From the NCBI RefSeq assembly GCF_000702605.1, contig NZ_JNIR01000001.1, forward strand, positions 2,480,001 to 2,544,000: DNA of 64,000 nucleotides. The letters run 5' to 3'. The notes below the pieces were generated by a model that was given only the letters and a program-made list of their open reading frames with translations, was not told the origin of the DNA and did not search any database. This document shows, one piece after another, positions 1 through 64,000 of this stretch. Each line of letters begins with the position of its first letter. The first letter of the stretch is position 1. This stretch comes from Exiguobacterium acetylicum DSM 20416. Its GTDB lineage: Bacteria > Bacillota > Bacilli > Exiguobacteriales > Exiguobacteriaceae. Made by a program: the position numbers and the translations under genes.

Positions 1-1265
1 GATCGTTGTTCGACCTGAAGCTCTGGGAACTCGGTCCGGGCAATCTCTGAAGCGGAATAAATACTTGCTCCTGCCTCGTCGACGATCGTAAAGGCGATAT
101 CTTTTTGTCCCTTCATCCAGTCCGCAACGAATGCTTCTGTTTCCCGTGAAGCTGTTCCGTTCCCGATCGCAATCAATTCGATCCCGTATGTATCGACGAG
201 CTGTGAAAGGGTTTGACGTGCTTCTTTCGCTTTTTGCTCTGACATCGTCACGTAGATGACGCCGACTTCCTTCATCTCACCTGTCGGATCAATGACCGCC
301 CACTTACACCCTGTCCGGTAAGCCGGATCAAGACCTATCATGACTTTCCCTTTCATCGGTGGCTGCATGTAGAGTTGGCGGAGATTCTTACCAAAGACGT
401 CAATCGCTTGGAGCTCTGCCTTTTCCGTCAGTTCATTTCGAATTTCGCGTTCGATGGCAGGAAAGACGGATTTTTTATAGCCCGTCGTGATCGCCGCTTC
501 GATGATATCACGTTTCTTTGGCGCCAGTTGTGCGTATGAACGAAGCAATGTGGGTAAAACCTGTTGTTCCTCTAACACCACTTTCACAGAGACGATTTTC
601 AATGCTTCCGCACGGTTGATCGCCAGAATCCGGTGCGGAACGATCTGTTGAATCCGCTCACTGTAGGCATAATACTGTGCAAAGACACCTTTTTCATCAA
701 CTGCATCCTTTTTCTGTTTCGTGACGATTTCTGCTGAACGGCGCATTTGCTTACGAATGAACTCACGCACCGTCGCTTGTTCGCCCCATTCCTCGGCAAT
801 GATCGATTGTGCTCCAGCAAGTGCTTCTTCCGGATCCAGCCCATTGCTTAAGCGTTGGAATGTCGCTTCATCATAAGCGGACTTGTTGCGGAACCAGTCA
901 GCAAGCGGTGCAAGTCCTGATTCCCGTGCGATTTCTGCCTTCGTCCGACGTTTTGGTCGAAATGGTAAGTAGATATCTTCGACTTGCTGTAACGTCGTCG
1001 CTTCTTCAAGTGTTCGACGAAGTTCCGGAGTCAGTGCACCTTGTTCCTCAATCTTTTCAAGGACGTCGCTCCGTCTGCTTTCAAGTTGCGTTAATTGTTT
1101 ATGTCGATCGAGAATCGCTTTGATCGCGACCTCATCGAGTTCACCTGTCTGTTCTTTTCGGTAGCGGGCGATGAACGGAATTGTACCGCCTTCTTCCGTC
1201 AATTGTAAGACTGCCTTCACTTGTGCAGGACGTACATTCAATTCACTTGCGATTCTCTTTTCCAT
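1..1265 (-). CDS. tex: Tex-family transcription accessory protein (N-terminal part; runs off the left edge)
   Basis: Homologue of B. subtilis YdcI/Tex, an RNA-binding protein thought to assist transcription. The start is the ATG at 1265-1263, preceded by AGAGGTGAAGCAG. About 421 codons are in the window: the N-terminal helical Tex region (begins MEKRIASELNV, then FIARYRKEQTGELDE) followed by the YqgF/RNase H-like domain (DPAYRTGCKWAVID and later IGNGTASRETE). The helix-hairpin-helix and C-terminal S1 domains must lie outside the window. It follows sigB, but a terminator at the sigB stop and a TATAAT at 1284-1289 suggest its own promoter. Family identity is confident; completeness cannot be judged. 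Confidence 0.93.
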   Translation of the reverse strand, partial: MEKRIASELNVRPAQVKAVLQLTEEGGTIPFIARYRKEQTGELDEVAIKAILDRHKQLTQLESRRSDVLEKIEEQGALTPELRRTLEEATTLQQVEDIYLPFRPKRRTKAEIARESGLAPLADWFRNKSAYDEATFQRLSNGLDPEEALAGAQSIIAEEWGEQATVREFIRKQMRRSAEIVTKQKKDAVDEKGVFAQYYAYSERIQQIVPHRILAINRAEALKIVSVKVVLEEQQVLPTLLRSYAQLAPKKRDIIEAAITTGYKKSVFPAIEREIRNELTEKAELQAIDVFGKNLRQLYMQPPMKGKVMIGLDPAYRTGCKWAVIDPTGEMKEVGVIYVTMSEQKAKEARQTLSQLVDTYGIELIAIGNGTASRETEAFVADWMKGQKDIAFTIVDEAGASIYSASEIARTEFPELQVEQR

Positions 1266-1307
1266 CTGCTTCACCTCTCATTCATTATACCGAAGAACGC
1301 ATGGAAA

Positions 1308-1338
1308 AGAAAAAAGACTGACACGAGGTCAGTCTTTT
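1308..1338 (-). terminator. Intrinsic terminator of the sigB operon
   Basis: Minus-strand 10-bp stem AAAGACTGAC / GTCAGTCTTT (1329-1338 with 1313-1322) followed by a T run. The hairpin begins inside the last codons of sigB and includes its stop, separating sigB from tex. Confidence 0.85.
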
Positions 1339-2126
1339 GAGAATACTTCATTTGGTTCAACTTTGATCGCTTCACGCAACTTCTGCAAAGCGCGTCGTTG
1401 AAGACGGGAAACGTGCATTTGTGAAATGCCGAGTAGTTCGCCCGTTTCTTTTTGACTCATATTGCGGTAGTAGGCACATTCGAGAATCGAACGCTCGCGG
1501 TCCGTTAAGACAGCAAATGCCTTTTCAAGAATCAGACGTTGATCGACGGAGTCGTAGCCGTTTTCTTGATTCCCGACGAGGTCGAGTAACGTAACGGTAC
1601 TACCTTCCTGATCTGCCTCAATCGAACTATCGACGGATAATGCTTGATAGCTTTTACCCATTTCAAGTGTTTCGAGGACTTCCTCTTCCGATACTTCAAG
1701 ACGCGCAGCAATCTCATCGATACGCGGAGAGCGTTGTAACTCCGTCGTCAATTCTTCCACTGCTTTCTTGATTTTCGGTCCGAGTTCCTTGATGCGACGT
1801 GGAACATGGACGCTCCATGTCTTATCGCGGATGAAACGTTTGATTTCACCGATGATCGTCGGAACAGCAAATGACTCAAAACTGCGACCGAATTCTTTAT
1901 CGAAGCGGCGAAGCGCTGCGAGCAACCCAATCATGCCGACCTGAACGAGATCGTCATGAATCGGTCGACCACGCGAGAACTTCCGGGCCAAAGCTTCTAC
2001 CAAGTCTGAATAACGCTCGAGTAATGCCGCATGCACTTCCTCATCTTGGTCGTCCTGCTGATACAAATCAATCAGTCGAAGTACTTCATCATCACTGTGA
2101 TGGCGTTGTTGAGACTTTGCTGGCAC
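1329..2126 (-). CDS. sigB: RNA polymerase sigma factor SigB (general stress)
   Basis: Alternative sigma-70-family factor that directs the general stress regulon. It has sigma region 2 (ALARKFSRGRPIHDDLVQVG... FESFAVPTIIGEIKRFIRDK), region 3 and region 4 with the HTH SQKETGELLGISQMHVSRLQ. An upstream ATG at 2141 is in frame, but AGGTGG at 2138-2133 sits 6 nt before a GTG at 2126-2124. That gives 265 residues, close to the 262 of B. subtilis SigB, so GTG is preferred. The 5' end overlaps rsbW by 35 bp, implying translational coupling. Activity should be controlled by the RsbW anti-sigma factor encoded just upstream. No rsbX follows. Confidence 0.94.
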   Translation of the reverse strand: MPAKSQQRHHSDDEVLRLIDLYQQDDQDEEVHAALLERYSDLVEALARKFSRGRPIHDDLVQVGMIGLLAALRRFDKEFGRSFESFAVPTIIGEIKRFIRDKTWSVHVPRRIKELGPKIKKAVEELTTELQRSPRIDEIAARLEVSEEEVLETLEMGKSYQALSVDSSIEADQEGSTVTLLDLVGNQENGYDSVDQRLILEKAFAVLTDRERSILECAYYRNMSQKETGELLGISQMHVSRLQRRALQKLREAIKVEPNEVFSKD

Positions 2127-2574
2127 TTTGACCCACCTCATCTCTATTCATATATTTTGTCATATGGACAGTGACGCCGTTCGCTTTCTCGATCGTTACT
2201 TGATCCATCAATGCTTCGATCATCAAGATACCGAGTCCTCCTTCATGCAAGGAGTCGAGATCGTGTGAATCTGTAATCGGTTCACTCTGGCGTTTGACCT
2301 CATCTTTATCGAACGTAATGCCGTTATCTTTGACGACAATCTCAAGACGATCGTCAGGGTAGACGTTGCATGTCAAGGCGATGTTACCATCTTCTTTTCC
2401 TTCATACGCATGTTGAACGGCGTTCGCACATGCTTCTGAGACAGCAATCTTGATATCTTCGATGTCATCATACGTATATCCCATCCGATTTGCGACGCCT
2501 GAAACCGTCAAACGGGCGATGGCTACATATTCCGGTTTTGCCGGTAATGTCATGTTTAGTTGTTCGTTGTTCAT
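2092..2574 (-). CDS. rsbW: Anti-sigma-B factor / serine-protein kinase RsbW
   Basis: 160-residue GHKL-fold kinase that binds SigB and phosphorylates the anti-anti-sigma factor RsbV. The N box is visible at DIKIAVSEACANAVQHAY (about residues 40-57), and later DNGITFDKDE and EGGLGILMIEALMD form the ATP-binding G boxes. The length matches the 160 residues of B. subtilis RsbW. Its ATG overlaps the rsbV stop (ATGA), and its end overlaps sigB, giving the order rsbV-rsbW-sigB with coupled translation, which is typical of this partner-switching module. Confidence 0.95.
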   Translation of the reverse strand: MNNEQLNMTLPAKPEYVAIARLTVSGVANRMGYTYDDIEDIKIAVSEACANAVQHAYEGKEDGNIALTCNVYPDDRLEIVVKDNGITFDKDEVKRQSEPITDSHDLDSLHEGGLGILMIEALMDQVTIEKANGVTVHMTKYMNRDEVGQSASKVSTTPSQ

Positions 2575-2897
2575 TGCGTTCCACCTCGTACACCACTATC
2601 AATAGTAATGATGCTTGAAAGACCTGTGATCTCAAATAGACGACGGATGCGTTCAGAAACGCCAACGAGCGTGAACGATGTACCGTTCTTTTTCGCTGCT
2701 TTGAGTGCACCGACGAACACGCCGAGACCTGTTGAATCCATGTAGTGTACTTCATCCAAATGGACGATGACGTCGTTCGTTTCAACTGCCGGGACTAATT
2801 CTTGGCGGAGTTTTGGTGCTGTATACGTATCAATCTCACCTGCGATATAAAGATGCGTCTGACCGTCTAGCTGCTCTGTTTTAATTGTTAAATCCAT
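2571..2897 (-). CDS. rsbV: Anti-anti-sigma factor RsbV
   Basis: STAS-domain antagonist that, when unphosphorylated, sequesters RsbW and frees SigB. The phospho-acceptor motif is YMDSTGLG with Ser55. The start is the ATG at 2897-2895, behind a strong GAGGAGGAACTTGAAG; a TTG at 2915 is in frame but lies upstream of the ribosome site and is rejected. This gives 108 residues (B. subtilis 109). A sigma-B-like promoter at 2986-3011 would make the rsbVW-sigB unit self-inducing, as in B. subtilis. The RsbU/RsbP-type phosphatase that should dephosphorylate it is not in this window. Confidence 0.94.
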   Translation of the reverse strand: MDLTIKTEQLDGQTHLYIAGEIDTYTAPKLRQELVPAVETNDVIVHLDEVHYMDSTGLGVFVGALKAAKKNGTSFTLVGVSERIRRLFEITGLSSIITIDSGVRGGTQ

Positions 2898-2985
2898 CTT
2901 CAAGTTCCTCCTCAAGGAAAATCTGTCTATGTGGTCTTTCTATTTATCCTACCTCATCCTTTTATAAAAAGGTCACTTGGGTATG

Positions 2986-3011
2986 TTTCCCCATATAGAA
3001 AACTTTGAAAC
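2986..3011 (-). promoter_or_regulatory. Candidate sigma-B promoter of rsbVW-sigB
   Basis: Minus strand GTTTCA (3011-3006), 14-nt spacer, GGGAAA (2991-2986), close to the sigma-B consensus GTTTAA-N12-15-GGGWAT. It lies in the mazF-rsbV gap, where B. subtilis has its autoregulated promoter further along the same operon. Confidence 0.6.
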
Positions 3012-3091
3012 CTATTTTATAAAAAAAGAGGTCAAAAAAAGTCGCATACGCTAGTATCGACTCTTCTTGTGTTGCGCCTCTATGTAAGTGC

Positions 3092-3442
3092 CTAAAAATC
3101 AACCAAGCCTAAGCTGATTGCGACGGCACTATTTACTTTCATCATCGTGTCTGGATCTAGATGTGTGACTTTATCCGTTAGACGGCGTTTATCAATTGTC
3201 CGGATTTGCTCAAGTAAGATGACCGAATCACGTTCTAATCCGTGTCGCTCTCGATATACTTCCACATGGGTCGGTAGTTTGGCTTTGTCGATCTGTGCCG
3301 TGATCGCAGCCACGATGACTGTCGGGCTGAATCGGTTACCAATATCATTTTGTAGAACAAGCACGGGACGAACTCCCCCTTGTTCCGATCCGACCACAGG
3401 TGACAAATTTGCATAAAACACGTCGCCACGTTTGACTATCAA
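3092..3442 (-). CDS. mazF: MazF/EndoA (NdoA)-type endoribonuclease toxin
   Basis: 116-residue PemK/MazF-fold mRNA interferase, close to B. subtilis NdoA. It begins [23 protein letters not shown]; the RPVLVLQND and later [14 protein letters not shown] segments are the conserved strand and RNA-binding loop regions. The start appears to be TTG (3442-3440), with GGGGTG just upstream overlapping the end of the preceding antitoxin gene; the gap is 3 bp. Cognate antitoxin is the 74-residue upstream gene. In B. subtilis this pair sits between alr and the rsb genes, as here. Confidence 0.94.
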
Positions 3443-3445
3443 AGC

Positions 3446-3670
3446 TTACACCCCGCTTACTTGACGTAGGAGTGAGAACTCCGCCTCCGTTTCAATCTGG
3501 AACATTTCGCCAACGATCGATAAATTGATTGCTGCCATTTCTTCGTAACCACGCTTCAATTCCTCACGTAGCTGACGCTTGCGTTCTTCGGTCGTATGGT
3601 TCGACTTCATCCCAATCGTCTCCTTCGCTACATTTCGCTCAACAAACTGCATTTCCCGTTGTTGGACCAA
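3446..3670 (-). CDS. mazE: MazE/EndoAI-type antitoxin, shortened at the N terminus
   Basis: 74-residue antitoxin paired with mazF. The C-terminal half (RQLREELKRGYEEMAAINL to LRQVSGV) matches the toxin-binding part of B. subtilis NdoAI (RRGYMEMAKINL... LVSGG). The start is TTG at 3670-3668, supported by GGAGGTG 8 nt upstream and a promoter 57-85 nt upstream. NdoAI has 93 residues; here the N-terminal DNA-binding strand is missing from the frame. A strand-like VKVSVN is encoded just upstream in another frame with no start codon, so an old frameshift or genuine shortening is possible. Function as toxin inhibitor is likely; autoregulation is uncertain. Confidence 0.75.
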   Translation of the reverse strand: MVQQREMQFVERNVAKETIGMKSNHTTEERKRQLREELKRGYEEMAAINLSIVGEMFQIETEAEFSLLRQVSGV

Positions 3671-3726
3671 GATAATGGCACCTCCAGATTCACTGAAACC
3701 TTAACGAACGACTCACTTTCTACTTC

Positions 3727-3755
3727 AATATATCAGTCGAATTCAGAAAATACAA
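3727..3755 (-). promoter_or_regulatory. Sigma-A-type promoter for mazEF
   Basis: Minus strand TTGTAT (3755-3750), 17-nt spacer, TATATT (3732-3727), in the alr-mazE gap. It predicts a leader of about 50 nt before the mazE TTG start. Confidence 0.5.
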
Positions 3756-3809
3756 TCAAAATTCAAACAAATAACATATTTTTGCCATCTTATTGATGTC
3801 TTGTACGAA

Positions 3810-4883
3810 TCATTGACGCGGAACACGCTTCGAGAATTGACAGAGAACTTCATAGTTGATCGTCCCGAGCCAATGTGCCGCTTCCTCGATTGGTGCCCCT
3901 TCTCCAATCAAGATGACTTCCGTTCCGATCGGATATTCCCGCGGTAAACGAATCATGAGCCGATCCATGCAGACACGACCGACGATTTCGCACGGCAGAC
4001 CGTCTACGATCAACGAATAACCTTGGAACTTGCGTGACCAACCATCCGCGTAACCGATCGGAACGGTACCGATCCATTCATCCGTCGGCGCGGTATAGGT
4101 CGCTCCGTAACTGATCGTTTGACCCGGTTCGACTTGTTTGACTTGCATCAGACGACTTTTCAGTGAAAACGCCGGTTTTAAGAATTCGTAATGTCCTGCC
4201 ATCTCGTCGGACGGCATTGCACCGTATAACGCGATACCGACTCGAACGACGTTAAACGGCGCTTGACCTGCTAAGCGAATCGCAGCCGCCGAATTGGCAC
4301 AGTGGACGTAACGGATATCCGGTACTAGTGCGACATACGATAAAAACGTTTCGAGCTGGCGTTCGAATAACTGACTACTCAGCTCGTCAGCAGTCGCAAA
4401 ATGCGTATAGATGCCTTCTAGCTCGACGAGATCATCATCACATTCAGCAAGAATTCGCTTCAACTCATCGACGTGTTGCAGTCCGAGTCGTCCCATTCCC
4501 GTATCGATCTTGATATGCAAGCGGAGATGATCGATTTCCGTCAAATGACGTTTCGCTTCCTGAAGCCAATCGGCTGAAAAGACAGGCACGGCGACATCAT
4601 AATTCGAAGCGACTGGTGCATGTTCTGGTAGTAAGGCTTCAAGCATCAGGATTGGTGCTTGGATCCCCGCTTCTCGTAACTCGATCGCCTCCTCGAGGAG
4701 TGCGACAGCGAGTAAGTCGGCTCCGTTCTCAAGAGCGATCTCAGCGACTGTCACTGCCCCGTGACCATAGCCGTCCGCCTTGACGACCGCCATCACCTGT
4801 TGTTCGCCCATCCGTGTTTTGATTTCGCGTATATTATGTGCGATCGCTTCCCGATCGATTTCAATCCAAGTTGGTCGGTACAT
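3810..4883 (-). CDS. alr: Alanine racemase
   Basis: PLP enzyme interconverting L- and D-alanine for peptidoglycan synthesis in the cytoplasm. The PLP lysine is K35 in VKADGYGHG and the second catalytic base is Y259 in SYGATY; the C-terminal VLCQFSKRVPRQ is intact. At 357 residues it is somewhat shorter than B. subtilis Alr (389) but has both domains. Its start overlaps the end of acpS by 23 bp, so the two are translated together. B. subtilis has the lipoprotein gene ydcC between acpS and alr; it is absent here. Confidence 0.95.
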   Translation of the reverse strand: MYRPTWIEIDREAIAHNIREIKTRMGEQQVMAVVKADGYGHGAVTVAEIALENGADLLAVALLEEAIELREAGIQAPILMLEALLPEHAPVASNYDVAVPVFSADWLQEAKRHLTEIDHLRLHIKIDTGMGRLGLQHVDELKRILAECDDDLVELEGIYTHFATADELSSQLFERQLETFLSYVALVPDIRYVHCANSAAAIRLAGQAPFNVVRVGIALYGAMPSDEMAGHYEFLKPAFSLKSRLMQVKQVEPGQTISYGATYTAPTDEWIGTVPIGYADGWSRKFQGYSLIVDGLPCEIVGRVCMDRLMIRLPREYPIGTEVILIGEGAPIEEAAHWLGTINYEVLCQFSKRVPRQ

Positions 4884-5241
4884 CCCATTCCCTCTTCTCT
4901 AATAAGACTTGCGCAGATGCATAATGTTCTGAATGTGTGATCGAGACGTGGATGACGCCATCGAATGGTCCACTCATGATCGGTCGCCCCGTCTCATCGT
5001 TTAAGATTTCAACGTCTTGCCAAGAGACTTCTTTTCCGACGCCGGTTCCGAATGCTTTGACGAACGCTTCCTTTGCGGCGAAACGTCCAGCGAGATACTC
5101 GATACGACGGTGTCCCGAGAGCGATTGAAATCGTTCCTGCTCTGCCTGCGTCAAGATTCTTCCTACAAAACGTGGCTGGCGCTCAAGCGTTTGCTCGATT
5201 CGATCCAGTTCCACTAAATCGATTCCAATTCCATAAATCAT
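4861..5241 (-). CDS. acpS: Holo-[acyl-carrier-protein] synthase
   Basis: Transfers 4'-phosphopantetheine from CoA to acyl carrier protein. The start MIYGIGIDLVELDRIE with the metal-binding Asp, and LAGRFAAKEAFVKAFGTG, are the family signatures; 126 residues is typical. The ATG at 5241-5239 has GGAGGCGCCTTGG in front of it, so upstream in-frame codons are not used. First gene of the acpS-alr unit; it is divergent from the rhomboid gene, with a 68-bp intergenic region for both promoters. Confidence 0.95.
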   Translation of the reverse strand: MIYGIGIDLVELDRIEQTLERQPRFVGRILTQAEQERFQSLSGHRRIEYLAGRFAAKEAFVKAFGTGVGKEVSWQDVEILNDETGRPIMSGPFDGVIHVSITHSEHYASAQVLLEKREWDVPTNLD

Positions 5242-5309
5242 CCAAGGCGCCTCCACAGTACTATTCTTCGCCATCTTCATATAGAATGAAGATGAAGCGA
5301 GGTGTTGTC

Positions 5310-6050
5310 ATGTTTAGTCGAACGGAAAACCTACAAACGTTCACACGTTCTTATCCGGTCGTTTCGTTGTTCATTTTAATCCAAGTCGCCCTGTTTGTCA
5401 TCGAACAGTTGGGCCCACTCCTTAATCTGACATTCTCTCCTCTAAATGCAGGGGCATCCATCAATCTCTTAATCGAACAAGGTGAATGGTGGCGTGTCGT
5501 CACAGCAACGTTCTTGCATTACGATTTTTGGCACATTGCGTTCAATACGTTTGCTCTCGTCATCTTCGCTCCACCGCTTGAGCGGATGATCGGTCATGGT
5601 CGATTTGCTGCCTTTTATTTGCTCGTTGGTACGCTTGCGAACATCTTGACGTACTTCACGAAAATCAATGAACCGTTTTATGGGCAAGCTGGAGCATCTG
5701 GTGCAATTCTTGGTTTGCTTGGTTTTTATGTCTACTTGAGTCGCTTCAAGCGGACGGTCATCATGGCAGACGATACACGTCTTGTGTATATTTTCACTGC
5801 GGTCACGGCAGTCTTTACGTTGCTTGGATCGAACGTCGCTGTTTTTGGTCACTTGTACGGTTTCGTCCTCGGATTCCTCTTCGGATTCGTCTTCGGTAAT
5901 CGTGCCGTTCCATTCACACGTCCGTTCCAAACCGGTCGTCGTACGAGCGGTGGTCCTGTCTTCGTCAGCGGTTCTGGTCAACTCGGCCGTGTATTCTTCT
6001 ACATCATCATCGCGTTTGCTGTACTCGGATTATTCTTCCGCTACTTGTAA
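5310..6050 (+). CDS. Rhomboid-family intramembrane serine protease
   Basis: Polytopic membrane protein of 246 residues that should cleave transmembrane substrates. The catalytic Ser130 lies in GQAGASGAILG and the paired His181 in FGHLYGF; the WWRVVTATFLHYDFWHIAFN loop is also conserved. The ATG at 5310 follows GCGAGGTG; the open frame extends further upstream but over acpS and is not used. B. subtilis has the rhomboid ydcA divergent to acpS (ydcB), so synteny supports the call. The substrate is unknown. A shared bidirectional terminator follows. Confidence 0.9.
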   Translation: MFSRTENLQTFTRSYPVVSLFILIQVALFVIEQLGPLLNLTFSPLNAGASINLLIEQGEWWRVVTATFLHYDFWHIAFNTFALVIFAPPLERMIGHGRFAAFYLLVGTLANILTYFTKINEPFYGQAGASGAILGLLGFYVYLSRFKRTVIMADDTRLVYIFTAVTAVFTLLGSNVAVFGHLYGFVLGFLFGFVFGNRAVPFTRPFQTGRRTSGGPVFVSGSGQLGRVFFYIIIAFAVLGLFFRYL

Positions 6051-6058
6051 ACCGGCAT

Positions 6059-6097
6059 AAAAAAGGGACTCACGCTTTTAGCGCGAGTCCCTTTTTT
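6059..6097. terminator. Bidirectional intrinsic terminator
   Basis: Stem GGGACTCACGC / GCGCGAGTCCC with A runs before and T runs after, serving the rhomboid gene (+) and the YtxH-like gene (-). Confidence 0.85.
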
Positions 6098-6100
6098 AGC

Positions 6101-6364
6101 TTATTTGCGAAGAACTTCTGCCAAGTCCTTCACATCATCAATCAGGTTATGGATCGTTTCCTGATTGTCCGTATAGAGTGCTTTTAATTCTTCAAAACGT
6201 CCTTTTGGATCTTGTTTGACAGCAGACAATTGTGTTCCTGCACCGCTGAATGTCCGTTTCACTGCTGCGAACTGCGCTTGACGCGTATCTTTATGCAGTA
6301 GTGATAAAGTAGCGCCGACGAGTGCGCCACCAAGTGTTGCTACGACAAAATAGTTCTTCTTCAT
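6101..6364 (-). CDS. Small YtxH-like membrane-anchored protein
   Basis: 87 residues. An N-terminal hydrophobic segment with Gly/Ala spacing (VVATLGGALVGATLSLL, residues 6-22) is followed by a charged, probably helical tail ending in LIDDVKDLAEVLRK. This layout is that of YtxH-domain proteins, which are often stress-associated and of unknown biochemical role. It is the last gene of a likely three-gene unit with the HmoB-like and pterin dehydratase genes upstream (gap 19 bp). Family assignment is by architecture only. Confidence 0.55.
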   Translation of the reverse strand: MKKNYFVVATLGGALVGATLSLLHKDTRQAQFAAVKRTFSGAGTQLSAVKQDPKGRFEELKALYTDNQETIHNLIDDVKDLAEVLRK

Positions 6365-6383
6365 CTGTTAGTCCCCCTGCATC

Positions 6384-6884
6384 TCACTCATTTGTTGGTG
6401 GTACGATTTGATACCGTTTCATGACGGGAGAAGGCGCGAACGACTTCCCTGCCTCTTCAGCATACTGGTCTACTGTGAGACGTTCAACTGATTTTGCATA
6501 ACGAGCCCCGTCCCCTGTCTCATGGAACTGAATCAATAAGGCAAGATCCGTTCCCTTCTCGACACGTCCAATCCGAAAGGCCTGGAAGCCGCCATATTCT
6601 GCTCCGACAACTTTCGGATTCGACATCACTTGATGTACGAATAGATCCCCGCTATTTTGATCTGCCGGAATCGACCAGTAGAAGAGACTGCCTTCATCCG
6701 AAAAATTGCCACGTGATTCGAGCAACGTGTAGGTATTGCCACTTTGAAAAGGTGATTTCGAGTCCGTCTCCATCCAGAGGATGGCATCACCGCTTCCGCT
6801 AGCGACACGAATATGCGCATCACGGGAACGAATTTGTTCAACAAACGAACCGCTACCGAATGTAATCGAAAGTTTAGATGGCAT
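6384..6884 (-). CDS. HmoB/YhgC-like protein with antibiotic-biosynthesis-monooxygenase fold
   Basis: 166 residues from the ATG at 6884. The pattern ITFGSGSFVEQI..., DAILWMETD..., then GFQAFRIGRV...LLIQFHETGDGARYAKS resembles B. subtilis HmoB (YhgC), a heme monooxygenase of the ABM fold, but identity is moderate and the heme-ligand residues cannot be confirmed by eye. The gene overlaps the end of the pterin dehydratase gene by 11 bp. A heme-related or general oxidative role is a guess; a fold-level call is safer than a function. Confidence 0.45.
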   Translation of the reverse strand: MPSKLSITFGSGSFVEQIRSRDAHIRVASGSGDAILWMETDSKSPFQSGNTYTLLESRGNFSDEGSLFYWSIPADQNSGDLFVHQVMSNPKVVGAEYGGFQAFRIGRVEKGTDLALLIQFHETGDGARYAKSVERLTVDQYAEEAGKSFAPSPVMKRYQIVPPTNE

Positions 6885-7149
6885 CACAGGCCTCCGCAAG
6901 TTGAAAGTCTTTTTCCGTCAATCCGTTTTCATCATGAGTCGTCGCCGCAAGTGTAACGTTTTTATAGTCGATCACGATCCGTGGATGATGATTCAAGTTT
7001 TCAGCGATACTCCCGACTTCCTGTACGAAATCCAGTGCTGCAGGAAACGATGCAAGTGTATAGGTCCGGACGATTTCATCATCCACGACACTCCAATCCT
7101 GCAACCGCTCAAGACGCTCTTCCACTTCATACTCATTCAACCTAGCCAT
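6874..7149 (-). CDS. 4a-hydroxytetrahydrobiopterin (pterin-4a-carbinolamine) dehydratase
   Basis: PhhB/DCoH-family dehydratase, 91 residues. The signature ENLNHHPRIVIDYKNVTL contains the paired active-site His residues, followed by THDENGLTEKDFQLAE. The ATG at 7149 has GGAGGAGAAAGGG before it. The enzyme normally recycles the pterin product of aromatic amino acid hydroxylases, but no hydroxylase is in the window, so an alternative role (for example repair of a pterin by-product) is possible. First gene of the unit with the HmoB-like and YtxH-like genes. Confidence 0.88.
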   Translation of the reverse strand: MARLNEYEVEERLERLQDWSVVDDEIVRTYTLASFPAALDFVQEVGSIAENLNHHPRIVIDYKNVTLAATTHDENGLTEKDFQLAEACDAI

Positions 7150-7240
7150 CCCTTTCTCCTCCTCTACTATCATTTTCGTCCTATACCTTATACCCCATTC
7201 TTTTACTTCTCTATACCTGTTTGTATCCGATTTCTTCCTT

Positions 7241-7268
7241 TTGCCTTCTGTGTGAGATAGAGTACAAT
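7241..7268 (+). promoter_or_regulatory. Candidate sigma-A promoter for pncA-pncB
   Basis: TTGCCT, 16-nt spacer, TACAAT, about 45 nt before the pncA start. Confidence 0.45.
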
Positions 7269-7312
7269 GTGAAAGAGAACACTAATTCAAAATCGGAAAG
7301 GGGCTTACGCAT

Positions 7313-7846
7313 ATGCGCGCTCTGATTGTCATTGATTACACGATCGATTTCGTTGCTGACGAAGGAAAGCTGACTTGTGGAAAACCAGGACAAGCGATTG
7401 AAGATCGAATTGCTACGTTGATGGAGGAGTTTTCAACGGAAGATTACGTCGTCATCGCCAACGATATTCACGAAGAAGGCGATACGTTCCACCCGGAAAC
7501 CGTCCTCTTCCCGCCACACAATATCCGCGGAACACACGGACGCGATTTGTTTGGAAAAGTCGCAGACATGGCCCGGGTCGCCGATCACGTCATCGACAAG
7601 ACGCGTTATAGTGCGTTTGCCGGGACGGACCTCGATTTACGCTTTCGTGAACGCGGTATCCGCGAAGTCCACCTCGTCGGTGTCTGTACGGACATTTGTG
7701 TCCTTCATACAGCTGTCGATGCCTACAATCTCGGGTATCGTATCGTCGTCCATGCTGATGCGGTCGCAAGCTTTAACGCGACGGGTCACGACTGGGCGCT
7801 TACACACTTTAAACAATCGATCGGCGCAGAAGTCGTCGGCGAATAA
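7313..7846 (+). CDS. pncA: Nicotinamidase / isochorismatase-family hydrolase
   Basis: Converts nicotinamide to nicotinate for NAD salvage. The catalytic triad is visible: D8 (VIDYTIDF), K96 (DKTRYSAF) and C129 (GVCTDICVLHT); metal-binding residues come from NDIHEEGDTFH. 177 residues, matching the B. subtilis nicotinamidase PncA in size. The next gene, 18 bp downstream, encodes nicotinate phosphoribosyltransferase, so the pair forms a two-step salvage operon, which raises confidence in the substrate among isochorismatase-fold enzymes. Confidence 0.92.
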   Translation: MRALIVIDYTIDFVADEGKLTCGKPGQAIEDRIATLMEEFSTEDYVVIANDIHEEGDTFHPETVLFPPHNIRGTHGRDLFGKVADMARVADHVIDKTRYSAFAGTDLDLRFRERGIREVHLVGVCTDICVLHTAVDAYNLGYRIVVHADAVASFNATGHDWALTHFKQSIGAEVVGE

Positions 7847-7863
7847 GAAGGGATCTGTCCGTC

Positions 7864-9315
7864 ATGTTACAACGTAATCTTGCACTCCATACCGATCTGT
7901 ACTTACCACGGTGGATGTATATCTATTGGAAAGAAGGACGTCATAATGAACGCGCCGTTTTTGATGTTTACTACCGTTCGAATCCGTTCGCAGGAGGCTA
8001 TGTCGTCTTTGCGGGTCTCGAAAATATCATCGAGTATATTCAAACACTCCGTTTCACGGAAGAAGATATCACGTACTTGCAAGAGATGATCGGCTTCCCG
8101 GATGAGTTCAAGGATGAACTGCGTCAGTTCAAGTTCAATGGCTCAATCTCAAGTGTCAAAGAAGGCGAAATCGTCTTCCCGAACGAACCACTGATTCGGA
8201 TCGAAGCACGAATCTTTGAAGCAAAACTCTTACAGACTGCGATTCTGAACATTGCGAACCACGAATCGCTCATCGCGACGAAATACGCACGTATTCGTCA
8301 ATCGGCTCCCCGTGCGAAGTTCCTCGAAGCTGGTGCTCGTCGCGCGCAAGGAATCGATGCCGCTTACTTCGGAACGCGTGCTTCATACCTGGCTGGTTTT
8401 GACGTCACAAGCCTTGCTTCAGCAGGACGCGACTTCGGTATCCCGTGTGGTGGAACGATGGAGCACGCCGACATTCAATTCCACGATGACGAATTGACGG
8501 CATTTCGGACATTCGCTTCTCATTATCCGGATCAGGCGACATTACTCGTCGATACGTACGATACGCTCAAGAGTGGTCTTCCGAATGCGATCACGGTTGC
8601 GAAAGAACTCCAAGCTAAAGGACATAAACTACGCGGCATCCGAATCGATTCCGGTGACTTATCCTACTTGTCAAAACGTGCCCGCAACATGCTTGACGAA
8701 GCCGGATTCCCGGAAGTCGATATCGTTTTATCGGGTGACCTCGATGAATACGTTATCCAAGACTTGCGCATCCAAGGTGCCCAAGCCAATACGTTCCTCG
8801 TCGGAACACGTGGCATCACGGCCTACGAACAACCGGCTCTTGGGATGGTCTATAAACTAGTCGCGCGTGAAGTAGATGGCGAGCTCGCACCCGTCATTAA
8901 AGTATCCTCGTCAAAAGCCAAGACGACGACGCCTCACATCAAGGAAGTCTATCGCATCATCGATCCGGTGACGGATAAGTTCAAAGGGGACTACGTGACG
9001 TTGATGGACGAAGATCCGTCGACACTTGAAGCTGTCGACCTCATCGACGTCCGGGACCCATCGTTCCGAAATCGCATCGAACAGTTCAAGGTCGAGCGGT
9101 TACTTGAACCAATTTTCAAAGATGGAGAACTGGTCTATACGGTCCCAACGATTGAAGAAAGTCGCCACTTCCACGAAACACAGATCGGTCGTCTCTGGGA
9201 AGAGTACAAACGGCTGCGTTTGCCAGAGATTTATGCTGTCACATTCAGCGATCGTCTCTGGAAGCTCAAACTCGACATGATTCGGGATACCCGCCTGGCG
9301 AGTGGTTTAAAATAA
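7864..9315 (+). CDS. pncB: Nicotinate phosphoribosyltransferase
   Basis: Second step of nicotinamide salvage: nicotinate plus PRPP to nicotinate mononucleotide. 483 residues in the long B. subtilis YueK/PncB form. Recognisable segments are [20 protein letters not shown] near the start, [15 protein letters not shown], and the phosphate-binding core [14 protein letters not shown] to [16 protein letters not shown]. Immediately downstream of pncA with a weak AAGGGAT ribosome site, implying co-transcription. A strong bidirectional terminator follows. Confidence 0.95.
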
Positions 9316-9320
9316 GACAC

Positions 9321-9361
9321 CAAAAAGCGCCGTTCCTCCTCAGGAAGAACGGCGCTTTTTC
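9321..9361. terminator. Bidirectional intrinsic terminator
   Basis: AAAAAGCGCCGTTC paired with GAACGGCGCTTTTT; ends pncB (+) and the small membrane gene at 9362 (-). Confidence 0.9.
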
Positions 9362-9688
9362 TCATGTTAATCCTGCTTCGTTTCCGACAGGTGTCATTTC
9401 TGTTGGCGCTTGTTCCATCTTCTTACGAAAGTACCACGCGAAGCCGAGTGCACCTCCGATGAAGACGATATACGTGATGCGTTGACCGAATTCAGCTAAG
9501 GAATCCGCGTAGAAAATACTGATTAAATGATCACTTCCACTAATGAGTAGCAAACAGGCAATCAGGAGCGCAATGCGATATGCAAGCGTCGGGCGGTCTG
9601 TCGGTTCAGCATGCCAATACATGATGATATGGTGGGCAAGTAGAACGATACCCAGGATTCCTAATATTCCAATGAGTACTTGCGGCAT
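9362..9688 (-). CDS. Small membrane protein of unknown function
   Basis: 108 residues with about three hydrophobic segments (residues 4-22, 37-52 and 68-88), short charged loops and a polar C-terminal tail. Start ATG at 9688 with AGGAGGATCG before it. The pattern recalls YisL-type membrane proteins, but I do not recognise specific motifs. It is transcribed alone, convergent to pncAB and divergent from the YwpF-like gene. Confidence 0.6.
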   Translation of the reverse strand: MPQVLIGILGILGIVLLAHHIIMYWHAEPTDRPTLAYRIALLIACLLLISGSDHLISIFYADSLAEFGQRITYIVFIGGALGFAWYFRKKMEQAPTEMTPVGNEAGLT

Positions 9689-9830
9689 AATGAACGATCC
9701 TCCTGTTTAGTAGTATCTAGTCTTATTTAAACATAGTTCATACGAATTTCGTCAGGAAAAGTTTCCCGTCCCCCATTCCTCACGGTATACTGTAGGAAAA
9801 TCGTAATCGATCAAGGGAGGGCATTTTTTC

Positions 9831-10322
9831 ATGAAAACCTTTAAGTTATGCACGTTACGCATTTTAATGGACGAATCAGGACGTGATACGACGATTCCCG
9901 TCGCCATTCAGGACGGATTGACGGTCAGTACCGAACAGACGGCACAGTGGGTTGCAGAAATCGTCGTTCCTCCGATGGATCAGCCGATCGTCGATGAATT
10001 GTTCACAAAACATTTACGTGCTTTGATTGAAATCACGATCTCACGACCTGATAATGATCCTGCCGCGATGATCGTCACGCCCCTTGAACGGACTGCCTTA
10101 AGCGAACACGTCTCGTATGTCTTCACGGGTAAGATGGTCATGATGAAGAATGATTTATCTGAATCAATCCTACGCGAAGTCGTCGAAGATGGATTCGCTG
10201 GCGAAGAACTCGTCCAAGAATATAAGGATCGTCGTTCGAAGCGCGGCGCGCATATTACGAGCATTGCAAAGGAAACGTTCAAGCAGTATCTAGCAGAACA
10301 CCCGAAAGCGCCAGTCTCTTAA
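9831..10322 (+). CDS. YwpF-like protein
   Basis: 163 residues, soluble. The N terminus MKTFKLCTLRI and the central ALIEITISRPDNDPAAMIV resemble the YwpF family of Bacillales, whose function is unknown. GGGAGGG precedes the ATG. The stop codon overlaps that of the convergent phosphatase gene in a TTAA palindrome (10319-10322), and no intrinsic terminator separates the two, so antisense read-through may occur. Confidence 0.55.
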   Translation: MKTFKLCTLRILMDESGRDTTIPVAIQDGLTVSTEQTAQWVAEIVVPPMDQPIVDELFTKHLRALIEITISRPDNDPAAMIVTPLERTALSEHVSYVFTGKMVMMKNDLSESILREVVEDGFAGEELVQEYKDRRSKRGAHITSIAKETFKQYLAEHPKAPVS

Positions 10323-10909
10323 GGTTTTTCGACCTCGTCCGTGATGTGATCCGCTACGTTGATTCGATCAATCGTATAGTGATCCGTATATTGGACATAA
10401 TTCGCACACGCATTTTTCAAAGGTGTCCGGTAACTGAACGTTGCATCAATCGATGATAAAGCTGCCTTAATCGTATGCGAGTGACAGACGATCAAGATCC
10501 GTTTGCCCGCATGCATGCGTGTCACTTCCTGTAGCGCCTCGAACACGCGATCCTGGATGTCTTGTTCCGTTTCGAGACCTGGCACAAGTGTCGTATCGTT
10601 CGCTTGAACGGCCTCGTAAATCGCTGCGACCGGTTCACCAGAGGCGGCACCGAATTCGCGTTCGACAAGTCGCTCGTCTGTCGCCGTAATCGTCAAACCA
10701 ACAGCACGCCCGATGATTTCCGCTGTCTCAACAGCACGGGACAACGGACTTGCTAATAAGATATCCCATTTTCCATTCGCTAGATAAGCGGCGCTGAGTT
10801 CCGCTTGTCTTCTTCCTGTTGCATTCAACGGTATATCTTCTCTTCCTTGAATCCGTTCGTTTAAGTTCCAATCCGTCTGACCATGCCGCACTAAACAAAT
10901 TTCAGTCAT
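10319..10909 (-). CDS. Histidine phosphatase (phosphoglycerate-mutase-like) family protein
   Basis: 196 residues. The phospho-histidine motif is LVRHGQTDWN (RHG at residues 8-10), followed by DILLASPLSRAVETA and the acid/base region LVEREFGAASGEP; the second catalytic His is in IVCHSHTIKAAL. These small enzymes dephosphorylate sugars, nucleotides or cofactors (for example YhfR, PhoE, CobC); the substrate cannot be chosen here. Probably transcribed with or after the esterase gene upstream (17-bp gap). Confidence 0.85.
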   Translation of the reverse strand: MTEICLVRHGQTDWNLNERIQGREDIPLNATGRRQAELSAAYLANGKWDILLASPLSRAVETAEIIGRAVGLTITATDERLVEREFGAASGEPVAAIYEAVQANDTTLVPGLETEQDIQDRVFEALQEVTRMHAGKRILIVCHSHTIKAALSSIDATFSYRTPLKNACANYVQYTDHYTIDRINVADHITDEVEKP

Positions 10910-10926
10910 GTCTCTGTCTCCCTCAT

Positions 10927-11952
10927 TTAAGAAATATGACTGATTGTATCATGTTTTCCATTCGGAAGTTGTCGCGGTGGCAACAGTAGCACCTGACAGG
11001 TGAAACGTTCAATTCGTTCGAGCAATCGCTCGATCTTCAATGGATTTTCCGTCTGAGCAAAACTGGCAAGCGAATGGGTACCGTTCGGAAAAGAAAATAA
11101 ACGGACATCAGCTCCGACATCGGCTCCTTTTTCGACGAAATGGAGTGCTTGCGAAAAGGGAACGATTGGATCTTTTTTGCCATGCAAGAGCATGATCGGT
11201 GGGGCATCCGAAGATAGGTGTGTGACCGGTGAGACGTGTGTCATCAGCTTGCGCCATTCTTCCCGTCCACCCTTATAGAACTTAATGTGGGCGATCCAAG
11301 TCTGAATGAAATTAAACAATAAAAAATTCGTCGGCGGATATAAAGCGATGACACCACTGATCAATGGCATGTGGCGTTCATCACGCTCTCCGACAAAAGC
11401 AGTTGGGGCAAGTGCCGTTGTCAACATGAGTGCGGCTCCGGCAGAGTCTCCCCATACCATCATCCGTCCTCTTAAGATACGAAGGTCCTCTGCTTCCTTG
11501 TTCAAAAAACATAACGCATCCCGTACATCCTCGAGGTTATCCGGAAAATAACTGCCCTCTTCGAACAAACGATAATCGATGCTACAGACGGCAACTCCGA
11601 GTTCAAGTAGGCGGTCGACGATTGGACTAAAGCAGAACATATCGTCCCGTTCTCCACGAACGAATGCACCACCGTGTGCGTAGATGGCAATTGGAAATGG
11701 TCCTTCCCCCAGCGGATAATAGAGATCGAGCTGTAAGGTGCGGTCCCCCACCTGTTTATAGATGAGTGTCCGCGGTGCAAGTTGTTTTTCTGTGAGTGGC
11801 AAGGCGGGTTCGGTCCACCGAAGTAATGCACCGTAATTGTTCCAGATGCTCGCTCCCGCTGCTGCTGTCGTCAATAATGCAGCTCCCCCCATTAGCCATG
11901 CAGTTTCACGTTTCACTTGATCACCTCCAAAAAGACGTGCCAGTTTCTTCAC
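10927..11952 (-). CDS. Alpha/beta hydrolase (HSL-type carboxylesterase) with N-terminal membrane segment
   Basis: 341 residues. A hydrophobic stretch at residues 18-37 probably anchors it to the membrane. The oxyanion motif HGGAF and nucleophile elbow WGDSAGAAL identify the hormone-sensitive-lipase branch; the acid is in KKDPIVPFS and the His in NGTHSLASF. It should hydrolyse short acyl esters of unknown nature. AGGAGGTG precedes the ATG. Convergent context with ywpF and the phosphatase suggests a small independent unit. Confidence 0.85.
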   Translation of the reverse strand: MKKLARLFGGDQVKRETAWLMGGAALLTTAAAGASIWNNYGALLRWTEPALPLTEKQLAPRTLIYKQVGDRTLQLDLYYPLGEGPFPIAIYAHGGAFVRGERDDMFCFSPIVDRLLELGVAVCSIDYRLFEEGSYFPDNLEDVRDALCFLNKEAEDLRILRGRMMVWGDSAGAALMLTTALAPTAFVGERDERHMPLISGVIALYPPTNFLLFNFIQTWIAHIKFYKGGREEWRKLMTHVSPVTHLSSDAPPIMLLHGKKDPIVPFSQALHFVEKGADVGADVRLFSFPNGTHSLASFAQTENPLKIERLLERIERFTCQVLLLPPRQLPNGKHDTISHIS

Positions 11953-12006
11953 TTTATTATCCTTCTACCCCGTTTTAAAAGATGTCGAACGTCTCGGTAT
12001 TCCTAC

Positions 12007-12035
12007 TTGACGCTTCACCAGCGTTCCGCTATAGT
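12007..12035 (+). promoter_or_regulatory. Sigma-A promoter of the zinc-binding lipoprotein gene
   Basis: TTGACG, 17-nt spacer, TATAGT. A start near 12042 places the Zur-like box just downstream of it. Confidence 0.7.
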
Positions 12036-12048
12036 GAGAAAGTCCAAA

Positions 12049-12063
12049 TCGGAATAGTTACGT
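12049..12063 (+). promoter_or_regulatory. Candidate Zur box
   Basis: TCGGAATAGTTACGT matches the Bacillus Zur 7-1-7 consensus TCGTAATNATTACGA at 11 of 14 defined positions and lies just after the predicted transcription start, where a repressor would block elongation or initiation. Confidence 0.6.
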
Positions 12064-12086
12064 TTTAATAATGGAGGTATCATATA

Positions 12087-13100
12087 ATGAAAAAAATCAT
12101 TCCTGCTTTAACGGTCGCCTTCGCAAGTGCAAGTATCCTCGCCGCTTGCGGTTCGAATACCGATTCATCGACTTCAGATAAAACCCAGACAGAAGTCTAT
12201 ACATCGACGTTCGCGACGGCTGCTATTGCCCGCGAAATCGGTGGTGATCAAGTCGACGTCAAGATGATCGTCCCACCTGGAGCCGATCCTCACTCTTACG
12301 AACCAACGTCAAAACAACTCACTGAGATTGCTAAGGGAGACTTGTTCCTTTTGACAGGTACGACACTCGAGCCGTATTCGAAAAAAATCCAGGAGAGCCT
12401 AAAAGGCACGGATGTCCGCTTCGTCGAGACGAGTAAGGACGTCAACTTACTGGAATCGGATGCTACACTCCATGCACATGAAGAAGAAGGGCATAGTGAA
12501 GACGAACACGCTCACGAAGAAGAAAAGCATGATGATCATGCAACGGATGAACATGCGCATGAAGAAGAAGGTCATGAACACGGAAAATACGATCCACACG
12601 TCTGGCTCGATCCTGTCAACGCAAAAGCAATGGCACGCTCGATTACAACTGCCTTATCAAAAGAAGTACCAAAAGACAAAGCAACATTCGAGAAAAACTT
12701 AAAAGCGTTCGATCAGCAAGCTGATGCATTGGACGAACAATTTAAACAAGCGGTCGCTGACGGATCGAAAAAAGAACTTCTCGTCACACATGCCGCATAC
12801 GGTTACCTCGCAGAACGATATGGTTTCACGCAACTACCGATTGCGGGTATCTCGCCGTCAGATGAACCGTCACAAAAGCAACTGGCCGCTTTAGTAAAAG
12901 AAGCACGGATGCATGATTTGAAATACGTCGCGTTCGAAGAGACGGTCTCACCGAAGGTTGCACGTGTCATCCAAAAAGAAATCGGAGCTGAATCCGTGAC
13001 GATCCATAATCTAGAGTCGGTCACGAAAGCGCAACAAAATAGCTCATACTTCAAGTTGATGGAAGAAAACGTCCAAACATTGAAACAAGCACTTCAGTAA
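12087..13100 (+). CDS. znuA: Zinc ABC transporter substrate-binding lipoprotein (ZnuA/AdcA type)
   Basis: 337-residue extracellular lipoprotein: signal peptide with lipobox LAAC (Cys20-21 region), two ZnuA lobes, and a His/Asp/Glu-rich loop at about residues 130-172 (repeated HAHEEEGH-type units) typical of zinc-binding ZnuA/AdcA proteins. Metal ligands include PHSYEP and PHVWLDP. A Zur-like box and good promoter precede it. The membrane and ATPase subunits (ZnuB/ZnuC) are not adjacent, so it must work with components encoded elsewhere. Manganese specificity is less likely given the His loop. Confidence 0.9.
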   Translation: MKKIIPALTVAFASASILAACGSNTDSSTSDKTQTEVYTSTFATAAIAREIGGDQVDVKMIVPPGADPHSYEPTSKQLTEIAKGDLFLLTGTTLEPYSKKIQESLKGTDVRFVETSKDVNLLESDATLHAHEEEGHSEDEHAHEEEKHDDHATDEHAHEEEGHEHGKYDPHVWLDPVNAKAMARSITTALSKEVPKDKATFEKNLKAFDQQADALDEQFKQAVADGSKKELLVTHAAYGYLAERYGFTQLPIAGISPSDEPSQKQLAALVKEARMHDLKYVAFEETVSPKVARVIQKEIGAESVTIHNLESVTKAQQNSSYFKLMEENVQTLKQALQ

Positions 13101-13107
13101 AGTACAG

Positions 13108-13136
13108 TTGACACGCGTTACTCAATGCGGTACGGT
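13108..13136 (+). promoter_or_regulatory. Candidate promoter for the SAM-riboswitch transcript
   Basis: Consensus TTGACA, 17-nt spacer, TACGGT; about 25 nt before the first riboswitch stem. The -10 match is weak. Confidence 0.5.
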
Positions 13137-13165
13137 AAGAAACGTGTTTTACAACAATTGAATGA

Positions 13166-13276
13166 CTTCTTTTTATCGCGAGAAACGGAGGGACTGGCCC
13201 AATGATGTTTCGGCAGCGGACGATTTGATTCGTACTGTGCCAAATCCAGCAAGCGAAAGCTTGAGAGATAAGAAGA
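13166..13276 (+). ncRNA. SAM-I (S-box) riboswitch aptamer
   Basis: Conserved S-box core is present in order: CTTCT...TTATCGCGAGAAAC, GGAGGGACTGGCCC, ATGATGTTTCGGCAGC, GTGCCAAATCC, then GAGAGATAAGAAG that closes stem P1 with the 5' end. Binding of S-adenosylmethionine should stabilise P1 and allow the downstream terminator at 13293-13328 to form, shutting off the transporter gene when methionine/SAM is plentiful. Confidence 0.93.
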
Positions 13277-13292
13277 GCGTCTTTATTTCATA

Positions 13293-13328
13293 AAGACCTC
13301 CTTCTTTCTTGCGAAGGGGTCTTTTTTT
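13293..13328 (+). terminator. Riboswitch-controlled terminator
   Basis: GACCTCCTTC / GAAGGGGTC stem followed by T7. The CTTCTTT inside it can instead pair with the 3' side of P1 (AAGAAG), giving the alternative antiterminated fold. Confidence 0.85.
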
Positions 13329-13355
13329 GTATCTTTGAGAAACGAGGTGTCAACA

Positions 13356-14666
13356 ATGAATGAAACGATCACGCCTAACAAATGGGCACTGCTTCCCCTC
13401 GTCGTATTCCTGGTCCTCTTCATCGGAGCCGGGATCTTCTATGACGACTTTTACAAATTCCCGATCCTTATCGCCGCATTGATCGCTTTGATTTTTGCTG
13501 CAATCACGACGAAAGGATCCATTAATCAAACGGTTGAACGAATCGCAACGGGTGCCGGAAATCCCGATATCATGATCATGGTCTTCATCTTCTTATTAGC
13601 CGGTACGTTCTCTGGAACGGCAGAAGCAATCGGTGCCATCGATGCAACCGTCAATGCTGCTTTGACGTTCCTTCCTCCGTCACTCCTGATGAGTGGTCTG
13701 TTCATCATCGCTGCCTTCATCTCGATGGCAATGGGAACATCGACTGGAACGATTGCTGCACTCGCGCCGATCGCCTTCGGTATTCATGAAGCGACAGGCA
13801 TCAACGTTGCGATCGCAGCGGCTGCTGTCGTTGGTGGATCGATGTTCGGCGATAACTTGTCGTTCATCTCGGATACGACGATTGCTGCCGTCCGGACACA
13901 AAAAACGAACATGCGTGATAAATTCCGAACGAACTTCATGATCGTTCTACCGGCTGCTATTTTGACGGTCATCCTGCTCGCATTCGTGTCTGGTTCTGGT
14001 GACGTCGTCGAAGCAAAAGCCTTTGAATTCTATAAGTTGATTCCATATCTCGCTGTCATCGTCCTTGCACTATTTGGCGTCAATGTCATCCTTGTCCTCA
14101 TCGGTGGTACGTTACTCACCGGCATCATCGGTATGATTGATGGTAGCTTCGGCTTGAGTGGCTTCGTTCTCTCGATGTCTGAAGGAATGATGGGCATGGC
14201 GGAAATCTCCATTTTGACGCTCCTCATGGGTGGTCTCGTCAGCTTGATCACGTTCAACGGTGGAATTGCTTACTTGAAAGAGACGCTGACACGCAAGATT
14301 TCACAGCGTCGCGGTGCCGAATTCAGTATGGCGGCACTCGTCAGTGCAACGAATCTTGCGACAGCAAACAATACGATCTCGATTCTCGTCGCTGGACCAC
14401 TGGCAGCTGAAATCGCCGATACGTATGAAGTCGATCGCAAGAAATCAGCGAGTATTCTTGATATTTTCTCTTGTGGGATTCAAGGCATCATTCCGTATGG
14501 AGCACAACTATTGATTGCAGCAGAATTGACGAAAACGGCTTCTCCTGAACTGATTCCGTATCTGTTCTATCCATTCCTCCTCTTCGTCTGTGGATCAATC
14601 GCCATTTTCTTCGGCTTGCCACGCATGAAGAAGACAGCGACGAAGCAAGAAAAAATTTCTTCGTAA
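13356..14666 (+). CDS. metT: NhaC-family transporter under SAM riboswitch control (MetT-type methionine transporter)
   Basis: 436 residues, about 11 membrane segments, NhaC/Na+:H+ antiporter superfamily (MGTSTGTIAALAPIAFGI, GGSMFGDNLSFISDTTIAAVRTQ). ATG at 13356 after AACGAGGTGTCAAC; the frame is open from 13335 but a TTG there lies before the ribosome site. NhaC-family proteins preceded by S-box leaders are known as predicted methionine transporters (MetT). The SAM riboswitch directly upstream makes sulfur amino acid uptake far more likely than plain sodium/proton exchange; substrate is still inferred. Confidence 0.85.
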   Translation: MNETITPNKWALLPLVVFLVLFIGAGIFYDDFYKFPILIAALIALIFAAITTKGSINQTVERIATGAGNPDIMIMVFIFLLAGTFSGTAEAIGAIDATVNAALTFLPPSLLMSGLFIIAAFISMAMGTSTGTIAALAPIAFGIHEATGINVAIAAAAVVGGSMFGDNLSFISDTTIAAVRTQKTNMRDKFRTNFMIVLPAAILTVILLAFVSGSGDVVEAKAFEFYKLIPYLAVIVLALFGVNVILVLIGGTLLTGIIGMIDGSFGLSGFVLSMSEGMMGMAEISILTLLMGGLVSLITFNGGIAYLKETLTRKISQRRGAEFSMAALVSATNLATANNTISILVAGPLAAEIADTYEVDRKKSASILDIFSCGIQGIIPYGAQLLIAAELTKTASPELIPYLFYPFLLFVCGSIAIFFGLPRMKKTATKQEKISS

Positions 14667-14670
14667 CCAT

Positions 14671-14709
14671 AAAACAGGTCCAATCGCGTCGACGATTGGA
14701 CCTGTTTTA
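14671..14709. terminator. Bidirectional intrinsic terminator
   Basis: AAAACAGGTCCAATCG paired with CGATTGGACCTGTTTT; terminates metT (+) and the small gene at 14710 (-). Confidence 0.9.
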
Positions 14710-14913
14710 TTATTTTTTCTGCTTCGCTTGTCGTTCTAAGATGAAGTAAGCAATTGCCGGAAGCGGGAATTGAACAAGTCCAGCGCCTCCCCAAACCCAT
14801 GGATTACGTCCTGATTTTCGCGCACTAAGAAATAGACCCACTGCCTGCGTTACTAACAAGGCGCCAATACTAAGCCAAGTACATTTGGATAACTTTTTAT
14901 TCTTTTGAGCCAT
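14710..14913 (-). CDS. Small two-TM membrane protein, function unknown
   Basis: 67 residues with a hydrophobic segment at about 13-30, a short basic turn (SARKSGRNPWVWGG) and a second at about 42-58, flanked by Lys-rich ends. AGGGGGAGAAAAG precedes the ATG. I do not recognise the family. It is a monocistronic gene sharing a terminator with metT. The clean start, stop and spacing argue that it is real. Confidence 0.55.
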   Translation of the reverse strand: MAQKNKKLSKCTWLSIGALLVTQAVGLFLSARKSGRNPWVWGGAGLVQFPLPAIAYFILERQAKQKK

Positions 14914-15070
14914 CTTTTCTCCCCCTCTTTTACCACACGATTAAATCTCATGGTTCTTTTCTATTTTACCGTATTTTATTCCTCCATGAGCATGGAAACG
15001 GACGTCTTCGTTCGTTCATGCTAAACTAAACGAGCAAATCTAAACTACGTTTTATGAGGAGGAGTAACAC

Positions 15071-15883
15071 ATGCAATACGCAAAACTTTCAAACGGTATT
15101 ACGATTCCCCAAATCGGATTCGGTGTCTGGCAAGTAGACGAAGAAACAGAAGCACCAGCTGCTGTCGCTGAAGCACTACGTGTCGGCTATCGTCATATCG
15201 ATACGGCTGCTGTCTATAAAAACGAGCGCGGTGTCGCAAAAGGAATCAAGGAAAGCGGCGTGAAACGTGAGGATCTCTTCTTAACGTCAAAAGTCTGGAA
15301 CGATGATATTCGTGCCGGTCGGACAAAGGAAGCATTCGCAGAATCGCTCGAACGTCTCGAAACAGATTATCTTGACCTTTATCTCATCCACTGGCCGGTC
15401 GAAGGCTATATCGAAGCGTGGAAAGCAATGGTTGAACTGTATGAAGCAGGCAAGATCAAAGCGATCGGTGTCTCGAACTTCAAAGAACATCACCTCGATA
15501 CATTGGCAGAAGAGGGCTTGATGGCACCAATGATCAACCAAGTCGAGTTGCATCCACAATTACCGCAACACGAACTGCATGAATACTTGCAAGATCACAA
15601 CATCCAAGTCGAAGCATGGAGCCCACTCATGCAAGGGAAATTCCTCGAAATCAACGATTTCAAGGAAATCGCAGAGAAACACGGCAAGACACCCTCACAA
15701 GTCGTCTTACGTTGGCATCTCGACAACGGCATCGTCGCTCTTCCGAAATCCGTTACACCAGCACGCATTGCGGAAAACTTCGACGTCTTTGATTTCCAAC
15801 TCGATGCCGATGATCTGGAGAAAATTGATCGTATCGCAACGGATGTCCGCCTCGGACCAGATCCAGACGAAATCGATTTTTAA
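15071..15883 (+). CDS. Aldo/keto reductase
   Basis: 270-residue NADPH-dependent oxidoreductase of the AKR5-like group (similar to B. subtilis YvgN/YtbE). The catalytic tetrad is visible: Asp in HIDTAAVYKNE, the Tyr of the same segment, Lys in LTSKVWND and His in YLIHWP; GVSNF and the C-terminal LPKSVTPARI form the cofactor site. Such enzymes reduce methylglyoxal and other carbonyls. GAGGAGGAG precedes the ATG. Monocistronic; followed by a repeat-rich region of about 340 bp. Confidence 0.92.
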   Translation: MQYAKLSNGITIPQIGFGVWQVDEETEAPAAVAEALRVGYRHIDTAAVYKNERGVAKGIKESGVKREDLFLTSKVWNDDIRAGRTKEAFAESLERLETDYLDLYLIHWPVEGYIEAWKAMVELYEAGKIKAIGVSNFKEHHLDTLAEEGLMAPMINQVELHPQLPQHELHEYLQDHNIQVEAWSPLMQGKFLEINDFKEIAEKHGKTPSQVVLRWHLDNGIVALPKSVTPARIAENFDVFDFQLDADDLEKIDRIATDVRLGPDPDEIDF

Positions 15884-15905
15884 TCTGACGATTCACGTAA
15901 AAGAT

Positions 15906-16143
15906 GAGGCTGACTCAAAAGTCCGTTTCCACAAAGAGAAGGGTGGCAGAACGATGATCTGCCACCCTATCTCGTAACAAAAGAATGACGCGTTTCACGC
16001 AACTCCTACAGGAAAAAACGCATCTTTGCGCTGTCAGAGACAAGCAAGACCCCTTTTCCTGCTTGAATCAGCAGGAAAATTGGCTTGTGTCTCGCCTGAG
16101 GAAAGGGCGTGAAAGACGCGTCATTCTTTTTGAGTCAGCCTCT
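15906..16143. repeat. Nested inverted-repeat region enclosing palindromic repeat copy 1
   Basis: The 338-bp gap after the reductase holds no gene. Outer arms GAGGCTGACTCAAAA (15906-15920) and TTTTTGAGTCAGCCTC (16128-16143) enclose a hairpin GGGTGGCAGA/TCTGCCACCC (15941-15967) and the 144-bp repeat element. The whole would fold into one large branched hairpin. Confidence 0.8.
15983..16126 (+). repeat. Interspersed palindromic repeat, copy 1 (about 144 bp)
   Basis: Ends GAATGACGCGT and ACGCGTCATTC are inverted repeats; internal arms GAGACAAGC/GCTTGTGTCTC and TTTTCCTGC/GCAGGAAAA nest inside. A second copy lies in inverse orientation at 41579-41723 and is highly similar along its whole length. 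Confidence 0.9.
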
Positions 16144-16162
16144 TGATTCATCTGAACGACGA

Positions 16163-16207
16163 GAGACCCGTTTCCAGTCTATGACTTGGAAGCGGGTCTC
16201 TTTTTTT
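16163..16207 (+). terminator. Intrinsic terminator
   Basis: GAGACCCGTTTCCA paired with TGGAAGCGGGTCTC, then seven T; plus-strand direction, closing the reductase/repeat transcript. Confidence 0.85.
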
Positions 16208-16221
16208 ATGATTTGAGCTGA

Positions 16222-16683
16222 TCAGACATAATAAATTAAAATCGTATCTTCCGCTTCTTCTGCCTTTTGAAAATAGGCACGCAAATCGGCGAACTGTTCC
16301 CAGATATCCTCGAATTCGCCCGGTGTTCCGGCTTCATCATGAATCGAAGCGAGTGCCCGTTGATCAAAATTCCTCATCACCTCAGCCGAGATGATGAGGA
16401 GTGGCAAGGGAAGAATACCGACAATCGCCGCTTTCTCCTCATTAACGATCAACTCTTCGCCAACGATCGCTCGTCCCAGGTTGTAATGTGTGTCTTGATC
16501 AATATAGATATCGATTTGATTCATCAAATGATAGATGGCGTTCGTCTGTTCGAGGGCGAACAATTGTTCATGATCGGGTTGTGTCTCATGAATGAATAAA
16601 ATCCAGTCCATGATGATGTGGGGATCGTTTCCGAACGACTCCCAGACCGCATCCGTGACGCGGACGAAATGTACGTTTTCCAT
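16222..16683 (-). CDS. DUF1877-like (YfbM-type) protein
   Basis: 153 residues, acidic and soluble. The central THYNLGRAIVGEE and the C-terminal YFQKAEEAEDTILIYYV recall the DUF1877/YfbM family (conserved LxRAILG-type segment and a helical tail), whose function is unknown. It starts at the ATG 16683 with AGGGAGGGGGAG before it. It is separate from the symporter gene upstream, which ends in a terminator. The family call is tentative. Confidence 0.45.
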   Translation of the reverse strand: MENVHFVRVTDAVWESFGNDPHIIMDWILFIHETQPDHEQLFALEQTNAIYHLMNQIDIYIDQDTHYNLGRAIVGEELIVNEEKAAIVGILPLPLLIISAEVMRNFDQRALASIHDEAGTPGEFEDIWEQFADLRAYFQKAEEAEDTILIYYV

Positions 16684-16734
16684 TCTCCCCCTCCCTTCTG
16701 TACTCTGTATTCCCTTTTTAAATTCGTTCTATAC

Positions 16735-16761
16735 AAAAAAAGAGCCAGATTTCTCTGACTC
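16735..16761 (-). terminator. Terminator of the alanine symporter gene
   Basis: Minus strand GAGTCAGA / TCTGGCTC (one G-U pair) followed by T7. Confidence 0.75.
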
Positions 16762-16767
16762 CATTTC

Positions 16768-18213
16768 TTAGATCGCTTTTTCGTCTTTTTCTGATTCTTG
16801 CCATGCTTCAAGCGTATCTTTCCCTGGCAAGTTCGGAATCGAGTCCGCATAGAATCGTGGCTCTTTTCCAGCTTTTCGTTGCCCGACATAATCTTCGAGC
16901 GCCAGTTTCGCGATTTTCGAGAGACGGAAGATCGCATACAAGTTAACGATCGCCATCAGTCCCATGAAGATATCTGCTAACGCCCACACGAGGTTCGCCG
17001 ATTCAACGAGTGAACCGAAGACGATCATGACGAGAACGAGTACACGATACGCCATCAAGACTTGTTTATTTTCACGGATGAAGTTGATATTCGATTCCCC
17101 GTAGTAGTAGTTTCCGACGACAGAACTAAAAGCAAAGAGGAAAATCGCGACGACCATGAATCCTGTCGCGAGTGATCCCACTTGTGATGCGAGCGCACCT
17201 TGTGCTAAGTCGATCCCAGCTACCGGTTGACCACTAGCATCTTTTGTTGCCACTCCACTGACGAGAACGATCATCGCTGTCGCCGAACAGACCATCAACG
17301 TATCAACGAAGACCGCAAACGATTGAATCAATCCTTGCTTGACCGGGTGAGAGACTTCCGCTGTTGCCGCTGCGTTCGGCGCTGAACCCATACCGGCTTC
17401 GTTCGAGAACAATCCACGGCGAATCCCGTTCAAGAGCGCTGCCCCTACTGCACCACCTGCGAGCGTCTTGAATTCGAATAGACCTTCTTGGAAGATCAAT
17501 TTAAAAATACTTGGCAGTACTTCAAGATTCGTCGCCATGATGTAGAGCGCGATCAGGATGTAACCACCTGCCATGATTGGTACGAGGAACGACGCGACAG
17601 TTGCGATGCTACGGACGCCACCAAAGATGACGAGTGCCGTCAGCACGACCAGTCCGACCGTAATCCAGGTCTTATCAAAACCATATTGATTTTGAAGTGA
17701 AAGCGAGATCGTATTCGATTGAACGGAATTGAAAACAAATCCGAATGAGATCGTAATCAAGATACTGAATAAGATCCCTAACCAACGTTGACCGAGTGCT
17801 TTCTCCATATAATAGGCAGGGCCCCCACGCCACGCCTTATCATCACGTACCTTATAAATTTGAGCGAGTGTACTCTCGACGAATGCCGATGCCGATCCGA
17901 TCAAAGCAATCAACCACATCCAGAAGACCGCTCCTGGTCCACCGAGTGCGATCGCTGTCGCGACACCTGCGATATTACCAGTACCGACACGTGCTGCCGT
18001 ACTGATCGCAAATGCTTGGAATGGCGACACGCCATCTTTCCCTTTATCCGTTCCTTGGAACAGTAAGCGTAACATTTCCGGTATCATCCGGAATTGAACG
18101 AACCGCATCCGGAATGTAAAATAAATGCCTAATCCGACGAGTAAGATGATCAGTACGTTTGTCCATAACATGTCACTGATTCTACTGACTACATCCATTA
18201 CCTGCTTCTCCAT
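16768..18213 (-). CDS. Sodium:alanine/glycine symporter (AGCS family, AlsT-like)
   Basis: 481 residues with about 10-11 membrane helices. AGCS signatures include FQAFAISTAARVGTGNIAGVATAIA, GGPAYYMEKALG and RGLFSNEAGMGSAPNAAATA. Imports alanine or glycine with Na+. GGAGGGAATCGG precedes the ATG. A perfect 12-bp palindrome TTCACATGTGAA lies 53-64 nt upstream of the start and may be an operator. A second AGCS protein is encoded at the right edge of the window. Soluble C-terminal tail of about 40 residues. Confidence 0.92.
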   Translation of the reverse strand: MEKQVMDVVSRISDMLWTNVLIILLVGLGIYFTFRMRFVQFRMIPEMLRLLFQGTDKGKDGVSPFQAFAISTAARVGTGNIAGVATAIALGGPGAVFWMWLIALIGSASAFVESTLAQIYKVRDDKAWRGGPAYYMEKALGQRWLGILFSILITISFGFVFNSVQSNTISLSLQNQYGFDKTWITVGLVVLTALVIFGGVRSIATVASFLVPIMAGGYILIALYIMATNLEVLPSIFKLIFQEGLFEFKTLAGGAVGAALLNGIRRGLFSNEAGMGSAPNAAATAEVSHPVKQGLIQSFAVFVDTLMVCSATAMIVLVSGVATKDASGQPVAGIDLAQGALASQVGSLATGFMVVAIFLFAFSSVVGNYYYGESNINFIRENKQVLMAYRVLVLVMIVFGSLVESANLVWALADIFMGLMAIVNLYAIFRLSKIAKLALEDYVGQRKAGKEPRFYADSIPNLPGKDTLEAWQESEKDEKAI

Positions 18214-18265
18214 CCGATTCCCTCCACTTCCACCACATAGTTTCTCTTTTTAGATGTAAACTTTT

Positions 18266-18277
18266 TTCACATGTGAA
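18266..18277. promoter_or_regulatory. Palindrome upstream of the alanine symporter
   Basis: TTCACATGTGAA, a perfect 12-bp palindrome 53 nt before the symporter start. Regulator unknown. Confidence 0.35.
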
Positions 18278-18330
18278 TTATCATACGCAATTTTTTTTGA
18301 AAAATCAAACTCATCTATACCGCAGACTAC

Positions 18331-18378
18331 AAAAAACGTGTTAAACCTCACATCAGATGTCAGGTTTAACACGTTTTT
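18331..18378. terminator. Intrinsic terminator (both strands)
   Basis: AAAAACGTGTTAAACCT paired with AGGTTTAACACGTTTTT; ends the sulfur-transfer fusion gene on the minus strand. Confidence 0.88.
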
Positions 18379-18394
18379 ATCAAGCATTTTTGAA

Positions 18395-20848
18395 TTAGAT
18401 GAACAAGTTCAGGTTAGCACCATCCGTTGCACCAAGGTAACTCGCGACACCACCGTAATCGATATCATCCAGTAATTCCTCTTTCTTGATGCCCATGATG
18501 TCCATCGACATCGTACAAGCGATCATGCGGACACCCGCTGCTTGTGCTTTTGCCATCATCGTCTCTAGCGCATCGACTTGTTTGTCCTTCATGACTTTTT
18601 TCATCATTTTTTGACCGGCTCCTGCCATGTTCATGTTCGAGAGCGGTAACTCCCCAGCATGCTTTGGCATCATCATGCCCATCATCCGTTCAATGCCTGC
18701 TTTTTCGACTGCCGGTGCGCCTGGTTTTCGAATGATGTTCAAGCCCCAGAACGTAAAGAACATCGTCACTTGTTTCCCCATCGCTTGTGCACCTTGCGCG
18801 ATGACGAAAGACGCAAGTGCTTTATCGAGATCACCACTGAAAACGACCATCGTCGCATCATCCGCTGGATTGACTTGAATCGGAGTTGTAGCCGATGTCT
18901 CTCCTTGCCCTTTTTCAAGCATGACCTCAACGACTCCCTGATTCATCTCCGCTGAATGGACCGTGTGACCTAGTTTTTTCGCCCATGCTTGAACGTCTGG
19001 CAAGAATCCTGGGTCTGACGCCTTGACGAAAATTTGCTCGCCGTCCGTCATCTGATCGATTTTTGTTTTCAGCTCTAAGATTGGACCTGGGCACTGTAAG
19101 CCGCACGTATCGAGCAGCGTCACTTGTTCCGGTGCAGTCTTCGTTGTTGGCTCACGTTTCGTTACCGTCACAGCTGTCTCCTCCTTCGCCTGGCTTCGCG
19201 CTTCTTGATCGCGATGCACGACCGACCATGTTTTGTAGCCGCCGCTTAAGTTTTTCACATCATAACCGTGTTGTTGCAATAGTTGACTCGCGACATATCC
19301 ACGTAATCCGACTTGGCACGTCACATAGATCGTTTGATTTTTCGGCAGATCATCCAACTTCTCACGTAACGTTGGTAACGAGATATTGACCGATCCGGGA
19401 ATCGAACCTAACTCGTTTTCCGATGGTTCACGGACATCGAGTAACAAACCGCCATTTGCGACAATTTCATCGATTTCGTGCCAATGAACGTTCTTACTGT
19501 CACCAAGCACGATGTTCGACGCAATATAACCTGCCATGTTGACTGGATCTTTTGCTGAACTATATGGCGGTGCATATGATAGTTCAAGATCTGGTAAATC
19601 AAGCACTGTCAATCCACCTTTGATCGCTGTCGCGAGGACATCGATCCGTTTCTCAACACCTGTCATACCGATTGCCTGTGCGCCGTAAATCGTTCCTTCG
19701 ATCGGATCAAACAACAGCTTCATCGAAATCGGACTCGCTCCTGGGTAATACCCCGCATGCGATCCCGGATGGAGATGAACCGCTTCATAACGTAGACCGA
19801 GCTGGCGTAACCGTTTTTCGTTGTTACCAGTCGAAGCGACCGTCAAGTCGAAGACTTTTGCGACCGCTGTTCCGAGCGTGCCGCTGTAACGGACGTCGCG
19901 TCCAGCGATGATGTCAGCAACGAGGCGTCCTTGACGGTTTGCTGGCCATGCGAGCGGGACGTGTGTCGCTTCCTTCGTGATATAATCTTTGACTTCAATC
20001 GCGTCGCCAATCGCAAAGATTGATGGATCGGATGTCCGCAGTTGATCGTCGACTTGAATCGTCTGTTTGATGCCAAGCGTTAAACCAGCATCTGCTGCGA
20101 GCGTGCTCTCCGGTGCAACACCAATCGATAGGATGTTCATCTCGGTTTCGATCACGCGTCCACTTGTCAGGACGATGCGGCGACCTGCCTCTTCAAAACG
20201 AGCGACGCCATCTTCTAGAATCAACTCGACGCCTTTCGCACGAAGATGTTCATGAACGATTGCTGCCATTTCTGGGTCGACCGGAGCCATGACTTGATCC
20301 GCCATCTCGACGAGGGTGACGTGCGCCCCACGTTCGACGAGGTTTTCTGCCATTTCAAGACCGATGAATCCTCCACCGATGACGACTGCTCGCTCTGGAC
20401 GCGTCGTATCAACGTATTCCCGCATCCGGTCTGTATCTGGAATGTTCCGTAATGTAAAGACGTTCGTTGCTTCTTCAAGTCCTGGAATGTTTGGACGAAT
20501 CGGTTTTGCGCCTGGAGAAAGAATCAGATGGTCGTACGATTCATCGTATTCTTCACCCGTTTCGACGTTGCGGATCGTGACCGTCTTCGCTTCACGGTTA
20601 ATCCGAATCGCTTCCGACAAATTACGGACATCTAAATTAAACCGTGCGTGCATGCCTTCGGGCGTTTGGACGAGTAATTTATTGCGATCCTTGATAACGT
20701 CTCCGATGTAGTAAGGCAGTCCACAGTTCGCGAACGAAATCTCTTTTCCCCGTTCAAGCAAAATGATTTCTGCCGTTTCGTCAATCCGCCGCAGTCGTGC
20801 TGCTGCCGTAGCGCCACCTGCGACGCCACCTACGATGATCGTTTTCAT
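18395..20848 (-). CDS. CoA-disulfide reductase - rhodanese - TusA - DsrE2 fusion (persulfide handling)
   Basis: 817-residue cytoplasmic fusion. Domains in order: FAD/NAD(P)H CoA-disulfide reductase (1 to about 445; GGVAGGATAAARL and redox C42 in SFANCGLPYY); rhodanese (about 455-545, active CQVGLR); TusA (about 590-660, CGLQCPGP); DsrE2-like domain (about 675-817, Cys in MIACTMSMDIMG). Together they could reduce CoA persulfides and relay sulfane sulfur between Cys residues. The ATG at 20848 has AAGGAGGAATCATCAG; the frame runs to 20881 but without a ribosome site. The promoter spacer contains a CsoR/CstR-like operator, consistent with induction by persulfide stress. Confidence 0.9.
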   Translation of the reverse strand: MKTIIVGGVAGGATAAARLRRIDETAEIILLERGKEISFANCGLPYYIGDVIKDRNKLLVQTPEGMHARFNLDVRNLSEAIRINREAKTVTIRNVETGEEYDESYDHLILSPGAKPIRPNIPGLEEATNVFTLRNIPDTDRMREYVDTTRPERAVVIGGGFIGLEMAENLVERGAHVTLVEMADQVMAPVDPEMAAIVHEHLRAKGVELILEDGVARFEEAGRRIVLTSGRVIETEMNILSIGVAPESTLAADAGLTLGIKQTIQVDDQLRTSDPSIFAIGDAIEVKDYITKEATHVPLAWPANRQGRLVADIIAGRDVRYSGTLGTAVAKVFDLTVASTGNNEKRLRQLGLRYEAVHLHPGSHAGYYPGASPISMKLLFDPIEGTIYGAQAIGMTGVEKRIDVLATAIKGGLTVLDLPDLELSYAPPYSSAKDPVNMAGYIASNIVLGDSKNVHWHEIDEIVANGGLLLDVREPSENELGSIPGSVNISLPTLREKLDDLPKNQTIYVTCQVGLRGYVASQLLQQHGYDVKNLSGGYKTWSVVHRDQEARSQAKEETAVTVTKREPTTKTAPEQVTLLDTCGLQCPGPILELKTKIDQMTDGEQIFVKASDPGFLPDVQAWAKKLGHTVHSAEMNQGVVEVMLEKGQGETSATTPIQVNPADDATMVVFSGDLDKALASFVIAQGAQAMGKQVTMFFTFWGLNIIRKPGAPAVEKAGIERMMGMMMPKHAGELPLSNMNMAGAGQKMMKKVMKDKQVDALETMMAKAQAAGVRMIACTMSMDIMGIKKEELLDDIDYGGVASYLGATDGANLNLFI

Positions 20849-20883
20849 CTGATGATTCCTCCTTGAGTTTCTATCTGTCACCT

Positions 20884-20912
20884 AATATACCCTGTTAGGT
20901 ATGTCATTTCAA
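20884..20912 (-). promoter_or_regulatory. Promoter of the sulfur-transfer fusion gene
   Basis: Minus strand TTGAAA (20912-20907), 17-nt spacer, TATATT (20889-20884). The spacer holds the ATACC-N6-GGTAT palindrome. Confidence 0.7.
20887..20902. promoter_or_regulatory. CsoR/CstR-type operator candidate
   Basis: ATACCCTGTTAGGTAT: perfect ATACC/GGTAT arms around 6 nt, as in operators of CsoR-family repressors. Since the gene handles persulfides, the persulfide sensor CstR is the likeliest ligand. No csoR-family gene is in the window. Confidence 0.6.
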
Positions 20913-21048
20913 GTCAGTTGCTCGCAAATTCACAAACAAGACATATCTCTGCTCTTTTGTATTTTCTTCCTATCTTAACGGACATTAGTTGCAATTCCTT
21001 CTGAAATGCTTGAAACTGAATTTATAGTATATAAAGGGGGATTTTGCA

Positions 21049-21576
21049 ATGGACCAGGAACGTAACTCGAACGAATCAAACGAGAACAATAAAGTGACAC
21101 CGATTCACCAAGATCGTCAACCCGAAACAAACGAGCAAGGAATCGCGCCACAACAGCAACAACACTTGGAAGCTTTCCAAGCTTTCCTCGTTGAAAAAGG
21201 GATTCCAATGGAAGCGCGTGAAAATGAGACACACGTCTTCTTCATGACACAAGAAAAAACACCTGCTGGAGCAGAACCGATGATGATGATCGTCTTCAGT
21301 AAAACGACGACAGATGTCGAATTGTTCGCTCGTACGGTGACACACGTACCAGACGGTGTCGAGGATCTCCCGATCCTTAACGCCATCAACGACTTCAACC
21401 AAGAGTTCAAATACTTCCGCGTCGTTCTCGACAGCGACCGTGATGTCACGATCGCATCAACGATCGATCTCGATCATGGCTTCAACCCAGCTGCGATCTT
21501 CGGACATTCTGTCATGATGTTCCAAGCATCAGACGAAGTCTACACGTATTTGACAAAACTGTACGAACAGTTCTAA
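21049..21576 (+). CDS. YbjN-domain protein
   Basis: 175 residues, acidic. A disordered Gln/Asn/Glu-rich N terminus (about residues 1-38) leads into a YbjN/type-III-chaperone-like fold (FLVEKGIPMEARENETHVFFM to FGHSVMMFQASDEVYTYL). Members are implicated in protein stability or stress, with no defined activity. AAGGGGG precedes the ATG. It is transcribed away from the sulfur-transfer gene and ends in a strong terminator just before the Fur-controlled operon. Confidence 0.6.
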   Translation: MDQERNSNESNENNKVTPIHQDRQPETNEQGIAPQQQQHLEAFQAFLVEKGIPMEARENETHVFFMTQEKTPAGAEPMMMIVFSKTTTDVELFARTVTHVPDGVEDLPILNAINDFNQEFKYFRVVLDSDRDVTIASTIDLDHGFNPAAIFGHSVMMFQASDEVYTYLTKLYEQF

Positions 21577-21586
21577 TTTCTCATTT

Positions 21587-21624
21587 AAAACGGCTTTGGA
21601 GCCCTGCTCCGAAGCCGTTTTTTT
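21587..21624 (+). terminator. Intrinsic terminator
   Basis: CGGCTTTGGAGC / GCTCCGAAGCCG then T7, isolating the YbjN gene from the iron operon promoter. Confidence 0.88.
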
Positions 21625-21637
21625 CTTTAAAGTTCAA

Positions 21638-21666
21638 TTGACAATGAGAATTATTCTCGCTATAGT
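21638..21666 (+). promoter_or_regulatory. Sigma-A promoter of the iron/glycosylation operon
   Basis: TTGACA, exactly 17-nt spacer, TATAGT. The spacer is almost entirely the Fur box. Confidence 0.85.
21640..21658. promoter_or_regulatory. Fur box
   Basis: GACAATGAGAATTATTCTC matches the classical Fur box GATAATGATAATCATTATC at 15 of 19 positions and sits between -35 and -10, so Fe-Fur would block RNA polymerase. It predicts induction of the whole downstream operon under iron limitation. Confidence 0.85.
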
Positions 21667-21731
21667 TAGATTTGTGAAAACGACTACATGACGGAAAACG
21701 TCTTATTAATTCTTCTGGGGGAATCACGGTT

Positions 21732-22916
21732 ATGAAAAAACGTTTAAAAGTAGCTTCTATCTTCATGGTAGCTGGTATCTTGGCTGCCTGCGGTTCGAAT
21801 GAAACGGATACGACTGCACCGAAAAAAGAGAAAACGGAACAGTCGACCGAAACAAAATCAGCAGATGCGGGGATTGCTGCAACGACACTGACAGATGAAT
21901 TGACGATCTTCAGCTCAATCAAAACAGAACTCGACAAAGCAAAAGAAGGACAAACAATCGATTGGAAGATGGTCACGACAAGTTATGAATCGAAACTAAA
22001 AGGTGGTGTCGAGACGACAGCACCAGAAATCGAACAAGTCATCCAGTCTGCTTTAGCAGGTGTGGAAGCAAAGGATCTCGATGAGAACATCGCTCGTCAA
22101 CTCGTTGATAAAGGTCTACAATCGTATTTCTATAAATTACAAAAAGCAACACAAGCAAAAGCCGAAGAAGCACTCGTCGCCGGTAAACCAGAAGCTGCAA
22201 CAGAAGCACTTAAGGATATCGAAGCAATGGCGAAGACTGTCTTCATCCCGACTGCAGAAAAACGCGACGCGAGTTACGGCTTCAAAAACGAAGACGCCAT
22301 CGCTCAAGCGATCACATCAGGTCTTGCAGCGCAGCAAGAAGCCATCGATGCGAAAGAAATCGGTGACTTCAACGTCGCCAAACAAGTGACAGATAAATCA
22401 ATTTATCGTTCCTTCTATTTAGCTGCACTCGGTTACGCACAAAAAATCGAGGATGGAGCAAAAGCAGGTACGGATGAAAAAGAATTACAAATGGAGCAAG
22501 CAGAAGGATATGGTTTCCTCCTTGCGATCGAAGAATCATTAGCAGGCGGAGACGAAGAAGCTGTCAAAACGCTGAAAGAGCGCTATGATTTCTCAAAAAC
22601 AAAGCCAGCTGACGTCTCTTACAAAGAAATCGAAGGATTGTTCGCAAAAGCGTTGACGGAAAAAGTCGACGGTTATCATGAAGAGGCACAAGAAGCGATC
22701 GAGAAGAAAGACGTCGATACAGCACGTGTAGAAGCAATGGAAGCGAACATGTTCGTCGTTGCGATGAAACCGACGCTTGAGAACCGTCTCGGTAAAGAAA
22801 AAGCAGCACAAGTCGCAAAAGACGCAAACGAATGGTTCGCACTCGTCGAAAAAGGTGACGTCAAGGCTGAAACGACAGGCGAACGGATCACAGACGCACT
22901 CGAACCACTTAACTAA
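21732..22916 (+). CDS. Repeat-containing surface lipoprotein of the FTR1 operon
   Basis: 394 residues. Lipobox LAAC near residue 20, then a low-complexity Thr/Glu/Lys linker (to about 50), then an all-helical acidic body. At least three related units can be seen, each with A..A..(D/E)...A spacing: KAEEALVAGKPEAATEALKD, QEAIDAKEIGDFNVAKQVTD and EAQEAIEKKDVDTARVEAM. I do not recognise a named family. As first gene behind a Fur-controlled promoter and in the same operon as an FTR1 permease, it is probably an extracellular iron-binding or iron-delivering partner, analogous in position to EfeO/EfeM, though no EfeO motif is evident. Confidence 0.75.
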   Translation: MKKRLKVASIFMVAGILAACGSNETDTTAPKKEKTEQSTETKSADAGIAATTLTDELTIFSSIKTELDKAKEGQTIDWKMVTTSYESKLKGGVETTAPEIEQVIQSALAGVEAKDLDENIARQLVDKGLQSYFYKLQKATQAKAEEALVAGKPEAATEALKDIEAMAKTVFIPTAEKRDASYGFKNEDAIAQAITSGLAAQQEAIDAKEIGDFNVAKQVTDKSIYRSFYLAALGYAQKIEDGAKAGTDEKELQMEQAEGYGFLLAIEESLAGGDEEAVKTLKERYDFSKTKPADVSYKEIEGLFAKALTEKVDGYHEEAQEAIEKKDVDTARVEAMEANMFVVAMKPTLENRLGKEKAAQVAKDANEWFALVEKGDVKAETTGERITDALEPLN

Positions 22917-22942
22917 GAAGGAAATGGAAACGGAGGGATAAG

Positions 22943-23854
22943 ATGAATATCGGAATCACAGGAGGTGCCGGCTTCATTGGCGCCGCCCTCGCCCTCCGGC
23001 TCCAGCAGCAACATACCGTCCATGTACTTGATGCTTTCACGGACTACTATGATGTCCAGTTAAAAGAAGAACGAGCAGCTGAATTAAGACGTGCCGGCGT
23101 TACCGTTACGACGGGTGACGTTCATCATGATCTCGACACCTGGATGGAGACATCGTTCGACGCTGTCTTCCATCTCGCAGCACTGCCTGGTGTTCCTCGT
23201 TCGCTCGAAGAACCGCATCACTATATTCGTGAGGACATCGATATGACGGTGACCTTGTTAGAAGCCGCAAAAAGACATGGCACGCCGCATGTCTTTTTCG
23301 CGTCTTCTTCTTCCGTTTATGGGGAACAGACTGGTCCGCTAAAAGAAGATCAGGCAACGGGACACGTCGCTAGTCCTTATGCGGCAGCCAAGTATAGTGC
23401 CGAAAGCTTTTGTCATGCTTATGCTCATTTATATGATTTAAACGTGACGCTGTTTCGCTTCTTTACTGTCTATGGTCCTTCGGGTCGTCCCGACATGGCA
23501 CTGTTTCGTTTCATTGAACAGGCACTACGCGGAGAACCACTTATCGTCTTTGGTGATCCGATCCGTGATTTCACGTATATCGATGACATCACCCGCGGAA
23601 TGGAACAGGCGTTACTGGCTCGTGCAGTCGGAACGTATAACCTCGGCGCGAATCAGCCGGTCTCCGTTCGCACTCTAGCTGAACGGATTGGTCAACGGTT
23701 TGATGTGCCTGTGCAGACTCAAACTGCACGACGCGGGGACGTGACGATGACATGGAGTGATACGACGGCTGCAAAAGAAGCATTCGGTTACCAACCGTCA
23801 ATCGAGATCGATGTTGGACTGGAGCAGGTGATTTCGTGGCATCAAAACCGCTAA
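22943..23854 (+). CDS. NAD-dependent nucleotide-sugar epimerase (UDP-glucuronate 4-epimerase-like)
   Basis: 303-residue extended SDR. NAD site GITGGAGFIGAAL, catalytic FFASSSSVYG and Y(148-ish)xxxK in SPYAAAKYSAE. The segment RFFTVYGPSGRPDMALF and IRDFTYIDDI is the signature seen in UDP-glucuronate 4-epimerases (GAE/LspL), rather than GalE or RmlB, so UDP-galacturonate is a reasonable product. CGGAGGGATAAG precedes the ATG, 27 bp after the lipoprotein gene; the 3' end overlaps the next gene by 19 bp. It would supply the sugar donor for the glycosyltransferases downstream. Confidence 0.82.
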   Translation: MNIGITGGAGFIGAALALRLQQQHTVHVLDAFTDYYDVQLKEERAAELRRAGVTVTTGDVHHDLDTWMETSFDAVFHLAALPGVPRSLEEPHHYIREDIDMTVTLLEAAKRHGTPHVFFASSSSVYGEQTGPLKEDQATGHVASPYAAAKYSAESFCHAYAHLYDLNVTLFRFFTVYGPSGRPDMALFRFIEQALRGEPLIVFGDPIRDFTYIDDITRGMEQALLARAVGTYNLGANQPVSVRTLAERIGQRFDVPVQTQTARRGDVTMTWSDTTAAKEAFGYQPSIEIDVGLEQVISWHQNR

Positions 23855-24690
23855 TCCGAACGCTTCTTTATCTGACACTTACCGGACTCGTTATCTTTTT
23901 ACTGCTCCGTTTTTTCTTGGAGTTACCGGTCTCTTATCGGTATATCGAAGCTTTATTCAAGAGTCCCTGGACGATCCTTGCGACCTTGACGTATGCGATT
24001 GCCTTTTATTTACGGGCGGTCGCCTGGCGCCGCGCTGACTCAAAACGTGCACCGACCGCTGTATACCTGTCGAGCCTGTATCTCGGACTGACGATCAATC
24101 ACCTCTCACCAGTCAAACTGGGAGAGATGATCCGACTCGTGACGGCGAGAGCTGTCGGAAGTCCCTGGAAGCAGACGAGCGCGATCTTCGTCTTACAACG
24201 AAGTATTGACTTGATCGTTCTGTGTACCTTCATTTTGATCGGTTGGTTGTTTCATCCGATCGTTTTGCTCGTTGCGCTCCTTGCCACCGCGTTATTGCTC
24301 GTGTTACGTCGACATGTCCCGCATCTCCCATCGCTCGTCCTGTTCGGAACGTTCGCTTGGGCCGTCGAGGCACTCGCCGTCTTCCTCCTCTTGCAAGGAG
24401 CAGGTGTCGATGTGTCCTTTCCAACGACATTGATCGCCATGAGTGCCGGTGTCCTGTCCGGTGTGATCCAGTTCACGCCGGGTGGACTCGGTACGTACGA
24501 ACTCGCGATGGGTACAGTGTTACGGCAAGCCGGTGTTGCCCATGCGTACGACGTTGCCTTGATGACGCACTTCTTTAAATATGCCTTTGCTTTTCTTATT
24601 CCGCTGTACGTTTTAACGCGGCATCCGGCTACGCTTCGGTTGTTGGTTCGTCAGCTCAAATACACTGATTGGAAAGGAGGAAGACGATGA
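23836..24690 (+). CDS. Flippase-like membrane protein (UPF0104 / LPG-synthase-TM family)
   Basis: 284 residues, about 7-8 membrane helices. The family motifs NHLSPVKLGEMIR, RSIDLIVL and PGGLGTYE are present, as in the membrane half of lysylphosphatidylglycerol synthases and AglD-type proteins. Starts with GTG at 23836, preceded by GGAGCAGGTGATTTC, overlapping the epimerase gene. Such proteins are found in lipid-linked sugar pathways and may translocate a polyprenyl-phosphate or glycolipid. It lacks the soluble aminoacyl-transfer domain of MprF, so lysinylation is unlikely. Confidence 0.8.
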   Translation: MASKPLIRTLLYLTLTGLVIFLLLRFFLELPVSYRYIEALFKSPWTILATLTYAIAFYLRAVAWRRADSKRAPTAVYLSSLYLGLTINHLSPVKLGEMIRLVTARAVGSPWKQTSAIFVLQRSIDLIVLCTFILIGWLFHPIVLLVALLATALLLVLRRHVPHLPSLVLFGTFAWAVEALAVFLLLQGAGVDVSFPTTLIAMSAGVLSGVIQFTPGGLGTYELAMGTVLRQAGVAHAYDVALMTHFFKYAFAFLIPLYVLTRHPATLRLLVRQLKYTDWKGGRR

Positions 24691-26123
24691 AAAGTGCTTC
24701 TCGCTTTGAAAAAGTCGCAGCACGCGCCTGGAACTTACTCAATGAAGGAAAACCCTTCACACCCATTTTTACGATCGGCGTCTTCTTGACGTACGCCTTA
24801 TGGACGCAGATGCCACTCGCAGAAGCTGGTCTTGGTTTCATCGTGACGCTTCCTTTATTCATCTTGCTTTGGCGTTATGACTTTCCGTTATTTTTACGAA
24901 ACTACCTCTGGATTCCAGTCATCGTTTGGCTGTTCCTTCGGGGTACGAATGTGGATTATTTGCCTTTATTCGCCTATGGTGCGGGTCTCTATTTCTTCTT
25001 CACCGTCTTTTTCTGGGGAACGATCTATTATCATCTCCGAATCGGAACACGTTGGACGAATTTCACGCGTTTTTGGAAACTCGTCTTGAAGAATAGCGAT
25101 TCAACGAGTGGTAACGCACAAGAGCAATTGCCTAAGGTTGCCCTGTTGCTCATGTACTGGTGGACGGCAAGTGACGCATCGTCGCTCGACATGACATTCG
25201 TCTGGTTCCCACTCGGACTGTTCGTCTTTGCATGGATCCTACATCACTATCTGTTCGACTGGAAACCGAAATTGCCCGAGGCAATGACGGCAGATGCCAA
25301 TCTTCCGACTTCAGAAAAAGTTTACGTCCTGATTGTCGACGGGATGCGTAAAGATCGCTACATGGCAGCAAACACGCCGTTTCTCGAACGATTGCGTCAG
25401 GAAGGAACGGAATATACGAATATGGAGACTGTCTACCCTGCCCGGACTGTCGTCTGCTTCAGTTCGATGTTCACGGGTGCTCGCCCGGAAGATCACGGCA
25501 TTCATTCGAACATGGTCTGGAACACGACCGGCGTTAAAACAGATACCGTCTTCGACCGTCTCCGTGCCGTCGATAAATCAGGAAAAATCCTTGGCATCGC
25601 ACACCTTGTCGATGCGTTCGGTTCAACCGACGTACGGACCGTCACGGCGGTCATGCATAACGATGTCGCGGATCGAAATATCGTAGAACGTGCTAAACAA
25701 ATCGTTCATGAAGAGGATCCGGATTTACTGGCGATCCAGCTGATCGGAACGGATCAAACGGGACATAGTCGAGGCACCCTCTATTCCGAGTATGTCGAAA
25801 AAATCGAGGAAGCGGATGCGCTCCTTGCCGAGTTTTGTGAGGAACTCGATCGCCTTGGTAAACTCGAGGATGCGACACTCATCGTCATGGCGGATCACGG
25901 TCAAGCGGACGGGATCGGTGGACACGGTCACTTGGATGAAGGCGAACGGTTCGTTCCGTTCTGGATGTATGGTAAGAACGTTCATGCTGGTCTGAAAGTG
26001 GATACGCACCGCCATATCTTGTCACTCGGACCAACGATCACAAAAGTCCTAGGGGCAGACATCCCGTACGATAGCCGTGGTGTGCTGTTGACAGAAGCGT
26101 TCAAGGAGGCGAAGTCTAAATGA
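24687..26123 (+). CDS. Membrane-anchored alkaline-phosphatase-superfamily phosphodiesterase
   Basis: 478 residues from the ATG at 24687 (overlapping the previous stop as ATGA, behind AAAGGAGGAAGACG). About five to six N-terminal membrane helices (residues 20-200) precede a type I phosphodiesterase/nucleotide pyrophosphatase domain: metal Asp in VLIVDGMRKDRY, nucleophile Thr in YPARTVVCFSSMFTG, then GTDQTGHS and MADHGQADGIGGHGH metal ligands. The catalytic domain may face outward, acting on a lipid-linked phosphodiester or transferring a phospho-head group; the actual substrate is unknown. Confidence 0.82.
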   Translation: MKSASRFEKVAARAWNLLNEGKPFTPIFTIGVFLTYALWTQMPLAEAGLGFIVTLPLFILLWRYDFPLFLRNYLWIPVIVWLFLRGTNVDYLPLFAYGAGLYFFFTVFFWGTIYYHLRIGTRWTNFTRFWKLVLKNSDSTSGNAQEQLPKVALLLMYWWTASDASSLDMTFVWFPLGLFVFAWILHHYLFDWKPKLPEAMTADANLPTSEKVYVLIVDGMRKDRYMAANTPFLERLRQEGTEYTNMETVYPARTVVCFSSMFTGARPEDHGIHSNMVWNTTGVKTDTVFDRLRAVDKSGKILGIAHLVDAFGSTDVRTVTAVMHNDVADRNIVERAKQIVHEEDPDLLAIQLIGTDQTGHSRGTLYSEYVEKIEEADALLAEFCEELDRLGKLEDATLIVMADHGQADGIGGHGHLDEGERFVPFWMYGKNVHAGLKVDTHRHILSLGPTITKVLGADIPYDSRGVLLTEAFKEAKSK

Positions 26124-26848
26124 AGATCATCGTCTTTTTACCGGCCCACAATGAGGAAGTGTCACTCCCGCTCGTCTTAAAACGAATCCCGGATATGATT
26201 GACGGCATTCCCGTCGAGATCCTCGTCATCGACGATGGCTCAGTGGATACGACGAGTACGATCGCGCGTCAACACGGCGCACATGTCTATCGGTTCGAGC
26301 AGAATCAAGGACTCGGCGCTGCAGTCCGGGAAGGACTCCGCCAGTCCTACGAACTCGGCGCTGATGTTGCTGTCATGATTGATGCCGATAACGAATATCC
26401 GGCCGATCAAATTCCGGATATCGTCCGACCGATCTTACACGATCAAGCCGACTACGTATTCGGTTCCCGCTTCCTCGGTACCGTAGACGGGATGCGGCTC
26501 TATCGCTATATCGGTAATCATGTCTTCACGTGGTTGCAATGCCTTTTATTGAAACGTAAAATCCATGATGGTCAAAGTGGAATGCGTGCTTTTTCACGCG
26601 CAGCGTGTCACCATGCTGAGATCATTCACGATTATAACTATGCCCAAGTCTTAACTCTCAATCTCGTCCGAAAAGGCTTCCGCCTTCACGAAGTCCCGAT
26701 CCGTTATCGGGTCCGGGAAGCAGGAAAGTCTTTTATCCGTCTGAATTATGTCCAACGTGTCCTCCCAGCGATTTACCGGGAGTGGCGACGACCGATCACA
26801 CAGCTTAGCGTTGAAGAACGCATGGAACGAAAGGAGCACCTCGGATGA
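26120..26848 (+). CDS. GT2 family glycosyltransferase (polyprenyl-phosphate sugar synthase-like)
   Basis: 242 residues. GT-A fold with FLPAHNEEVSLPLVL, VIDDGSVDTT, the DxD-type MIDADNEYPADQ and HDGQSGMRAFSR acceptor loop, the pattern of dolichyl/undecaprenyl-phosphate glycosyltransferases (DPM1-like). No C-terminal membrane segments, so it is a peripheral enzyme. ATGA overlaps with both neighbours. It would load a sugar from a nucleotide donor onto undecaprenyl phosphate for later use by the GT-C-like enzyme at the operon's end. Confidence 0.87.
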   Translation: MKIIVFLPAHNEEVSLPLVLKRIPDMIDGIPVEILVIDDGSVDTTSTIARQHGAHVYRFEQNQGLGAAVREGLRQSYELGADVAVMIDADNEYPADQIPDIVRPILHDQADYVFGSRFLGTVDGMRLYRYIGNHVFTWLQCLLLKRKIHDGQSGMRAFSRAACHHAEIIHDYNYAQVLTLNLVRKGFRLHEVPIRYRVREAGKSFIRLNYVQRVLPAIYREWRRPITQLSVEERMERKEHLG

Positions 26849-27579
26849 AACGCCTTCTCTTGCTACCGCTCCTCCTACTCTCACTGTTCGTGAGCACTTC
26901 CACGGTTTCTGCTTATAGTTACGGAGACCCAGGAAAGGAAGCTTTTGCGGAAGCGTATAAACAATTTGAAGAACAACTCGATGCCAAGGATTATGCGCTT
27001 GCGAAAGAGACGCTTGCCGCCTATGATAAAGAATTCAAACTGTATTTCCCTGAAGCGAAAGCGAAGATCGACACGGCTCTCGAACAAGAAGATGCCGAGG
27101 CTGCAAAGCAAGCGTATCGTGTCGCTCTCCGTCAAAATATCGAACGTCGCCTGCACTTTGCTGAAGAGCAGTTCGAGGACTTCGGTCAAGCGAAACTCTT
27201 ACTCGCGAAAGCCCGTGGCACGTATGATGTGCTCGCACCTTACGTAAAGGAAAGCAAGGATGCACAAACATCCGATGACGTGTATACTGCATTTGATGAA
27301 TCATTAAAGGCACTCGGAAATCCTGGTCTGTTTGGGGTCGGGAAAAAAGCGAGTGATGAAGAATCCTTCAAGAAAAACATTACGATGATCGAAGATACGT
27401 TGACGCCTCTTTTCGTCCTGCCGGGTGAAGAAAAAACAGGCGTCTTCACGGAAGAAGACTCCTTCCTCGGTCAAACGTTCGGAACGGACGCGATTTGGAA
27501 ATTGATTGCGCTCGGACTCGTCGTTGTACTCATCGTCATCGTCGTCATTGGTCAATGGAAGAAGAAACGCCGCTCATAA
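26845..27579 (+). CDS. Secreted helical protein with C-terminal membrane anchor (FTR1 partner)
   Basis: 244 residues: signal peptide (1 to about 24, cleavage near VSAYSYG), an acidic helical ectodomain rich in Glu/Lys/Ala, then one membrane helix (about 217-236) and a short basic tail QWKKKRRS. Topology is therefore outside-facing and C-terminally anchored. The gene sits directly before the FTR1 gene, 12 bp apart, so it may take the place of the extracellular N-terminal domain found in long FTR1 proteins. Not recognised by sequence. ATGA overlap with the glycosyltransferase gene. Confidence 0.75.
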   Translation: MKRLLLLPLLLLSLFVSTSTVSAYSYGDPGKEAFAEAYKQFEEQLDAKDYALAKETLAAYDKEFKLYFPEAKAKIDTALEQEDAEAAKQAYRVALRQNIERRLHFAEEQFEDFGQAKLLLAKARGTYDVLAPYVKESKDAQTSDDVYTAFDESLKALGNPGLFGVGKKASDEESFKKNITMIEDTLTPLFVLPGEEKTGVFTEEDSFLGQTFGTDAIWKLIALGLVVVLIVIVVIGQWKKKRRS

Positions 27580-27591
27580 GGAGGAAGACAG

Positions 27592-28509
27592 ATGGATTTT
27601 CAAGCGTTTTTGATTACACTTCGGGAGTGTCTCGAGGCTGTTCTCATCGTTGGGTTGATCTTAGGTTATCTCGATCGATTGAACGCTCCACAATATAAAA
27701 AGTGGGTCTACGCAGGTGTCGGGTTGGCACTTCTCGCTAGCCTTGGTGTCGCGTTCCTGTTCCAAGTCGTCTTTACGAGTTTTGCGAGCTTCGGAAGCGA
27801 TACGTATCTCCGTCTCGGCATCATGATGGTCTCCGTCCTGCTCTTGACACACATGGTCCTCTGGATGGGGAAGGAAGCGAAAGAGAATCAAAAAGCCTCC
27901 CAAGCGAAGGTCGCCGCTGCCGTCTCGACGGGTAGTGCCATCACGATGATCATCCACTCCTTCCTCGTCATCGTTCGAGAAGGAATTGAGACAGTCTTCT
28001 TCTTCGCTGCCATCTCAGGTGGGGAAATCGAAAAAGTCCTGACGAGTTACGGTGCGGTTTCCGGTCTGTTACTCGCCTTGATCTTCGGATACTTATTCGT
28101 TTCCGGCTCAATGAAGATTCCCGTCAAACGCTTCTTCCAAGTAACGGGCGTATTGATTCTCTTCATCGCAGCCGGCATGCTCGTCCAAACGATCGGACGC
28201 TTCCAAGATCTTGGTTTGCTCGGTAGTCTCTTGATGAATGCTGACGGCACACCAGCTGCTGTGTATAACATCGTCGGCTTCATGCCGGAGCACTACATCG
28301 ATCAGGTGCAATACTTGCGCGATACCGGGAATTCGACGTTGATCAGTGGACAGATCGGAACGTTCATGGGCGCGATGTTCGGATACAGCCATAACCCATC
28401 GCTCGAACAAGTCGTCGCTTGGTGGGGCTATTTCGCCTTTGCTGGTTGGATGTTGCTCCGTCAAAACAAACCATCGAAGTCATCGAAGTCCTTACAGGAG
28501 GTTTCTTGA
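27592..28509 (+). CDS. FTR1-family iron permease
   Basis: 305 residues, seven predicted helices, the short form without an extracellular N-terminal domain. Both REXXE iron-binding motifs are present: RECLE at residues 11-15 and REGIE at 129-133. Relatives (EfeU/YwbL, yeast Ftr1) move iron across the membrane with an oxidase or a periplasmic partner. The usual EfeO and EfeB genes are missing; instead this operon has two unrecognised extracellular proteins and glycosylation enzymes. AAGGAGGAAGACAG precedes the ATG. Fur control comes from the promoter at 21638. Confidence 0.93.
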   Translation: MDFQAFLITLRECLEAVLIVGLILGYLDRLNAPQYKKWVYAGVGLALLASLGVAFLFQVVFTSFASFGSDTYLRLGIMMVSVLLLTHMVLWMGKEAKENQKASQAKVAAAVSTGSAITMIIHSFLVIVREGIETVFFFAAISGGEIEKVLTSYGAVSGLLLALIFGYLFVSGSMKIPVKRFFQVTGVLILFIAAGMLVQTIGRFQDLGLLGSLLMNADGTPAAVYNIVGFMPEHYIDQVQYLRDTGNSTLISGQIGTFMGAMFGYSHNPSLEQVVAWWGYFAFAGWMLLRQNKPSKSSKSLQEVS

Positions 28510-29882
28510 CCGTCCGAAGCGATCGTTCACGTCCGCGTGGACGATCGCTTTTTTGGATCACGTTGCTATTCATCGGTGGCTGGATCAGTTTGCGGATTGC
28601 CTACGTCAGTCCATTCATCGCGAGCTACGATATCGCGAACTTCACGCTCGCTGTGACTGATTATGATTTGGCTGATTTACGCCCGCATTTTCCGGGTTAT
28701 CCTTTTTTCATCTTATTTGCCAATCTGTTTCTGCCACTGATGATACCTGTCAAAGCACTTGGACTCGTCTCCACATTAGGACTGGCAAGTGCCCTCTTGC
28801 CACTCTATTGGCTGTTCCGCCGTCATGCGTATGATACGACGCGGCTGATCGCTACCTTTACCGTTCTCTCCACTGCCTCACTCGTGACGTTCGCTGCAAC
28901 CGGGATGTCAGATGGACTCGCCCTCGGACTACTCGTCTGGTACGGCTGGAGCATCGAACGCGCCCGACATCAGATTCGTCGCTGGCTTCCGTATCTTCTG
29001 TTCGGTTTACTGATGGCGACTCGACTGTCCTATGCGCCGTTTGGTTTTATGTTGCTTGTCTTGCTGTGGCAAGTACGAAAGGATTACTGGCAACTCTTAT
29101 CCGAATGTGCGCTCCTTGTTCTGGCGCAACTGGCTTGGTTGCTCCCGGTCGCCTTTTCCGTCGGTGGACCCTATTCGTTTCTTCAACTGTCACTCCGTTT
29201 CGTCAGCGGTCATTTTTCCGATTGGGGTGGTTCTGCTCAGACCGATGATGCATCCATCCTCCAACGATTCGTTCAAACACTTCAGCAACTCTTCTGGCAT
29301 GGGATCGGTTATGGCACGTGGATTGGACTAGTGTCTGGACTGCTGCTGTTTTTACGGAAACGTTGGACAGTCGATGTCGCTTGGGGAGCGACGGCTGGAC
29401 TCTATTTCGTCTGGGTCTGGCTCGGACAAAACATCGATAAACCCCGTCATGTCTTACCGCTTGTCCTATTGCTACTCATCTGGTTGATCCGTCAGCTTCC
29501 GTTACAGATGTATCTACCATTTTTAGTCGTTCAGTTGACGATCGGTAGCCTCGCGTTGAACGATCAAGCCACGCGTCCCCCGGCGACGATTGAACTGGCG
29601 CGTTACGTAGCGACTCTTCCAATCGGCGCGACAGTCTTTACCGACGAGGAAGCTCGCCAATTCCAGTCCGAACGACCGGATGCCGCGATCGTTCCGATCG
29701 GATCAATCAGTAAATGGAACGCAGAACCAAAATCCGATCAGAGTTACGTGACCGGTCGATTGCTCGAGCGCTTCCACGCTCAAGGCGTGCGACCAAACGT
29801 CAAACAAATCGTTCGCTTCACGAGTGATGCCCGCTACGAACCGGAAGACGCGCAAGCGATGCTGTATCAACTAACGCCTTGA
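28506..29882 (+). CDS. Polytopic membrane glycosyltransferase (GT-C / ArnT-PMT-like)
   Basis: 458 residues from a TTG at 28506 that overlaps the FTR1 stop (TTGA) and follows AGGAGG with 4 nt between; an ATG 87 nt upstream lies inside FTR1 and has no such site. About 10-11 membrane helices and a short soluble C-terminal domain. The first outer loop (YVSPFIASYDIANFTLAV...) carries acidic residues where GT-C enzymes have their catalytic Asp/Glu. It probably transfers sugar from a polyprenyl-phosphate carrier to an outside acceptor. Family is inferred from topology and context. Confidence 0.7.
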   Translation: MTVRSDRSRPRGRSLFWITLLFIGGWISLRIAYVSPFIASYDIANFTLAVTDYDLADLRPHFPGYPFFILFANLFLPLMIPVKALGLVSTLGLASALLPLYWLFRRHAYDTTRLIATFTVLSTASLVTFAATGMSDGLALGLLVWYGWSIERARHQIRRWLPYLLFGLLMATRLSYAPFGFMLLVLLWQVRKDYWQLLSECALLVLAQLAWLLPVAFSVGGPYSFLQLSLRFVSGHFSDWGGSAQTDDASILQRFVQTLQQLFWHGIGYGTWIGLVSGLLLFLRKRWTVDVAWGATAGLYFVWVWLGQNIDKPRHVLPLVLLLLIWLIRQLPLQMYLPFLVVQLTIGSLALNDQATRPPATIELARYVATLPIGATVFTDEEARQFQSERPDAAIVPIGSISKWNAEPKSDQSYVTGRLLERFHAQGVRPNVKQIVRFTSDARYEPEDAQAMLYQLTP

Positions 29883-29903
29883 TGACACAACTGCATGCAT
29901 ACG

Positions 29904-29958
29904 AAAAACCATGTCGATTCCCGAATGACACCGTGGGGATCGACATGGTTTTTTTTCA
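29904..29958. terminator. Bidirectional terminator ending the iron operon
   Basis: CCATGTCGATtCCC paired with GGGgATCGACATGG, A run before, T8 after; also serves the acetyltransferase gene on the minus strand. Confidence 0.9.
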
Positions 29959-30522
29959 TTGCTGCGTATCGTAACGACGTTCCATATAATCAAAGGTACC
30001 GCCGCTAATTTCAATCGTCCGAATCGGTTCGAAGCCGAGACGACGATACAGTCGCTGTGCCCCGGCATTCGTTTGATCAGCGTTTAAGGTGAACGCTTGT
30101 AGTCCTCGTTTTTCCCCTTCTTCCGCTGCTGCCTGCAATAGTTCTGTTCCAATTCCTTTTCCACCATGACGCGCGTCAACCGATAAAGTATCCAGGTAAT
30201 AGACTGGACCTTCCGTCTCGACATCAATCTGGACATCGCGACCCGTCCAGCGCTTCAGTTGTGCTTTGATCGGTTCGTCGAGTTGTTCCGCATCCGTCCC
30301 GGCATACGCAATGACGATTCCCGCTACTTCACCCTCGATGATTTTCACGAGGATGTTCTCATGGCTCAGTCGGTTTCCTGTTTCAGCGACAAAGTACGCG
30401 AGTCTCTCTAAAACTTCCTCCCGCTTTGTCGTTCCCGTCAATGTCTCAGCAATCTCATGAATCGCTTGCTCAATCAACGGGGCAATCTGTTGTGCTTCAG
30501 AAGCATATGCTTGTCGAATCAT
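29956..30522 (-). CDS. GNAT-family N-acetyltransferase
   Basis: 188 residues. The acetyl-CoA loop is VDARHGGKGIGTELL (R/Q-x-x-G-x-G/A form) following YYLDTLSVDA, and the C-terminal NAGAQRLYRRLGFEPI is typical of the fold. The substrate cannot be predicted. Start at 30522 with AAAGGAGAACG before it. Monocistronic or with the YitT gene upstream, about 100 bp away. Confidence 0.85.
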   Translation of the reverse strand: MIRQAYASEAQQIAPLIEQAIHEIAETLTGTTKREEVLERLAYFVAETGNRLSHENILVKIIEGEVAGIVIAYAGTDAEQLDEPIKAQLKRWTGRDVQIDVETEGPVYYLDTLSVDARHGGKGIGTELLQAAAEEGEKRGLQAFTLNADQTNAGAQRLYRRLGFEPIRTIEISGGTFDYMERRYDTQQ

Positions 30523-30621
30523 CTAGTCGTTCTCCTTTGAATTTTTCTAATCAATAAACCTGAAAAATCGGACTCGACGATGTCGAATCCGATACATGAT
30601 TTTTTTAGACATTCATCCGTT

Positions 30622-31239
30622 TCACTGCGTGACTTTTTGAACGACAGGTACCGGTACGATGACAGGCTCCCGTGTCATGACAGCAACGACACGTCCAGCG
30701 ATTGCTACAGCCAGTAACGTATATAACGTTAAACTGAGCGGCAGATAGACGAGTGAGATGATTAACACGATGGCATCGAGTCCGAACAAGATTGTTCCGA
30801 TCGATAGACCTGTCAGTTTGCTGAGTCCCATCGATAGCAAATCGTCTCCACCTGTTGCCGCTCCACTTTTCAAAACAAGTCCGAGACCATATCCGGTCAC
30901 GATTCCGCTAGCAATCGCTGCGATGAGCGTCGCTGGCCAAGCTTGTTCTGGAAAGTGGAACAAATCAAGTCGGTGCCACATTTCATAAAAGACTGATAAC
31001 GCACCTGCTGAAAGTAACGCTTCACTGACAAAGCGTTTTCCTTTGAAATACAAAGCACCAATGAAAAATGGAATATCGAGCACGATCATCGAAATTGAAG
31101 GATTGATATCAAAAAAGTATCGACCTAGCAACGATAATCCGATGAAGCCGCCTTCTGCTAATCCGAACTGTTCATTCAATGTGTAGTAACCAAACGCCAT
31201 GATGAGCGTTCCGGTTAAGATGGTTGCGATTCGTTTCAT
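30622..31239 (-). CDS. YitT/YczE-type membrane protein
   Basis: 205 residues with five to six membrane helices. GGFIGLSLLGRYF and the glycine-rich KSGAATGGDDLLSM loop are typical of the YitT (DUF161) superfamily; the soluble DUF2179 domain of full-length YitT proteins is absent. Function unknown. Its Shine-Dalgarno GAGAGG lies in the 3' arm of a perfect 8-bp hairpin at 31250-31276, and the leader upstream is long and structured, so translation is probably regulated by RNA folding. Confidence 0.75.
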   Translation of the reverse strand: MKRIATILTGTLIMAFGYYTLNEQFGLAEGGFIGLSLLGRYFFDINPSISMIVLDIPFFIGALYFKGKRFVSEALLSAGALSVFYEMWHRLDLFHFPEQAWPATLIAAIASGIVTGYGLGLVLKSGAATGGDDLLSMGLSKLTGLSIGTILFGLDAIVLIISLVYLPLSLTLYTLLAVAIAGRVVAVMTREPVIVPVPVVQKVTQ

Positions 31240-31440
31240 GTTTTATTGTCCTCTCCCGTTTACATCGTGGGAGAGGTTTTATACGTCCCGTTTGGGTATT
31301 CATCTATTTTCGCTCTCCCTGATTTTTATAAGCCATTACCGTCTGTTCGTTATGACCGGTACTGCTAAAAATCAGGTAAGCCGAATAGATGATTGGTCCT
31401 CTCGGTATCCATCGGTTTCCACCCCTTCATTAAAAATCTA
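31240..31440 (-). ncRNA. Structured 5' leader of the YitT-family gene (riboswitch-like, class unknown)
   Basis: Minus-strand transcript from a TATAAT at 31451-31446. A long bulged hairpin is formed by CATCTATTCGG (31391-31381) with AATAGATG (31308-31301), inner CCTGATTTTTA (31376-31366) with TAAAAATCAGG (31328-31318), and tip ACCG/CGGT. After a small ATAC/GTAT hairpin comes CCTCTCCC/GGGAGAGG (31276-31269 with 31257-31250), which hides the ribosome site. I could not match the known T-box, S-box, M-box, lysine or ykkC cores. Confidence 0.6.
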
Positions 31441-31562
31441 CTTTCATTATAACCCGAATTTCAGTAACTAAAACAGTTTTACGCATTCTTCACATAATCC
31501 AAACAGTTTTGCTCACTCATTCACAATTTAGACAAGATTATGCTCAATATTGAACAAACTAC

Positions 31563-31591
31563 TTGAAAACGATCTTGTGAAGGATTACACT
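31563..31591 (+). promoter_or_regulatory. Sigma-A promoter of nox
   Basis: TTGAAA, 17-nt spacer, TACACT; predicted start near 31598. Confidence 0.6.
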
Positions 31592-31607
31592 AAGTATATC
31601 AAATGAA

Positions 31608-31623
31608 TGTGATATTTATCACA
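31608..31623. promoter_or_regulatory. Rex/FNR-like operator upstream of nox
   Basis: TGTGATATTTATCACA, a perfect 16-bp palindrome of the TGTGA-N6-TCACA form, at about +10 to +25. A position after the start fits a repressor such as Rex better than an activator such as FNR. Confidence 0.6.
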
Positions 31624-31649
31624 AACAAAACACAAAGGAGACTTTACCC

Positions 31650-32999
31650 ATGAAAGTAGCAGTCATCGGATGTACACACGCAGGAACAGCAGCAGTCAAA
31701 GAACTCGCTTCACAACAAGACGTCGAGATCACCGTTTATGAGCGGAATGACAATGTATCGTTTCTCTCTTGTGGAATCGCGCTTCACGTCGGTGGTGTCG
31801 TCAAACATGCGGAATCACTTTTCTACTCATCACCAAGTGAACTCGCTGAACTCGGCGCTAAGATGCGTCTGAAACATGATGTGCTTGAAATCGATAGTGA
31901 ACGCCAAACGATCGTTGCGAAAAACCTCATGACTGGTGAAGTCGTTCACGATACGTACGATAAACTCATCATGACGACAGGATCATGGCCAATCATTCCG
32001 ATGCTTCCTGGCATCGAGTTGAATCAAATCGAGCTTTGTAAAAACTATCACCACGCTCAAACAATCATTGAAAAAGCGACAGATGCACAACGGATCACCG
32101 TCGTTGGTGCAGGATATATTGGTGCTGAACTCGTTGAAGCGTTTGAAGCATACGGAAAAGACGTCACGTTCATCGACAGTGCGGATCGCATTCTCAACAA
32201 ATACCTCGACCGCTCATTCACTGACGTCATCGAACGTGAATTGACAGACCGCGGTATTCGCCTCGAACTCGGACAAACCGTCCAAAGCTTCAAAGGAGAA
32301 AACGGTGCTGTGACACACGTCGTGACAGACAAAGGAACGTTCGAAACGGATCTCGTCATTCTCTGTGTCGGTTTCCGCCCAAGTACGGAACTCTTAAAAG
32401 GTCAAGTCGACATGCTACCGAACGGTGCCATCATCGTTGACGATTACATGCGGACGAGCAACCCGAACATCTTTGCTGCTGGTGACAGCTGTGCTGTCTA
32501 TTACAATCCAGCTCGGACACATGCCTATATCCCGCTGGCAACAAATGCTGTCCGGATGGGAACATTGATCGGTAAAAACTTACGCGCACCAAAGATTCGT
32601 TACCAAGGAACACAAGGCACATCAGGTCTTCGCCTATATGATTTGAACATCGCGTCGACTGGTTTGACAGAAGAAGCGGCACCCTTGTTCGGACTTGAAG
32701 TGAGCAGCACGACGGTCACAGATGCGTATCGCCCAGAGTTCATGCCAACAGCAGAAGACGTCCAATTGAAACTCGTCTTCGAGACGGAAACTCATCGTGT
32801 CGTCGGTGCACAAATTATCTCGAAAGTGGATTTGACACAAGCGATGAATACACTTTCTGTCGCGATTCAAAATGATATGACACTTGAAGAGCTCGCTTTC
32901 GTCGACTTCTTCTTCCAACCGCACTACAACAAACCGTGGAACTTGCTGAACCAAGCAGCTCTACAAGCGATGAACGAGCGCCAATCTGCTCGTGTTTAA
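31650..32999 (+). CDS. nox: Water-forming NADH oxidase (Nox2 type)
   Basis: 449-residue flavoprotein. FAD site MKVAVIGCTHAGTAAVKEL, single redox-active C41 in VSFLSCGIAL, NAD site VVGAGYIGAELVEAF, FAD site FAAGDSC. Close to streptococcal/lactic H2O-forming NADH oxidases, which use one Cys as sulfenate; CoA-disulfide reductase is a sister family, but the SFLSCGIAL context favours Nox. It regenerates NAD+ with O2. The Rex/FNR-like palindrome between promoter and gene suggests redox control. AAAGGAGACTTTACCC precedes the ATG. Confidence 0.85.
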   Translation: MKVAVIGCTHAGTAAVKELASQQDVEITVYERNDNVSFLSCGIALHVGGVVKHAESLFYSSPSELAELGAKMRLKHDVLEIDSERQTIVAKNLMTGEVVHDTYDKLIMTTGSWPIIPMLPGIELNQIELCKNYHHAQTIIEKATDAQRITVVGAGYIGAELVEAFEAYGKDVTFIDSADRILNKYLDRSFTDVIERELTDRGIRLELGQTVQSFKGENGAVTHVVTDKGTFETDLVILCVGFRPSTELLKGQVDMLPNGAIIVDDYMRTSNPNIFAAGDSCAVYYNPARTHAYIPLATNAVRMGTLIGKNLRAPKIRYQGTQGTSGLRLYDLNIASTGLTEEAAPLFGLEVSSTTVTDAYRPEFMPTAEDVQLKLVFETETHRVVGAQIISKVDLTQAMNTLSVAIQNDMTLEELAFVDFFFQPHYNKPWNLLNQAALQAMNERQSARV

Positions 33000-33016
33000 A
33001 CGAATCACAGATAAAT

Positions 33017-33049
33017 AAAACAAGCAACGGATCATCCGTTGCTTGTTTT
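33017..33049. terminator. Bidirectional terminator
   Basis: AAAACAAGCAACGG paired with CCGTTGCTTGTTTT between nox (+) and the VOC gene (-). Confidence 0.88.
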
Positions 33050-33062
33050 CGTTTATTCTCAT

Positions 33063-33524
33063 TCATTTTTCGTATACTTCTTGCCAGTCATGATACGGCA
33101 TCGTGCCATTCACTGTTTCCATGTCAAAGCGTAACGGTGCGATCAATTCGAGCGAATTGCCATCTGGATCCTCGAAGTAGATTGCTGCGTGCGCATGTGG
33201 ATGGTTATCAAGAACAAGCGGTTGATCAGCTGCCGTTACACCAAAGGCGGATCGAACGGTAATGCCCCTCTCCTTTAACCAGTCCTGTGCTTTATCGATA
33301 TTTTCTTGCACCATTCGAAACGCTACATGTCGAATCGATGGATGATACGGTAACTCGACTTGACCGGCTTTCCATAGTCCTAACCAACTCTTGCCGTGCT
33401 CGATCCAAAAGAAAGCGACGTGTTCATTTCGGAACGCACATGCAAGACCCAATTTTTCGTAAAAGACAATCGATCGTTCGAGTTCTTTGACCGGTAAATG
33501 GGCTTCATACAGTCCAGCAATCAT
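33063..33524 (-). CDS. VOC (glyoxalase/bleomycin-resistance) superfamily protein
   Basis: 153 residues from the ATG at 33524 (GAGGAG with 10-nt spacing; a GTG at 33533 is too close). Two beta-alpha-beta-beta-beta modules: YEAHLPVKELERSIVFYEKLGLACAF and HVAFRMVQENIDKAQDWLKERG, ending FEDPDGNSLELIAPL with metal-ligand Glu. Could be a dioxygenase, lyase or resistance protein; no substrate can be named. Confidence 0.82.
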   Translation of the reverse strand: MIAGLYEAHLPVKELERSIVFYEKLGLACAFRNEHVAFFWIEHGKSWLGLWKAGQVELPYHPSIRHVAFRMVQENIDKAQDWLKERGITVRSAFGVTAADQPLVLDNHPHAHAAIYFEDPDGNSLELIAPLRFDMETVNGTMPYHDWQEVYEK

Positions 33525-33588
33525 CTTCTTCACACTCCTCTTTTTCTAGTGTAAACCATCAATTTCCAAATTTACTACCATCAGAAAC

Positions 33589-33613
33589 GTTTAATCCGAC
33601 CTGTTGAGGGAAC
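33589..33613 (+). promoter_or_regulatory. Candidate sigma-B promoter of the stress dehydrogenase
   Basis: GTTTAA (perfect -35), 13-nt spacer, GGGAAC, matching GTTTAA-N12-15-GGGWAT at all but one position, 43 nt before the gene. Related dehydrogenases in B. subtilis belong to the sigma-B regulon. Confidence 0.7.
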
Positions 33614-33655
33614 ATACAACCTATACCAAAACCAACTTTCAGGAGGAATGTTTAC

Positions 33656-34540
33656 ATGGCTGCATCGAAAAATCCGTTAACACAATACTTCAATGACGAT
33701 TTTCCAAAACAATATCAGGACGCACCAGCGGTTCAAGCAAAAATGGAACCTGTTCCCGATTGTGGAGAAGAGAGTTACAAAGGCTCCGGCAAATTGATCG
33801 GCAAAAAAGCACTGATTACGGGTGGCGACTCCGGCATCGGCCGAGCAGCAGCCATCGCCTACGCTCGTGAAGGAGCTGACATCGTGCTCAACTACTTACC
33901 GGAGGAACAACAGGATGCTGAAGAGGTCAAAGCACTCGTTGAAGCAGCGGGACAAAAAGCATATCTCTTACCTGGTGATTTAAGTGATGAAGCGTTCTGT
34001 GGACAACTCGTCAAAGAAGCACACGAATCGCTCGGTGGACTCGATATTTTGGCACTTGTCGCAGGTAAACAACAAGCTGTCGAAGACATTCTCGACCTGT
34101 CGACGGAGCAATTACGTAAAACATACGAAATCAATGTCTTCTCTCTCTTCTGGGTCGTCAAAGCAGCCTTGCCACTCTTGAAGGAAGGGGCTTCGATCAT
34201 CACGACGACATCCGTTCAAGGATACAACCCAAGCGCGAACCTCTTGGATTATGCATCGACGAAGTTTGCCATCAACGGGTTCACGCGTGGACTCGCTAAA
34301 CAAGTCGCGCCAAAAGGAATCCGTGTCAACTCCGTCGCACCTGGTCCGATTTGGACACCGCTTCAAATCTCGGGTGGTCAGCCAAGCGAGAACATTCCAG
34401 AGTTCGGACAGGAAACACCACTGAAACGAAGTGGTCAACCGGTCGAACTGTCGGATGTTTATGTCTTCCTCGCTTCAGACGCTGCGAGCTATGTCACGGC
34501 GCAAATCTATGGTGTCACAGGCGGAATCGAATTGGCATAA
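33656..34540 (+). CDS. Short-chain dehydrogenase, general-stress type (YdaD/YhxD-like)
   Basis: 294 residues. A family-specific N-terminal extension ([22 protein letters not shown]-like segment) precedes the Rossmann core: [12 protein letters not shown], Ser and Y-x-x-x-K in [18 protein letters not shown], and [12 protein letters not shown]. This is the group of B. subtilis general stress dehydrogenases YdaD, YhxD and YhdF; the substrate is not established. A sigma-B-like promoter and AGGAGGAATG ribosome site precede it, which ties it to the sigB operon at the left end of the window. Confidence 0.88.
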
Positions 34541-34553
34541 GGTTTGAATCTCG

Positions 34554-34581
34554 ACAGGGTAGCTTCGGCTATCCTGTTTTT
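34554..34581 (+). terminator. Intrinsic terminator
   Basis: ACAGGGTAGC ttcg GCTATCCTGT then T run; tetraloop hairpin after the dehydrogenase gene. Confidence 0.85.
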
Positions 34582-34662
34582 GCGTGTCTTAACGGGATAT
34601 CAGTTGCATCACGAGGTACCATTTAGTCTAATGAGAGTAATAACGATGAAGGAGTGAATCAA

Positions 34663-35214
34663 ATGACTGAAAAAGAAAAAATGATTCAAGGGGAACTCTA
34701 CTTAGCACAAGATCCGGAACTCGTGGCTGACCGCATCCGGGCACAATCACTCTGCTATGAGTTCAATCAATTGAGTGTCCATGATAGGGCTAAACGGAAG
34801 GCACTTCTTCAACAATTATTCCAAACAGAGCAAGTCGACTTTTACATTGAACCGACCTTTAAATGTGATTATGGCTACAACATTACGTTAGGGGCTCGCT
34901 TTTATGCCAATTATGACTGTGTCTTGCTCGATATTTGCCCGATTACGATTGGTGACAACTGCATGCTTGCTCCAGGAGTACATATCTATACTGCGACCCA
35001 TCCACTCGATCCTGTCGAGCGCAACAGCGGTTATGAATTCGGAAAACCGGTCGTCATCGGGAATAACGTCTGGATCGGTGGACGCGCGGTCATCAATCCC
35101 GGTGTGACGATCGGAGATAATGCTGTCATCGCCTCAGGAAGTGTCGTTGTCAAGGATGTACCGGCAAACAGCGTCGTCGGTGGAAATCCCGCCCGAATCA
35201 TTAAAACAATCTAA
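34663..35214 (+). CDS. Maltose/galactoside O-acetyltransferase (left-handed beta-helix)
   Basis: 183 residues from the ATG at 34663 (GAAGGAGTGAATCAA before it; an in-frame GTG at 34654 lies inside that site). Hexapeptide-repeat fold with the catalytic His in YTATHPLDP, and the conserved Maa N-terminal helical cap [18 protein letters not shown]. Acetylates sugars with acetyl-CoA; B. subtilis Maa acts on maltose and glucose. Sits alone between terminator-bounded units. Confidence 0.9.
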
Positions 35215-35311
35215 TTCTCATCAAATTCTAATCTGTTCCTCAGCTTCCTTTCACGTGGTCTGGTTATTCTATGTATAAGAACAACAGCCACTACTAAAGG
35301 AGGACATCATC

Positions 35312-36196
35312 ATGACTGAAAAACGAACAGATAAAGGGAATAAACGCTTCAAAAAAGGAATCGCTACACTTGCCGTAACGGGTACAGTATTAACAGGAGC
35401 CGGCGCGTTCCTACTCTTCACAGGTCCGGGACACTCTCTCGTCAACTCGACGGTCACCACTTCACAGCAGGCAGAGCAAAAAGTCGAAGCTGCTTCGCGC
35501 CAAGTCGAACAAAAGCTTCCTGCTTCCATGCGTGACGATCAGGAAATCGAAGGTACATTACAGAAACTATCGGATCGTTCGATGACGATCGATGTCAACG
35601 GTGACACTCAGACGTATGATTTTGCTTCGTCAGTCGAACGCGAAGCCGTACAAGAAGGCGATTGGGTCAAAATCGATTTGAATGCAAATCAGCAAATCAC
35701 GGAACTTGAGCGAGAAGATCAAGATGATCGGAATGACCGAGAGGACGATGGCAATCGCTCAGATGATTCATCGGATGATGCGAATGAACGGTACGGCATC
35801 CTTCGTGCCCTATCACAAAGTGAATTGACACTCGAACAAGATGGACAAGAGACAGTCTACGCGATTGCGGATCGTGCGGAACGCGACGCTGCGAAATCGG
35901 GGGATATCGTGAAAATCGAATTGAATGCAGACGGTCAAGTTCGTGAGCTTGATCGGGAAGATGACAACGAAGATCGTAATGCTACACGCGACGAAGACCG
36001 TGACGATGCACGGGAACAAGAAGTCCGCGGCACGCTCGCTAAAATAACGAATCAAGAGATCGTCATCGAACAGAATGGTGCGCAAAAATCGTACTCTCGT
36101 GCATCGAACATGGAGCAAGATGATGACGTCCGAGTCGGTGGTTCCGTTAAACTTGAGTTAAACGCGTCAGACGAAGTGACAGAAATCGATGAATGA
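35312..36196 (+). CDS. Acidic membrane-anchored protein with three tandem beta-type repeats
   Basis: 294 residues. A basic N terminus and one membrane segment (about 15-37) anchor it; the rest should be outside. Three related units of about 55 residues follow: starting EIEGTLQKLSDRSMTIDVNG (about 80), RYGILRALSQSELTLEQDG (about 165) and EVRGTLAKITNQEIVIEQNG (about 240), each ending with a G-D-x-V/W-K-I-x-L-N-A pattern. Two Asp/Arg/Asn-rich linkers join them. Not a named family to me. It lies 19 bp before a response regulator/kinase pair and may be its signal protein or target. Confidence 0.75.
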   Translation: MTEKRTDKGNKRFKKGIATLAVTGTVLTGAGAFLLFTGPGHSLVNSTVTTSQQAEQKVEAASRQVEQKLPASMRDDQEIEGTLQKLSDRSMTIDVNGDTQTYDFASSVEREAVQEGDWVKIDLNANQQITELEREDQDDRNDREDDGNRSDDSSDDANERYGILRALSQSELTLEQDGQETVYAIADRAERDAAKSGDIVKIELNADGQVRELDREDDNEDRNATRDEDRDDAREQEVRGTLAKITNQEIVIEQNGAQKSYSRASNMEQDDDVRVGGSVKLELNASDEVTEIDE

Positions 36197-36215
36197 TCAT
36201 TAAAGGAGGATGTTT

Positions 36216-36899
36216 ATGCCAACCACCATCTTAATCGTTGAGGACGATGCGAAAATTGCACGTCTCCTTGAACTCGAACTCCAATATGCCGGGTACGCGA
36301 CACGTGTCGCCCCCAACGGAAAAGATGGTCTCGCTGCCGCTGAGCATTCGGTTGATCTCGTCTTACTCGACGTGATGATGCCGGAGCTGAGCGGCTTCGA
36401 GGTGTTGCGCAGGCTCCGTGGGAAAGGCATTCACGTCCCCGTCATTATGCTCACAGCACGTGGGGAAGTCTACGATAAGGTCGCAGGACTCGATCTTGGT
36501 GCGAATGATTATGTGACGAAACCGTTTGAGATGGAGGAACTCCTTGCCCGGATCCGGGCGTTACTACGTACTCCGACTTCAACGAATAACGCATCGCGCA
36601 CATTACAGTTCGCCGATCTTATACTCGACCTTGATCGACACGAAGCATTTCGCGATGAATTACGACTCGATTTGACACCACGTGAGTTCGAACTTTTGAC
36701 GTATTTACTGGAAAACAAGGAACATGTCCTGACACGCGAACAAATCTTAAATCGCGTCTGGGGATACGATTACTTCGGTGAGACGAATATCGTCGACGTC
36801 TACATCCGTTATCTTCGAAAAAAAGTCGATGCCCATCCTCCTGCTTTGATCCAGACCGTTCGTGGAGTTGGGTATGTGCTACGGGAGGCGACTCCATGA
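36216..36899 (+). CDS. OmpR/PhoB-family response regulator
   Basis: 227 residues from the ATG at 36216 (AAAGGAGG six nt upstream; the ATG at 36210 overlaps that site). Receiver domain with the phospho-acceptor D52 (LLDVMMPE), acidic pocket EDD at 9-11, T in MLTARG and K in VTKPFE; winged-helix DNA-binding domain with LTPREFELLTYLLENKEHVLTRE and VRGVGYVL. Its stop overlaps the kinase start (ATGA). Targets unknown; likely regulates its own operon with the acidic surface protein. Confidence 0.93.
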   Translation: MPTTILIVEDDAKIARLLELELQYAGYATRVAPNGKDGLAAAEHSVDLVLLDVMMPELSGFEVLRRLRGKGIHVPVIMLTARGEVYDKVAGLDLGANDYVTKPFEMEELLARIRALLRTPTSTNNASRTLQFADLILDLDRHEAFRDELRLDLTPREFELLTYLLENKEHVLTREQILNRVWGYDYFGETNIVDVYIRYLRKKVDAHPPALIQTVRGVGYVLREATP

Positions 36900-38167
36900 A
36901 GCTTCGAACGAAACTTGCTTTATCCGTCACCGCCTTTACGACACTCTTGTTACTCCTTTCGTTCATCGTCGTCACCCTTGTCGTTCGAAGTCACCTGATT
37001 GAATCCCGCTATACTCAGCTTGAACAGGCAGAGGAATTGATGGAGGATGATTCATCGGTCCGGGCATTGCTGACGCTTCATGAAGATTCCGTCGTCTTAT
37101 CGAACGAAGATGGACGATGGGTCATTTCAAACGATGAAGATGGTGATGACTCTTCTACCGTTAACGGAGACGTACAAGCGAGTGACCTCCCCGGTATTCC
37201 GCGTTCGAATGATCCATTCAAGTCTGGCGATTGGTTCGGTATCGTCCATCAGGATCAAGCTTATTTGTTCGAAGATGAGAGCGTCGATGATACGGTCTCG
37301 ACACTCGTCTTGACCTTCACCATCGTGTTGGTCGTTGGCATCGTCATCGCGTTCATCAGTAGCTTCTGGATTGCGTATCAGACGCTCCGCCCGCTCAGGC
37401 AACTGAATGATACGATGCAACGGATTTCGTCTTCCGGTACGCTTGAGACCGTGCAGACCGAACGCGATGATGAGATCGGTCGCCTCGGTCGCGTCTTCAA
37501 CCAGATGATTGGTCGTGTCGATCAGACGATGGAACAACAACGGCAGTTCGTCGCCGATGTCTCACATGAGATGAAGACACCATTGACGGTCATCGAGGGC
37601 TATACCCAATTGTTAAAACGATGGGGCAAAACGAAGCCGGACGTCCTCGATGAATCGATTGAACACATCTTGCAGGAGACGCACGCGATGCGGACGACAT
37701 TGATTGAACCCATGCTCGAATTGTCGCGTCTCGGTTATGAGGAAACGTCTGTCGAAGCGATCGACTTAGCGGAACTTGGTAGCGAACTCGCTGATCGGAT
37801 GTATCATGCGACAGGAACGATCATCCCTGTTGATGCCTCTGGGACGATCCGGGCGAATCGCGAAGCGGTGTTACGCATCTTGACGATTTATATCGATAAT
37901 GCCCTGAAGTATGCCACTTCACCCGAATTGCATCTTCGTCAAGAACGTCTGACTGTTCTTGACCGTGGAACATCTCTAACGGACGAAGAACGTGCCCGGT
38001 TATTCGATCGGTTTTACCGACTCGATACAGCACGCGACCGTTCAGGAAGTGGACTCGGATTGTCGATTGCTGCTGCGCTTGCAACGACACATCATTTTCA
38101 GGTCGGTAGTGAAGCGCGTCAGCCAGATGGTAGTTGTTTCTATCTAATTCCCGAGCAGTCTAAATGA
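36896..38167 (+). CDS. Sensor histidine kinase
   Basis: 423 residues. Two membrane helices (about 9-30 and 136-158) bracket an extracellular sensor of about 105 residues unusually rich in Asp/Glu/Ser. HAMP follows, then the HisKA box with H224 (ADVSHEMKTPLTVI), N box IDNALKYA, and G boxes VLDRG and GSGLGLSIA. Cognate regulator is the overlapping upstream gene. The acidic sensor and the acidic neighbour suggest sensing of cations, cationic peptides or the neighbour itself; this is inference. Ends with SK and no terminator was seen before the next gene. Confidence 0.92.
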   Translation: MKLRTKLALSVTAFTTLLLLLSFIVVTLVVRSHLIESRYTQLEQAEELMEDDSSVRALLTLHEDSVVLSNEDGRWVISNDEDGDDSSTVNGDVQASDLPGIPRSNDPFKSGDWFGIVHQDQAYLFEDESVDDTVSTLVLTFTIVLVVGIVIAFISSFWIAYQTLRPLRQLNDTMQRISSSGTLETVQTERDDEIGRLGRVFNQMIGRVDQTMEQQRQFVADVSHEMKTPLTVIEGYTQLLKRWGKTKPDVLDESIEHILQETHAMRTTLIEPMLELSRLGYEETSVEAIDLAELGSELADRMYHATGTIIPVDASGTIRANREAVLRILTIYIDNALKYATSPELHLRQERLTVLDRGTSLTDEERARLFDRFYRLDTARDRSGSGLGLSIAAALATTHHFQVGSEARQPDGSCFYLIPEQSK

Positions 38168-38234
38168 AACTTTTTCTACATTTGTGTCGTACACTTAAGG
38201 ATGAACGTCACATGATGAAAGAAGGAATTTCACG

Positions 38235-39308
38235 ATGGCTAAAAAACGTTGGGGTGGGCTTGCTGTTGCCGGCGCCTTTCTCTTAACAAAAGGAAAGGTC
38301 ATCCTTGCCTTATTGAAATTTTCGAAGTTTGGAGGCACTCTGATTTCGTTTGGAGTTTCGCTTCTCTTTTACGCTCAAGTATTTGGCGTCTGGTTCGGGG
38401 TCGGATTGCTTTATCTCCTATTCATTCATGAGATGGGACATCTACTCGCCGCTAAACGACTCGGTTTTAAAACGGGTCCTGCGATTTTCGTACCCTTCAT
38501 GGGAGCTGTCATCGGGATCAAAGATACGTTCCGGACACCAAAACAAGAAGCGATTCTTGCGTACGGTGGACCACTCGCGGGTCTCTTGTCCCTGATTCCG
38601 CTTGCGATTGGATATGCCGTGACCGGAAATGACTTCTGGCTCGTCATCTTCCACCTCGGGGCTCTGTTGAATCTCTTCAACCTACTTCCTGTCAGTCCGC
38701 TTGACGGTGGACGGATTCTTGCGGGACTTCCGATCATCGTTTGGGTTGCGGGACTTGCTGCCTTAATTGCTTACGGTATCACGAACTTCAGCTTGATTCT
38801 GCTCTTGATCGCTTTCTTCGGCGGCAGTGCTGTCTGGAAACGGTATAAGTTCGCAAAACAATACGAAGAGAACCGGTCGACCTTGATGCTTTACCGTGCT
38901 GCACGCGAACGCGTCTTGCGCGCAAAAGCGGAGCAAGAACGTGCAAACGCTGAAGTCGCTCTTGCACCGGAAGTGGAGGAAGAACAAACGGTCGAAAGTA
39001 CGTACGATCCGATTGCTTGGTCGCTTCGTCTCGATTTACAGGATTTGCGACAAGCGAGTCCGGAAGAGGCACGTCAGGAAGCCGACGATTTGTTACGGTA
39101 TCAATATGATGCTGCGAACGACTACGATGCGTTGTTGCGTCGAATCGATCAGCGGATCGAACCGCTCCGACTCGCTGAAGAGTCAGTCCAGTATCACCAG
39201 ATGCCGAAAAAACAACAAACGATCACGCTTCTCGCTTACTTGGCGCTCGGTGCCATTTTATTCATTGCTTTTGAGTACTCGAAAGGGTACTTGCCTACAC
39301 CATCTTAA
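38235..39308 (+). CDS. Site-2-protease-family (M50) membrane metalloprotease
   Basis: 357 residues. Zinc motif HEMGH in FIHEMGHLLAAKRLG and the third ligand in NLLPVSPLDGGR define the M50 family. Several N-terminal helices form the protease core; a charged cytoplasmic region of about 120 residues follows, and a last hydrophobic segment near residues 335-350 ends the protein. It has no PDZ domain. Only 67 bp after the kinase gene, so it could be in the same transcript and process a membrane regulator; the substrate is unknown. Confidence 0.88.
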   Translation: MAKKRWGGLAVAGAFLLTKGKVILALLKFSKFGGTLISFGVSLLFYAQVFGVWFGVGLLYLLFIHEMGHLLAAKRLGFKTGPAIFVPFMGAVIGIKDTFRTPKQEAILAYGGPLAGLLSLIPLAIGYAVTGNDFWLVIFHLGALLNLFNLLPVSPLDGGRILAGLPIIVWVAGLAALIAYGITNFSLILLLIAFFGGSAVWKRYKFAKQYEENRSTLMLYRAARERVLRAKAEQERANAEVALAPEVEEEQTVESTYDPIAWSLRLDLQDLRQASPEEARQEADDLLRYQYDAANDYDALLRRIDQRIEPLRLAEESVQYHQMPKKQQTITLLAYLALGAILFIAFEYSKGYLPTPS

Positions 39309-39320
39309 ATTTAGTTCTAT

Positions 39321-39350
39321 CGGATGCGCTTCATGGCGCATCCTTTTTTC
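39321..39350 (+). terminator. Intrinsic terminator
   Basis: GGATGCGC ttcatg GCGCATCC then T6 after the M50 protease gene. Confidence 0.88.
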
Positions 39351-39458
39351 ATGGAACAAACACATTGACTAGAGTGATTTCTTGCATCTCGTCAAAGAAG
39401 CGACTACTCTGAGTAAAACCCTACTTACCACTTGTCTAAAAAAGGAGGCTCTCCTTCC

Positions 39459-40847
39459 ATGAATAAAAACACTGCCCGCCTGGGTGAAGCACCTGTCAAT
39501 CAGCTCTTACTTAGTCTCTCCTTACCGGCAATGGTCGGGATGCTCGTCACGGCACTCTACAATATCGTCGATACGATTTTTGTCGCCCAAGGCATCGGTA
39601 CGGCTGCCGTCGCCGCCGTCGGAATCGCTTTCCCCGTCCAGCTCGTATTGATGGCAATCGCCAACTCGATCGGGATCGGGGGTGCTGCAATTGCATCACA
39701 ACGGCTCGGTCAAAAACAAACGGATGGTGCTAGTCGTGCTTATGCAAACGTCTTGATCGCGGTTTTCTTCATCAGTATGCTCGCTATCATCAGTGCTTTC
39801 ATCTTCGTCGAACCGTTACTTCGTCTCTTTGGAGCGACAGATGAGATCATGCCGTATAGTATCGATTTCTTACGCGTCCTCTTGATCGGATCACCTTTCT
39901 TCATGTTGACGATGGCGTCAAGTGCGATGCTCCGCGCAGAAGGACGTGCGAACTATCAGATGCGCGTCATGCTGACGACGGTTGCGATCAACATCGTCTT
40001 GACCCCCCTGTTCATCTTTGGTCTTGATTGGGGCATTCAAGGTGCTGCACTCGGAACAGTTGTTGCGCAAATCGTCGGTGCTGCACTTGTTTTCCGATTC
40101 TTCTTTACGAAACGTCGGCAAACGGGGTTAACACTCGATCGAAATGCTTTCAAACCCGATTTCCGTTTAACGTTTCGGATGATGCAAATCGGATCATCGT
40201 CGTTCATCATGCAGGTCTCCCAATCGATTCTGTTCATCACCGTCAACCATATGCTCGTCCGGTACGGGGGTACGACAGAACTAGCGACGTTTGCGGTCAT
40301 CAATAAGTTCATGGCGCTCGTCGGTATGCCGATCATGGGGATCGTGCAAGGGATGCAACCAATCGTCGGGTATAATTTCGGTTCTCGGCAATTTAGCCGG
40401 ATGTCTCTTGCCATCAAGTTGGCAATCCGTTATGGCTTATCGTTATCGATTAGCTTGTGGTTACTGATTCAATTGTTCCCTCGTTTTTGGGTCGGCTTGT
40501 TCACGGAAGAAGCGACACTTCTACAGGAAGGCTCGAGTGCGATGCGTATCTTATTCGCTCTATCGTTCGTCTACGGAATTCAAATGATTATCAACGGGAT
40601 GTATCAATCGCTCGCTAAAGCAAAAGTCGCTTTATTCTTGTCCTTGTCACGCCAAACGTTATATACGATTCCACTCGTTCTGATCTTGCCCCTGTTCTTC
40701 GGTGTCAAGGGTGTCTGGTTCGCTTTCCCGATCGCTGATGCGATGGCTGTCTTGACAGCCCTTGTCTTCGCTTATAAAGATCGCGTTCTGTTATTTAAAC
40801 CGGAGGAATACGTCGCAGAGGAACAAAAAGTCGCCACCGCGAAGTGA
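39459..40847 (+). CDS. MATE-family efflux transporter
   Basis: 462 residues, 12 helices, cation-coupled export of drugs or metabolites. MATE features: N-terminal PVNQLLLSLSLPAMVGMLVTALYNIVDTIFVA, the internal repeat around FRMMQIGSSSFIMQVSQSILFITVN, and GIVQGMQPIVGYNFGSRQ. Similar in layout to MepA. ATG at 39459 follows AAAGGAGGCTCTCCTTCC; a TTG at 39432 lies upstream of it. No dedicated regulator gene is adjacent. Confidence 0.9.
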   Translation: MNKNTARLGEAPVNQLLLSLSLPAMVGMLVTALYNIVDTIFVAQGIGTAAVAAVGIAFPVQLVLMAIANSIGIGGAAIASQRLGQKQTDGASRAYANVLIAVFFISMLAIISAFIFVEPLLRLFGATDEIMPYSIDFLRVLLIGSPFFMLTMASSAMLRAEGRANYQMRVMLTTVAINIVLTPLFIFGLDWGIQGAALGTVVAQIVGAALVFRFFFTKRRQTGLTLDRNAFKPDFRLTFRMMQIGSSSFIMQVSQSILFITVNHMLVRYGGTTELATFAVINKFMALVGMPIMGIVQGMQPIVGYNFGSRQFSRMSLAIKLAIRYGLSLSISLWLLIQLFPRFWVGLFTEEATLLQEGSSAMRILFALSFVYGIQMIINGMYQSLAKAKVALFLSLSRQTLYTIPLVLILPLFFGVKGVWFAFPIADAMAVLTALVFAYKDRVLLFKPEEYVAEEQKVATAK

Positions 40848-40860
40848 CTGGAATGGATTT

Positions 40861-40891
40861 AAGATCGTCTGCCTTGCAGATGGTCTTTTTT
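40861..40891 (+). terminator. Intrinsic terminator
   Basis: AAGATCGTCTGC / GCAGATGGTCTT with G-U pairs, then T run, after the MATE gene. Confidence 0.75.
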
Positions 40892-40955
40892 GATGGACTT
40901 CTATAATACGAACATGTATTCTGTTACTAGTGAATGACAGAAAGGAGCCTGTTGC

Positions 40956-41522
40956 ATGTATACATTAGCGATTGACTTTGAAACGGCAAATCGGAATAGC
41001 CGAAGCATTTGTGCGTTTGGTTGGTCCGTTCTCTCCAACGGTCGCGTCACGGAGAGTAAACAGGTCTTAATCAATCCAGAAGAGAACTTCGATGCCGGAA
41101 ACATCCGGGTTCATGGAATTCGTCCGAGTGATGTCTTCAATGCACCGACGTTACCTGAAGCGATGGAAGCACATGGCTTATACGATTTAATCGCAGGTGC
41201 TCAACTGGTCGTTGCCCATAATGCATCATTTGATATGGGGGCGCTTCAGAAAGCGATTCAAAAATACGATATGTACCAGATGCCCGCTTTCACGTACGGC
41301 TGCACGGTCAAATTATCCCGCAAACTGTATCCATGGTTGCCGAACCATCGATTGAATACGATGGCAGAATTCCTCAACGTCTCTTTTCAACATCATGACG
41401 CGAAAGAAGATGCCTACGTCTGCGCCCTACTCTTAAACGATATGTTGGAACGAACGAATCTACAGGATCCGGTCACCTTGCATACGTTCTGTGGCGTTCG
41501 GATGGGACAGGTTGCCTATTAA
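40956..41522 (+). CDS. DEDDh 3'-5' exonuclease (DnaQ/RNase T-like)
   Basis: 188 residues with all exonuclease motifs: ExoI DFETAN (D7, E9), ExoII HNASFDMGAL, ExoIII HHDAKEDAY (H and D). Stand-alone proofreading-type domain that could trim DNA or RNA ends; no polymerase or helicase is fused. AAAGGAGCC precedes the ATG. Followed by a cluster of hairpins and repeats. Confidence 0.9.
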   Translation: MYTLAIDFETANRNSRSICAFGWSVLSNGRVTESKQVLINPEENFDAGNIRVHGIRPSDVFNAPTLPEAMEAHGLYDLIAGAQLVVAHNASFDMGALQKAIQKYDMYQMPAFTYGCTVKLSRKLYPWLPNHRLNTMAEFLNVSFQHHDAKEDAYVCALLLNDMLERTNLQDPVTLHTFCGVRMGQVAY

Positions 41523-41527
41523 ACAAA

Positions 41528-41560
41528 AAAGCACTCTAGACACGGGATCTAAAGTGTTTT
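41528..41560 (+). terminator. Terminator-like hairpin, duplicate copy 1
   Basis: AAAGCACTCTAGA / TCTAAAGTGTTTT. Nearly identical to the hairpin at 41910-41943, so the two form direct repeats flanking the repeat cluster. Confidence 0.75.
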
Positions 41561-41578
41561 CAGATTGTAGCTTCAAAA

Positions 41579-41723
41579 AATGACGCGTCTTTTCACGCCC
41601 TTTCCTCAGGCGAGACACAAGCCAGTTTTCCCGCTCCATTCGAGCAGGAAAACGGGTCTCGTTTGTCTCTGACAGCGCAAAATTGCGCTTTTTCCTGTAG
41701 GAGTGGCGTGTAACGCGTCATTC
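41579..41723 (-). repeat. Interspersed palindromic repeat, copy 2 (about 145 bp)
   Basis: Inverse-orientation copy of 15983-16126, with terminal AATGACGCGT and ACGCGTCATTC, shared arms CTCCTACAGGAAAAA, TTTGCGCTGTCAGAGACAA and CTTGTGTCTCGCCTGAGG in reverse complement. No open reading frame; non-coding. Confidence 0.9.
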
Positions 41724-41752
41724 TTTTGATACCTGGAAGAAAGATCAGAGAA

Positions 41753-41859
41753 GCGTTTTGTTCACTCGACATCGCTTCCTAGTGAAAAACAAGCAAGAGC
41801 GACCCTGTAGCGAAGCGGTGCGATGCTTGTCCCAGGAAAACGATTCGAGACGAACAAAA
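41753..41859. repeat. Second palindromic element in the 434-bp gene-free region
   Basis: Outer arms TTTTGTTC (41756-41763) and GAACAAAA (41852-41859), inner arms ACAAGCA (41789-41795) and TGCTTGT (41824-41830). Different in sequence from the 145-bp repeat. With it and the hairpins around it, the gap 41523-41956 is fully occupied by non-coding secondary structure. Confidence 0.65.
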
Positions 41860-41860
41860 A

Positions 41861-41896
41861 AAGTGCAATCCTTCTCGTTAGAGAACAATTGCACTT
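41861..41896 (+). terminator. Intrinsic-terminator-like hairpin
   Basis: AAGTGCAAT...TTCTC gtta GAGAA..ATTGCACTTT; long stem with A run before and short T run after. Confidence 0.6.
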
Positions 41897-41909
41897 TGTC
41901 TTCAGTCTC

Positions 41910-41945
41910 AAAGCACTCTAGACATGAGATCTAGAGTGCTTTTTG
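41910..41945. terminator. Terminator-like hairpin, duplicate copy 2
   Basis: AAAGCACTCTAGA catgaga TCTAGAGTGCTTTTT. Lies directly after the old yellow enzyme stop codon on the minus strand. Confidence 0.75.
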
Positions 41946-41956
41946 ATGGTGTTCAA

Positions 41957-43072
41957 TTATTTGCTTGTTTGTTTGATCGGGAACCAGCCTGGACGACTTG
42001 TGATGCCTGCCCATAATGCATCTGGAACGACGAGTTCTGCTTGTGCCTCTGGATCAAGTTCTGTCCGGATTGACGCAAGGTCACCTGCTTCAACTTTCTC
42101 AACCCATTTCGGTTCCATGATCAGTTCACGACCGAGGGCGATCATTGGAACGACAGCCAAACCTTGTTCGACTTCGTCCGCTGTGTGAAGCGATCCGACA
42201 CCGATGGCAGGTACTTGTTCGCCAACCCGTTCTTGAACGAGTGTGATTGGTGATGTCGTTTCATTTTCGTCACGAATCGAACCTGCGAAGAAGTCCATCA
42301 CTGAAACGTGCAAGTAATCGAGATCTTTTTTCGCCAGCTCATCGACGAGACGCATCGTGTCATCGAGTGTGATTCCTGGATTTTCGATCTCTTCTGGAGA
42401 GAAACGGTATCCGACGATGAACGAAGGATCCTGTTTCGCGACAGCTTCGACTGCATCTACGACTGCTAATGGGAAGGCGAGACGTTTTTCTAAGCTACCG
42501 CCCCATTTATCATCGCGGCGGTTTGAGTGTGGTGAGAAGAATTGTTGGATCAAGTACGTGTTCGCACCGTGAATCTCAACACCATCAAATCCAGCTTCCA
42601 TCGCACGACGTGTCGCTTGACCGAATGCTTCAATGATTGCTTCAACTTCTTCCGCCTCTAGTGCACGAGGTGTCATTGCCCCTTCACGTACAGGTGCGAC
42701 AGCACTTGCACTAACTGTTTGTCCACCGACGAGTTCTGGTGGTGCCATACGACCAGCGTGGAAGATTTGTAAGATCGCTTTTGCGCCTTTATCTTGAATC
42801 GTTTTTGCGAGTCGCTTCAGACTTGGAACGAGATCGTCACGATGCGCACCGAATTCATTCGGGAATCCTTGACCGTCTGCTGTGACATTCGCACACGCTG
42901 TAATGACCGCACTGACGCCACCTGAACGTTCTGCGTAGTACGCGAGTTCCGCATCCGATACTTCGCCGTTCTCTTGTGCTGCATAGTTTGTCATTGGTGC
43001 CATCAAGACGCGGTTTTTCAGCGTCACACCGTTTGGTAATGTAAATGGTTCAAACATTGCTTGAGTTGCCAT
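41957..43072 (-). CDS. Old yellow enzyme family NADH:flavin oxidoreductase
   Basis: 371 residues from the ATG at 43072 (GAGGAGGCAC upstream), similar to B. subtilis YqiG. FMN TIM barrel with LMAPMTNYAA at the N terminus, FHAGRMAPPE, the active-site EIHGANTYLIQQFFSPHSNRR segment and the phosphate-binding GVGSLHTADE and IALGRELI. Reduces activated C=C bonds; in vivo substrate unknown. It lies 92 bp after the MMPL gene on the same strand and may be co-transcribed. Confidence 0.92.
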   Translation of the reverse strand: MATQAMFEPFTLPNGVTLKNRVLMAPMTNYAAQENGEVSDAELAYYAERSGGVSAVITACANVTADGQGFPNEFGAHRDDLVPSLKRLAKTIQDKGAKAILQIFHAGRMAPPELVGGQTVSASAVAPVREGAMTPRALEAEEVEAIIEAFGQATRRAMEAGFDGVEIHGANTYLIQQFFSPHSNRRDDKWGGSLEKRLAFPLAVVDAVEAVAKQDPSFIVGYRFSPEEIENPGITLDDTMRLVDELAKKDLDYLHVSVMDFFAGSIRDENETTSPITLVQERVGEQVPAIGVGSLHTADEVEQGLAVVPMIALGRELIMEPKWVEKVEAGDLASIRTELDPEAQAELVVPDALWAGITSRPGWFPIKQTSK

Positions 43073-43164
43073 GAGTGAAGTGCCTCCTCTAATTTCTTGA
43101 ACTGAATATCGACAGTATACGCTCGTCTTCCTTCGAATAGCTACTGATGTGCTTACGCGATGTG

Positions 43165-45255
43165 TCACTTGCGAATTGCTTTACGACGTCCACCCGGCCA
43201 CCACCAGTTCCAGTGACCAAATAGCTTCATCAATGCGGGAACGAGCAGCATCCGGACAATCGTGGCATCAATAAAAATCGCAAGTGCGATACCGACGCCC
43301 AGTTGTTTGATTGGACTGACGCCCGTGAAGGCAAACGCCCCAGTGACGACGATCATGATCAAGGCTGCAGACGTAATGATCTTACTCGTTTTCGCAAGAC
43401 CCATCTCGGTCGCGTAATCGTTATCGCCTGTCTCGTCATAATATTCTTCCATTCGCGAGACGAGGAACACTTCATAATCCATCGATAAACCAAAGACGAG
43501 TGAGAAGATGAAGACCGGTGTCAGAATACCAATCGTCTCCTGCGGAAGAACTGCGCCGGACTCGAACAAGATGACTAGTAATCCGAATGTTGCCCCTAGG
43601 CTAAGCAAATTCATCAGAATTGCCTTGATGGGAATCAAGATGGATCGGAACGCAATCAGCAGGATGATGAACGTTGCCAAAACGACGACACCGACTGCCA
43701 GTGGGAGTTTTGATTCGATGGCGTCATAAATTTCTTGATTGAAGGCTGCCGGTCCCCCGACAAGATAACCGTCCGCTTGCATGTTTCGCACCCAGTCTTG
43801 CGAAGCAGCATCCCCCGGATCCCCTTTTAAATTGACGCCGATCCGTGCTTGATTGTTCTCTGACAGAAACGGCTTCAGTGCATCGCGTCCGGCGGGAACC
43901 GCGAGTAACTGTTCGAGCGGAATCTGTTGCTGTTCGGCAATCGTTGCGGCGGATACGACGGAACGCACCTTCGGATCTGACTCGAGTCGAATCGTCACGT
44001 CTTCGATTTTTTCTCGTCCCACCTCTGACGCAGGATCGGCAGACAAGATGAGGACGGCATCTGTTCCATCGTTTCCAAATGTTTTTTCCCACGACTCAAA
44101 AGCGAGACGCGATGGATACGACTCTGGTAAAGCAGTCGCTTGCGGAATGTTCAACGTCAAGTCACGTAACGGCAATAAACAAGGCAAAAGAAGTAATAAA
44201 GATAGAATCGTGACTGCGACCGGCCGATTCATGACGAAACGAGCGAGGCGCCGCCAACGATCTTCACTACGACCGGCTCGTTGCCGGAAGAGTCGCCCTT
44301 TCTCTAGCACCGTCCCGAAGACGATCAATAGTGCCGGCAGCAGTGTCAACGCACTGATGACTGCCCCGAGGACCGAGACGAGCGTCCCGATCGCAACAGC
44401 ACGGAAGACATCCACATCAATCAATAACAATCCAGCGAGTCCGACGAAGACACAGATTCCGGAAAATAAAATCGAACGTCCTGCCGTCTCGACCGAACGG
44501 ATTGCTGCTTTCCGAATATCTTGTCCGTCCTGCCGTTCTTCGCGAAATCGATTGACGTATAACAACGAAAAATCAATTCCGAGCGCAAGCGAAATCATCG
44601 CGACCGCATTCAAGACGAAGATTGATAACTCTTGTTGTCCGGCAACGAAATACAGAACACCGGCACCAAAGATAAAAGTAACGAGACCCATGATCAACGG
44701 CAAAATCGCCGCAACCGGTGTACCAAAAACGAGTAGCAAGACGATCAATGCTGCCGGAATTCCAATCAACTCAGCCCGGATGAGGTCATTTTTGGACGCT
44801 GTATTCAAATCATCGACGACGACCGGTTCACCGGTCAGTCGAATTGTTCCAGTGTCATCCAGTTGACGCGTGACCGCAGCTGCCCATTTCGCATCAAGTG
44901 TCGGTACACCGACCGTCACGTATCCTTTATCGTCACGAATTGCTCGCGGATTTTCGACGGGACCAATGACGTTTCCGACGCCATTAATATCACGGAAGCG
45001 CTCGACATGTTGCACCATCGTTTGTTGTAGATTCTCTTGATTTTCAAATAGGACGATGATCGTATGCGGATCCTGACCGAAGTCTTGATCGAGTACGGTC
45101 TCGACGCGTTGAAAGTCCCCGTCACGTGTAAATCCGTTTCCTTCAAGCCGATCGGGTAATTGATAGGCGAAATACCCAAGCACGACGAGCAGGATCGCCC
45201 AAACGATCAACACTCCTCGAAAATACGTACTCATCAGATGACCAAGCCGTTCCAT
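43165..45255 (-). CDS. MMPL/RND-family membrane transporter (YdfJ-like)
   Basis: 696 residues with two homologous halves, each of one helix plus a large outer loop plus five helices. Conserved helix-4 motif ALGIDFSLLYVNRFREE in the first half and FGLSMDYEVFLVSRMEEYY in the second show the Asp residues used for proton coupling. Members export lipids, siderophores or drugs. Start at the ATG 45255 with AAAGGGGACGCATC; the longer upstream frame crosses the terminator of the previous gene. Confidence 0.9.
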   Translation of the reverse strand: MERLGHLMSTYFRGVLIVWAILLVVLGYFAYQLPDRLEGNGFTRDGDFQRVETVLDQDFGQDPHTIIVLFENQENLQQTMVQHVERFRDINGVGNVIGPVENPRAIRDDKGYVTVGVPTLDAKWAAAVTRQLDDTGTIRLTGEPVVVDDLNTASKNDLIRAELIGIPAALIVLLLVFGTPVAAILPLIMGLVTFIFGAGVLYFVAGQQELSIFVLNAVAMISLALGIDFSLLYVNRFREERQDGQDIRKAAIRSVETAGRSILFSGICVFVGLAGLLLIDVDVFRAVAIGTLVSVLGAVISALTLLPALLIVFGTVLEKGRLFRQRAGRSEDRWRRLARFVMNRPVAVTILSLLLLLPCLLPLRDLTLNIPQATALPESYPSRLAFESWEKTFGNDGTDAVLILSADPASEVGREKIEDVTIRLESDPKVRSVVSAATIAEQQQIPLEQLLAVPAGRDALKPFLSENNQARIGVNLKGDPGDAASQDWVRNMQADGYLVGGPAAFNQEIYDAIESKLPLAVGVVVLATFIILLIAFRSILIPIKAILMNLLSLGATFGLLVILFESGAVLPQETIGILTPVFIFSLVFGLSMDYEVFLVSRMEEYYDETGDNDYATEMGLAKTSKIITSAALIMIVVTGAFAFTGVSPIKQLGVGIALAIFIDATIVRMLLVPALMKLFGHWNWWWPGGRRKAIRK

Positions 45256-45283
45256 GATGCGTCCCCTTTCTGTATAAAACGTA

Positions 45284-45321
45284 CAAAAAACATCCTTCTT
45301 GCTGAAAAGCGAAAAGGATGT
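45284..45321 (-). terminator. Intrinsic terminator (minus strand)
   Basis: AACATCCTT / AAGGATGTT with a T6 tail on the minus strand, directly after the gene at 45326-46120 and before MMPL. Confidence 0.8.
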
Positions 45322-45325
45322 TTCA

Positions 45326-46120
45326 TTACGTCTTTTGGAAAATTTGAACCCATGTGTTGCCGAATGTCGCCGATGTCGATACGATCGCAAGACGTCGCGC
45401 CTCTTCATCGAGCAACACACTTTTGAGTAAAACAGAGGAATGACATCCCTCGAACTTATATTTCAGCTGACTCTTCTCATACAAGTAAAAGCGAGATGAA
45501 TCGGTGATCGAAAACAATTGGTGACGGTGGTCAACGAGCGAGTACTCCGCATAATCCGAAAAAGGAATGATCGATTCCTGGTTCGTCGCGGCATCCCAAA
45601 TCACATACCGTTCTTGTAGATCATCATAGGAGATGATCGTCGTAGGTGCGATGAATCGTTCGAACGTCAATCGTGTATCATATCCTCGCTCAACTAAGCG
45701 TCCGAACAGCGGTGCTTCTCCATAGTTTGAGTACCGCCAGTCCCCTGTTTGAACGTTCACACAGATGACGTCTGTTTCTGCCGTGTACAGGAAAATCTCA
45801 TCGTCTTGCCACAAGAATAAATTACTGAACCATGCTTCGGAAAAAGCAGCGGGTCGCGCGATATAATCTAAATGCCCTTGCTCTAAATCCAATAAACCAA
45901 AATAAGCTGACTCTTCAAATACGATGAACAATCGTCCACCGCCTGGCTCAATGTACCAGGAGAATGGAACATACGCACATGCTGTTTCCCATAGTGGTCT
46001 TAAATCCGCATCACATTTCATAAATCCGTGGCGATCTCGAAAAAGAAGCAAATCCTCCCCGATTCGATCGAACAGTGAGACGGATTCATGGAGTAACAGC
46101 TCTGCAGCAGGTTTATACAT
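45326..46120 (-). CDS. Hypothetical protein, probable beta-propeller-like
   Basis: About 264 residues. Starts are ambiguous: ATG at 46120 has AGGAAGTG six nt upstream, while GTG/ATG codons at 46129/46126 overlap it. The sequence is a run of short hydrophobic-aromatic strands with repeated FL/IW-D-x-x-x-E spacing (GRLFIVFEESAYFGLLDLEQG, LWQDDEIFLYTAETDVICVN, RYVIWDAATNQESIIP), suggesting a WD-like or SMP-30-like propeller. No signal peptide. I do not recognise the family, and no function can be given. Confidence 0.55.
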   Translation of the reverse strand: MYKPAAELLLHESVSLFDRIGEDLLLFRDRHGFMKCDADLRPLWETACAYVPFSWYIEPGGGRLFIVFEESAYFGLLDLEQGHLDYIARPAAFSEAWFSNLFLWQDDEIFLYTAETDVICVNVQTGDWRYSNYGEAPLFGRLVERGYDTRLTFERFIAPTTIISYDDLQERYVIWDAATNQESIIPFSDYAEYSLVDHRHQLFSITDSSRFYLYEKSQLKYKFEGCHSSVLLKSVLLDEEARRLAIVSTSATFGNTWVQIFQKT

Positions 46121-46235
46121 ATGCATCACTTCCTACTTCATACGGTATCAACCTTCTCGGTTTCTCGCTACTATTGATGCGCTCGGCTTGCACCTCCTGT
46201 TATACTAACTTCATGGAAAAAGGAGGACGAACACG

Positions 46236-46409
46236 ATGAAACCTTTACAATTATCAGCAGAGACGGCTGTCGAACTCGCAAAACGTCTGAACGTACCACT
46301 TGAGCAGTTAATGCATATGCCACGCCATATCCTGATTCAAAAGCTCGTTGAACTCGAGCAGGAACAAGCGAAAACGGAATCTGATTCGTCTAGCGAATCA
46401 GATTCTTAA
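46236..46409 (+). CDS. YycC-like small protein
   Basis: 57 residues. The stretch MKPLQLSAETAVELAKRLNV then PLEQLMHMPRHILIQKLVEL is typical of the YycC-like family of small Bacillales proteins of unknown function. AAAGGAGGACGAACACG precedes the ATG. The last codons (SDSSSESDS) are written by a perfect 12-bp inverted repeat GAATCTGATTCG / CGAATCAGATTC at 46377-46405, an odd arrangement that would form a hairpin at the mRNA end. Confidence 0.72.
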   Translation: MKPLQLSAETAVELAKRLNVPLEQLMHMPRHILIQKLVELEQEQAKTESDSSSESDS

Positions 46410-46410
46410 G

Positions 46411-46447
46411 TAAAAAGCCTCTCTTCTATATGATGGAAGGAGGCTTT
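46411..46447 (-). terminator. Intrinsic terminator (mainly minus strand)
   Basis: AAAGCCTC / GAGGCTTT stem with a T-rich tail on the minus strand, after the small M50 gene. Confidence 0.7.
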
Positions 46448-46456
46448 AATCTTCGT

Positions 46457-46939
46457 TTAGGATTGTGGATGATAATCTGATTTCCCGTAGCGGAAGACAT
46501 TGATGATCGCTTTCCCATCGCTCGGATAACCATTAGGGTGATCGATCGGGAAGAGTGAGAAAAAGACGAAATAAAATGAGAAATATGCAAATTGGTAGGT
46601 AAAGATCGATGCCTCGAATACACCGGCATAAATGAGACCGTTCACGACTAAGATACTCACCAAGTTTGCGATCGATCCGCCAGCATAAACGAGTATGTTA
46701 GCGAATTTCGACTCATTGCGTAATGCCTCATATTGACACCAGCCATCCCAGAAATAGATACGATTCAAGCGGATTGGACCGACACGAAGCAACGATTTTC
46801 CTGACCCAATATTGATTTCCATGTTTCCACCGAATAATCGGGCAAAAAAGTAATGCCCCATCTCATGAATCAATGTCACGATAGGCAAAAGTAAAAAGAA
46901 CGATAAAAAGAATTTCCATAAATCACCGAAACCGAACAT
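46457..46939 (-). CDS. Small M50-like membrane metalloprotease
   Basis: 160 residues. HEMGH in VTLIHEMGHYFFARLFGG gives the zinc motif; a third ligand Asp may be in FPIDHPNGYPSDGKAI, the counterpart of the usual NxxPxxxxDG. About four membrane helices. It is shorter than most M50 proteases and has no PDZ domain. Substrate unknown. Monocistronic; starts at 46939. Confidence 0.75.
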   Translation of the reverse strand: MFGFGDLWKFFLSFFLLLPIVTLIHEMGHYFFARLFGGNMEINIGSGKSLLRVGPIRLNRIYFWDGWCQYEALRNESKFANILVYAGGSIANLVSILVVNGLIYAGVFEASIFTYQFAYFSFYFVFFSLFPIDHPNGYPSDGKAIINVFRYGKSDYHPQS

Positions 46940-47080
46940 ACTACGTACACCCTCTCACTTTAAAACAACATCTTAGATACTACATATAGATTTTTCCCGA
47001 AAGATGCCTCTTCAAACAATCTTTTGATGATTTTTCGCAAGTCAATTGCATGACAGGGTGACATCGGTTTGTCATCCACG

Positions 47081-47119
47081 AAAAAAAGGACGAAGCCATC
47101 CTGCGCTTCGTCCTTTTCT
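47081..47119 (-). terminator. Intrinsic terminator of the pullulanase gene
   Basis: AAAAGGACGAAGC / GCTTCGTCCTTTT, with T7 on the minus strand. Confidence 0.88.
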
Positions 47120-47121
47120 AG

Positions 47122-49128
47122 TTAATCGGTTTTCTTTCGACGTTTGTTCGCTGCATACAACAATCCAATGATCGTCAGTGCTGCACCACCTGCTACCGCA
47201 TATTTCTTGTAGTCCGCTTTTCGTTCGGCGATGACCGTCGTCGTCAATGCTTGGACGACCAACTGTTTCTCTTCATGCAGTCGTGGTGCGTGCAACTTAA
47301 CAGCACCTGACTCCACCAATACCTCGAATTCACCGTTTGGCAATTCAATCGTGATATCCTCTTCCGTCGCATTGTGATAGACACGCTGTCGTTCGACGTA
47401 TCCTTCATAGGTGCGCTTCAGTTCAAAGGCGATGACACCCTCCCCTTCTTCAAGGAAGCGCAGATGTTTTTTGATCAGCGCTGCGTTTGCGAGACGGAAC
47501 ATCGGATACTGACGACGGAGGGCAATCAATCCTTTGACGTATTCGACTGCCGGACGCTCTGTTTCCGCCCGTTCATAGTCAAGACGATTGACGACTTCAC
47601 CGGCATTGAAGCTGTCACGAATTCCGTCCTTCGTCCGGAAGAACTCTTGTCCGGCATGGAGGAAAGGAATGCCTTGTCCCGTCAAGATGATGGCATTCGC
47701 GAGCATTTGTCGTTTCCGACGAATCTCCTCCGTGTCCTCTGGACGAGATACCGTTAATTTATCCCAAATCGTCAAATCATCATGAGCCTCGACGTACGAG
47801 ACGACCTGATTCGGTTCATCGGCAAACCCTTGCGAAGAGACGTTACCAGCGATTCCCCGTTTGACTTCACTCGTCCGGTCAAATGCACCACTGATGAAGC
47901 CACGGTCTTCCGGCGTTTGGACGTCGCCTTTGACCCCGTCCCGTAAGCCGTTATTGAAATGCGCGATTCCTGGCATCTTCGGTGCATTGAAGTAATTCGC
48001 TTTTTCTTCCGGATCAAGCGGCGTATCGAGATCCCAGCCTTCACCGATAATCAGAATCGACGGATCAATCCGATCAAGTGCATGACGCACCTGATTCATC
48101 GTTTCGACATCATGCAGTCCCATCAAATCAAATCGGAAACCGTCCAGATGGTACTCTTTCGCCCAGTACGTCACACAATCAAGAATGAACTTCCGCATCA
48201 TCAGACGTTCAGACGCCGTATCATTTCCACAGAAACTACCGTTCGAGAGACTACCATCCGCCTCTTGACGATAAAAGTAGCCAGGAACGAACTGACCGAG
48301 CGGAACCGTTGCCGCATCATACGTATGATTGAAGACGACGTCCATGATGACACGGATCCCACGGTCATGTAACGCCTGAACCAATTGTTTTAATTCAAGG
48401 ATCCGCGTTCTTGGATCATCCGGATTTGACGAGTACGAACCTTCCGGCGCAAAGTAGTTCACCGGGTCATATCCCCAGTTATAGTTATCCGGGTCGTTCG
48501 GCGCTGTCTCATTGACTGAGCCAAAATCGTAGATCGGCAATAACTGGACATGCGTCACACCGAGATCCGCTAAATAATCAAGTCCTGTTAATCCACCATT
48601 TGGTGTCCGTGTTCCTGCTTCCGTCAGTCCAGCGAATGTACCACGTGCGACGACACCACTAGCCGGATGACTCGTTGCATCGCGTACGTGTAGTTCATAA
48701 ACAACTGCGTCTTGCGAAGAATGGAACAGTGGGCGTTCTTCAATCCATCGTTCTGGTGTCACACTTGTCGGGTCAATCAGCGCACCGCGTTTTCCGTTCG
48801 TTCCGACGGCTTTCGCATACGGATCGACTGCCTCGACCTTTTGTCCGTTGATGCTCGCTTGAAACGTATAGAAATAACCTTCATATGCCGCTCGATCGAG
48901 TTCAACGACGTATGTTCCCCGTTCGCCTGCCATCATCTCGACCTCTTCGACTTTTCGTGCGCGTAATGTCTTATAGAGACGAATCACGACACGTTCTGCC
49001 GTCGGCGCCCACAAGCGCACGCGAATCGCTGTCTCTGAGAAAGTCGCTCCTAAATCATTTCCACTATAGGCAAATCGCTCATCCAGTTCTTGCGGTGTGA
49101 GCGTCAACATGTCTGCTGTTTGTTTCAA
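47122..49128 (-). CDS. Type I pullulanase with C-terminal membrane tail
   Basis: 668 residues. N-terminal CBM48-like domain, then GH13 catalytic barrel: type I pullulanase signature YNWGYDP at 216-222, VIMDVVFNHT, nucleophile Asp in GFRFDLMG, acid Glu in IIGEGWD and VEAHDDLTIWDKL. It debranches alpha-1,6 links in glycogen or pullulan. There is no signal peptide, yet the last 28 residues contain a hydrophobic helix (about 643-661) and a basic end ANKRRKKTD, giving a tail anchor not found in B. subtilis AmyX. The start is TTG at 49128 with GGGGTG 7 nt upstream. Confidence 0.92.
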   Translation of the reverse strand: MKQTADMLTLTPQELDERFAYSGNDLGATFSETAIRVRLWAPTAERVVIRLYKTLRARKVEEVEMMAGERGTYVVELDRAAYEGYFYTFQASINGQKVEAVDPYAKAVGTNGKRGALIDPTSVTPERWIEERPLFHSSQDAVVYELHVRDATSHPASGVVARGTFAGLTEAGTRTPNGGLTGLDYLADLGVTHVQLLPIYDFGSVNETAPNDPDNYNWGYDPVNYFAPEGSYSSNPDDPRTRILELKQLVQALHDRGIRVIMDVVFNHTYDAATVPLGQFVPGYFYRQEADGSLSNGSFCGNDTASERLMMRKFILDCVTYWAKEYHLDGFRFDLMGLHDVETMNQVRHALDRIDPSILIIGEGWDLDTPLDPEEKANYFNAPKMPGIAHFNNGLRDGVKGDVQTPEDRGFISGAFDRTSEVKRGIAGNVSSQGFADEPNQVVSYVEAHDDLTIWDKLTVSRPEDTEEIRRKRQMLANAIILTGQGIPFLHAGQEFFRTKDGIRDSFNAGEVVNRLDYERAETERPAVEYVKGLIALRRQYPMFRLANAALIKKHLRFLEEGEGVIAFELKRTYEGYVERQRVYHNATEEDITIELPNGEFEVLVESGAVKLHAPRLHEEKQLVVQALTTTVIAERKADYKKYAVAGGAALTIIGLLYAANKRRKKTD

Positions 49129-49239
49129 AGCTAAGCACCCCTTTCATTTCATGGTTTTTATTATAACAAAATTTCAAAGCAGTGGACGCTTCCGGTATTC
49201 CTCTCTAAAATAGAGAGTGGAATGAAAGGGGAGATTAAA

Positions 49240-49734
49240 ATGGCAGCAAAAGATAATTCATTTGATATCGTGTCACAAATCAACATCGAGGAAGTCAAGA
49301 ACGCCGTCCAGATTGCACTGAAAGAAATCACGAATCGCTTCGACTTCAAAGGTTCAAAGAGCGACATGAAGCTCGAAAAAGAGGATTTGATTCTAATCTC
49401 AGATGACGATTTCAAACTCGATCAAGTCAAAGATGTCTTAACAGCAAAATTGATTAAGCGCGAAGTTCCGACCAAAAACCTGCAGTACGAAAAAGTCGAG
49501 CAGGCTGCTGGGAATACAGTTCGTCAACGCGTCATTCTGAAAAGTGGAATCGACCGTGACGACGCGAAAAAGATCAACAATGCCGTCAAGGAATCGAAAT
49601 TAAAAGTGAAGACACAGATTCAAGATGACCAAATCCGTGTCACAGGTAAATCACGTGACGACCTACAACAAGTCATGCAAATCGTTCGTGAGCTTCCGTT
49701 ATCAGTCGACGTGCAGTTCATTAACTTCCGTTAA
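49240..49734 (+). CDS. YajQ-family nucleotide-binding protein
   Basis: 164 residues from the ATG at 49240 (AAAGGGGAGATTAAA upstream; the ATG at 49222 is before that site). Highly typical: [30 protein letters not shown], and [13 protein letters not shown] at the end. Two ferredoxin-like domains that bind nucleotides or RNA; some relatives bind cyclic di-GMP. A diguanylate cyclase is encoded 6 kb downstream, but no direct link is shown. Confidence 0.95.
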
Positions 49735-49780
49735 TCGATTCTCATCAATCGGCTGAACGTTCATGTTCAGTCGATCAAAC

Positions 49781-49829
49781 AAAAAAGGGAGGTGCTTTCT
49801 GGATCGTATCCAAAAAGTACCTCCCTTCA
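49781..49829. terminator. Bidirectional terminator
   Basis: AAGGGAGGTGCTTT / AAAGTACCTCCCTT between yajQ (+) and the 3-hydroxybutyrate dehydrogenase gene (-). Confidence 0.82.
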
Positions 49830-49847
49830 TTTAATTTAAAGTGTTGC

Positions 49848-50633
49848 TTATTGCGCTGTGTAACCACCATCGAGAACGACAGCTTGCCCCGTGACACCTG
49901 CTGCTTTGTCACTTGCAAGGAAAATAGCGTAATCCGCGATTTCTTTGACTTGGAGTAAACGTTGTTGCGGGACAAGTGGATAGATGACTTCTTCTAATAC
50001 ACGTTCGAGTGGTACATTCCGTGTTTCAGCGAGCGAAGACAATTGGTTTTGGACGAGTGGTGTATCGACATAGCCTGGGCAAATCGCGTTGACCGTGATA
50101 CCTGAAGTTGCCCCTTCTAATGCTGCGACTTTCGTTAAACCGATGACGCCGTGTTTCGCACTGTTATAAGCAGCTTTCCCTGCAAAACCAATCAATCCGT
50201 TGATCGATGACATGTTCAAGATTCGTCCAGAGCCTTGTTTTTTCATGATCGGGAAGACATATTTCGTATAGAGGAATGGTGCACGAAGCATGATGCTTTG
50301 AAGCAAGTCGAATTTCTCAGTCGAGAACTCTTCGATTGGTGAGACGTGTTGCATTCCTGCATTGTTGATGACGATATCGATCGTTCCGTAATGCGCGACA
50401 GTCTGTTCGATACTTGATTTGATCGCCTCTTCATTCGTCACGTCACCTGCGACGGCAAATGCATCGAAGCCTTTTTCACGAAGTGTTTCAGCAGAGCGTT
50501 TTGCGGCTTCTTCTTGAAGATCGACGATGACGACCTTAGCGCCTTCTTGAGCGAATTCTTCAGCGATCTCAAGCCCGATTCCACTTGCTGCTCCTGTAAT
50601 TAACGCGACTTTTCCTTCAAGTTGTTTCATCAT
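49848..50633 (-). CDS. 3-hydroxybutyrate dehydrogenase (SDR)
   Basis: 261 residues. Rossmann SDR with TGAASGIGLEIA, NNAGMQHVSPIEEF, S-Y-K triad in MSSINGLIGFAGKAAYNSAKHG, and NAICPGYVDTPLVQNQ, all close to B. subtilis YxjF and known D-3-hydroxybutyrate dehydrogenases. It oxidises 3-hydroxybutyrate to acetoacetate. It is divergent from a LysR regulator gene with a 121-bp shared promoter region, so the regulator probably controls it. Confidence 0.85.
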   Translation of the reverse strand: MMKQLEGKVALITGAASGIGLEIAEEFAQEGAKVVIVDLQEEAAKRSAETLREKGFDAFAVAGDVTNEEAIKSSIEQTVAHYGTIDIVINNAGMQHVSPIEEFSTEKFDLLQSIMLRAPFLYTKYVFPIMKKQGSGRILNMSSINGLIGFAGKAAYNSAKHGVIGLTKVAALEGATSGITVNAICPGYVDTPLVQNQLSSLAETRNVPLERVLEEVIYPLVPQQRLLQVKEIADYAIFLASDKAAGVTGQAVVLDGGYTAQ

Positions 50634-50754
50634 GATTGATTCCTTCTTTCTTTATCTTTACGTGTTCGGTCTCTTTACTGTACGCTGATTGAAAGAATAA
50701 TAAAAATGAATACTTGTTATGACATCTATAACTCAAAAGAATAGGAGAATACTG

Positions 50755-51633
50755 ATGGATTTCCGCCAATTGGAATACTTTACGGAAGTAGCACGCTTCA
50801 AAAGCTTCACTCGTGCCGCTGAACATCTCCATGTCACGCAACCAACACTCAGTAAAATGGTCCGTCATTTAGAAGAAGAACTTGAGATGGAATTGTTCGA
50901 TCGGAGTAAACGACAAATCGTCTTGACGGATGCCGGTGAGACCTTATTGATCGAAGGTGAAAAGATTCTACGTCAGTTATCTGATTTGCCTTCTCACCTC
51001 TATGATGTCATGCATTTGACGAAAGGAACGATCCGTCTCGGTATTCCCCCACTGATCGGTTCGCTGTTTTTCCCAGGTCTATTGCGCCGTTTTGAGGAAA
51101 TGTATCCGATGATCCAAATCGAATTGATCGAAGCCGGTGGACATGCGTTAGAAAAAGCGGTCGTCGCCGGTGAAGTCGATTTGATCGCAACGGTGCTGCC
51201 TTCGGATGAGCATTTAACGACACATCCCTTCATCGAAGAGGAATTGCATTTGTTTTTACCAAATGATCATCCACTCGCCGATCGGTCGATGATTGCGTTA
51301 GAAGAAGTCGCCGACATGCCGTTCGTCTTGTTTAATGAAACGTTCTCGCTTCACGATGTCGTCTTGAACGCCTGTCAGGATGCCGGATTTACACCTAACG
51401 TGTCTCGGGTGAGCTCACAGTGGGACTTCTTATGTTTAGTGGTCGCAGAAGGAAATGCCGTGACCGTCCTTCCACGTTCAATCGCTAATCGTTTTTCGAT
51501 TCGTGGTGTCAAAACGATCCCGCTTAAAACACGAGTGCCGTGGCACTTAGGAATCGCCGTTCCGACCGGTCGCTATCAATCGTACGTGACGCGGAAATGG
51601 ATTCAATTCGTCAGTGATATGTATTCCAAATAA
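50755..51633 (+). CDS. LysR-family transcriptional regulator
   Basis: 292 residues from the ATG at 50755 (AGGAGAATACTG). N-terminal winged HTH DFRQLEYFTEVARFKSFTRAAEHLHVTQPTLSKMVRHLEEELE; effector domain from about residue 90 (GTIRLGIPPLIGSLFFPGLL). Effector unknown. Because it is divergent from the 3-hydroxybutyrate dehydrogenase gene, it is likely that gene's regulator, perhaps also of the carboxymuconolactone-decarboxylase-like gene downstream. Confidence 0.9.
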   Translation: MDFRQLEYFTEVARFKSFTRAAEHLHVTQPTLSKMVRHLEEELEMELFDRSKRQIVLTDAGETLLIEGEKILRQLSDLPSHLYDVMHLTKGTIRLGIPPLIGSLFFPGLLRRFEEMYPMIQIELIEAGGHALEKAVVAGEVDLIATVLPSDEHLTTHPFIEEELHLFLPNDHPLADRSMIALEEVADMPFVLFNETFSLHDVVLNACQDAGFTPNVSRVSSQWDFLCLVVAEGNAVTVLPRSIANRFSIRGVKTIPLKTRVPWHLGIAVPTGRYQSYVTRKWIQFVSDMYSK

Positions 51634-51724
51634 GCATACCTTTCATAAAAACCATGTATTTGTAGAATGGTATTTCCTCCTTTACGATAAGAACATCGTT
51701 AAAAAAGAAAGGAAGTCCTTTACC

Positions 51725-52138
51725 ATGGCAACTCATTTTGAATCACGTCACGAAACAGGCGTAAAAAAACTCAGCGAATTCACAGACGCAAACGCCGCAC
51801 AATCTACGCATGATAAAATCTCTGAATCCCTGAAAGATATCGCTCCAGCAGTCGGTGAGTGGATCACGGATTTCGCATACGGTGAAGTTTACAGCCGCGA
51901 TGGTCTCGTCAACCGTGACCGCGCAATCGTTACGATTGCTTCTCTCGTCACACAAGGTACAGAACCACAGCTCGCTCTCCACATCAATACTGGATTGACA
52001 GCTGGTTTGACAGGAAACGAAATCGTCGAAGCTATCATGCACCTTGTTCCTTACACTGGATTCCCACGTGTCTTGAACGCACTCGAAGTCGCGAAAGTCG
52101 TCTTCGCAGAACGTGGCGTCACAGTCGAAACAGAATAA
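51725..52138 (+). CDS. Carboxymuconolactone-decarboxylase-like (CMD) protein
   Basis: 137 residues from the ATG at 51725 (AAGGAAGTCC upstream). CMD signature: WITDFAYGEVYSRDGLVNRDRAIVTIASLVTQGTEPQLALHI, then GLTGNEIVEAIMHLVPYTGFPR. No CxxC pair is seen, so it is not the AhpD peroxidase type; it fits the gamma-CMD/4-CMD group. Function in the cell unknown. It follows the LysR gene by 91 bp. Confidence 0.85.
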   Translation: MATHFESRHETGVKKLSEFTDANAAQSTHDKISESLKDIAPAVGEWITDFAYGEVYSRDGLVNRDRAIVTIASLVTQGTEPQLALHINTGLTAGLTGNEIVEAIMHLVPYTGFPRVLNALEVAKVVFAERGVTVETE

Positions 52139-52214
52139 GATACGCACGACTTGATTGAAAAAAGATGGGCATGACGTATTTTCGGGTATCTTCTTAACAA
52201 AGGAGTGGTCGATC

Positions 52215-52808
52215 ATGCGTTATGCCCTTTTTGCGGATCTTCACAGCTCGGTAGCCGACACAGCGGCTGTCCTAGCTGACATACGGCGGCTCGCTCCCGA
52301 TGCGCATTTGTTTTGTCTCGGTGATATTCATGAATGCCATGTCGGTAAAAAGCGAGCGAAGCGCTATTCTTTCGAATCGCTCTCCCTCGTCGTGACGCTC
52401 GATGATGCTTTTTTAGACCTGATTGATTTTAAGACTTTACTTGGTAATCAAGAAGAACGCATTCTGTCGCTCGTTCCACCACATCTCTCTCCTGTCATCG
52501 ATGCGTTACGCGATTGCCCGCGAAAACAACGCATCGAGGGGGCATTATTGATTCATGGAGATCAATTGAATTGGTCGCGGAATTTTCTACCCGATCTGTC
52601 ACAACAACGTGAACCATTACTCTTTTTTGGGCATAGTCACATCAGAGGCTTGTTTCGAAATGGCATCGCCAAACCGAGCCCACTAGGTCAAACTTTATCC
52701 ATCAAAGGAAAACGGTATGCCGTCAATCTAGGGCCCGTCGTGTTCGAACGAGAATGGTGTCTTTACGATTCAGAGCAACAATCGATCGTGTTCCATCAGG
52801 CGAAGTAA
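52215..52808 (+). CDS. Calcineurin-like metallophosphoesterase
   Basis: 197 residues from the ATG at 52215 (AAAGGAGTGGTCGATC). Metal-binding motifs in order: FADLHSS, LGDIHE (GDxH), LGNQEE (GNxE in altered form), IHGDQ and GHSH. Two-metal phosphoesterase; small size and missing accessory domains leave the substrate open (nucleotide, phospholipid or protein phosphate). Terminator follows. Confidence 0.82.
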   Translation: MRYALFADLHSSVADTAAVLADIRRLAPDAHLFCLGDIHECHVGKKRAKRYSFESLSLVVTLDDAFLDLIDFKTLLGNQEERILSLVPPHLSPVIDALRDCPRKQRIEGALLIHGDQLNWSRNFLPDLSQQREPLLFFGHSHIRGLFRNGIAKPSPLGQTLSIKGKRYAVNLGPVVFEREWCLYDSEQQSIVFHQAK

Positions 52809-52819
52809 GAAGATACGAC

Positions 52820-52853
52820 AAAAGCCGTCGGGCACAGGGCTCGACGGCTTTTG
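52820..52853. terminator. Intrinsic terminator
   Basis: AAAAGCCGTCG / CGACGGCTTTT between the phosphoesterase gene (+) and the gene at 52871 (-). Confidence 0.85.
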
Positions 52854-52870
52854 TTCGTGCATCCTATTGA

Positions 52871-53476
52871 TCAGAGATACCGGACAAGTGATGCCTTGAC
52901 GACATCTACTTGTGTGAAGTTCGTTTCTTCCGCGAATGCTTCGATGACTTGACGTACATCCCCTTGACGACGTACGAAGCTCGTCGGAACCGGTGTCGTA
53001 CCAACCAGTTGCTCATGCAGACTCGTCAATTGATGATCGTCGATGATCGTCGTCATCAAATCAAGGAACAGCAGAACGTGCAGACGGTTCAAATAATCCC
53101 ACGGCTTGTCTTCCGAACGGAATTCATTACGAGCGAGCCACTTCTTCAATCCGATCGCATCAATCTGACTCAACGTCTCTGTCGTGCGTGCCGACTTCCA
53201 AAGCGTCAACAGTTCCCCAAGTTTTTTCCGCGTCTGTTTCTTGCGCATGAAGAATTCAAAATTGTCTTTCGTCCGTAATGCGTCTCCTTCGATCGGAGCA
53301 ATCAACTCGGCTTCCGGCGCCGTCACGAAATCGTGAACGAAATCGACAGACTCTCCCGGTAACCAAGCCGCGACTTTCCCGTGAAAATCAGCCATGAAGG
53401 CGACCGTTTCTGCCAAAGGTTCCTGCTTCATCTGTGAAGCAGCTTGCTGTAATCGTTCTTTCGTCTCAGTCTTCAT
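52871..53476 (-). CDS. Hypothetical protein downstream of argS
   Basis: 201 residues, soluble and mostly helical, with no hydrophobic segment. Features such as FVHDFVTAPEAELIAPIEGDALRTKDNFEFFMRKKQTRKKLGELL and a Thr/Arg-rich C-terminal half give no family I recognise. It lies 30 bp after argS and shares its transcript, and thus its T-box control. GAAGAGGTAG lies before the ATG. No function is proposed. Confidence 0.6.
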   Translation of the reverse strand: MKTETKERLQQAASQMKQEPLAETVAFMADFHGKVAAWLPGESVDFVHDFVTAPEAELIAPIEGDALRTKDNFEFFMRKKQTRKKLGELLTLWKSARTTETLSQIDAIGLKKWLARNEFRSEDKPWDYLNRLHVLLFLDLMTTIIDDHQLTSLHEQLVGTTPVPTSFVRRQGDVRQVIEAFAEETNFTQVDVVKASLVRYL

Positions 53477-53506
53477 AATCTACCTCTTCTTATTCGTGGA
53501 TTGGTC

Positions 53507-55189
53507 TTACATTTCTTCTGGAGCGCCGACACCAAGTAAACGAAGACCTTCTGTCAAGACGATCGTGACAGACTTGACGAGTGCAAGACGCGATTGTTTT
53601 GCTGCGTCATCTTCGAGAACACGGACATGTCCGTAGTATTTATTGAAGCTTTGTGCAAGATCTAAGACATAACGGCTGATGATTGACGGCTCGCGACGTG
53701 TGAACGCGCGATCGATGACCGTCGAGAATTGGTTCAGCATCGAGACGACACCCCATGCATGATCATCGGCGCTACCAGCGAATGGTGTGCCATCATAGCC
53801 ACCTTTACGGAGCAACGAGTGCGCTCGGGCATTCGTGTACTGGACATACGGTCCTGTTTCGCCTTCGAATTTCAACATCTGCTCAAGATCGAACTCGATG
53901 TTATTCATCCGTTCGTTTTTCAAGTCGTGGAAGATGACGGCGCCAACACCAACTTGACGAGCCGTTGCTTCGGCATTCGCTAAATTCGGATTTTTTTCCG
54001 CGATGTTGTTCTTCGCGACGTCGATCGCTTCTTGTAGTACTTCTTCAAGCAAGACGATCCGACCTTTACGTGTCGACATTTTCTTTCCGTCTTTCATGAT
54101 CAGACCGAATGGAACATGGTGCATCCCGTCGACGTTCTCAAATCCAAGTTTCTTCAGGACTGCGAACAATTGCTTGAAGTGAAGCGCTTGTTCCCCACCG
54201 ACGACGTAGAACGCTTGCTCAAAACGGTATGTTTCAAGACGATAGACAGCAGCTGCTAAATCACGTGTCGCATAAAGCGTTGCGCCATCTTTCTTCTTAA
54301 TCAAAGCAGGTGGCATACCTTCTGCTTCGAGATCGACGACCATTGCCCCTTCAGATTCAACGAGGAGATCTTTTTCTTCGAGCAAATCGATGACGTGTTG
54401 CATCTTATCGTTGTAGAAGGCTTCTCCGTTTAAGCTATCAAACTTGACGCCGAGCATCTCATATACACGGTTGAATTCGACGAGTGAGACTTCACGGAAC
54501 CATGTCCAAAGCGTCGTCGCCTGCTCATCACCTTGTTCGAGTTTTTTGAACCAGAGACGTCCTTCGTCCTCGAGTGATGGATTTGTTTCCGCTTCTTCGT
54601 GGAACCGGACGTATAATTTCAACAATTCCTTGATTGGTTCTGCACGGACCGCTTCTTCCTCACCCCACATCGTGTAAGCAACCATCAATTTCCCGAACTG
54701 TGTTCCCCAGTCCCCTAAGTGGTTGACACCAACGACGTCATACCCTTTTTTACGTGAGATTTGGTTGAGCGCGTTCCCGATGACTGTCGAACGCAAGTGA
54801 CCCATTGAGAATGGTTTCGCAATGTTCGGCGATGAGAAATCTGTGACAATCGTCTTCCCATTTGCTTCACTCGAACCAAACGATTCTTGTTCTGTCAGGA
54901 CTTGATTGACGATTTCTTGCGAGACGACTTCTCGGTTCAAGAAAACGTTGATGTAAGGACCTACAGCTTGAACGTTCGAGAACAGCGGCGCATCGATTTT
55001 TTCTGCGAGGTCTGAAGCGATCATGTTCGGTGCTTTACGGAATGCTTTTGCGAGCATGAAACATGGGAATGCCAAATCTCCGTGATCTTCATGTTTCGGT
55101 TGCTCGATCAGTTGTTCGATTTGTTCAACCGATAAGGCACCTTCCATGACTTGATGTAATACTTCTGCATACTGCGCTTTATAACTCAT
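53507..55189 (-). CDS. argS: Arginyl-tRNA synthetase
   Basis: 560 residues, class I synthetase. The HIGH-equivalent is HLRST at 131-135, within SPNIAKPFSMGHLRST; the KMSKS-equivalent is KMSTRKG; the C-terminal DALR anticodon-binding domain ends LLGVGAPEEM. Charges tRNA-Arg. Start ATG at 55189 with GCAGGAGGAAATAAAG; the frame upstream runs into the T-box leader and is not used. Expression should rise when tRNA-Arg is uncharged, via the T-box at 55226-55476. Confidence 0.96.
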   Translation of the reverse strand: MSYKAQYAEVLHQVMEGALSVEQIEQLIEQPKHEDHGDLAFPCFMLAKAFRKAPNMIASDLAEKIDAPLFSNVQAVGPYINVFLNREVVSQEIVNQVLTEQESFGSSEANGKTIVTDFSSPNIAKPFSMGHLRSTVIGNALNQISRKKGYDVVGVNHLGDWGTQFGKLMVAYTMWGEEEAVRAEPIKELLKLYVRFHEEAETNPSLEDEGRLWFKKLEQGDEQATTLWTWFREVSLVEFNRVYEMLGVKFDSLNGEAFYNDKMQHVIDLLEEKDLLVESEGAMVVDLEAEGMPPALIKKKDGATLYATRDLAAAVYRLETYRFEQAFYVVGGEQALHFKQLFAVLKKLGFENVDGMHHVPFGLIMKDGKKMSTRKGRIVLLEEVLQEAIDVAKNNIAEKNPNLANAEATARQVGVGAVIFHDLKNERMNNIEFDLEQMLKFEGETGPYVQYTNARAHSLLRKGGYDGTPFAGSADDHAWGVVSMLNQFSTVIDRAFTRREPSIISRYVLDLAQSFNKYYGHVRVLEDDAAKQSRLALVKSVTIVLTEGLRLLGVGAPEEM

Positions 55190-55225
55190 CTTTATTTCCT
55201 CCTGCTTCACTGATTTTTTGGCAAT

Positions 55226-55476
55226 AAAAAACGCCCCTTGCGCCACGCGCAAAGAGACGGAATGACCGCGGTACCACTCTTCTTGGTGTCATTTTGACAC
55301 CCACCTTGTTCGGGGATAACGGGGTTCCCCCGGCTACGCCTCTTCCATCAGGAATCGGGCAGCGTCTCAGAAGTGCGCTTCACGATCGGTTCGTCCTCAG
55401 GCTTCCACCATTCCCTGATTCGCTAGTTGACGAAAATCAACCGTTACTCTCTTCATCATCGACTGTATTCGATATC
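55226..55476 (-). ncRNA. T-box leader of argS, with terminator
   Basis: Minus-strand leader of about 250 nt. T-box AGAGTGGTACCGCGG is at 55280-55266; stem I landmarks AGAGAGTAACGG and GGGAATGGTGGAAGCC lie near the 5' end; the intrinsic terminator (CTCTTTGCGC gtg GCGCAAGGGG then T6) is at 55259-55226. A CGC arginine codon in GAAGCGCACTTC is a possible specifier. Binding of uncharged tRNA-Arg should prevent termination. With argS's 5' end it fills the 409-bp gap before the cyclase gene. Confidence 0.92.
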
Positions 55477-55482
55477 TTTCAC

Positions 55483-55511
55483 ATTATACGCAATTCTTTC
55501 TTTTCTCTCAA
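55483..55511 (-). promoter_or_regulatory. Promoter of the argS T-box transcript
   Basis: Minus strand TTGAGA (55511-55506), 17-nt spacer, TATAAT (55488-55483). Confidence 0.75.
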
Positions 55512-55598
55512 CCTTATTTTTTTTGGTAAATGGCTTATCAAAATTTCCACAATTCGGGTATAGGAATAAAAGATACTTCTCAGGGGGAGGGATGTTTC

Positions 55599-57275
55599 AT
55601 GCGCTACTACCAACATGTAGCCCGGACAAGCTGGATCGTCTTCGGTCTCGTCGCCTTGACGTTATTAGTGATCGGCATCGTTCATCCACCAACCTTCCAT
55701 CCTTCTGTCTCCATCATCAACACGCTTTATTTATTCGGACTCGTTCTCCTGTTTCAGTTCGATAATGTCCGTCGTGGTGGCATTTACTATACATTCCAAG
55801 AAGGAATCATCTTATTTTTGTTCCTCAATTACGGTTTAACGTACGCCTTGATTTTAAGCCAAATCGGTATTCTCGTCTTTCAATTCATGTCTCACCGAAA
55901 AGCGATTCGCTGGAAACGTTTCGTCTACCTCTACCCGATCAACGCCCTATTCGATTTAGTCTATATCTCGCTTCCCGCCTTTGCGTATTATGCGCTCGGT
56001 GGTCCGATCGGCTCAAGCTTTACGTATACGAAAGCCTTGATTCCTTTCACCGGCTTTTTAATCACCGTTTTCCTTGTCTCTTATTTCCAATGTCTGTTCG
56101 TCAATCACTTCCTCTTCTTGAAATACGATTGGCGCCGTCTCGTGAAGTTGCAATCCCTCGTCTACGGAATCAGCATGTTGAGCGCTTTACTTGGGATCTG
56201 GTTTTACGATGAGAGTCCACTCGTCGCGGCTACGGTTTCCGCCTTGATTCTCTTTTTGTTCAAACGTCTGTTGCAAGAGCGTGGTGATTCGCTTGAAGCA
56301 AATGATAATGCCAAACGATTTGATGATGCGAAGGAACACTTGTTGATTTCCCGCTTTGAACGCGAGACGATTGATTCGTTACTCCTTGATTTACCGCATC
56401 TGCTACCGTTTTCTGAAGGTTGGATCTCAATCCAACAACAGCGAAAACAAGTCATCTATAACATCCGGACGAAACAACCGATTGATGTATTACCATTGTT
56501 TCATTCCTTGACAGCCGACGATTTGCATACCCCGATCATCTATGGTCTTCGGTGCGACTGGGGCAACGATATTCAAATCGGATTGCCTGTCGATCGTCAC
56601 TCGATGCTGGCGATTCCTTCGATTACGAGCGGAGAGGTCGATGTCTCGATCATCCTGTTCCATCAAGTCGCAGATGCCTATGATGCGACGAATGCCGATG
56701 AGTTATCTCGTCTGCTCCGTATCTTTTGTCGTGTCTTAGAGCGCTCTCGTGAAACGGTTCAACTCTACACGGAAAGTCGGACCGATGCTTTGACCGAATT
56801 ACCAAATAGCCGTGCCTTTTATGAACATGGTCGGCAGGAGTTTGCTGCTGACTGCTATCCGCTCTCCGTGATCCTGTTTGATATTGATCATTTTAAACGC
56901 GTCAACGATACGTACGGTCATAAAGTAGGCGATCTTGTCCTTCGTGAACTCGGTCGACGTATCCAAGCGATCCAATTGCAACATGATGAGGTCTTTGCTG
57001 CTCGTTATGGCGGGGAGGAGTTCGTACTTCTCTTACGAAATGGTAGTCAAGAGGCTGCCATCCAGATTGCCGAGACGGTCCGCCATGCGGTCATGGATCG
57101 TCCCTTCCTCGTCGATGGTCACCGACTGTCCTTAACCGTCAGCCTCGGAATTGATACAGTGGAAGAAGGGTATCAACGGACGTTCGAAGAGTCGTTACGT
57201 CAAGCCGACCATGCACTCTATGTCGGCGGAAAACACAACGGACGCAACTGTACCGCGCATTATGCAAACCTTTGA
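55599..57275 (+). CDS. Membrane-bound diguanylate cyclase (GGDEF)
   Basis: 558 residues from the ATG at 55599 (AGGGGGAGGGATGTTTC). Six N-terminal membrane helices (about 10-220), a linker resembling a GAF-type sensor (about 250-390), then a GGDEF domain. The active site is GGEEF at 471-475 and the metal site FDIDHFKRVNDTYGHKVGD; both look functional. The RxxD inhibitory site that normally lies 5 residues before GGDEF reads HDEV here, so product inhibition is probably lost. No EAL domain. Makes c-di-GMP in response to an unknown signal. Confidence 0.92.
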   Translation: MRYYQHVARTSWIVFGLVALTLLVIGIVHPPTFHPSVSIINTLYLFGLVLLFQFDNVRRGGIYYTFQEGIILFLFLNYGLTYALILSQIGILVFQFMSHRKAIRWKRFVYLYPINALFDLVYISLPAFAYYALGGPIGSSFTYTKALIPFTGFLITVFLVSYFQCLFVNHFLFLKYDWRRLVKLQSLVYGISMLSALLGIWFYDESPLVAATVSALILFLFKRLLQERGDSLEANDNAKRFDDAKEHLLISRFERETIDSLLLDLPHLLPFSEGWISIQQQRKQVIYNIRTKQPIDVLPLFHSLTADDLHTPIIYGLRCDWGNDIQIGLPVDRHSMLAIPSITSGEVDVSIILFHQVADAYDATNADELSRLLRIFCRVLERSRETVQLYTESRTDALTELPNSRAFYEHGRQEFAADCYPLSVILFDIDHFKRVNDTYGHKVGDLVLRELGRRIQAIQLQHDEVFAARYGGEEFVLLLRNGSQEAAIQIAETVRHAVMDRPFLVDGHRLSLTVSLGIDTVEEGYQRTFEESLRQADHALYVGGKHNGRNCTAHYANL

Positions 57276-57281
57276 AAGGTC

Positions 57282-58073
57282 GTGACTCTATTGTCGATTA
57301 CAGAAATTGAAATGACGCTACCGACATCACAAGCCCACCGGACGATTCGGATTCATCGTCCGCCCCATTTAGATCCGAACGAAGCCTTACCGGTGATTTA
57401 TATGCACGATGGACAAAATGTTTTTAGTGGAGAAACCGCCTCGTTCGGAAAAGGCTGGGAGATTCATCTTGCACTACAACAGACACAAATTCCGGCAATG
57501 GTCGTTGCGATTGACAGTCCAGAAGACGGCATGGATCGTTACGATGACTACGCCCCCTGGAGTGACGAAGCTTTACTGATGCGGACTGCCTATCCCTCGC
57601 ACCGGACGTCAATCGGGGGAAACGGTAAGGTCTACATGGACTGGATTATCCGCGAGTTAAAACCATATATTGACGCCAACTACGCGACACGTCCTGATGA
57701 TACGACGATGATCGGTAGTTCGATGGGTGGTGTCATCTCGCTCTATGGTTTATTCGCATATCCGGAAGTCATCACGCGTGTCGCTGCTTTGTCGACTGCC
57801 GGATGGGCAAACTTTTCCTCACTCCTTGAATTCATCGAGCGTAGTCCGTCTCTATCTGCCGCTCATCGCTGTTATATGGATGTTGGTACTAATGAAGTGA
57901 GCGGTCCGATGACCGAGACAGATTATTTACACACGAATGATGTCTTAGCACGAGCGGTCGAACAGAAACTTACTCAAAGTCGCTATACGATCATCCCGGA
58001 AGCGATTCATCATGAAACCGCCTGGGCGAAACGTTTACCGGATATTTTGCGTTACTTATTTCCTTCCTCTTGA
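57282..58073 (+). CDS. Esterase D/EstA-type alpha/beta hydrolase
   Basis: 263 residues. PF00756-type: VIYMHDGQNVF, nucleophile elbow GSSMGGVISL, acid in DVGTNE region and catalytic His in PEAIHHETAWAKRLPD. Similar to putative siderophore-ester or glycolipid esterases and to YbbA-type proteins, but the substrate is not determinable. The start may be GTG (57282) or TTG (57291); AAAGG at 57273-57277 fits neither ideally. Six bp after the cyclase gene, so co-transcribed. Confidence 0.8.
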   Translation: MTLLSITEIEMTLPTSQAHRTIRIHRPPHLDPNEALPVIYMHDGQNVFSGETASFGKGWEIHLALQQTQIPAMVVAIDSPEDGMDRYDDYAPWSDEALLMRTAYPSHRTSIGGNGKVYMDWIIRELKPYIDANYATRPDDTTMIGSSMGGVISLYGLFAYPEVITRVAALSTAGWANFSSLLEFIERSPSLSAAHRCYMDVGTNEVSGPMTETDYLHTNDVLARAVEQKLTQSRYTIIPEAIHHETAWAKRLPDILRYLFPSS

Positions 58074-58078
58074 GTACA

Positions 58079-58125
58079 CAAAAAGAGTCGGGTGATTTCT
58101 TTAAGTAGAAATCATCCGACTTTTA
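58079..58125. terminator. Bidirectional terminator
   Basis: AAAAGAGTCGGgTGATTTCT paired with AGAAATCAtCCGACTTTT between the esterase (+) and trhO (-). Confidence 0.88.
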
Positions 58126-58133
58126 GTCTTGTC

Positions 58134-59057
58134 TTATACTAGTTCTTCTTGTTGCTCTTTTTCATAACGGTTGCGCGGATGCTCCCGGCATTCATCGGAA
58201 CACGAACGCATGACTTTCGGTTCGCATTCTTCACAGCAGAAGTGCTGTCGATTACATTCCGGGTTTGCACAATTAACATAGCGCGTCTCCGGTTTTCCGC
58301 AGTAGTAACATTCTGAGACGACAGACGGATTGACGGCATTGACAGGAACTTGTACACGCTCATCAAAGACGTATAGTTCGCCTTCCCAGTCTTCTCCTTG
58401 TGTCTGTTCATCTTTTCCGTACATGACGACTCCGCCTTTCAGGTGGAAGATATCGTCACTCTGTTGCCGTTTACGGAAGTACGCCGTGAATTTCTCACAA
58501 CGAACGCCACCCGTACAATATGTGAGAACCTTTTTCCCTTCAAACAAATGCTCGTTCTCGTCGAGCCATTCCGGGAATTCCCGTGAAGCATCGACATCGA
58601 CTTTTACGGCATTCTTGAAGTGTCCGAGGTCATATTCGTAGTTGTTTCGTACATCGAGAATGACGACGTCATCTTGTTTCATCATTTCTTTCCACTCTGC
58701 TGGTTCAAGATACGCAGCATGTTCTTCTGGTACATTGAATTCGTCCTCAAAACGCCATGTGACGAGTTCTTTTTTGTAACGGACGAACGTTTTTTTGAAG
58801 GCGTGCTCTTCGACTTCATCGATTTTGAATTCGATGTCAGCGAATCGTGGATCCGCCGTCAAGTCCTTCATGTATTGTTCCGTTTGTTCGACCGTTCCAG
58901 AGAGTGTGCCGTTGATACCTTCTGGTGCGATCAAGATTCGTCCTTTAATACCGAGCTCTTTACAGTAAGCAAGATGCTCTTTCGTTAGCTGTTCCGCATT
59001 TTCGATCGGAACATACTTATAAAATAATAGTACGCGATAAGGTTTCATATTCCTCAT
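58134..59057 (-). CDS. trhO: tRNA uridine(34) hydroxylase TrhO (rhodanese-domain, UPF0176)
   Basis: 307 residues. Acylphosphatase-like N-terminal domain (YRVLLFYKYVPI, GRILIAPEGINGTLSG), rhodanese domain with active Cys in TYCTGGVRCEKF, and a Cys-rich C-terminal zinc-like domain (CYYCGKPET, CANPEC, FCCEECEP). TrhO enzymes hydroxylate uridine 34 of some tRNAs with O2. The start is 59057 or the ATG at 59048; both have purine-rich sequence before them. Monocistronic, with a TATTAT box upstream. Confidence 0.92.
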   Translation of the reverse strand: MRNMKPYRVLLFYKYVPIENAEQLTKEHLAYCKELGIKGRILIAPEGINGTLSGTVEQTEQYMKDLTADPRFADIEFKIDEVEEHAFKKTFVRYKKELVTWRFEDEFNVPEEHAAYLEPAEWKEMMKQDDVVILDVRNNYEYDLGHFKNAVKVDVDASREFPEWLDENEHLFEGKKVLTYCTGGVRCEKFTAYFRKRQQSDDIFHLKGGVVMYGKDEQTQGEDWEGELYVFDERVQVPVNAVNPSVVSECYYCGKPETRYVNCANPECNRQHFCCEECEPKVMRSCSDECREHPRNRYEKEQQEELV

Positions 59058-59286
59058 TAGCCCCCATGTCAGTTTTTTGCAGTAAAACGAACGTTGGCAA
59101 ACGAAGCGTCTAGCTATTGACTAGCTGGGAACGCCTGCAAAACGTACCCATTTAAGTATAATACCAACTCCCTTTCGAATGTACAATCCACAATTCCTGA
59201 ATCCCTTTCAAGGAATTTCATTCCCTTTCTGAATCAGAAAGAGGTAAAATAAAACACAGTAGTACATCTTGCAAGGAGGATTCCGA

Positions 59287-59934
59287 ATGCTCCATACACT
59301 TCGTGACTGGATCGAGCAGATGATTTTCTTTCTCCAAGACTTACCTGGAGGAGCTGCCACCGGTTTGATTGCCCCGTTTCTTGAGTCTCTATTTCCTTTC
59401 CTGCCACTCGTCCTGATCATTTCCGCGAATGCGGCAACCTATGGTTTTGGTATGGGTGTTCTCGTATCATGGGTCGGGAGCATGCTTGGATCACTCGTCG
59501 TCTTCGCTTGTATTCGATATCTATTTCGTCGCCCGGTCACACGTTGGCTTGAAAAACACCATGCCGCGCAACAGTGGATCGAACGTGTTCGTCACATGAG
59601 TCCCATCTCACTCGGATTCTTTTTCTCGCTTCCGTTCATGCCTGCGTTCATCATCACGTCCATTTCCGCCATGATTCAGCTATCGCTACGGACGTATTTG
59701 ATTGCTGCTGGTGCCGGTCGTTTGATTGTCGTCATCATCTTCTCACTGATCGGAAAGGAATGGTCGACGTTCCTTGAACGTCCGATGCGTCTCGTTCTTC
59801 TATTTTTGATTTTACTCGCCATTTGGGGAGTCAGTCGCGGAACGGAAGAGTGGTTAAAGCGTCGCGCCCTTTCAAAACGCGCGGATCATTTACGGGAAAT
59901 CGAAGACAAAATCGAACGTCCAACTGAAAAATGA
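59287..59934 (+). CDS. VTT/DedA-like membrane protein (TVP38 family)
   Basis: 215 residues from the ATG at 59287 (GCAAGGAGGATTCCG). SNARE-associated (VTT) domain: FLESLFPFLPLVLIISANAATYG, VGSMLGSLVVFACIRYL and the SPISLGFFFSLPFMPAF segment. Five to six helices and a charged C-terminal tail. Relatives include DedA/YtxB and lipid scramblase-like proteins; UndP or PE transport has been described for some. Specific role unknown here. Confidence 0.82.
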   Translation: MLHTLRDWIEQMIFFLQDLPGGAATGLIAPFLESLFPFLPLVLIISANAATYGFGMGVLVSWVGSMLGSLVVFACIRYLFRRPVTRWLEKHHAAQQWIERVRHMSPISLGFFFSLPFMPAFIITSISAMIQLSLRTYLIAAGAGRLIVVIIFSLIGKEWSTFLERPMRLVLLFLILLAIWGVSRGTEEWLKRRALSKRADHLREIEDKIERPTEK

Positions 59935-59975
59935 CTCAAGCCTGTCTATGATTTCATAGACAGGCTTTTTTGAGT
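59934..59975 (+). terminator. Intrinsic terminator
   Basis: AAGCCTGTCTAT / ATAGACAGGCTT, extended by flanking CTCA/TGAG, then T run. Confidence 0.9.
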
Positions 59976-60062
59976 TAATTTCGTTTTTTGTCGTACTAGG
60001 TCTTTTGAATCATTTTCCAGCGCAATTAATATATAAAAATAACGTTCAAACAATGTTCAATA

Positions 60063-60077
60063 TTGCAAACGCTTACA
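60063..60077 (+). promoter_or_regulatory. cre site (CcpA operator)
   Basis: TTGCAAACGCTTACA is a full match to the degenerate cre consensus WTGNAANCGNWNNCW, located upstream of the acetate-permease promoter. Predicts carbon catabolite control. Confidence 0.75.
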
Positions 60078-60081
60078 TTAA

Positions 60082-60096
60082 ATTGGTATGACCAAT
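60082..60096. promoter_or_regulatory. GntR-type operator candidate
   Basis: ATTGGTATGACCAAT, a perfect TGGT-N3-ACCA palindrome of the kind bound by FadR/LldR-type GntR regulators. It overlaps the spacer before the TATAAT at 60102-60107, so binding should repress. Confidence 0.55.
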
Positions 60097-60101
60097 ATTA
60101 A

Positions 60102-60107
60102 TATAAT
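60102..60107 (+). promoter_or_regulatory. -10 element of the acetate permease operon
   Basis: TATAAT, with an upstream TTAAAT at 60078-60083 as a weak -35 (18-nt spacer). Confidence 0.5.
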
Positions 60108-60199
60108 AATGCGCATTTCTTCTTAAAAATTAGGATAGCTTTTCCAGAAACGACATCCTTATAATGAATTTACATTCATTCTTTAAAGGAGGCGTCCTC

Positions 60200-60526
60200 A
60201 TGCATCAAGTGTCCGAAGTTCAAAAAAATGAAGCGACTCAATCCGCTCCAGCAATCGTCGAGAGCGCTACCTTTCAACAATTGATGCGTCAAAAGAATGG
60301 CTTCATTCTTCCAGCCATCAGTTTCTGTCTTATTTTTTATTTTACGCTTCCGATTTTAACAAGCTACTTCACGATTTTAAATCAGCCGGTGTTCGGTGAT
60401 ATTACGGGTGCTTGGATCTTCGCTTTTGCTCAGTTCATCATGACGTGGACGTTCTGTATGATGTATAGCAAAAAAGCACGTGCCTTTGATCGACTCGTCG
60501 AACAAATCAAGGAGGAGTCGAAATGA
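60200..60526 (+). CDS. DUF485 protein (YjcH-like), partner of the acetate symporter
   Basis: 108 residues from the ATG at 60200 (AAAGGAGGCGTCCTC). Two membrane helices separated by a Pro-containing loop (FILPAISFCLIFYFTLPIL, then WIFAFAQFIMTWTFCMMYSKKARAFD), the DUF485 pattern. Such genes almost always precede actP-type symporter genes, as here; the stop overlaps the actP start (ATGA). Believed to help the transporter; its exact role is unclear. Confidence 0.88.
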   Translation: MHQVSEVQKNEATQSAPAIVESATFQQLMRQKNGFILPAISFCLIFYFTLPILTSYFTILNQPVFGDITGAWIFAFAQFIMTWTFCMMYSKKARAFDRLVEQIKEESK

Positions 60527-62079
60527 ATTATACTGCCGTTGCTTTATTTGCTGCGATCGTCGGTTTGACGCTCGTCATTACATACTTTGCTGCTCGTAAA
60601 ACAAAAACTGCTAACGACTTTTATACAGCGGACGGTGGACTCACTGGTGCACAAAATGGGATGGCGATTGCCGGCGACTATATGTCTGCTGCCTCGTTCC
60701 TCGGAATTGCTGGGATGATTGCTTTAGCCGGATTCGACGGATTCTTCTACTCGATCGGCTTCCTCGTTGCCTATCTGGTTGTCTTGTACCTCGTTGCCGA
60801 ACCACTTCGGAACCTTGGGAAATACACGATGGCGGATATGATTGCCGCTCGGTTCAATGCTTCAAAAGTTCGCGGAGTCGCCGCCATGAACTCAATCGCG
60901 ATCTCGATTTTCTATATGATTGCACAACTCGTCGGTGCGGGTGCCTTGATTGAACTGTTGTTAGGAATTCCTTACACGACGAGTGTCATCATCGTCGGTA
61001 TCTTGATGACAGTCTATGTTGTCTTCGGTGGTATGACAGCGACCTCATGGGTTCAAATCATCAAAGCGATCCTCTTGATGGCAGGAACAGCTGTCATCTC
61101 ATTCATGGTCTTCGCAAAGTTTGATTTCTCGATCTTCAAGATGTTCTCAGAAGTCAAACAAGCGACACCGCTCGGTGATTCATTCTTGAATCCCGGAAAC
61201 AAGTTCAAGTTACCACTCGATACGATCTCATTAAATCTCGCACTCGTTCTCGGAACGGCTGGATTACCACATATCTTGATTCGTTTCTTTACTGTTAAGG
61301 ATGCCCCGACAGCTCGTAAATCTGTCGTTTATGCGACATGGATCATCGGTGCCTTTTACATCTTGACGATCTTCCTCGGCTTTGGTGCCGCTGCTTTCGT
61401 TGGTTCTGAAGATATCATTGCTGCCAATGCTGCTGGTAACATGGCGGCACCACTTCTCGCCCAAGCACTTGGTGGCGATTTACTCTTTGCGTTCGTTGCC
61501 GCGGTCGCCTTTGCGACGATCCTCGCTGTTGTTGCGGGACTCGTCTTATCCGCAGCATCTGCCTTTGCCCATGATTTCTATAGTCATATTTTACGTAAAG
61601 GACAAGCGACGGAAAAAGAACAGATGACAGCAGCACGACTCGCTTCTATCGCCGTCGCCATGATTTCGATGGTACTCGCATTATTCGCACAAACGATGAA
61701 CGTCGCGTTCCTTGTTTCGCTTGCCTTTGCTGTCGCAGCAAGTGCCAACTTGCCAGTTATTCTCTTGACGATCTTCTGGCGCCGTTTCAATACTGGCGGG
61801 GCAGTCACAGGTATGGTCGTCGGGTTATTCTCATCACTGATTCTCGTCGCACTCAGTCCAAATCTTTGGGCAGTCGACGGTTCAGCCTTGTTCGTCGGGG
61901 AAGCCCTCTTCCCGTTGACGAATCCAGGAATCGTCTCCATCCCACTTGGTTTCCTCGGAGCCATCGTCGGGACATTGTTGACGAAATCGAACGAAGTTGC
62001 CGGTAACTTCGAACGAATCATAGTTAAGGCCAATACCGGTATCGATGCAGCCACGGAAGTCGCCGCGTCAAAAGAATAA
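60523..62079 (+). CDS. Acetate/monocarboxylate sodium symporter (SSS family, ActP/YwcA-like)
   Basis: 518 residues, 13 helices. N terminus NDFYTADGGLTGAQNGMAIAGDYMSAASFLG and GGMTATSWVQIIKA are typical of ActP. It takes up acetate, pyruvate or propionate with Na+. Overlaps the DUF485 gene. The promoter has a cre site and a GntR-type palindrome, so preferred sugars and an organic acid signal probably control it. Terminator at 62091-62127. Confidence 0.92.
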   Translation: MNYTAVALFAAIVGLTLVITYFAARKTKTANDFYTADGGLTGAQNGMAIAGDYMSAASFLGIAGMIALAGFDGFFYSIGFLVAYLVVLYLVAEPLRNLGKYTMADMIAARFNASKVRGVAAMNSIAISIFYMIAQLVGAGALIELLLGIPYTTSVIIVGILMTVYVVFGGMTATSWVQIIKAILLMAGTAVISFMVFAKFDFSIFKMFSEVKQATPLGDSFLNPGNKFKLPLDTISLNLALVLGTAGLPHILIRFFTVKDAPTARKSVVYATWIIGAFYILTIFLGFGAAAFVGSEDIIAANAAGNMAAPLLAQALGGDLLFAFVAAVAFATILAVVAGLVLSAASAFAHDFYSHILRKGQATEKEQMTAARLASIAVAMISMVLALFAQTMNVAFLVSLAFAVAASANLPVILLTIFWRRFNTGGAVTGMVVGLFSSLILVALSPNLWAVDGSALFVGEALFPLTNPGIVSIPLGFLGAIVGTLLTKSNEVAGNFERIIVKANTGIDAATEVAASKE

Positions 62080-62090
62080 GTTCCCCTTAA

Positions 62091-62127
62091 CGGCTCCTTC
62101 AACCCCCTTGAAGGAGCCGTCCCCTTT
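62091..62127 (+). terminator. Intrinsic terminator (weak tail)
   Basis: CGGCTCCTTCA acccc TTGAAGGAGCCG; strong stem followed by TCCCCTTTTAC. Confidence 0.72.
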
Positions 62128-62194
62128 TACATTCTTCTCATTCATTGCCATACTAAGTGGATAATAGAGAAGAAAAGGGAAAGGAAGACTGTAC

Positions 62195-63052
62195 ATGGAT
62201 CTCGCTTTTTATTATTTCTTAATCCTCGGATTTTTCATTGGAATCATCTCCGGCTTTTTCGGAATCGGTGGCGGTATCATTTTAACGCCGCTACTGCTCA
62301 TTTTAGGATATGCCCCAAGTGTTGCGATCGCGACCAGCCTCATGCTAACACTTGGTTCAACCGTTTCAGGTACAATCTCTCACTTACGCCTTAAAAATGT
62401 CGTCTGGCGCGATAGTCTCGTCGTCGGTGGCGTCGGAATCATCGGTTCGACGATCGCGACACCACTCGTCCTTCGTTTAGAGGAAGTTAACGGTGCCCAT
62501 CTCGTGATCTCGATCGTTTATATCGGACTCTTACTCTACTTCGCGAATAAGTTCTTACGTCCAAAATCGACGACCGGTGAACAGACGGGTTGGAAAAATC
62601 GATATCTCGCCCTTGCTTTCACTGGTCTGTTCGCTGGATTCATCTCTTCGCTCCTCGGTGTCAGCGGTGGATTCATCATCACACCGTTACTCGTCGGGAT
62701 CGTTGGCTATGAGTTGAAACGTGCGGTCGGAACGAGTATTGCTTCCGCGTTACTGATTGTCCTATCGGGACTCGTCAACTATACGGTCGCGAGTACGAAT
62801 ATCGATATTCTCGTTGGGATCATGCTGATTGTCGGCGCCTTGCTCGGAGCACCGATTGGCGCGAAGCAGTTGACGCATTTCGAAAGTCCGTTCGTCAAAA
62901 AGTACCTCGGGATTTTCTATTTGACGGTTGCGGTCAGTGTCCTCCTCGAAGTCATCGGCTGGAACGTCGCTTCACTCTCCGTTCTCGTTGCGCTTAGTTT
63001 GATTTTCTTACTGACACTCCTCATCTACAGTCGTCGTCGAACGAATGGGTGA
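62195..63052 (+). CDS. TauE/SafE-family anion exporter
   Basis: 285 residues, eight helices in two repeats: GIISGFFGIGGGIILTPLLL and GFISSLLGVSGGFIITPLLV, the TauE/SafE hallmark. Family members export sulfite, sulfoacetate or other organosulfur anions, or take up related compounds; the substrate cannot be read from the sequence. GAAAGGAAGAC precedes the ATG. Monocistronic. Confidence 0.87.
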   Translation: MDLAFYYFLILGFFIGIISGFFGIGGGIILTPLLLILGYAPSVAIATSLMLTLGSTVSGTISHLRLKNVVWRDSLVVGGVGIIGSTIATPLVLRLEEVNGAHLVISIVYIGLLLYFANKFLRPKSTTGEQTGWKNRYLALAFTGLFAGFISSLLGVSGGFIITPLLVGIVGYELKRAVGTSIASALLIVLSGLVNYTVASTNIDILVGIMLIVGALLGAPIGAKQLTHFESPFVKKYLGIFYLTVAVSVLLEVIGWNVASLSVLVALSLIFLLTLLIYSRRRTNG

Positions 63053-63065
63053 ATCGTCTCATCAG

Positions 63066-63105
63066 AAAAGCGGTGATGCCCCCTATCAGGCATCACCGCT
63101 TTTTT
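63066..63105. terminator. Bidirectional terminator
   Basis: AAAAGCGGTGATGCC / GGCATCACCGCTTTTTT between the TauE gene (+) and the AGCS gene (-). Confidence 0.9.
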
Positions 63106-63108
63106 CCG

Positions 63109-64000
63109 TTAAGCCACTCGTTTGTGACCGGCTCGTTCATAGTCTCTCGTTTGTTCAATGACTAAGTGTGACAAGAACAACATTCCGATCAAGTTCGGAA
63201 TCATCATCAGTCCATTCGCAATATCTGCGACGAGCCACAGAGGTTCTAATTGCGCGACTGCACCATAACAGGCTGCGAGCGCAAAGAACACGCGGTATCC
63301 TTCGTTGAAGCGTGTCGTACCGCTCAAGTACTCCAAGCATTTCTCTCCATAGACATACCAACCAATGATCGTTGAATAACCGAAGAAGAAGACGGAGAAA
63401 GCGACCGTCCATTCTCCAAATGATCCAAGGACACTCGCAAAGGCGGTTGCCGTAAGCGCGGCTCCGGAAAGATTCGCATCGTGTGTCATGCCTGAATGTA
63501 GTCCGCCTGACGGATCCCAAAAACCTGTCGTCAGAAGGACGAGTGCCGTCATCGTACAGACGATCAAGGTTACGATGAAAGTACTCGTCATCGAAATCAA
63601 TCCCTGTTCGACTGGACGCTCACTTTTTGCAGATCCAGCAATCAAGGCTGCCGTCCCAAGTCCTGCTTCGTTCGTGAAAATGCCTCGTGCTACACCGACT
63701 TGCATCGCCATCATGATCGATACACCGGTGAAGGCTCCCGCTGGCGCAAGCGGCTGGAAGGCATACTCAAAGATTAAACCAAAGGCTGGTAGAATCTGAT
63801 CTGCCTTCAATACTAAAAGGACACAAGCGGCACCGATATAAAGTAAGCTCATGATCGGAACGAAGATCGTCGAAATCGCACTGACGCGTTCAAGTCCACC
63901 ACGAATCGATACATAGACCGCAATTGCAAGCAGAATGCCGAACACTAGCAGCGGCACGTGGAACGATTGCTCGAGTACCGTTGCCATCGCATTCGCTTGC
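63109..64000 (-). CDS. Sodium:alanine symporter family protein (C-terminal part; runs off the right edge)
   Basis: Frame open from the right edge, so the ATG at 63987 is probably internal and about 297 residues of the C-terminal part are visible. AGCS features: ARGIFTNEAGLGTAALIAGSAKSE, FSVFFFGYSTIIGWYVYGEKCLEYL and WLVADIANGLMMIPNLIGM. It is a second, clearly diverged, AGCS symporter in addition to the one at 16768. N-terminal signature outside the window. Confidence 0.9.
   Translation of the reverse strand, partial: QANAMATVLEQSFHVPLLVFGILLAIAVYVSIRGGLERVSAISTIFVPIMSLLYIGAACVLLVLKADQILPAFGLIFEYAFQPLAPAGAFTGVSIMMAMQVGVARGIFTNEAGLGTAALIAGSAKSERPVEQGLISMTSTFIVTLIVCTMTALVLLTTGFWDPSGGLHSGMTHDANLSGAALTATAFASVLGSFGEWTVAFSVFFFGYSTIIGWYVYGEKCLEYLSGTTRFNEGYRVFFALAACYGAVAQLEPLWLVADIANGLMMIPNLIGMLFLSHLVIEQTRDYERAGHKRVA

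Follow-up and report, generated by a model that had tools for sequence, protein, structure and literature searches.

The closest described iron-uptake systems are EfeUOB/FepABC, which comprise an FTR1 permease, EfeO or EfeM and the DyP peroxidase EfeB, and the FTR1-P19 and Fet3-type systems, in which the partner is P19 or a multicopper oxidase. The role of EfeO/M is called unclear in a passage of PMC9174327. Algp7 of Sphingomonas sp. A1, an EfeO-like protein of an Efe-type operon, is reported to bind metal as well as alginate, a polyuronate (passages of PMC9174327 and PMC3143127), and a passage of the latter doubts a tie between alginate binding and iron uptake.

Among sugar-transfer systems, CsbB-GtcA-YfhO, GtlA-GtcA-GtlB and GtsABC each combine a polyprenyl-phosphate-sugar GT-A enzyme, a putative flippase and a PMT_2-type GT-C enzyme. 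The rhizobial polyprenyl-phosphate galacturonate pathway (LpsL, RgtE, RgtA-D) uses a UDP-GlcA epimerase, a DPMS-like GT2 and GT-C transferases; it is Gram-negative, and its acceptor is lipid A/core. To our knowledge, this pathway has no link to iron.

Here we describe a locus of Exiguobacterium acetylicum DSM 20416 that resembles both groups. With EfeUOB/FepABC it shares an FTR1-family RExxE permease, an extracytoplasmic helical partner and predicted Fur-type control. Unlike them, it lacks a DyP peroxidase and any M75 domain above threshold; in their place are a glycosylation pathway and two different helical proteins. Its FTR1 falls in a clade of its own and has an additional segment. Its glycosylation enzymes are similar to those of the CsbB, GtlA and GtsABC systems, but the flippase-like protein belongs to PF03706 and does not qualify as a GtrA- or Wzx-type flippase, and the set further includes a phosphodiesterase, a likely uronate, Fur-type control and the tie to FTR1. 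An epimerase, a DPMS-like GT2 and a GT-C transferase are also what the rhizobial pathway uses for galacturonate. We found no description of an FTR1-glycosylation locus in the open-access PMC literature, as judged by titles and abstract openings among the matches listed.

Layout of the locus

In the window, the whole 64,000-nucleotide stretch that was analysed, the locus consists of eight plus-strand ORFs (21732-29882) between two terminators and downstream of one promoter. The features are as follows.

21587..21621, + strand: intrinsic terminator of the upstream gene, 16 pairs and then a T run; left boundary
21638..21666, + strand: sigma-70-type promoter TTGACA-17-TATAGT, 11/12 match
21645..21659, + strand: Fur-like box TGAGAATTATTCTCG within the promoter spacer, from the genome-wide site scan and the congeneric loci
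21732..22916, + strand: A, lipoprotein with an all-helical extracellular domain (AF2 mean pLDDT 88.8)
22943..23854, + strand: B, UDP-glucuronate 4-epimerase-like enzyme (Pfam Epimerase and residue alignment)
23836..24690, + strand: C, PF03706 flippase-like membrane protein (Pfam LPG_synthase_TM above cut-off)
24687..26123, + strand: D, membrane protein with a type I phosphodiesterase domain, PF01663 (Pfam Phosphodiest above cut-off)
26120..26848, + strand: E, GT2 resembling dolichyl/polyprenyl-phosphate sugar synthases (Pfam Glycos_transf_2 above cut-off; no TM called)
26845..27579, + strand: F, secreted helical domain anchored by a C-terminal TM; weakly resembles EfeO/EfeM (M75)
27592..28509, + strand: G, short-form FTR1 permease with two RExxE motifs (Pfam FTR1 above cut-off)
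28506..29882, + strand: H, GT-C-type membrane glycosyltransferase with a TTG start; PMT_2/TMEM260-like as judged by its relatives
29903..29954, + strand: strong terminator hairpin after H (-31.1 kcal/mol, z -6.4); right boundary

The genes are tightly joined, as the sequence-only reading had proposed: two junctions are gaps (26 and 12 bp) and five are overlaps, of 19 bp for B/C and 4 bp each for C/D, D/E, E/F and G/H. That reading had also claimed that EfeB, P19 and a multicopper oxidase are missing from the locus, and a Pfam scan found none of these families among the eight proteins. An Efe-type set lies elsewhere in the genome, where an M75 EfeO, a Dyp-type peroxidase and a long FTR1 are encoded in a row (contig C1, ~1138001-1141712). 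The window copies of A, F and H gave no Pfam family above cut-off.

Fur-like promoter boxes

The promoter is the top of 16 promoter-like matches in the scanned stretch; shuffled sequence yields 10.7 (sd 3.3) such matches, so that these alone are weak evidence. The promoter and the Fur-like box in its spacer, a combination that the first reading of the sequence had pointed out, are kept in 17/17 congeneric loci listed (that of the window counted). The box is one of 23 sites genome-wide with at most one mismatch, and the reversed pattern gives 4. Genes in the loci around 15 of these sites encode, among others, a FUR-family protein, a flavodoxin and three Peripla_BP_2 lipoproteins, and another site lies ~55 bp upstream of the called start of the M75 EfeO gene.

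Across relatives, a Fur-like box matching at least 11/14 precedes the first cluster gene in 73/93 loci, compared with 38/1006 other genes. These controls include neighbours that may be Fur targets themselves, and 24 of them reach 12/14. Because 26 of the 93 loci are from Exiguobacterium, 9 of them in genomes that the count already included, the fairer figure is that outside the genus, 51/67, in which some loci are closely related to one another. The 93-locus count overlooks boxes where the ORF start was called too early, as in L038, L041 and their repeats; in both, a box is present when the promoter region is inspected directly. Some Bacillaceae loci carry a second Fur-like box before F. Two Exiguobacterium species retain A and have lost B-H, and in these the promoter and box of A have decayed, a case of natural loss.

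In eight genomes the set is split, and 20 of the 21 pieces have a box matching at least 12/14 at their start, in a scan that began 150 bp upstream of each called start and ended 200 bp downstream of it. Sixteen of these boxes are wholly upstream of the called start, three straddle it and one is inside the called ORF. Pieces that hold glycosylation genes only are among those with a box: H-D-E (G165), H-C-D-E (G194), C-D-E (G129) and B-C-D-E (G304). The B-C-D-E piece of G091 showed no box in this start-region scan. The conserved Fur-type promoter box is strong evidence for predicted membership of the Fur regulon, and the boxed, co-occurring split pieces are consistent with a Fur-controlled set that joins iron and glycosylation genes, as the sequence-only reading had supposed.

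Co-inheritance of the set

We surveyed 299 genomes of the class for the short FTR1 and for A, D, F and H. The short-FTR1 clade occurs in 48 of them, 35 outside Exiguobacterium; these represent 17 families and 26 of the 118 genera sampled. The counts leave out four matches to D that are distant (1.3e-121 to 2.3e-128) and two weak ones to FTR1 (G111 and G245). The co-occurrence expected around short FTR1 genes in other Bacillales was found for A, D, F and H. FTR1 and the glycosylation genes could have proved to be separate conserved units, which the sequence-only reading had named as an outcome against it; instead, D, F and H are present in 48/48 genomes and A in 46. Within 12 kb of the short FTR1 we found F in 44, H in 44, D in 41 and A in 41. 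Among the 251 genomes without the clade, none has the close form of D, and G114 alone has F and a fragment of H, which lie where a 4.7-kb contig ends. The four genomes with distant D-like proteins alone showed no neighbours from the FTR1 set and no 12/14 box.

Gene order is identical in 16/16 congeneric loci and shuffled between families, with the same content. Gene labels in this collection, the best 80 of 204 relatives with near relatives favoured, rest on ORFs picked by length, a choice by which some loci lost genes; five of them (L048, L103, L107, L110 and L125) have no called FTR1. In the 70 loci outside the genus with a called FTR1, the order is ABCDEFGH in 35 and CDEHFAG in 14; ABCDEFHG, ADEFGH, AFHGDE and others were also seen. 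B, labelled in 42 of these loci, and C, labelled in 59, both belong to large families, and where they are not labelled the sugar step may differ or come from elsewhere. Overall, the co-inheritance and the Fur-like boxes make a strong comparative case, and we conclude from these genome comparisons that the locus is not a local accident.

Glycosylation enzymes and the predicted sugar

In an alignment by eye on 6zl6, Ser122-Ser123-Ser124, a Tyr/Lys pair, a Thr and Arg182 of B match positions of the B. cereus enzyme; the Ser/Thr residues presumably form the carboxylate pocket, and we take the Tyr/Lys pair to be catalytic. B keeps this pocket, the Tyr/Lys pair and an equivalent of Arg185, and is predicted to be a UDP-glucuronate 4-epimerase. 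Residues S127 and Arg185 of such epimerases are named in passages of PMC11519531 and PMC12338863. A UDP-glucose dehydrogenase gene lies beside 24/75 loci (two on the opposite strand, one of these a gene away) and is adjacent in 9/32 further loci, two of them duplicates of loci in the first count. In Paenibacillus the dehydrogenase measures 251-287 aa, and the copy that was scanned contains two of the usual domains. Because of the residues of B and this recurrent neighbour, the sugar is likely uronic, which lends support to the earlier guess of a uronic acid.

The best solved relative of E is the dolichol-phosphate mannose synthase 5mlz (E 3e-17, residues 1-222), and AglJ-like models match below cut-off; by similarity, E is a putative GT-A enzyme for a polyprenyl-phosphate sugar. 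H has an invariant Asp42. Its relatives match PMT_2 in 11/18 cases (best 1.3e-8) and TMEM260-like models in 5/18 (best 2.5e-9), and the window copy has a sub-threshold TMEM260 match (E 0.03), so that H is a predicted GT-C transferase as judged by its relatives. D retains conserved residues resembling a metal site.

The FTR1 permease and its extracellular partners

G matches PF03239 with E 1.3e-39, and its RExxE motifs (R11 E12 E15 and R129 E130 E133) are invariant in 7/7 sequences. It carries a segment missing from the six long FTR1s compared, and its score of 174.2 bits against the NCBIfam EfeU equivalog is below the cut-off of 255. By these comparisons, G is related to EfeU, is not an EfeU equivalog and represents a distinct FTR1 clade.

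The profiles of A and F match each other (hhalign 94.9%, E 4.5e-8), which may reflect real kinship or an effect of helical composition. A could not be assigned to a known family or fold, its best Foldseek match having E 0.089. For F, EfeM, Algp7 and EfeO hold Foldseek ranks 2-5, which are weak matches (prob 0.6-0.9, E 0.2-1.1), and among weak Pfam matches M75 is the most frequent (6/39 F proteins, best E 0.0052). The matches that VIA-align listed, for A as for F, are generic helical bundles, and neither EfeM nor EfeO is among the 50 listed for F, which speaks neither for nor against kinship. HxxE occurs somewhere in 24/39 F proteins, not as a conserved column, and no His is found among the polar columns conserved in at least 93% of them; F thus differs from Algp7, a true M75 protein whose host assimilates alginate. 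No solved structure proved a convincing relative in sequence searches with the profiles of A, F and H, and the best match for A (E 0.005) was confined to its signal and linker. We also asked whether F is a detached N-terminal domain of long FTR1s and found no support for this: against a long-FTR1 profile of only six rows, F reached 26% probability over 28 columns, and the profile comparison gave 0.4% for A.

Discussion

We favour the view that the eight genes probably form one Fur-controlled iron-acquisition system, present in many Bacillales families, in which the glycosylation pathway serves uptake. UDP-glucose dehydrogenase, a cluster neighbour at many loci, would convert UDP-glucose to UDP-glucuronate, and B would convert this to UDP-galacturonate. 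E would then load the uronate onto polyprenyl phosphate, C would flip the product, and H would transfer the uronate outside the cell. For the acceptor, the role of D and any iron binding, we infer the following. The uronate may be received by a wall or lipid glycan, or by A and F themselves; D would act outside the membrane, most likely to cut off or transfer a group bound through phosphate, which would perhaps release the lipid carrier. Under iron scarcity, uronic acids on the surface would keep Fe(III) close to A and F, and these two would pass it to FTR1. In a more specific form, which we put forward tentatively, this would be siderophore-independent uptake: Fe(III) would be trapped by uronic acids fixed to the surface in a glycan or glycoprotein, and from there the EfeO-like A and F would feed a dedicated FTR1.

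It is also possible, though somewhat doubtful, that the pathway serves protein glycosylation only, with no iron-holding polymer or glycan, and that H modifies A and F for their folding, stability or iron loading; this is a sub-case that overlaps with the explanation we favour. The PMT_2 and TMEM260-like models matched by relatives of H are named for protein O-mannosylation, A and F are co-inherited with the set, and the Pfam scan matched a chain polymerase in none of the eight genes. On the other hand, passages of PMC8035078 report that Gram-positive PMT_2-type GT-C enzymes decorate LTA and wall polymers, and the Ser/Thr content of the A linker, tried as a sign of O-glycosylation, does not significantly exceed that of linkers in other lipobox proteins (43 against 27, p = 0.11).

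The decoration of wall polymers by GT-A/flippase/GT-C sets (passages of PMC8035078), together with the Fur-like boxes before glycosylation-only pieces, would also be consistent with remodelling of the envelope as a response to iron starvation, in which the wall is altered under Fur control common with FTR1 and without serving uptake. We regard this as unlikely, because a stress response would be expected also in genomes without the permease, where D, F and H are nearly absent. It is highly improbable that the permease transports a metal other than iron or serves mainly to provide D, a member of a metalloenzyme family, with metal, given that G holds the FTR1 motifs and that the box is of the type found before the FUR, flavodoxin, EfeO and Peripla_BP_2 genes of the same genome. 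Chance or inherited synteny of unrelated genes is scarcely credible: many Bacillaceae loci do lie at one chromosomal place (trxA/etf-like genes before, uvrC/lysC-like after, named by eye) and the order within the genus is fixed, yet content and boxes persist where the order is shuffled and the set dispersed, and in L046 and L047 we did not find, next to the set, the genes that flank it in the window.

Little is understood of how iron reaches bacterial FTR1 permeases, and the clade described here has a wholly different set of partners. The locus suggests functions for the protein families of A and F, and it makes a part for surface glycans in iron import directly testable, since the sugar pathway can be deleted gene by gene in strains that are not pathogenic. 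A permease and enzymes for a likely extracellular sugar-acid decoration, retained in many Bacillales and apparently controlled together by iron, suggest an undescribed way of gathering iron.

Results

Organization and conservation of the operon

The window, positions 2480001-2544000 of contig C1 in a 3.28-Mb genome, carries eight consecutive genes for a lipoprotein (A), a UDP-glucuronate 4-epimerase-like enzyme (B), a flippase-like protein (C), a membrane phosphodiesterase (D), a GT2 (E), a secreted, TM-anchored helical protein (F), a short-form FTR1 permease (G) and a GT-C-type glycosyltransferase (H).

Features of the operon (window positions)
21587-21621, terminator at the left boundary
21732-29882, + strand, genes A-H, separated by 26 and 12 bp at two junctions and overlapping at five
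29903-29954, strong hairpin at the right boundary

The sequence TGAGAATTATTCTCG lies within the spacer of the promoter TTGACA-17-TATAGT ahead of the operon, an arrangement kept in 17 of the 17 congeneric promoters examined (the window's included), with small changes in one (L044). The gaps and overlaps, the flanking terminators and these promoters bear out the sequence-only reading, which had described an eight-gene operon with a Fur box in the promoter spacer. On either side of the region lies a pyridine nucleotide-disulphide oxidoreductase (18395-20881 and 31650-32999); the former is a fusion with rhodanese, TusA and DsrE-like domains.

This FTR1 is present, with at least 90% identity, in 16 of the 18 congeners searched, and all 16 congeneric loci fetched hold the eight genes in the same order between the same neighbours; no match was found in 18 sister-genus genomes. 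Beyond the genus, a scan of genome contigs turned up 204 relatives, of which the best 80 were kept. Among 70 non-genus loci with a called FTR1, the order is ABCDEFGH in 35 (Bacillaceae and kin) and CDEHFAG in 14 (Paenibacillus); other orders are ABCDEFHG in Tepidibacillus and Vulcanibacillus, ADEFGH in Chengkuizengella, and AFHGDE then B in one Cohnella. Gaps are at most 30 bp in 439 of 607 adjacent same-strand cluster pairs (longest-ORF starts, repeats of congeners included).

The short FTR1 clade occurs in 48 of 299 genomes of the class (E 2.3e-126 or better), 13 of them Exiguobacterium and the others spread across 16 further families; weaker matches in G111 (7.5e-47) and G245 (5e-42) were set aside. 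In this sample F, H and A are each held by 49 genomes and D by 52. The expected co-occurrence with the short FTR1, checked for A, D, F and H, was found: F, D and H occur in every one of the 48 genomes, D being in two fragments in G100, and A occurs in 46. Outside the 48, G114 has F and an H fragment at the end of a 4.7-kb contig, A is present in G002, G085 and G114, and there are four distant D forms (L196, L197, L198 and L199) that have neither a neighbour from the set nor a box matching 12 of the 14 consensus bases, in genomes without the FTR1 clade.

In Exiguobacterium G002 (L169/L200) and G018 (L201), B to H are absent and A is kept at 84-85% identity. Ahead of the old terminator a remnant of the end of H is left, and the promoter and box of A have decayed identically in both. 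The loss was probably one shared event, and it fits a dependence of A on the rest of the set.

FTR1 and its putative helical partners

The permease G (27592-28509) has both RExxE motifs, and between about residues 212 and 270 it has extra stretches that are absent from six long FTR1s compared. Here E233, H234, D237, R243 and D244 are invariant in seven short forms, and the region may serve this clade for docking or as an iron site. Confident models of A and F are all-helical (mean pLDDT 88.8 and 89.1). F weakly resembles EfeM/EfeO in a Foldseek structure search and in weak Pfam M75 matches; the resemblance was not recovered among the 50 rows shown by VIA-align, and the kinship is a lead, not a proof. 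Elsewhere in the genome (contig C1, about 1138001-1141712; L058 6502-10213) an M75 EfeO, a Dyp-type peroxidase and a 582-aa long FTR1 stand in a row, and the organism thus has two FTR1 systems.

Putative glycosylation enzymes and likely sugar supply

B is an Epimerase-family enzyme (Pfam). Its best solved relative, 5u4q, is labelled dTDP-glucose 4,6-dehydratase and also has the SSSSVYG motif; second-best is 6zl6, with 6zld, 6zlj and 6zll, the UDP-glucuronate 4-epimerase structures used in PMC11519531. The counterparts of S127 and Arg185 in the B. cereus enzyme are conserved in B, and so is the Tyr/Lys pair. C belongs to PF03706, the best solved relative of E is dolichol-phosphate mannose synthase, and H is PMT_2/TMEM260-like via its relatives. 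D falls in PF01663, and a simple hydropathy scan gives it four membrane stretches. It conserves D218, D356, H360, D403, H404, H413 and H415, and T254 is invariant; we take these to be the nucleophile and metal-binding residues of a nucleotide-pyrophosphatase-type enzyme. In the draft of Bacillus coahuilensis m4-4, three overlapping ORFs carry the label D (L078 3112-4538), either a sequencing error or a real lesion.

When the genes neighbouring the cluster in 75 loci were grouped without bias, housekeeping genes came out together with a single pathway gene, which encodes a UDP-glucose dehydrogenase family protein. This gene lies directly beside the cluster in 23 loci and one gene away in a further one, 22 of these copies being on the same strand; a copy three genes away in L047 was left out of the count. 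Eleven are 434-475 aa long and 13, all from Paenibacillus, 251-287 aa. The gene also occurs in 9 of 32 further loci (two repeat L099 and L135); it lies downstream of the split operons H-D-E (G165) and H-C-D-E (G194). Together with B, the dehydrogenase would give a route UDP-Glc -> UDP-GlcA -> UDP-GalA, a likely uronate supply for the pathway.

Fur-like boxes

With at most one mismatch, TGADAATNATTHTCA has 23 sites in the window's own genome, against 4 for the reversed pattern. Loci read around 15 of the 23 include a FUR-family gene, a flavodoxin and three Peripla_BP_2 lipoproteins, and for some of the 15 no iron gene is evident next to the site; a further site of this type lies about 55 bp upstream of where the M75 EfeO gene is called to start. 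In the window, the site agrees with the consensus at 11 of 14 bases and has palindromic symmetry at 6 of 7 positions. Across the window and all loci fetched within and beyond the genus, a box of at least 11/14 precedes 73 of 93 first cluster genes versus 38 of 1006 other genes.

Sets in two to four pieces occur in G058, G059, G165, G194, G304, G129, G091 and G146, and a box of at least 12/14 stands at the start of 20 of their 21 pieces, the sole exception being B-C-D-E of G091. Sixteen boxes lie wholly ahead of the called start, three straddle it and one is inside the called ORF (the true start being uncertain). Boxed pieces lacking FTR1 include F-H-B-C-D-E (G058), F-H-D-E (G059), H-D-E (G165), H-C-D-E (G194), C-D-E (G129) and B-C-D-E (G304). 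Taken with the first-gene counts, the boxes on split pieces make the strongest case that control of the sugar genes by iron would reflect selection rather than mere position. Six Paenibacillus loci (L098, L104, L105, L106, L111 and L112) have response-regulator-like and histidine-kinase-like genes, named by eye, close to the cluster, with Fur-like boxes nearby in L104, L105, L106 and L112.

Discussion

As judged by sequence and comparison, the set is co-inherited, with Fur-like boxes and the assigned families. The co-occurrence in 48 of 48 genomes and the 20 boxed pieces argue that the sequence-only reading was right to place FTR1 uptake and glycosylation under common iron control. The same shared control would be seen if the glycosylation genes remodelled the envelope during iron starvation without serving uptake, an explanation that we consider unlikely.

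In the uptake mechanism that we favour, a polyprenyl-phosphate-uronate would be the sugar donor and H would transfer the sugar outward; the acceptor, the reaction of D and the link to Fe(III), which the glycan itself may carry, are also points that we infer. GT-A/flippase/GT-C systems decorate Gram-positive wall polymers (PMC8035078). Algp7, an EfeO-like protein, is reported to bind both alginate and metal (PMC9174327 and PMC3143127), and the second paper doubts a connection between this alginate binding and the uptake of iron. Some enzymes of B. subtilis are proposed to release the lipid carrier from lipid-linked sugars; they are cytoplasmic and belong to families other than that of D (PMC11898649). 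On this comparative evidence, FTR1-type iron uptake takes a new form in this locus, in combination with a putative transmembrane glycosylation pathway.
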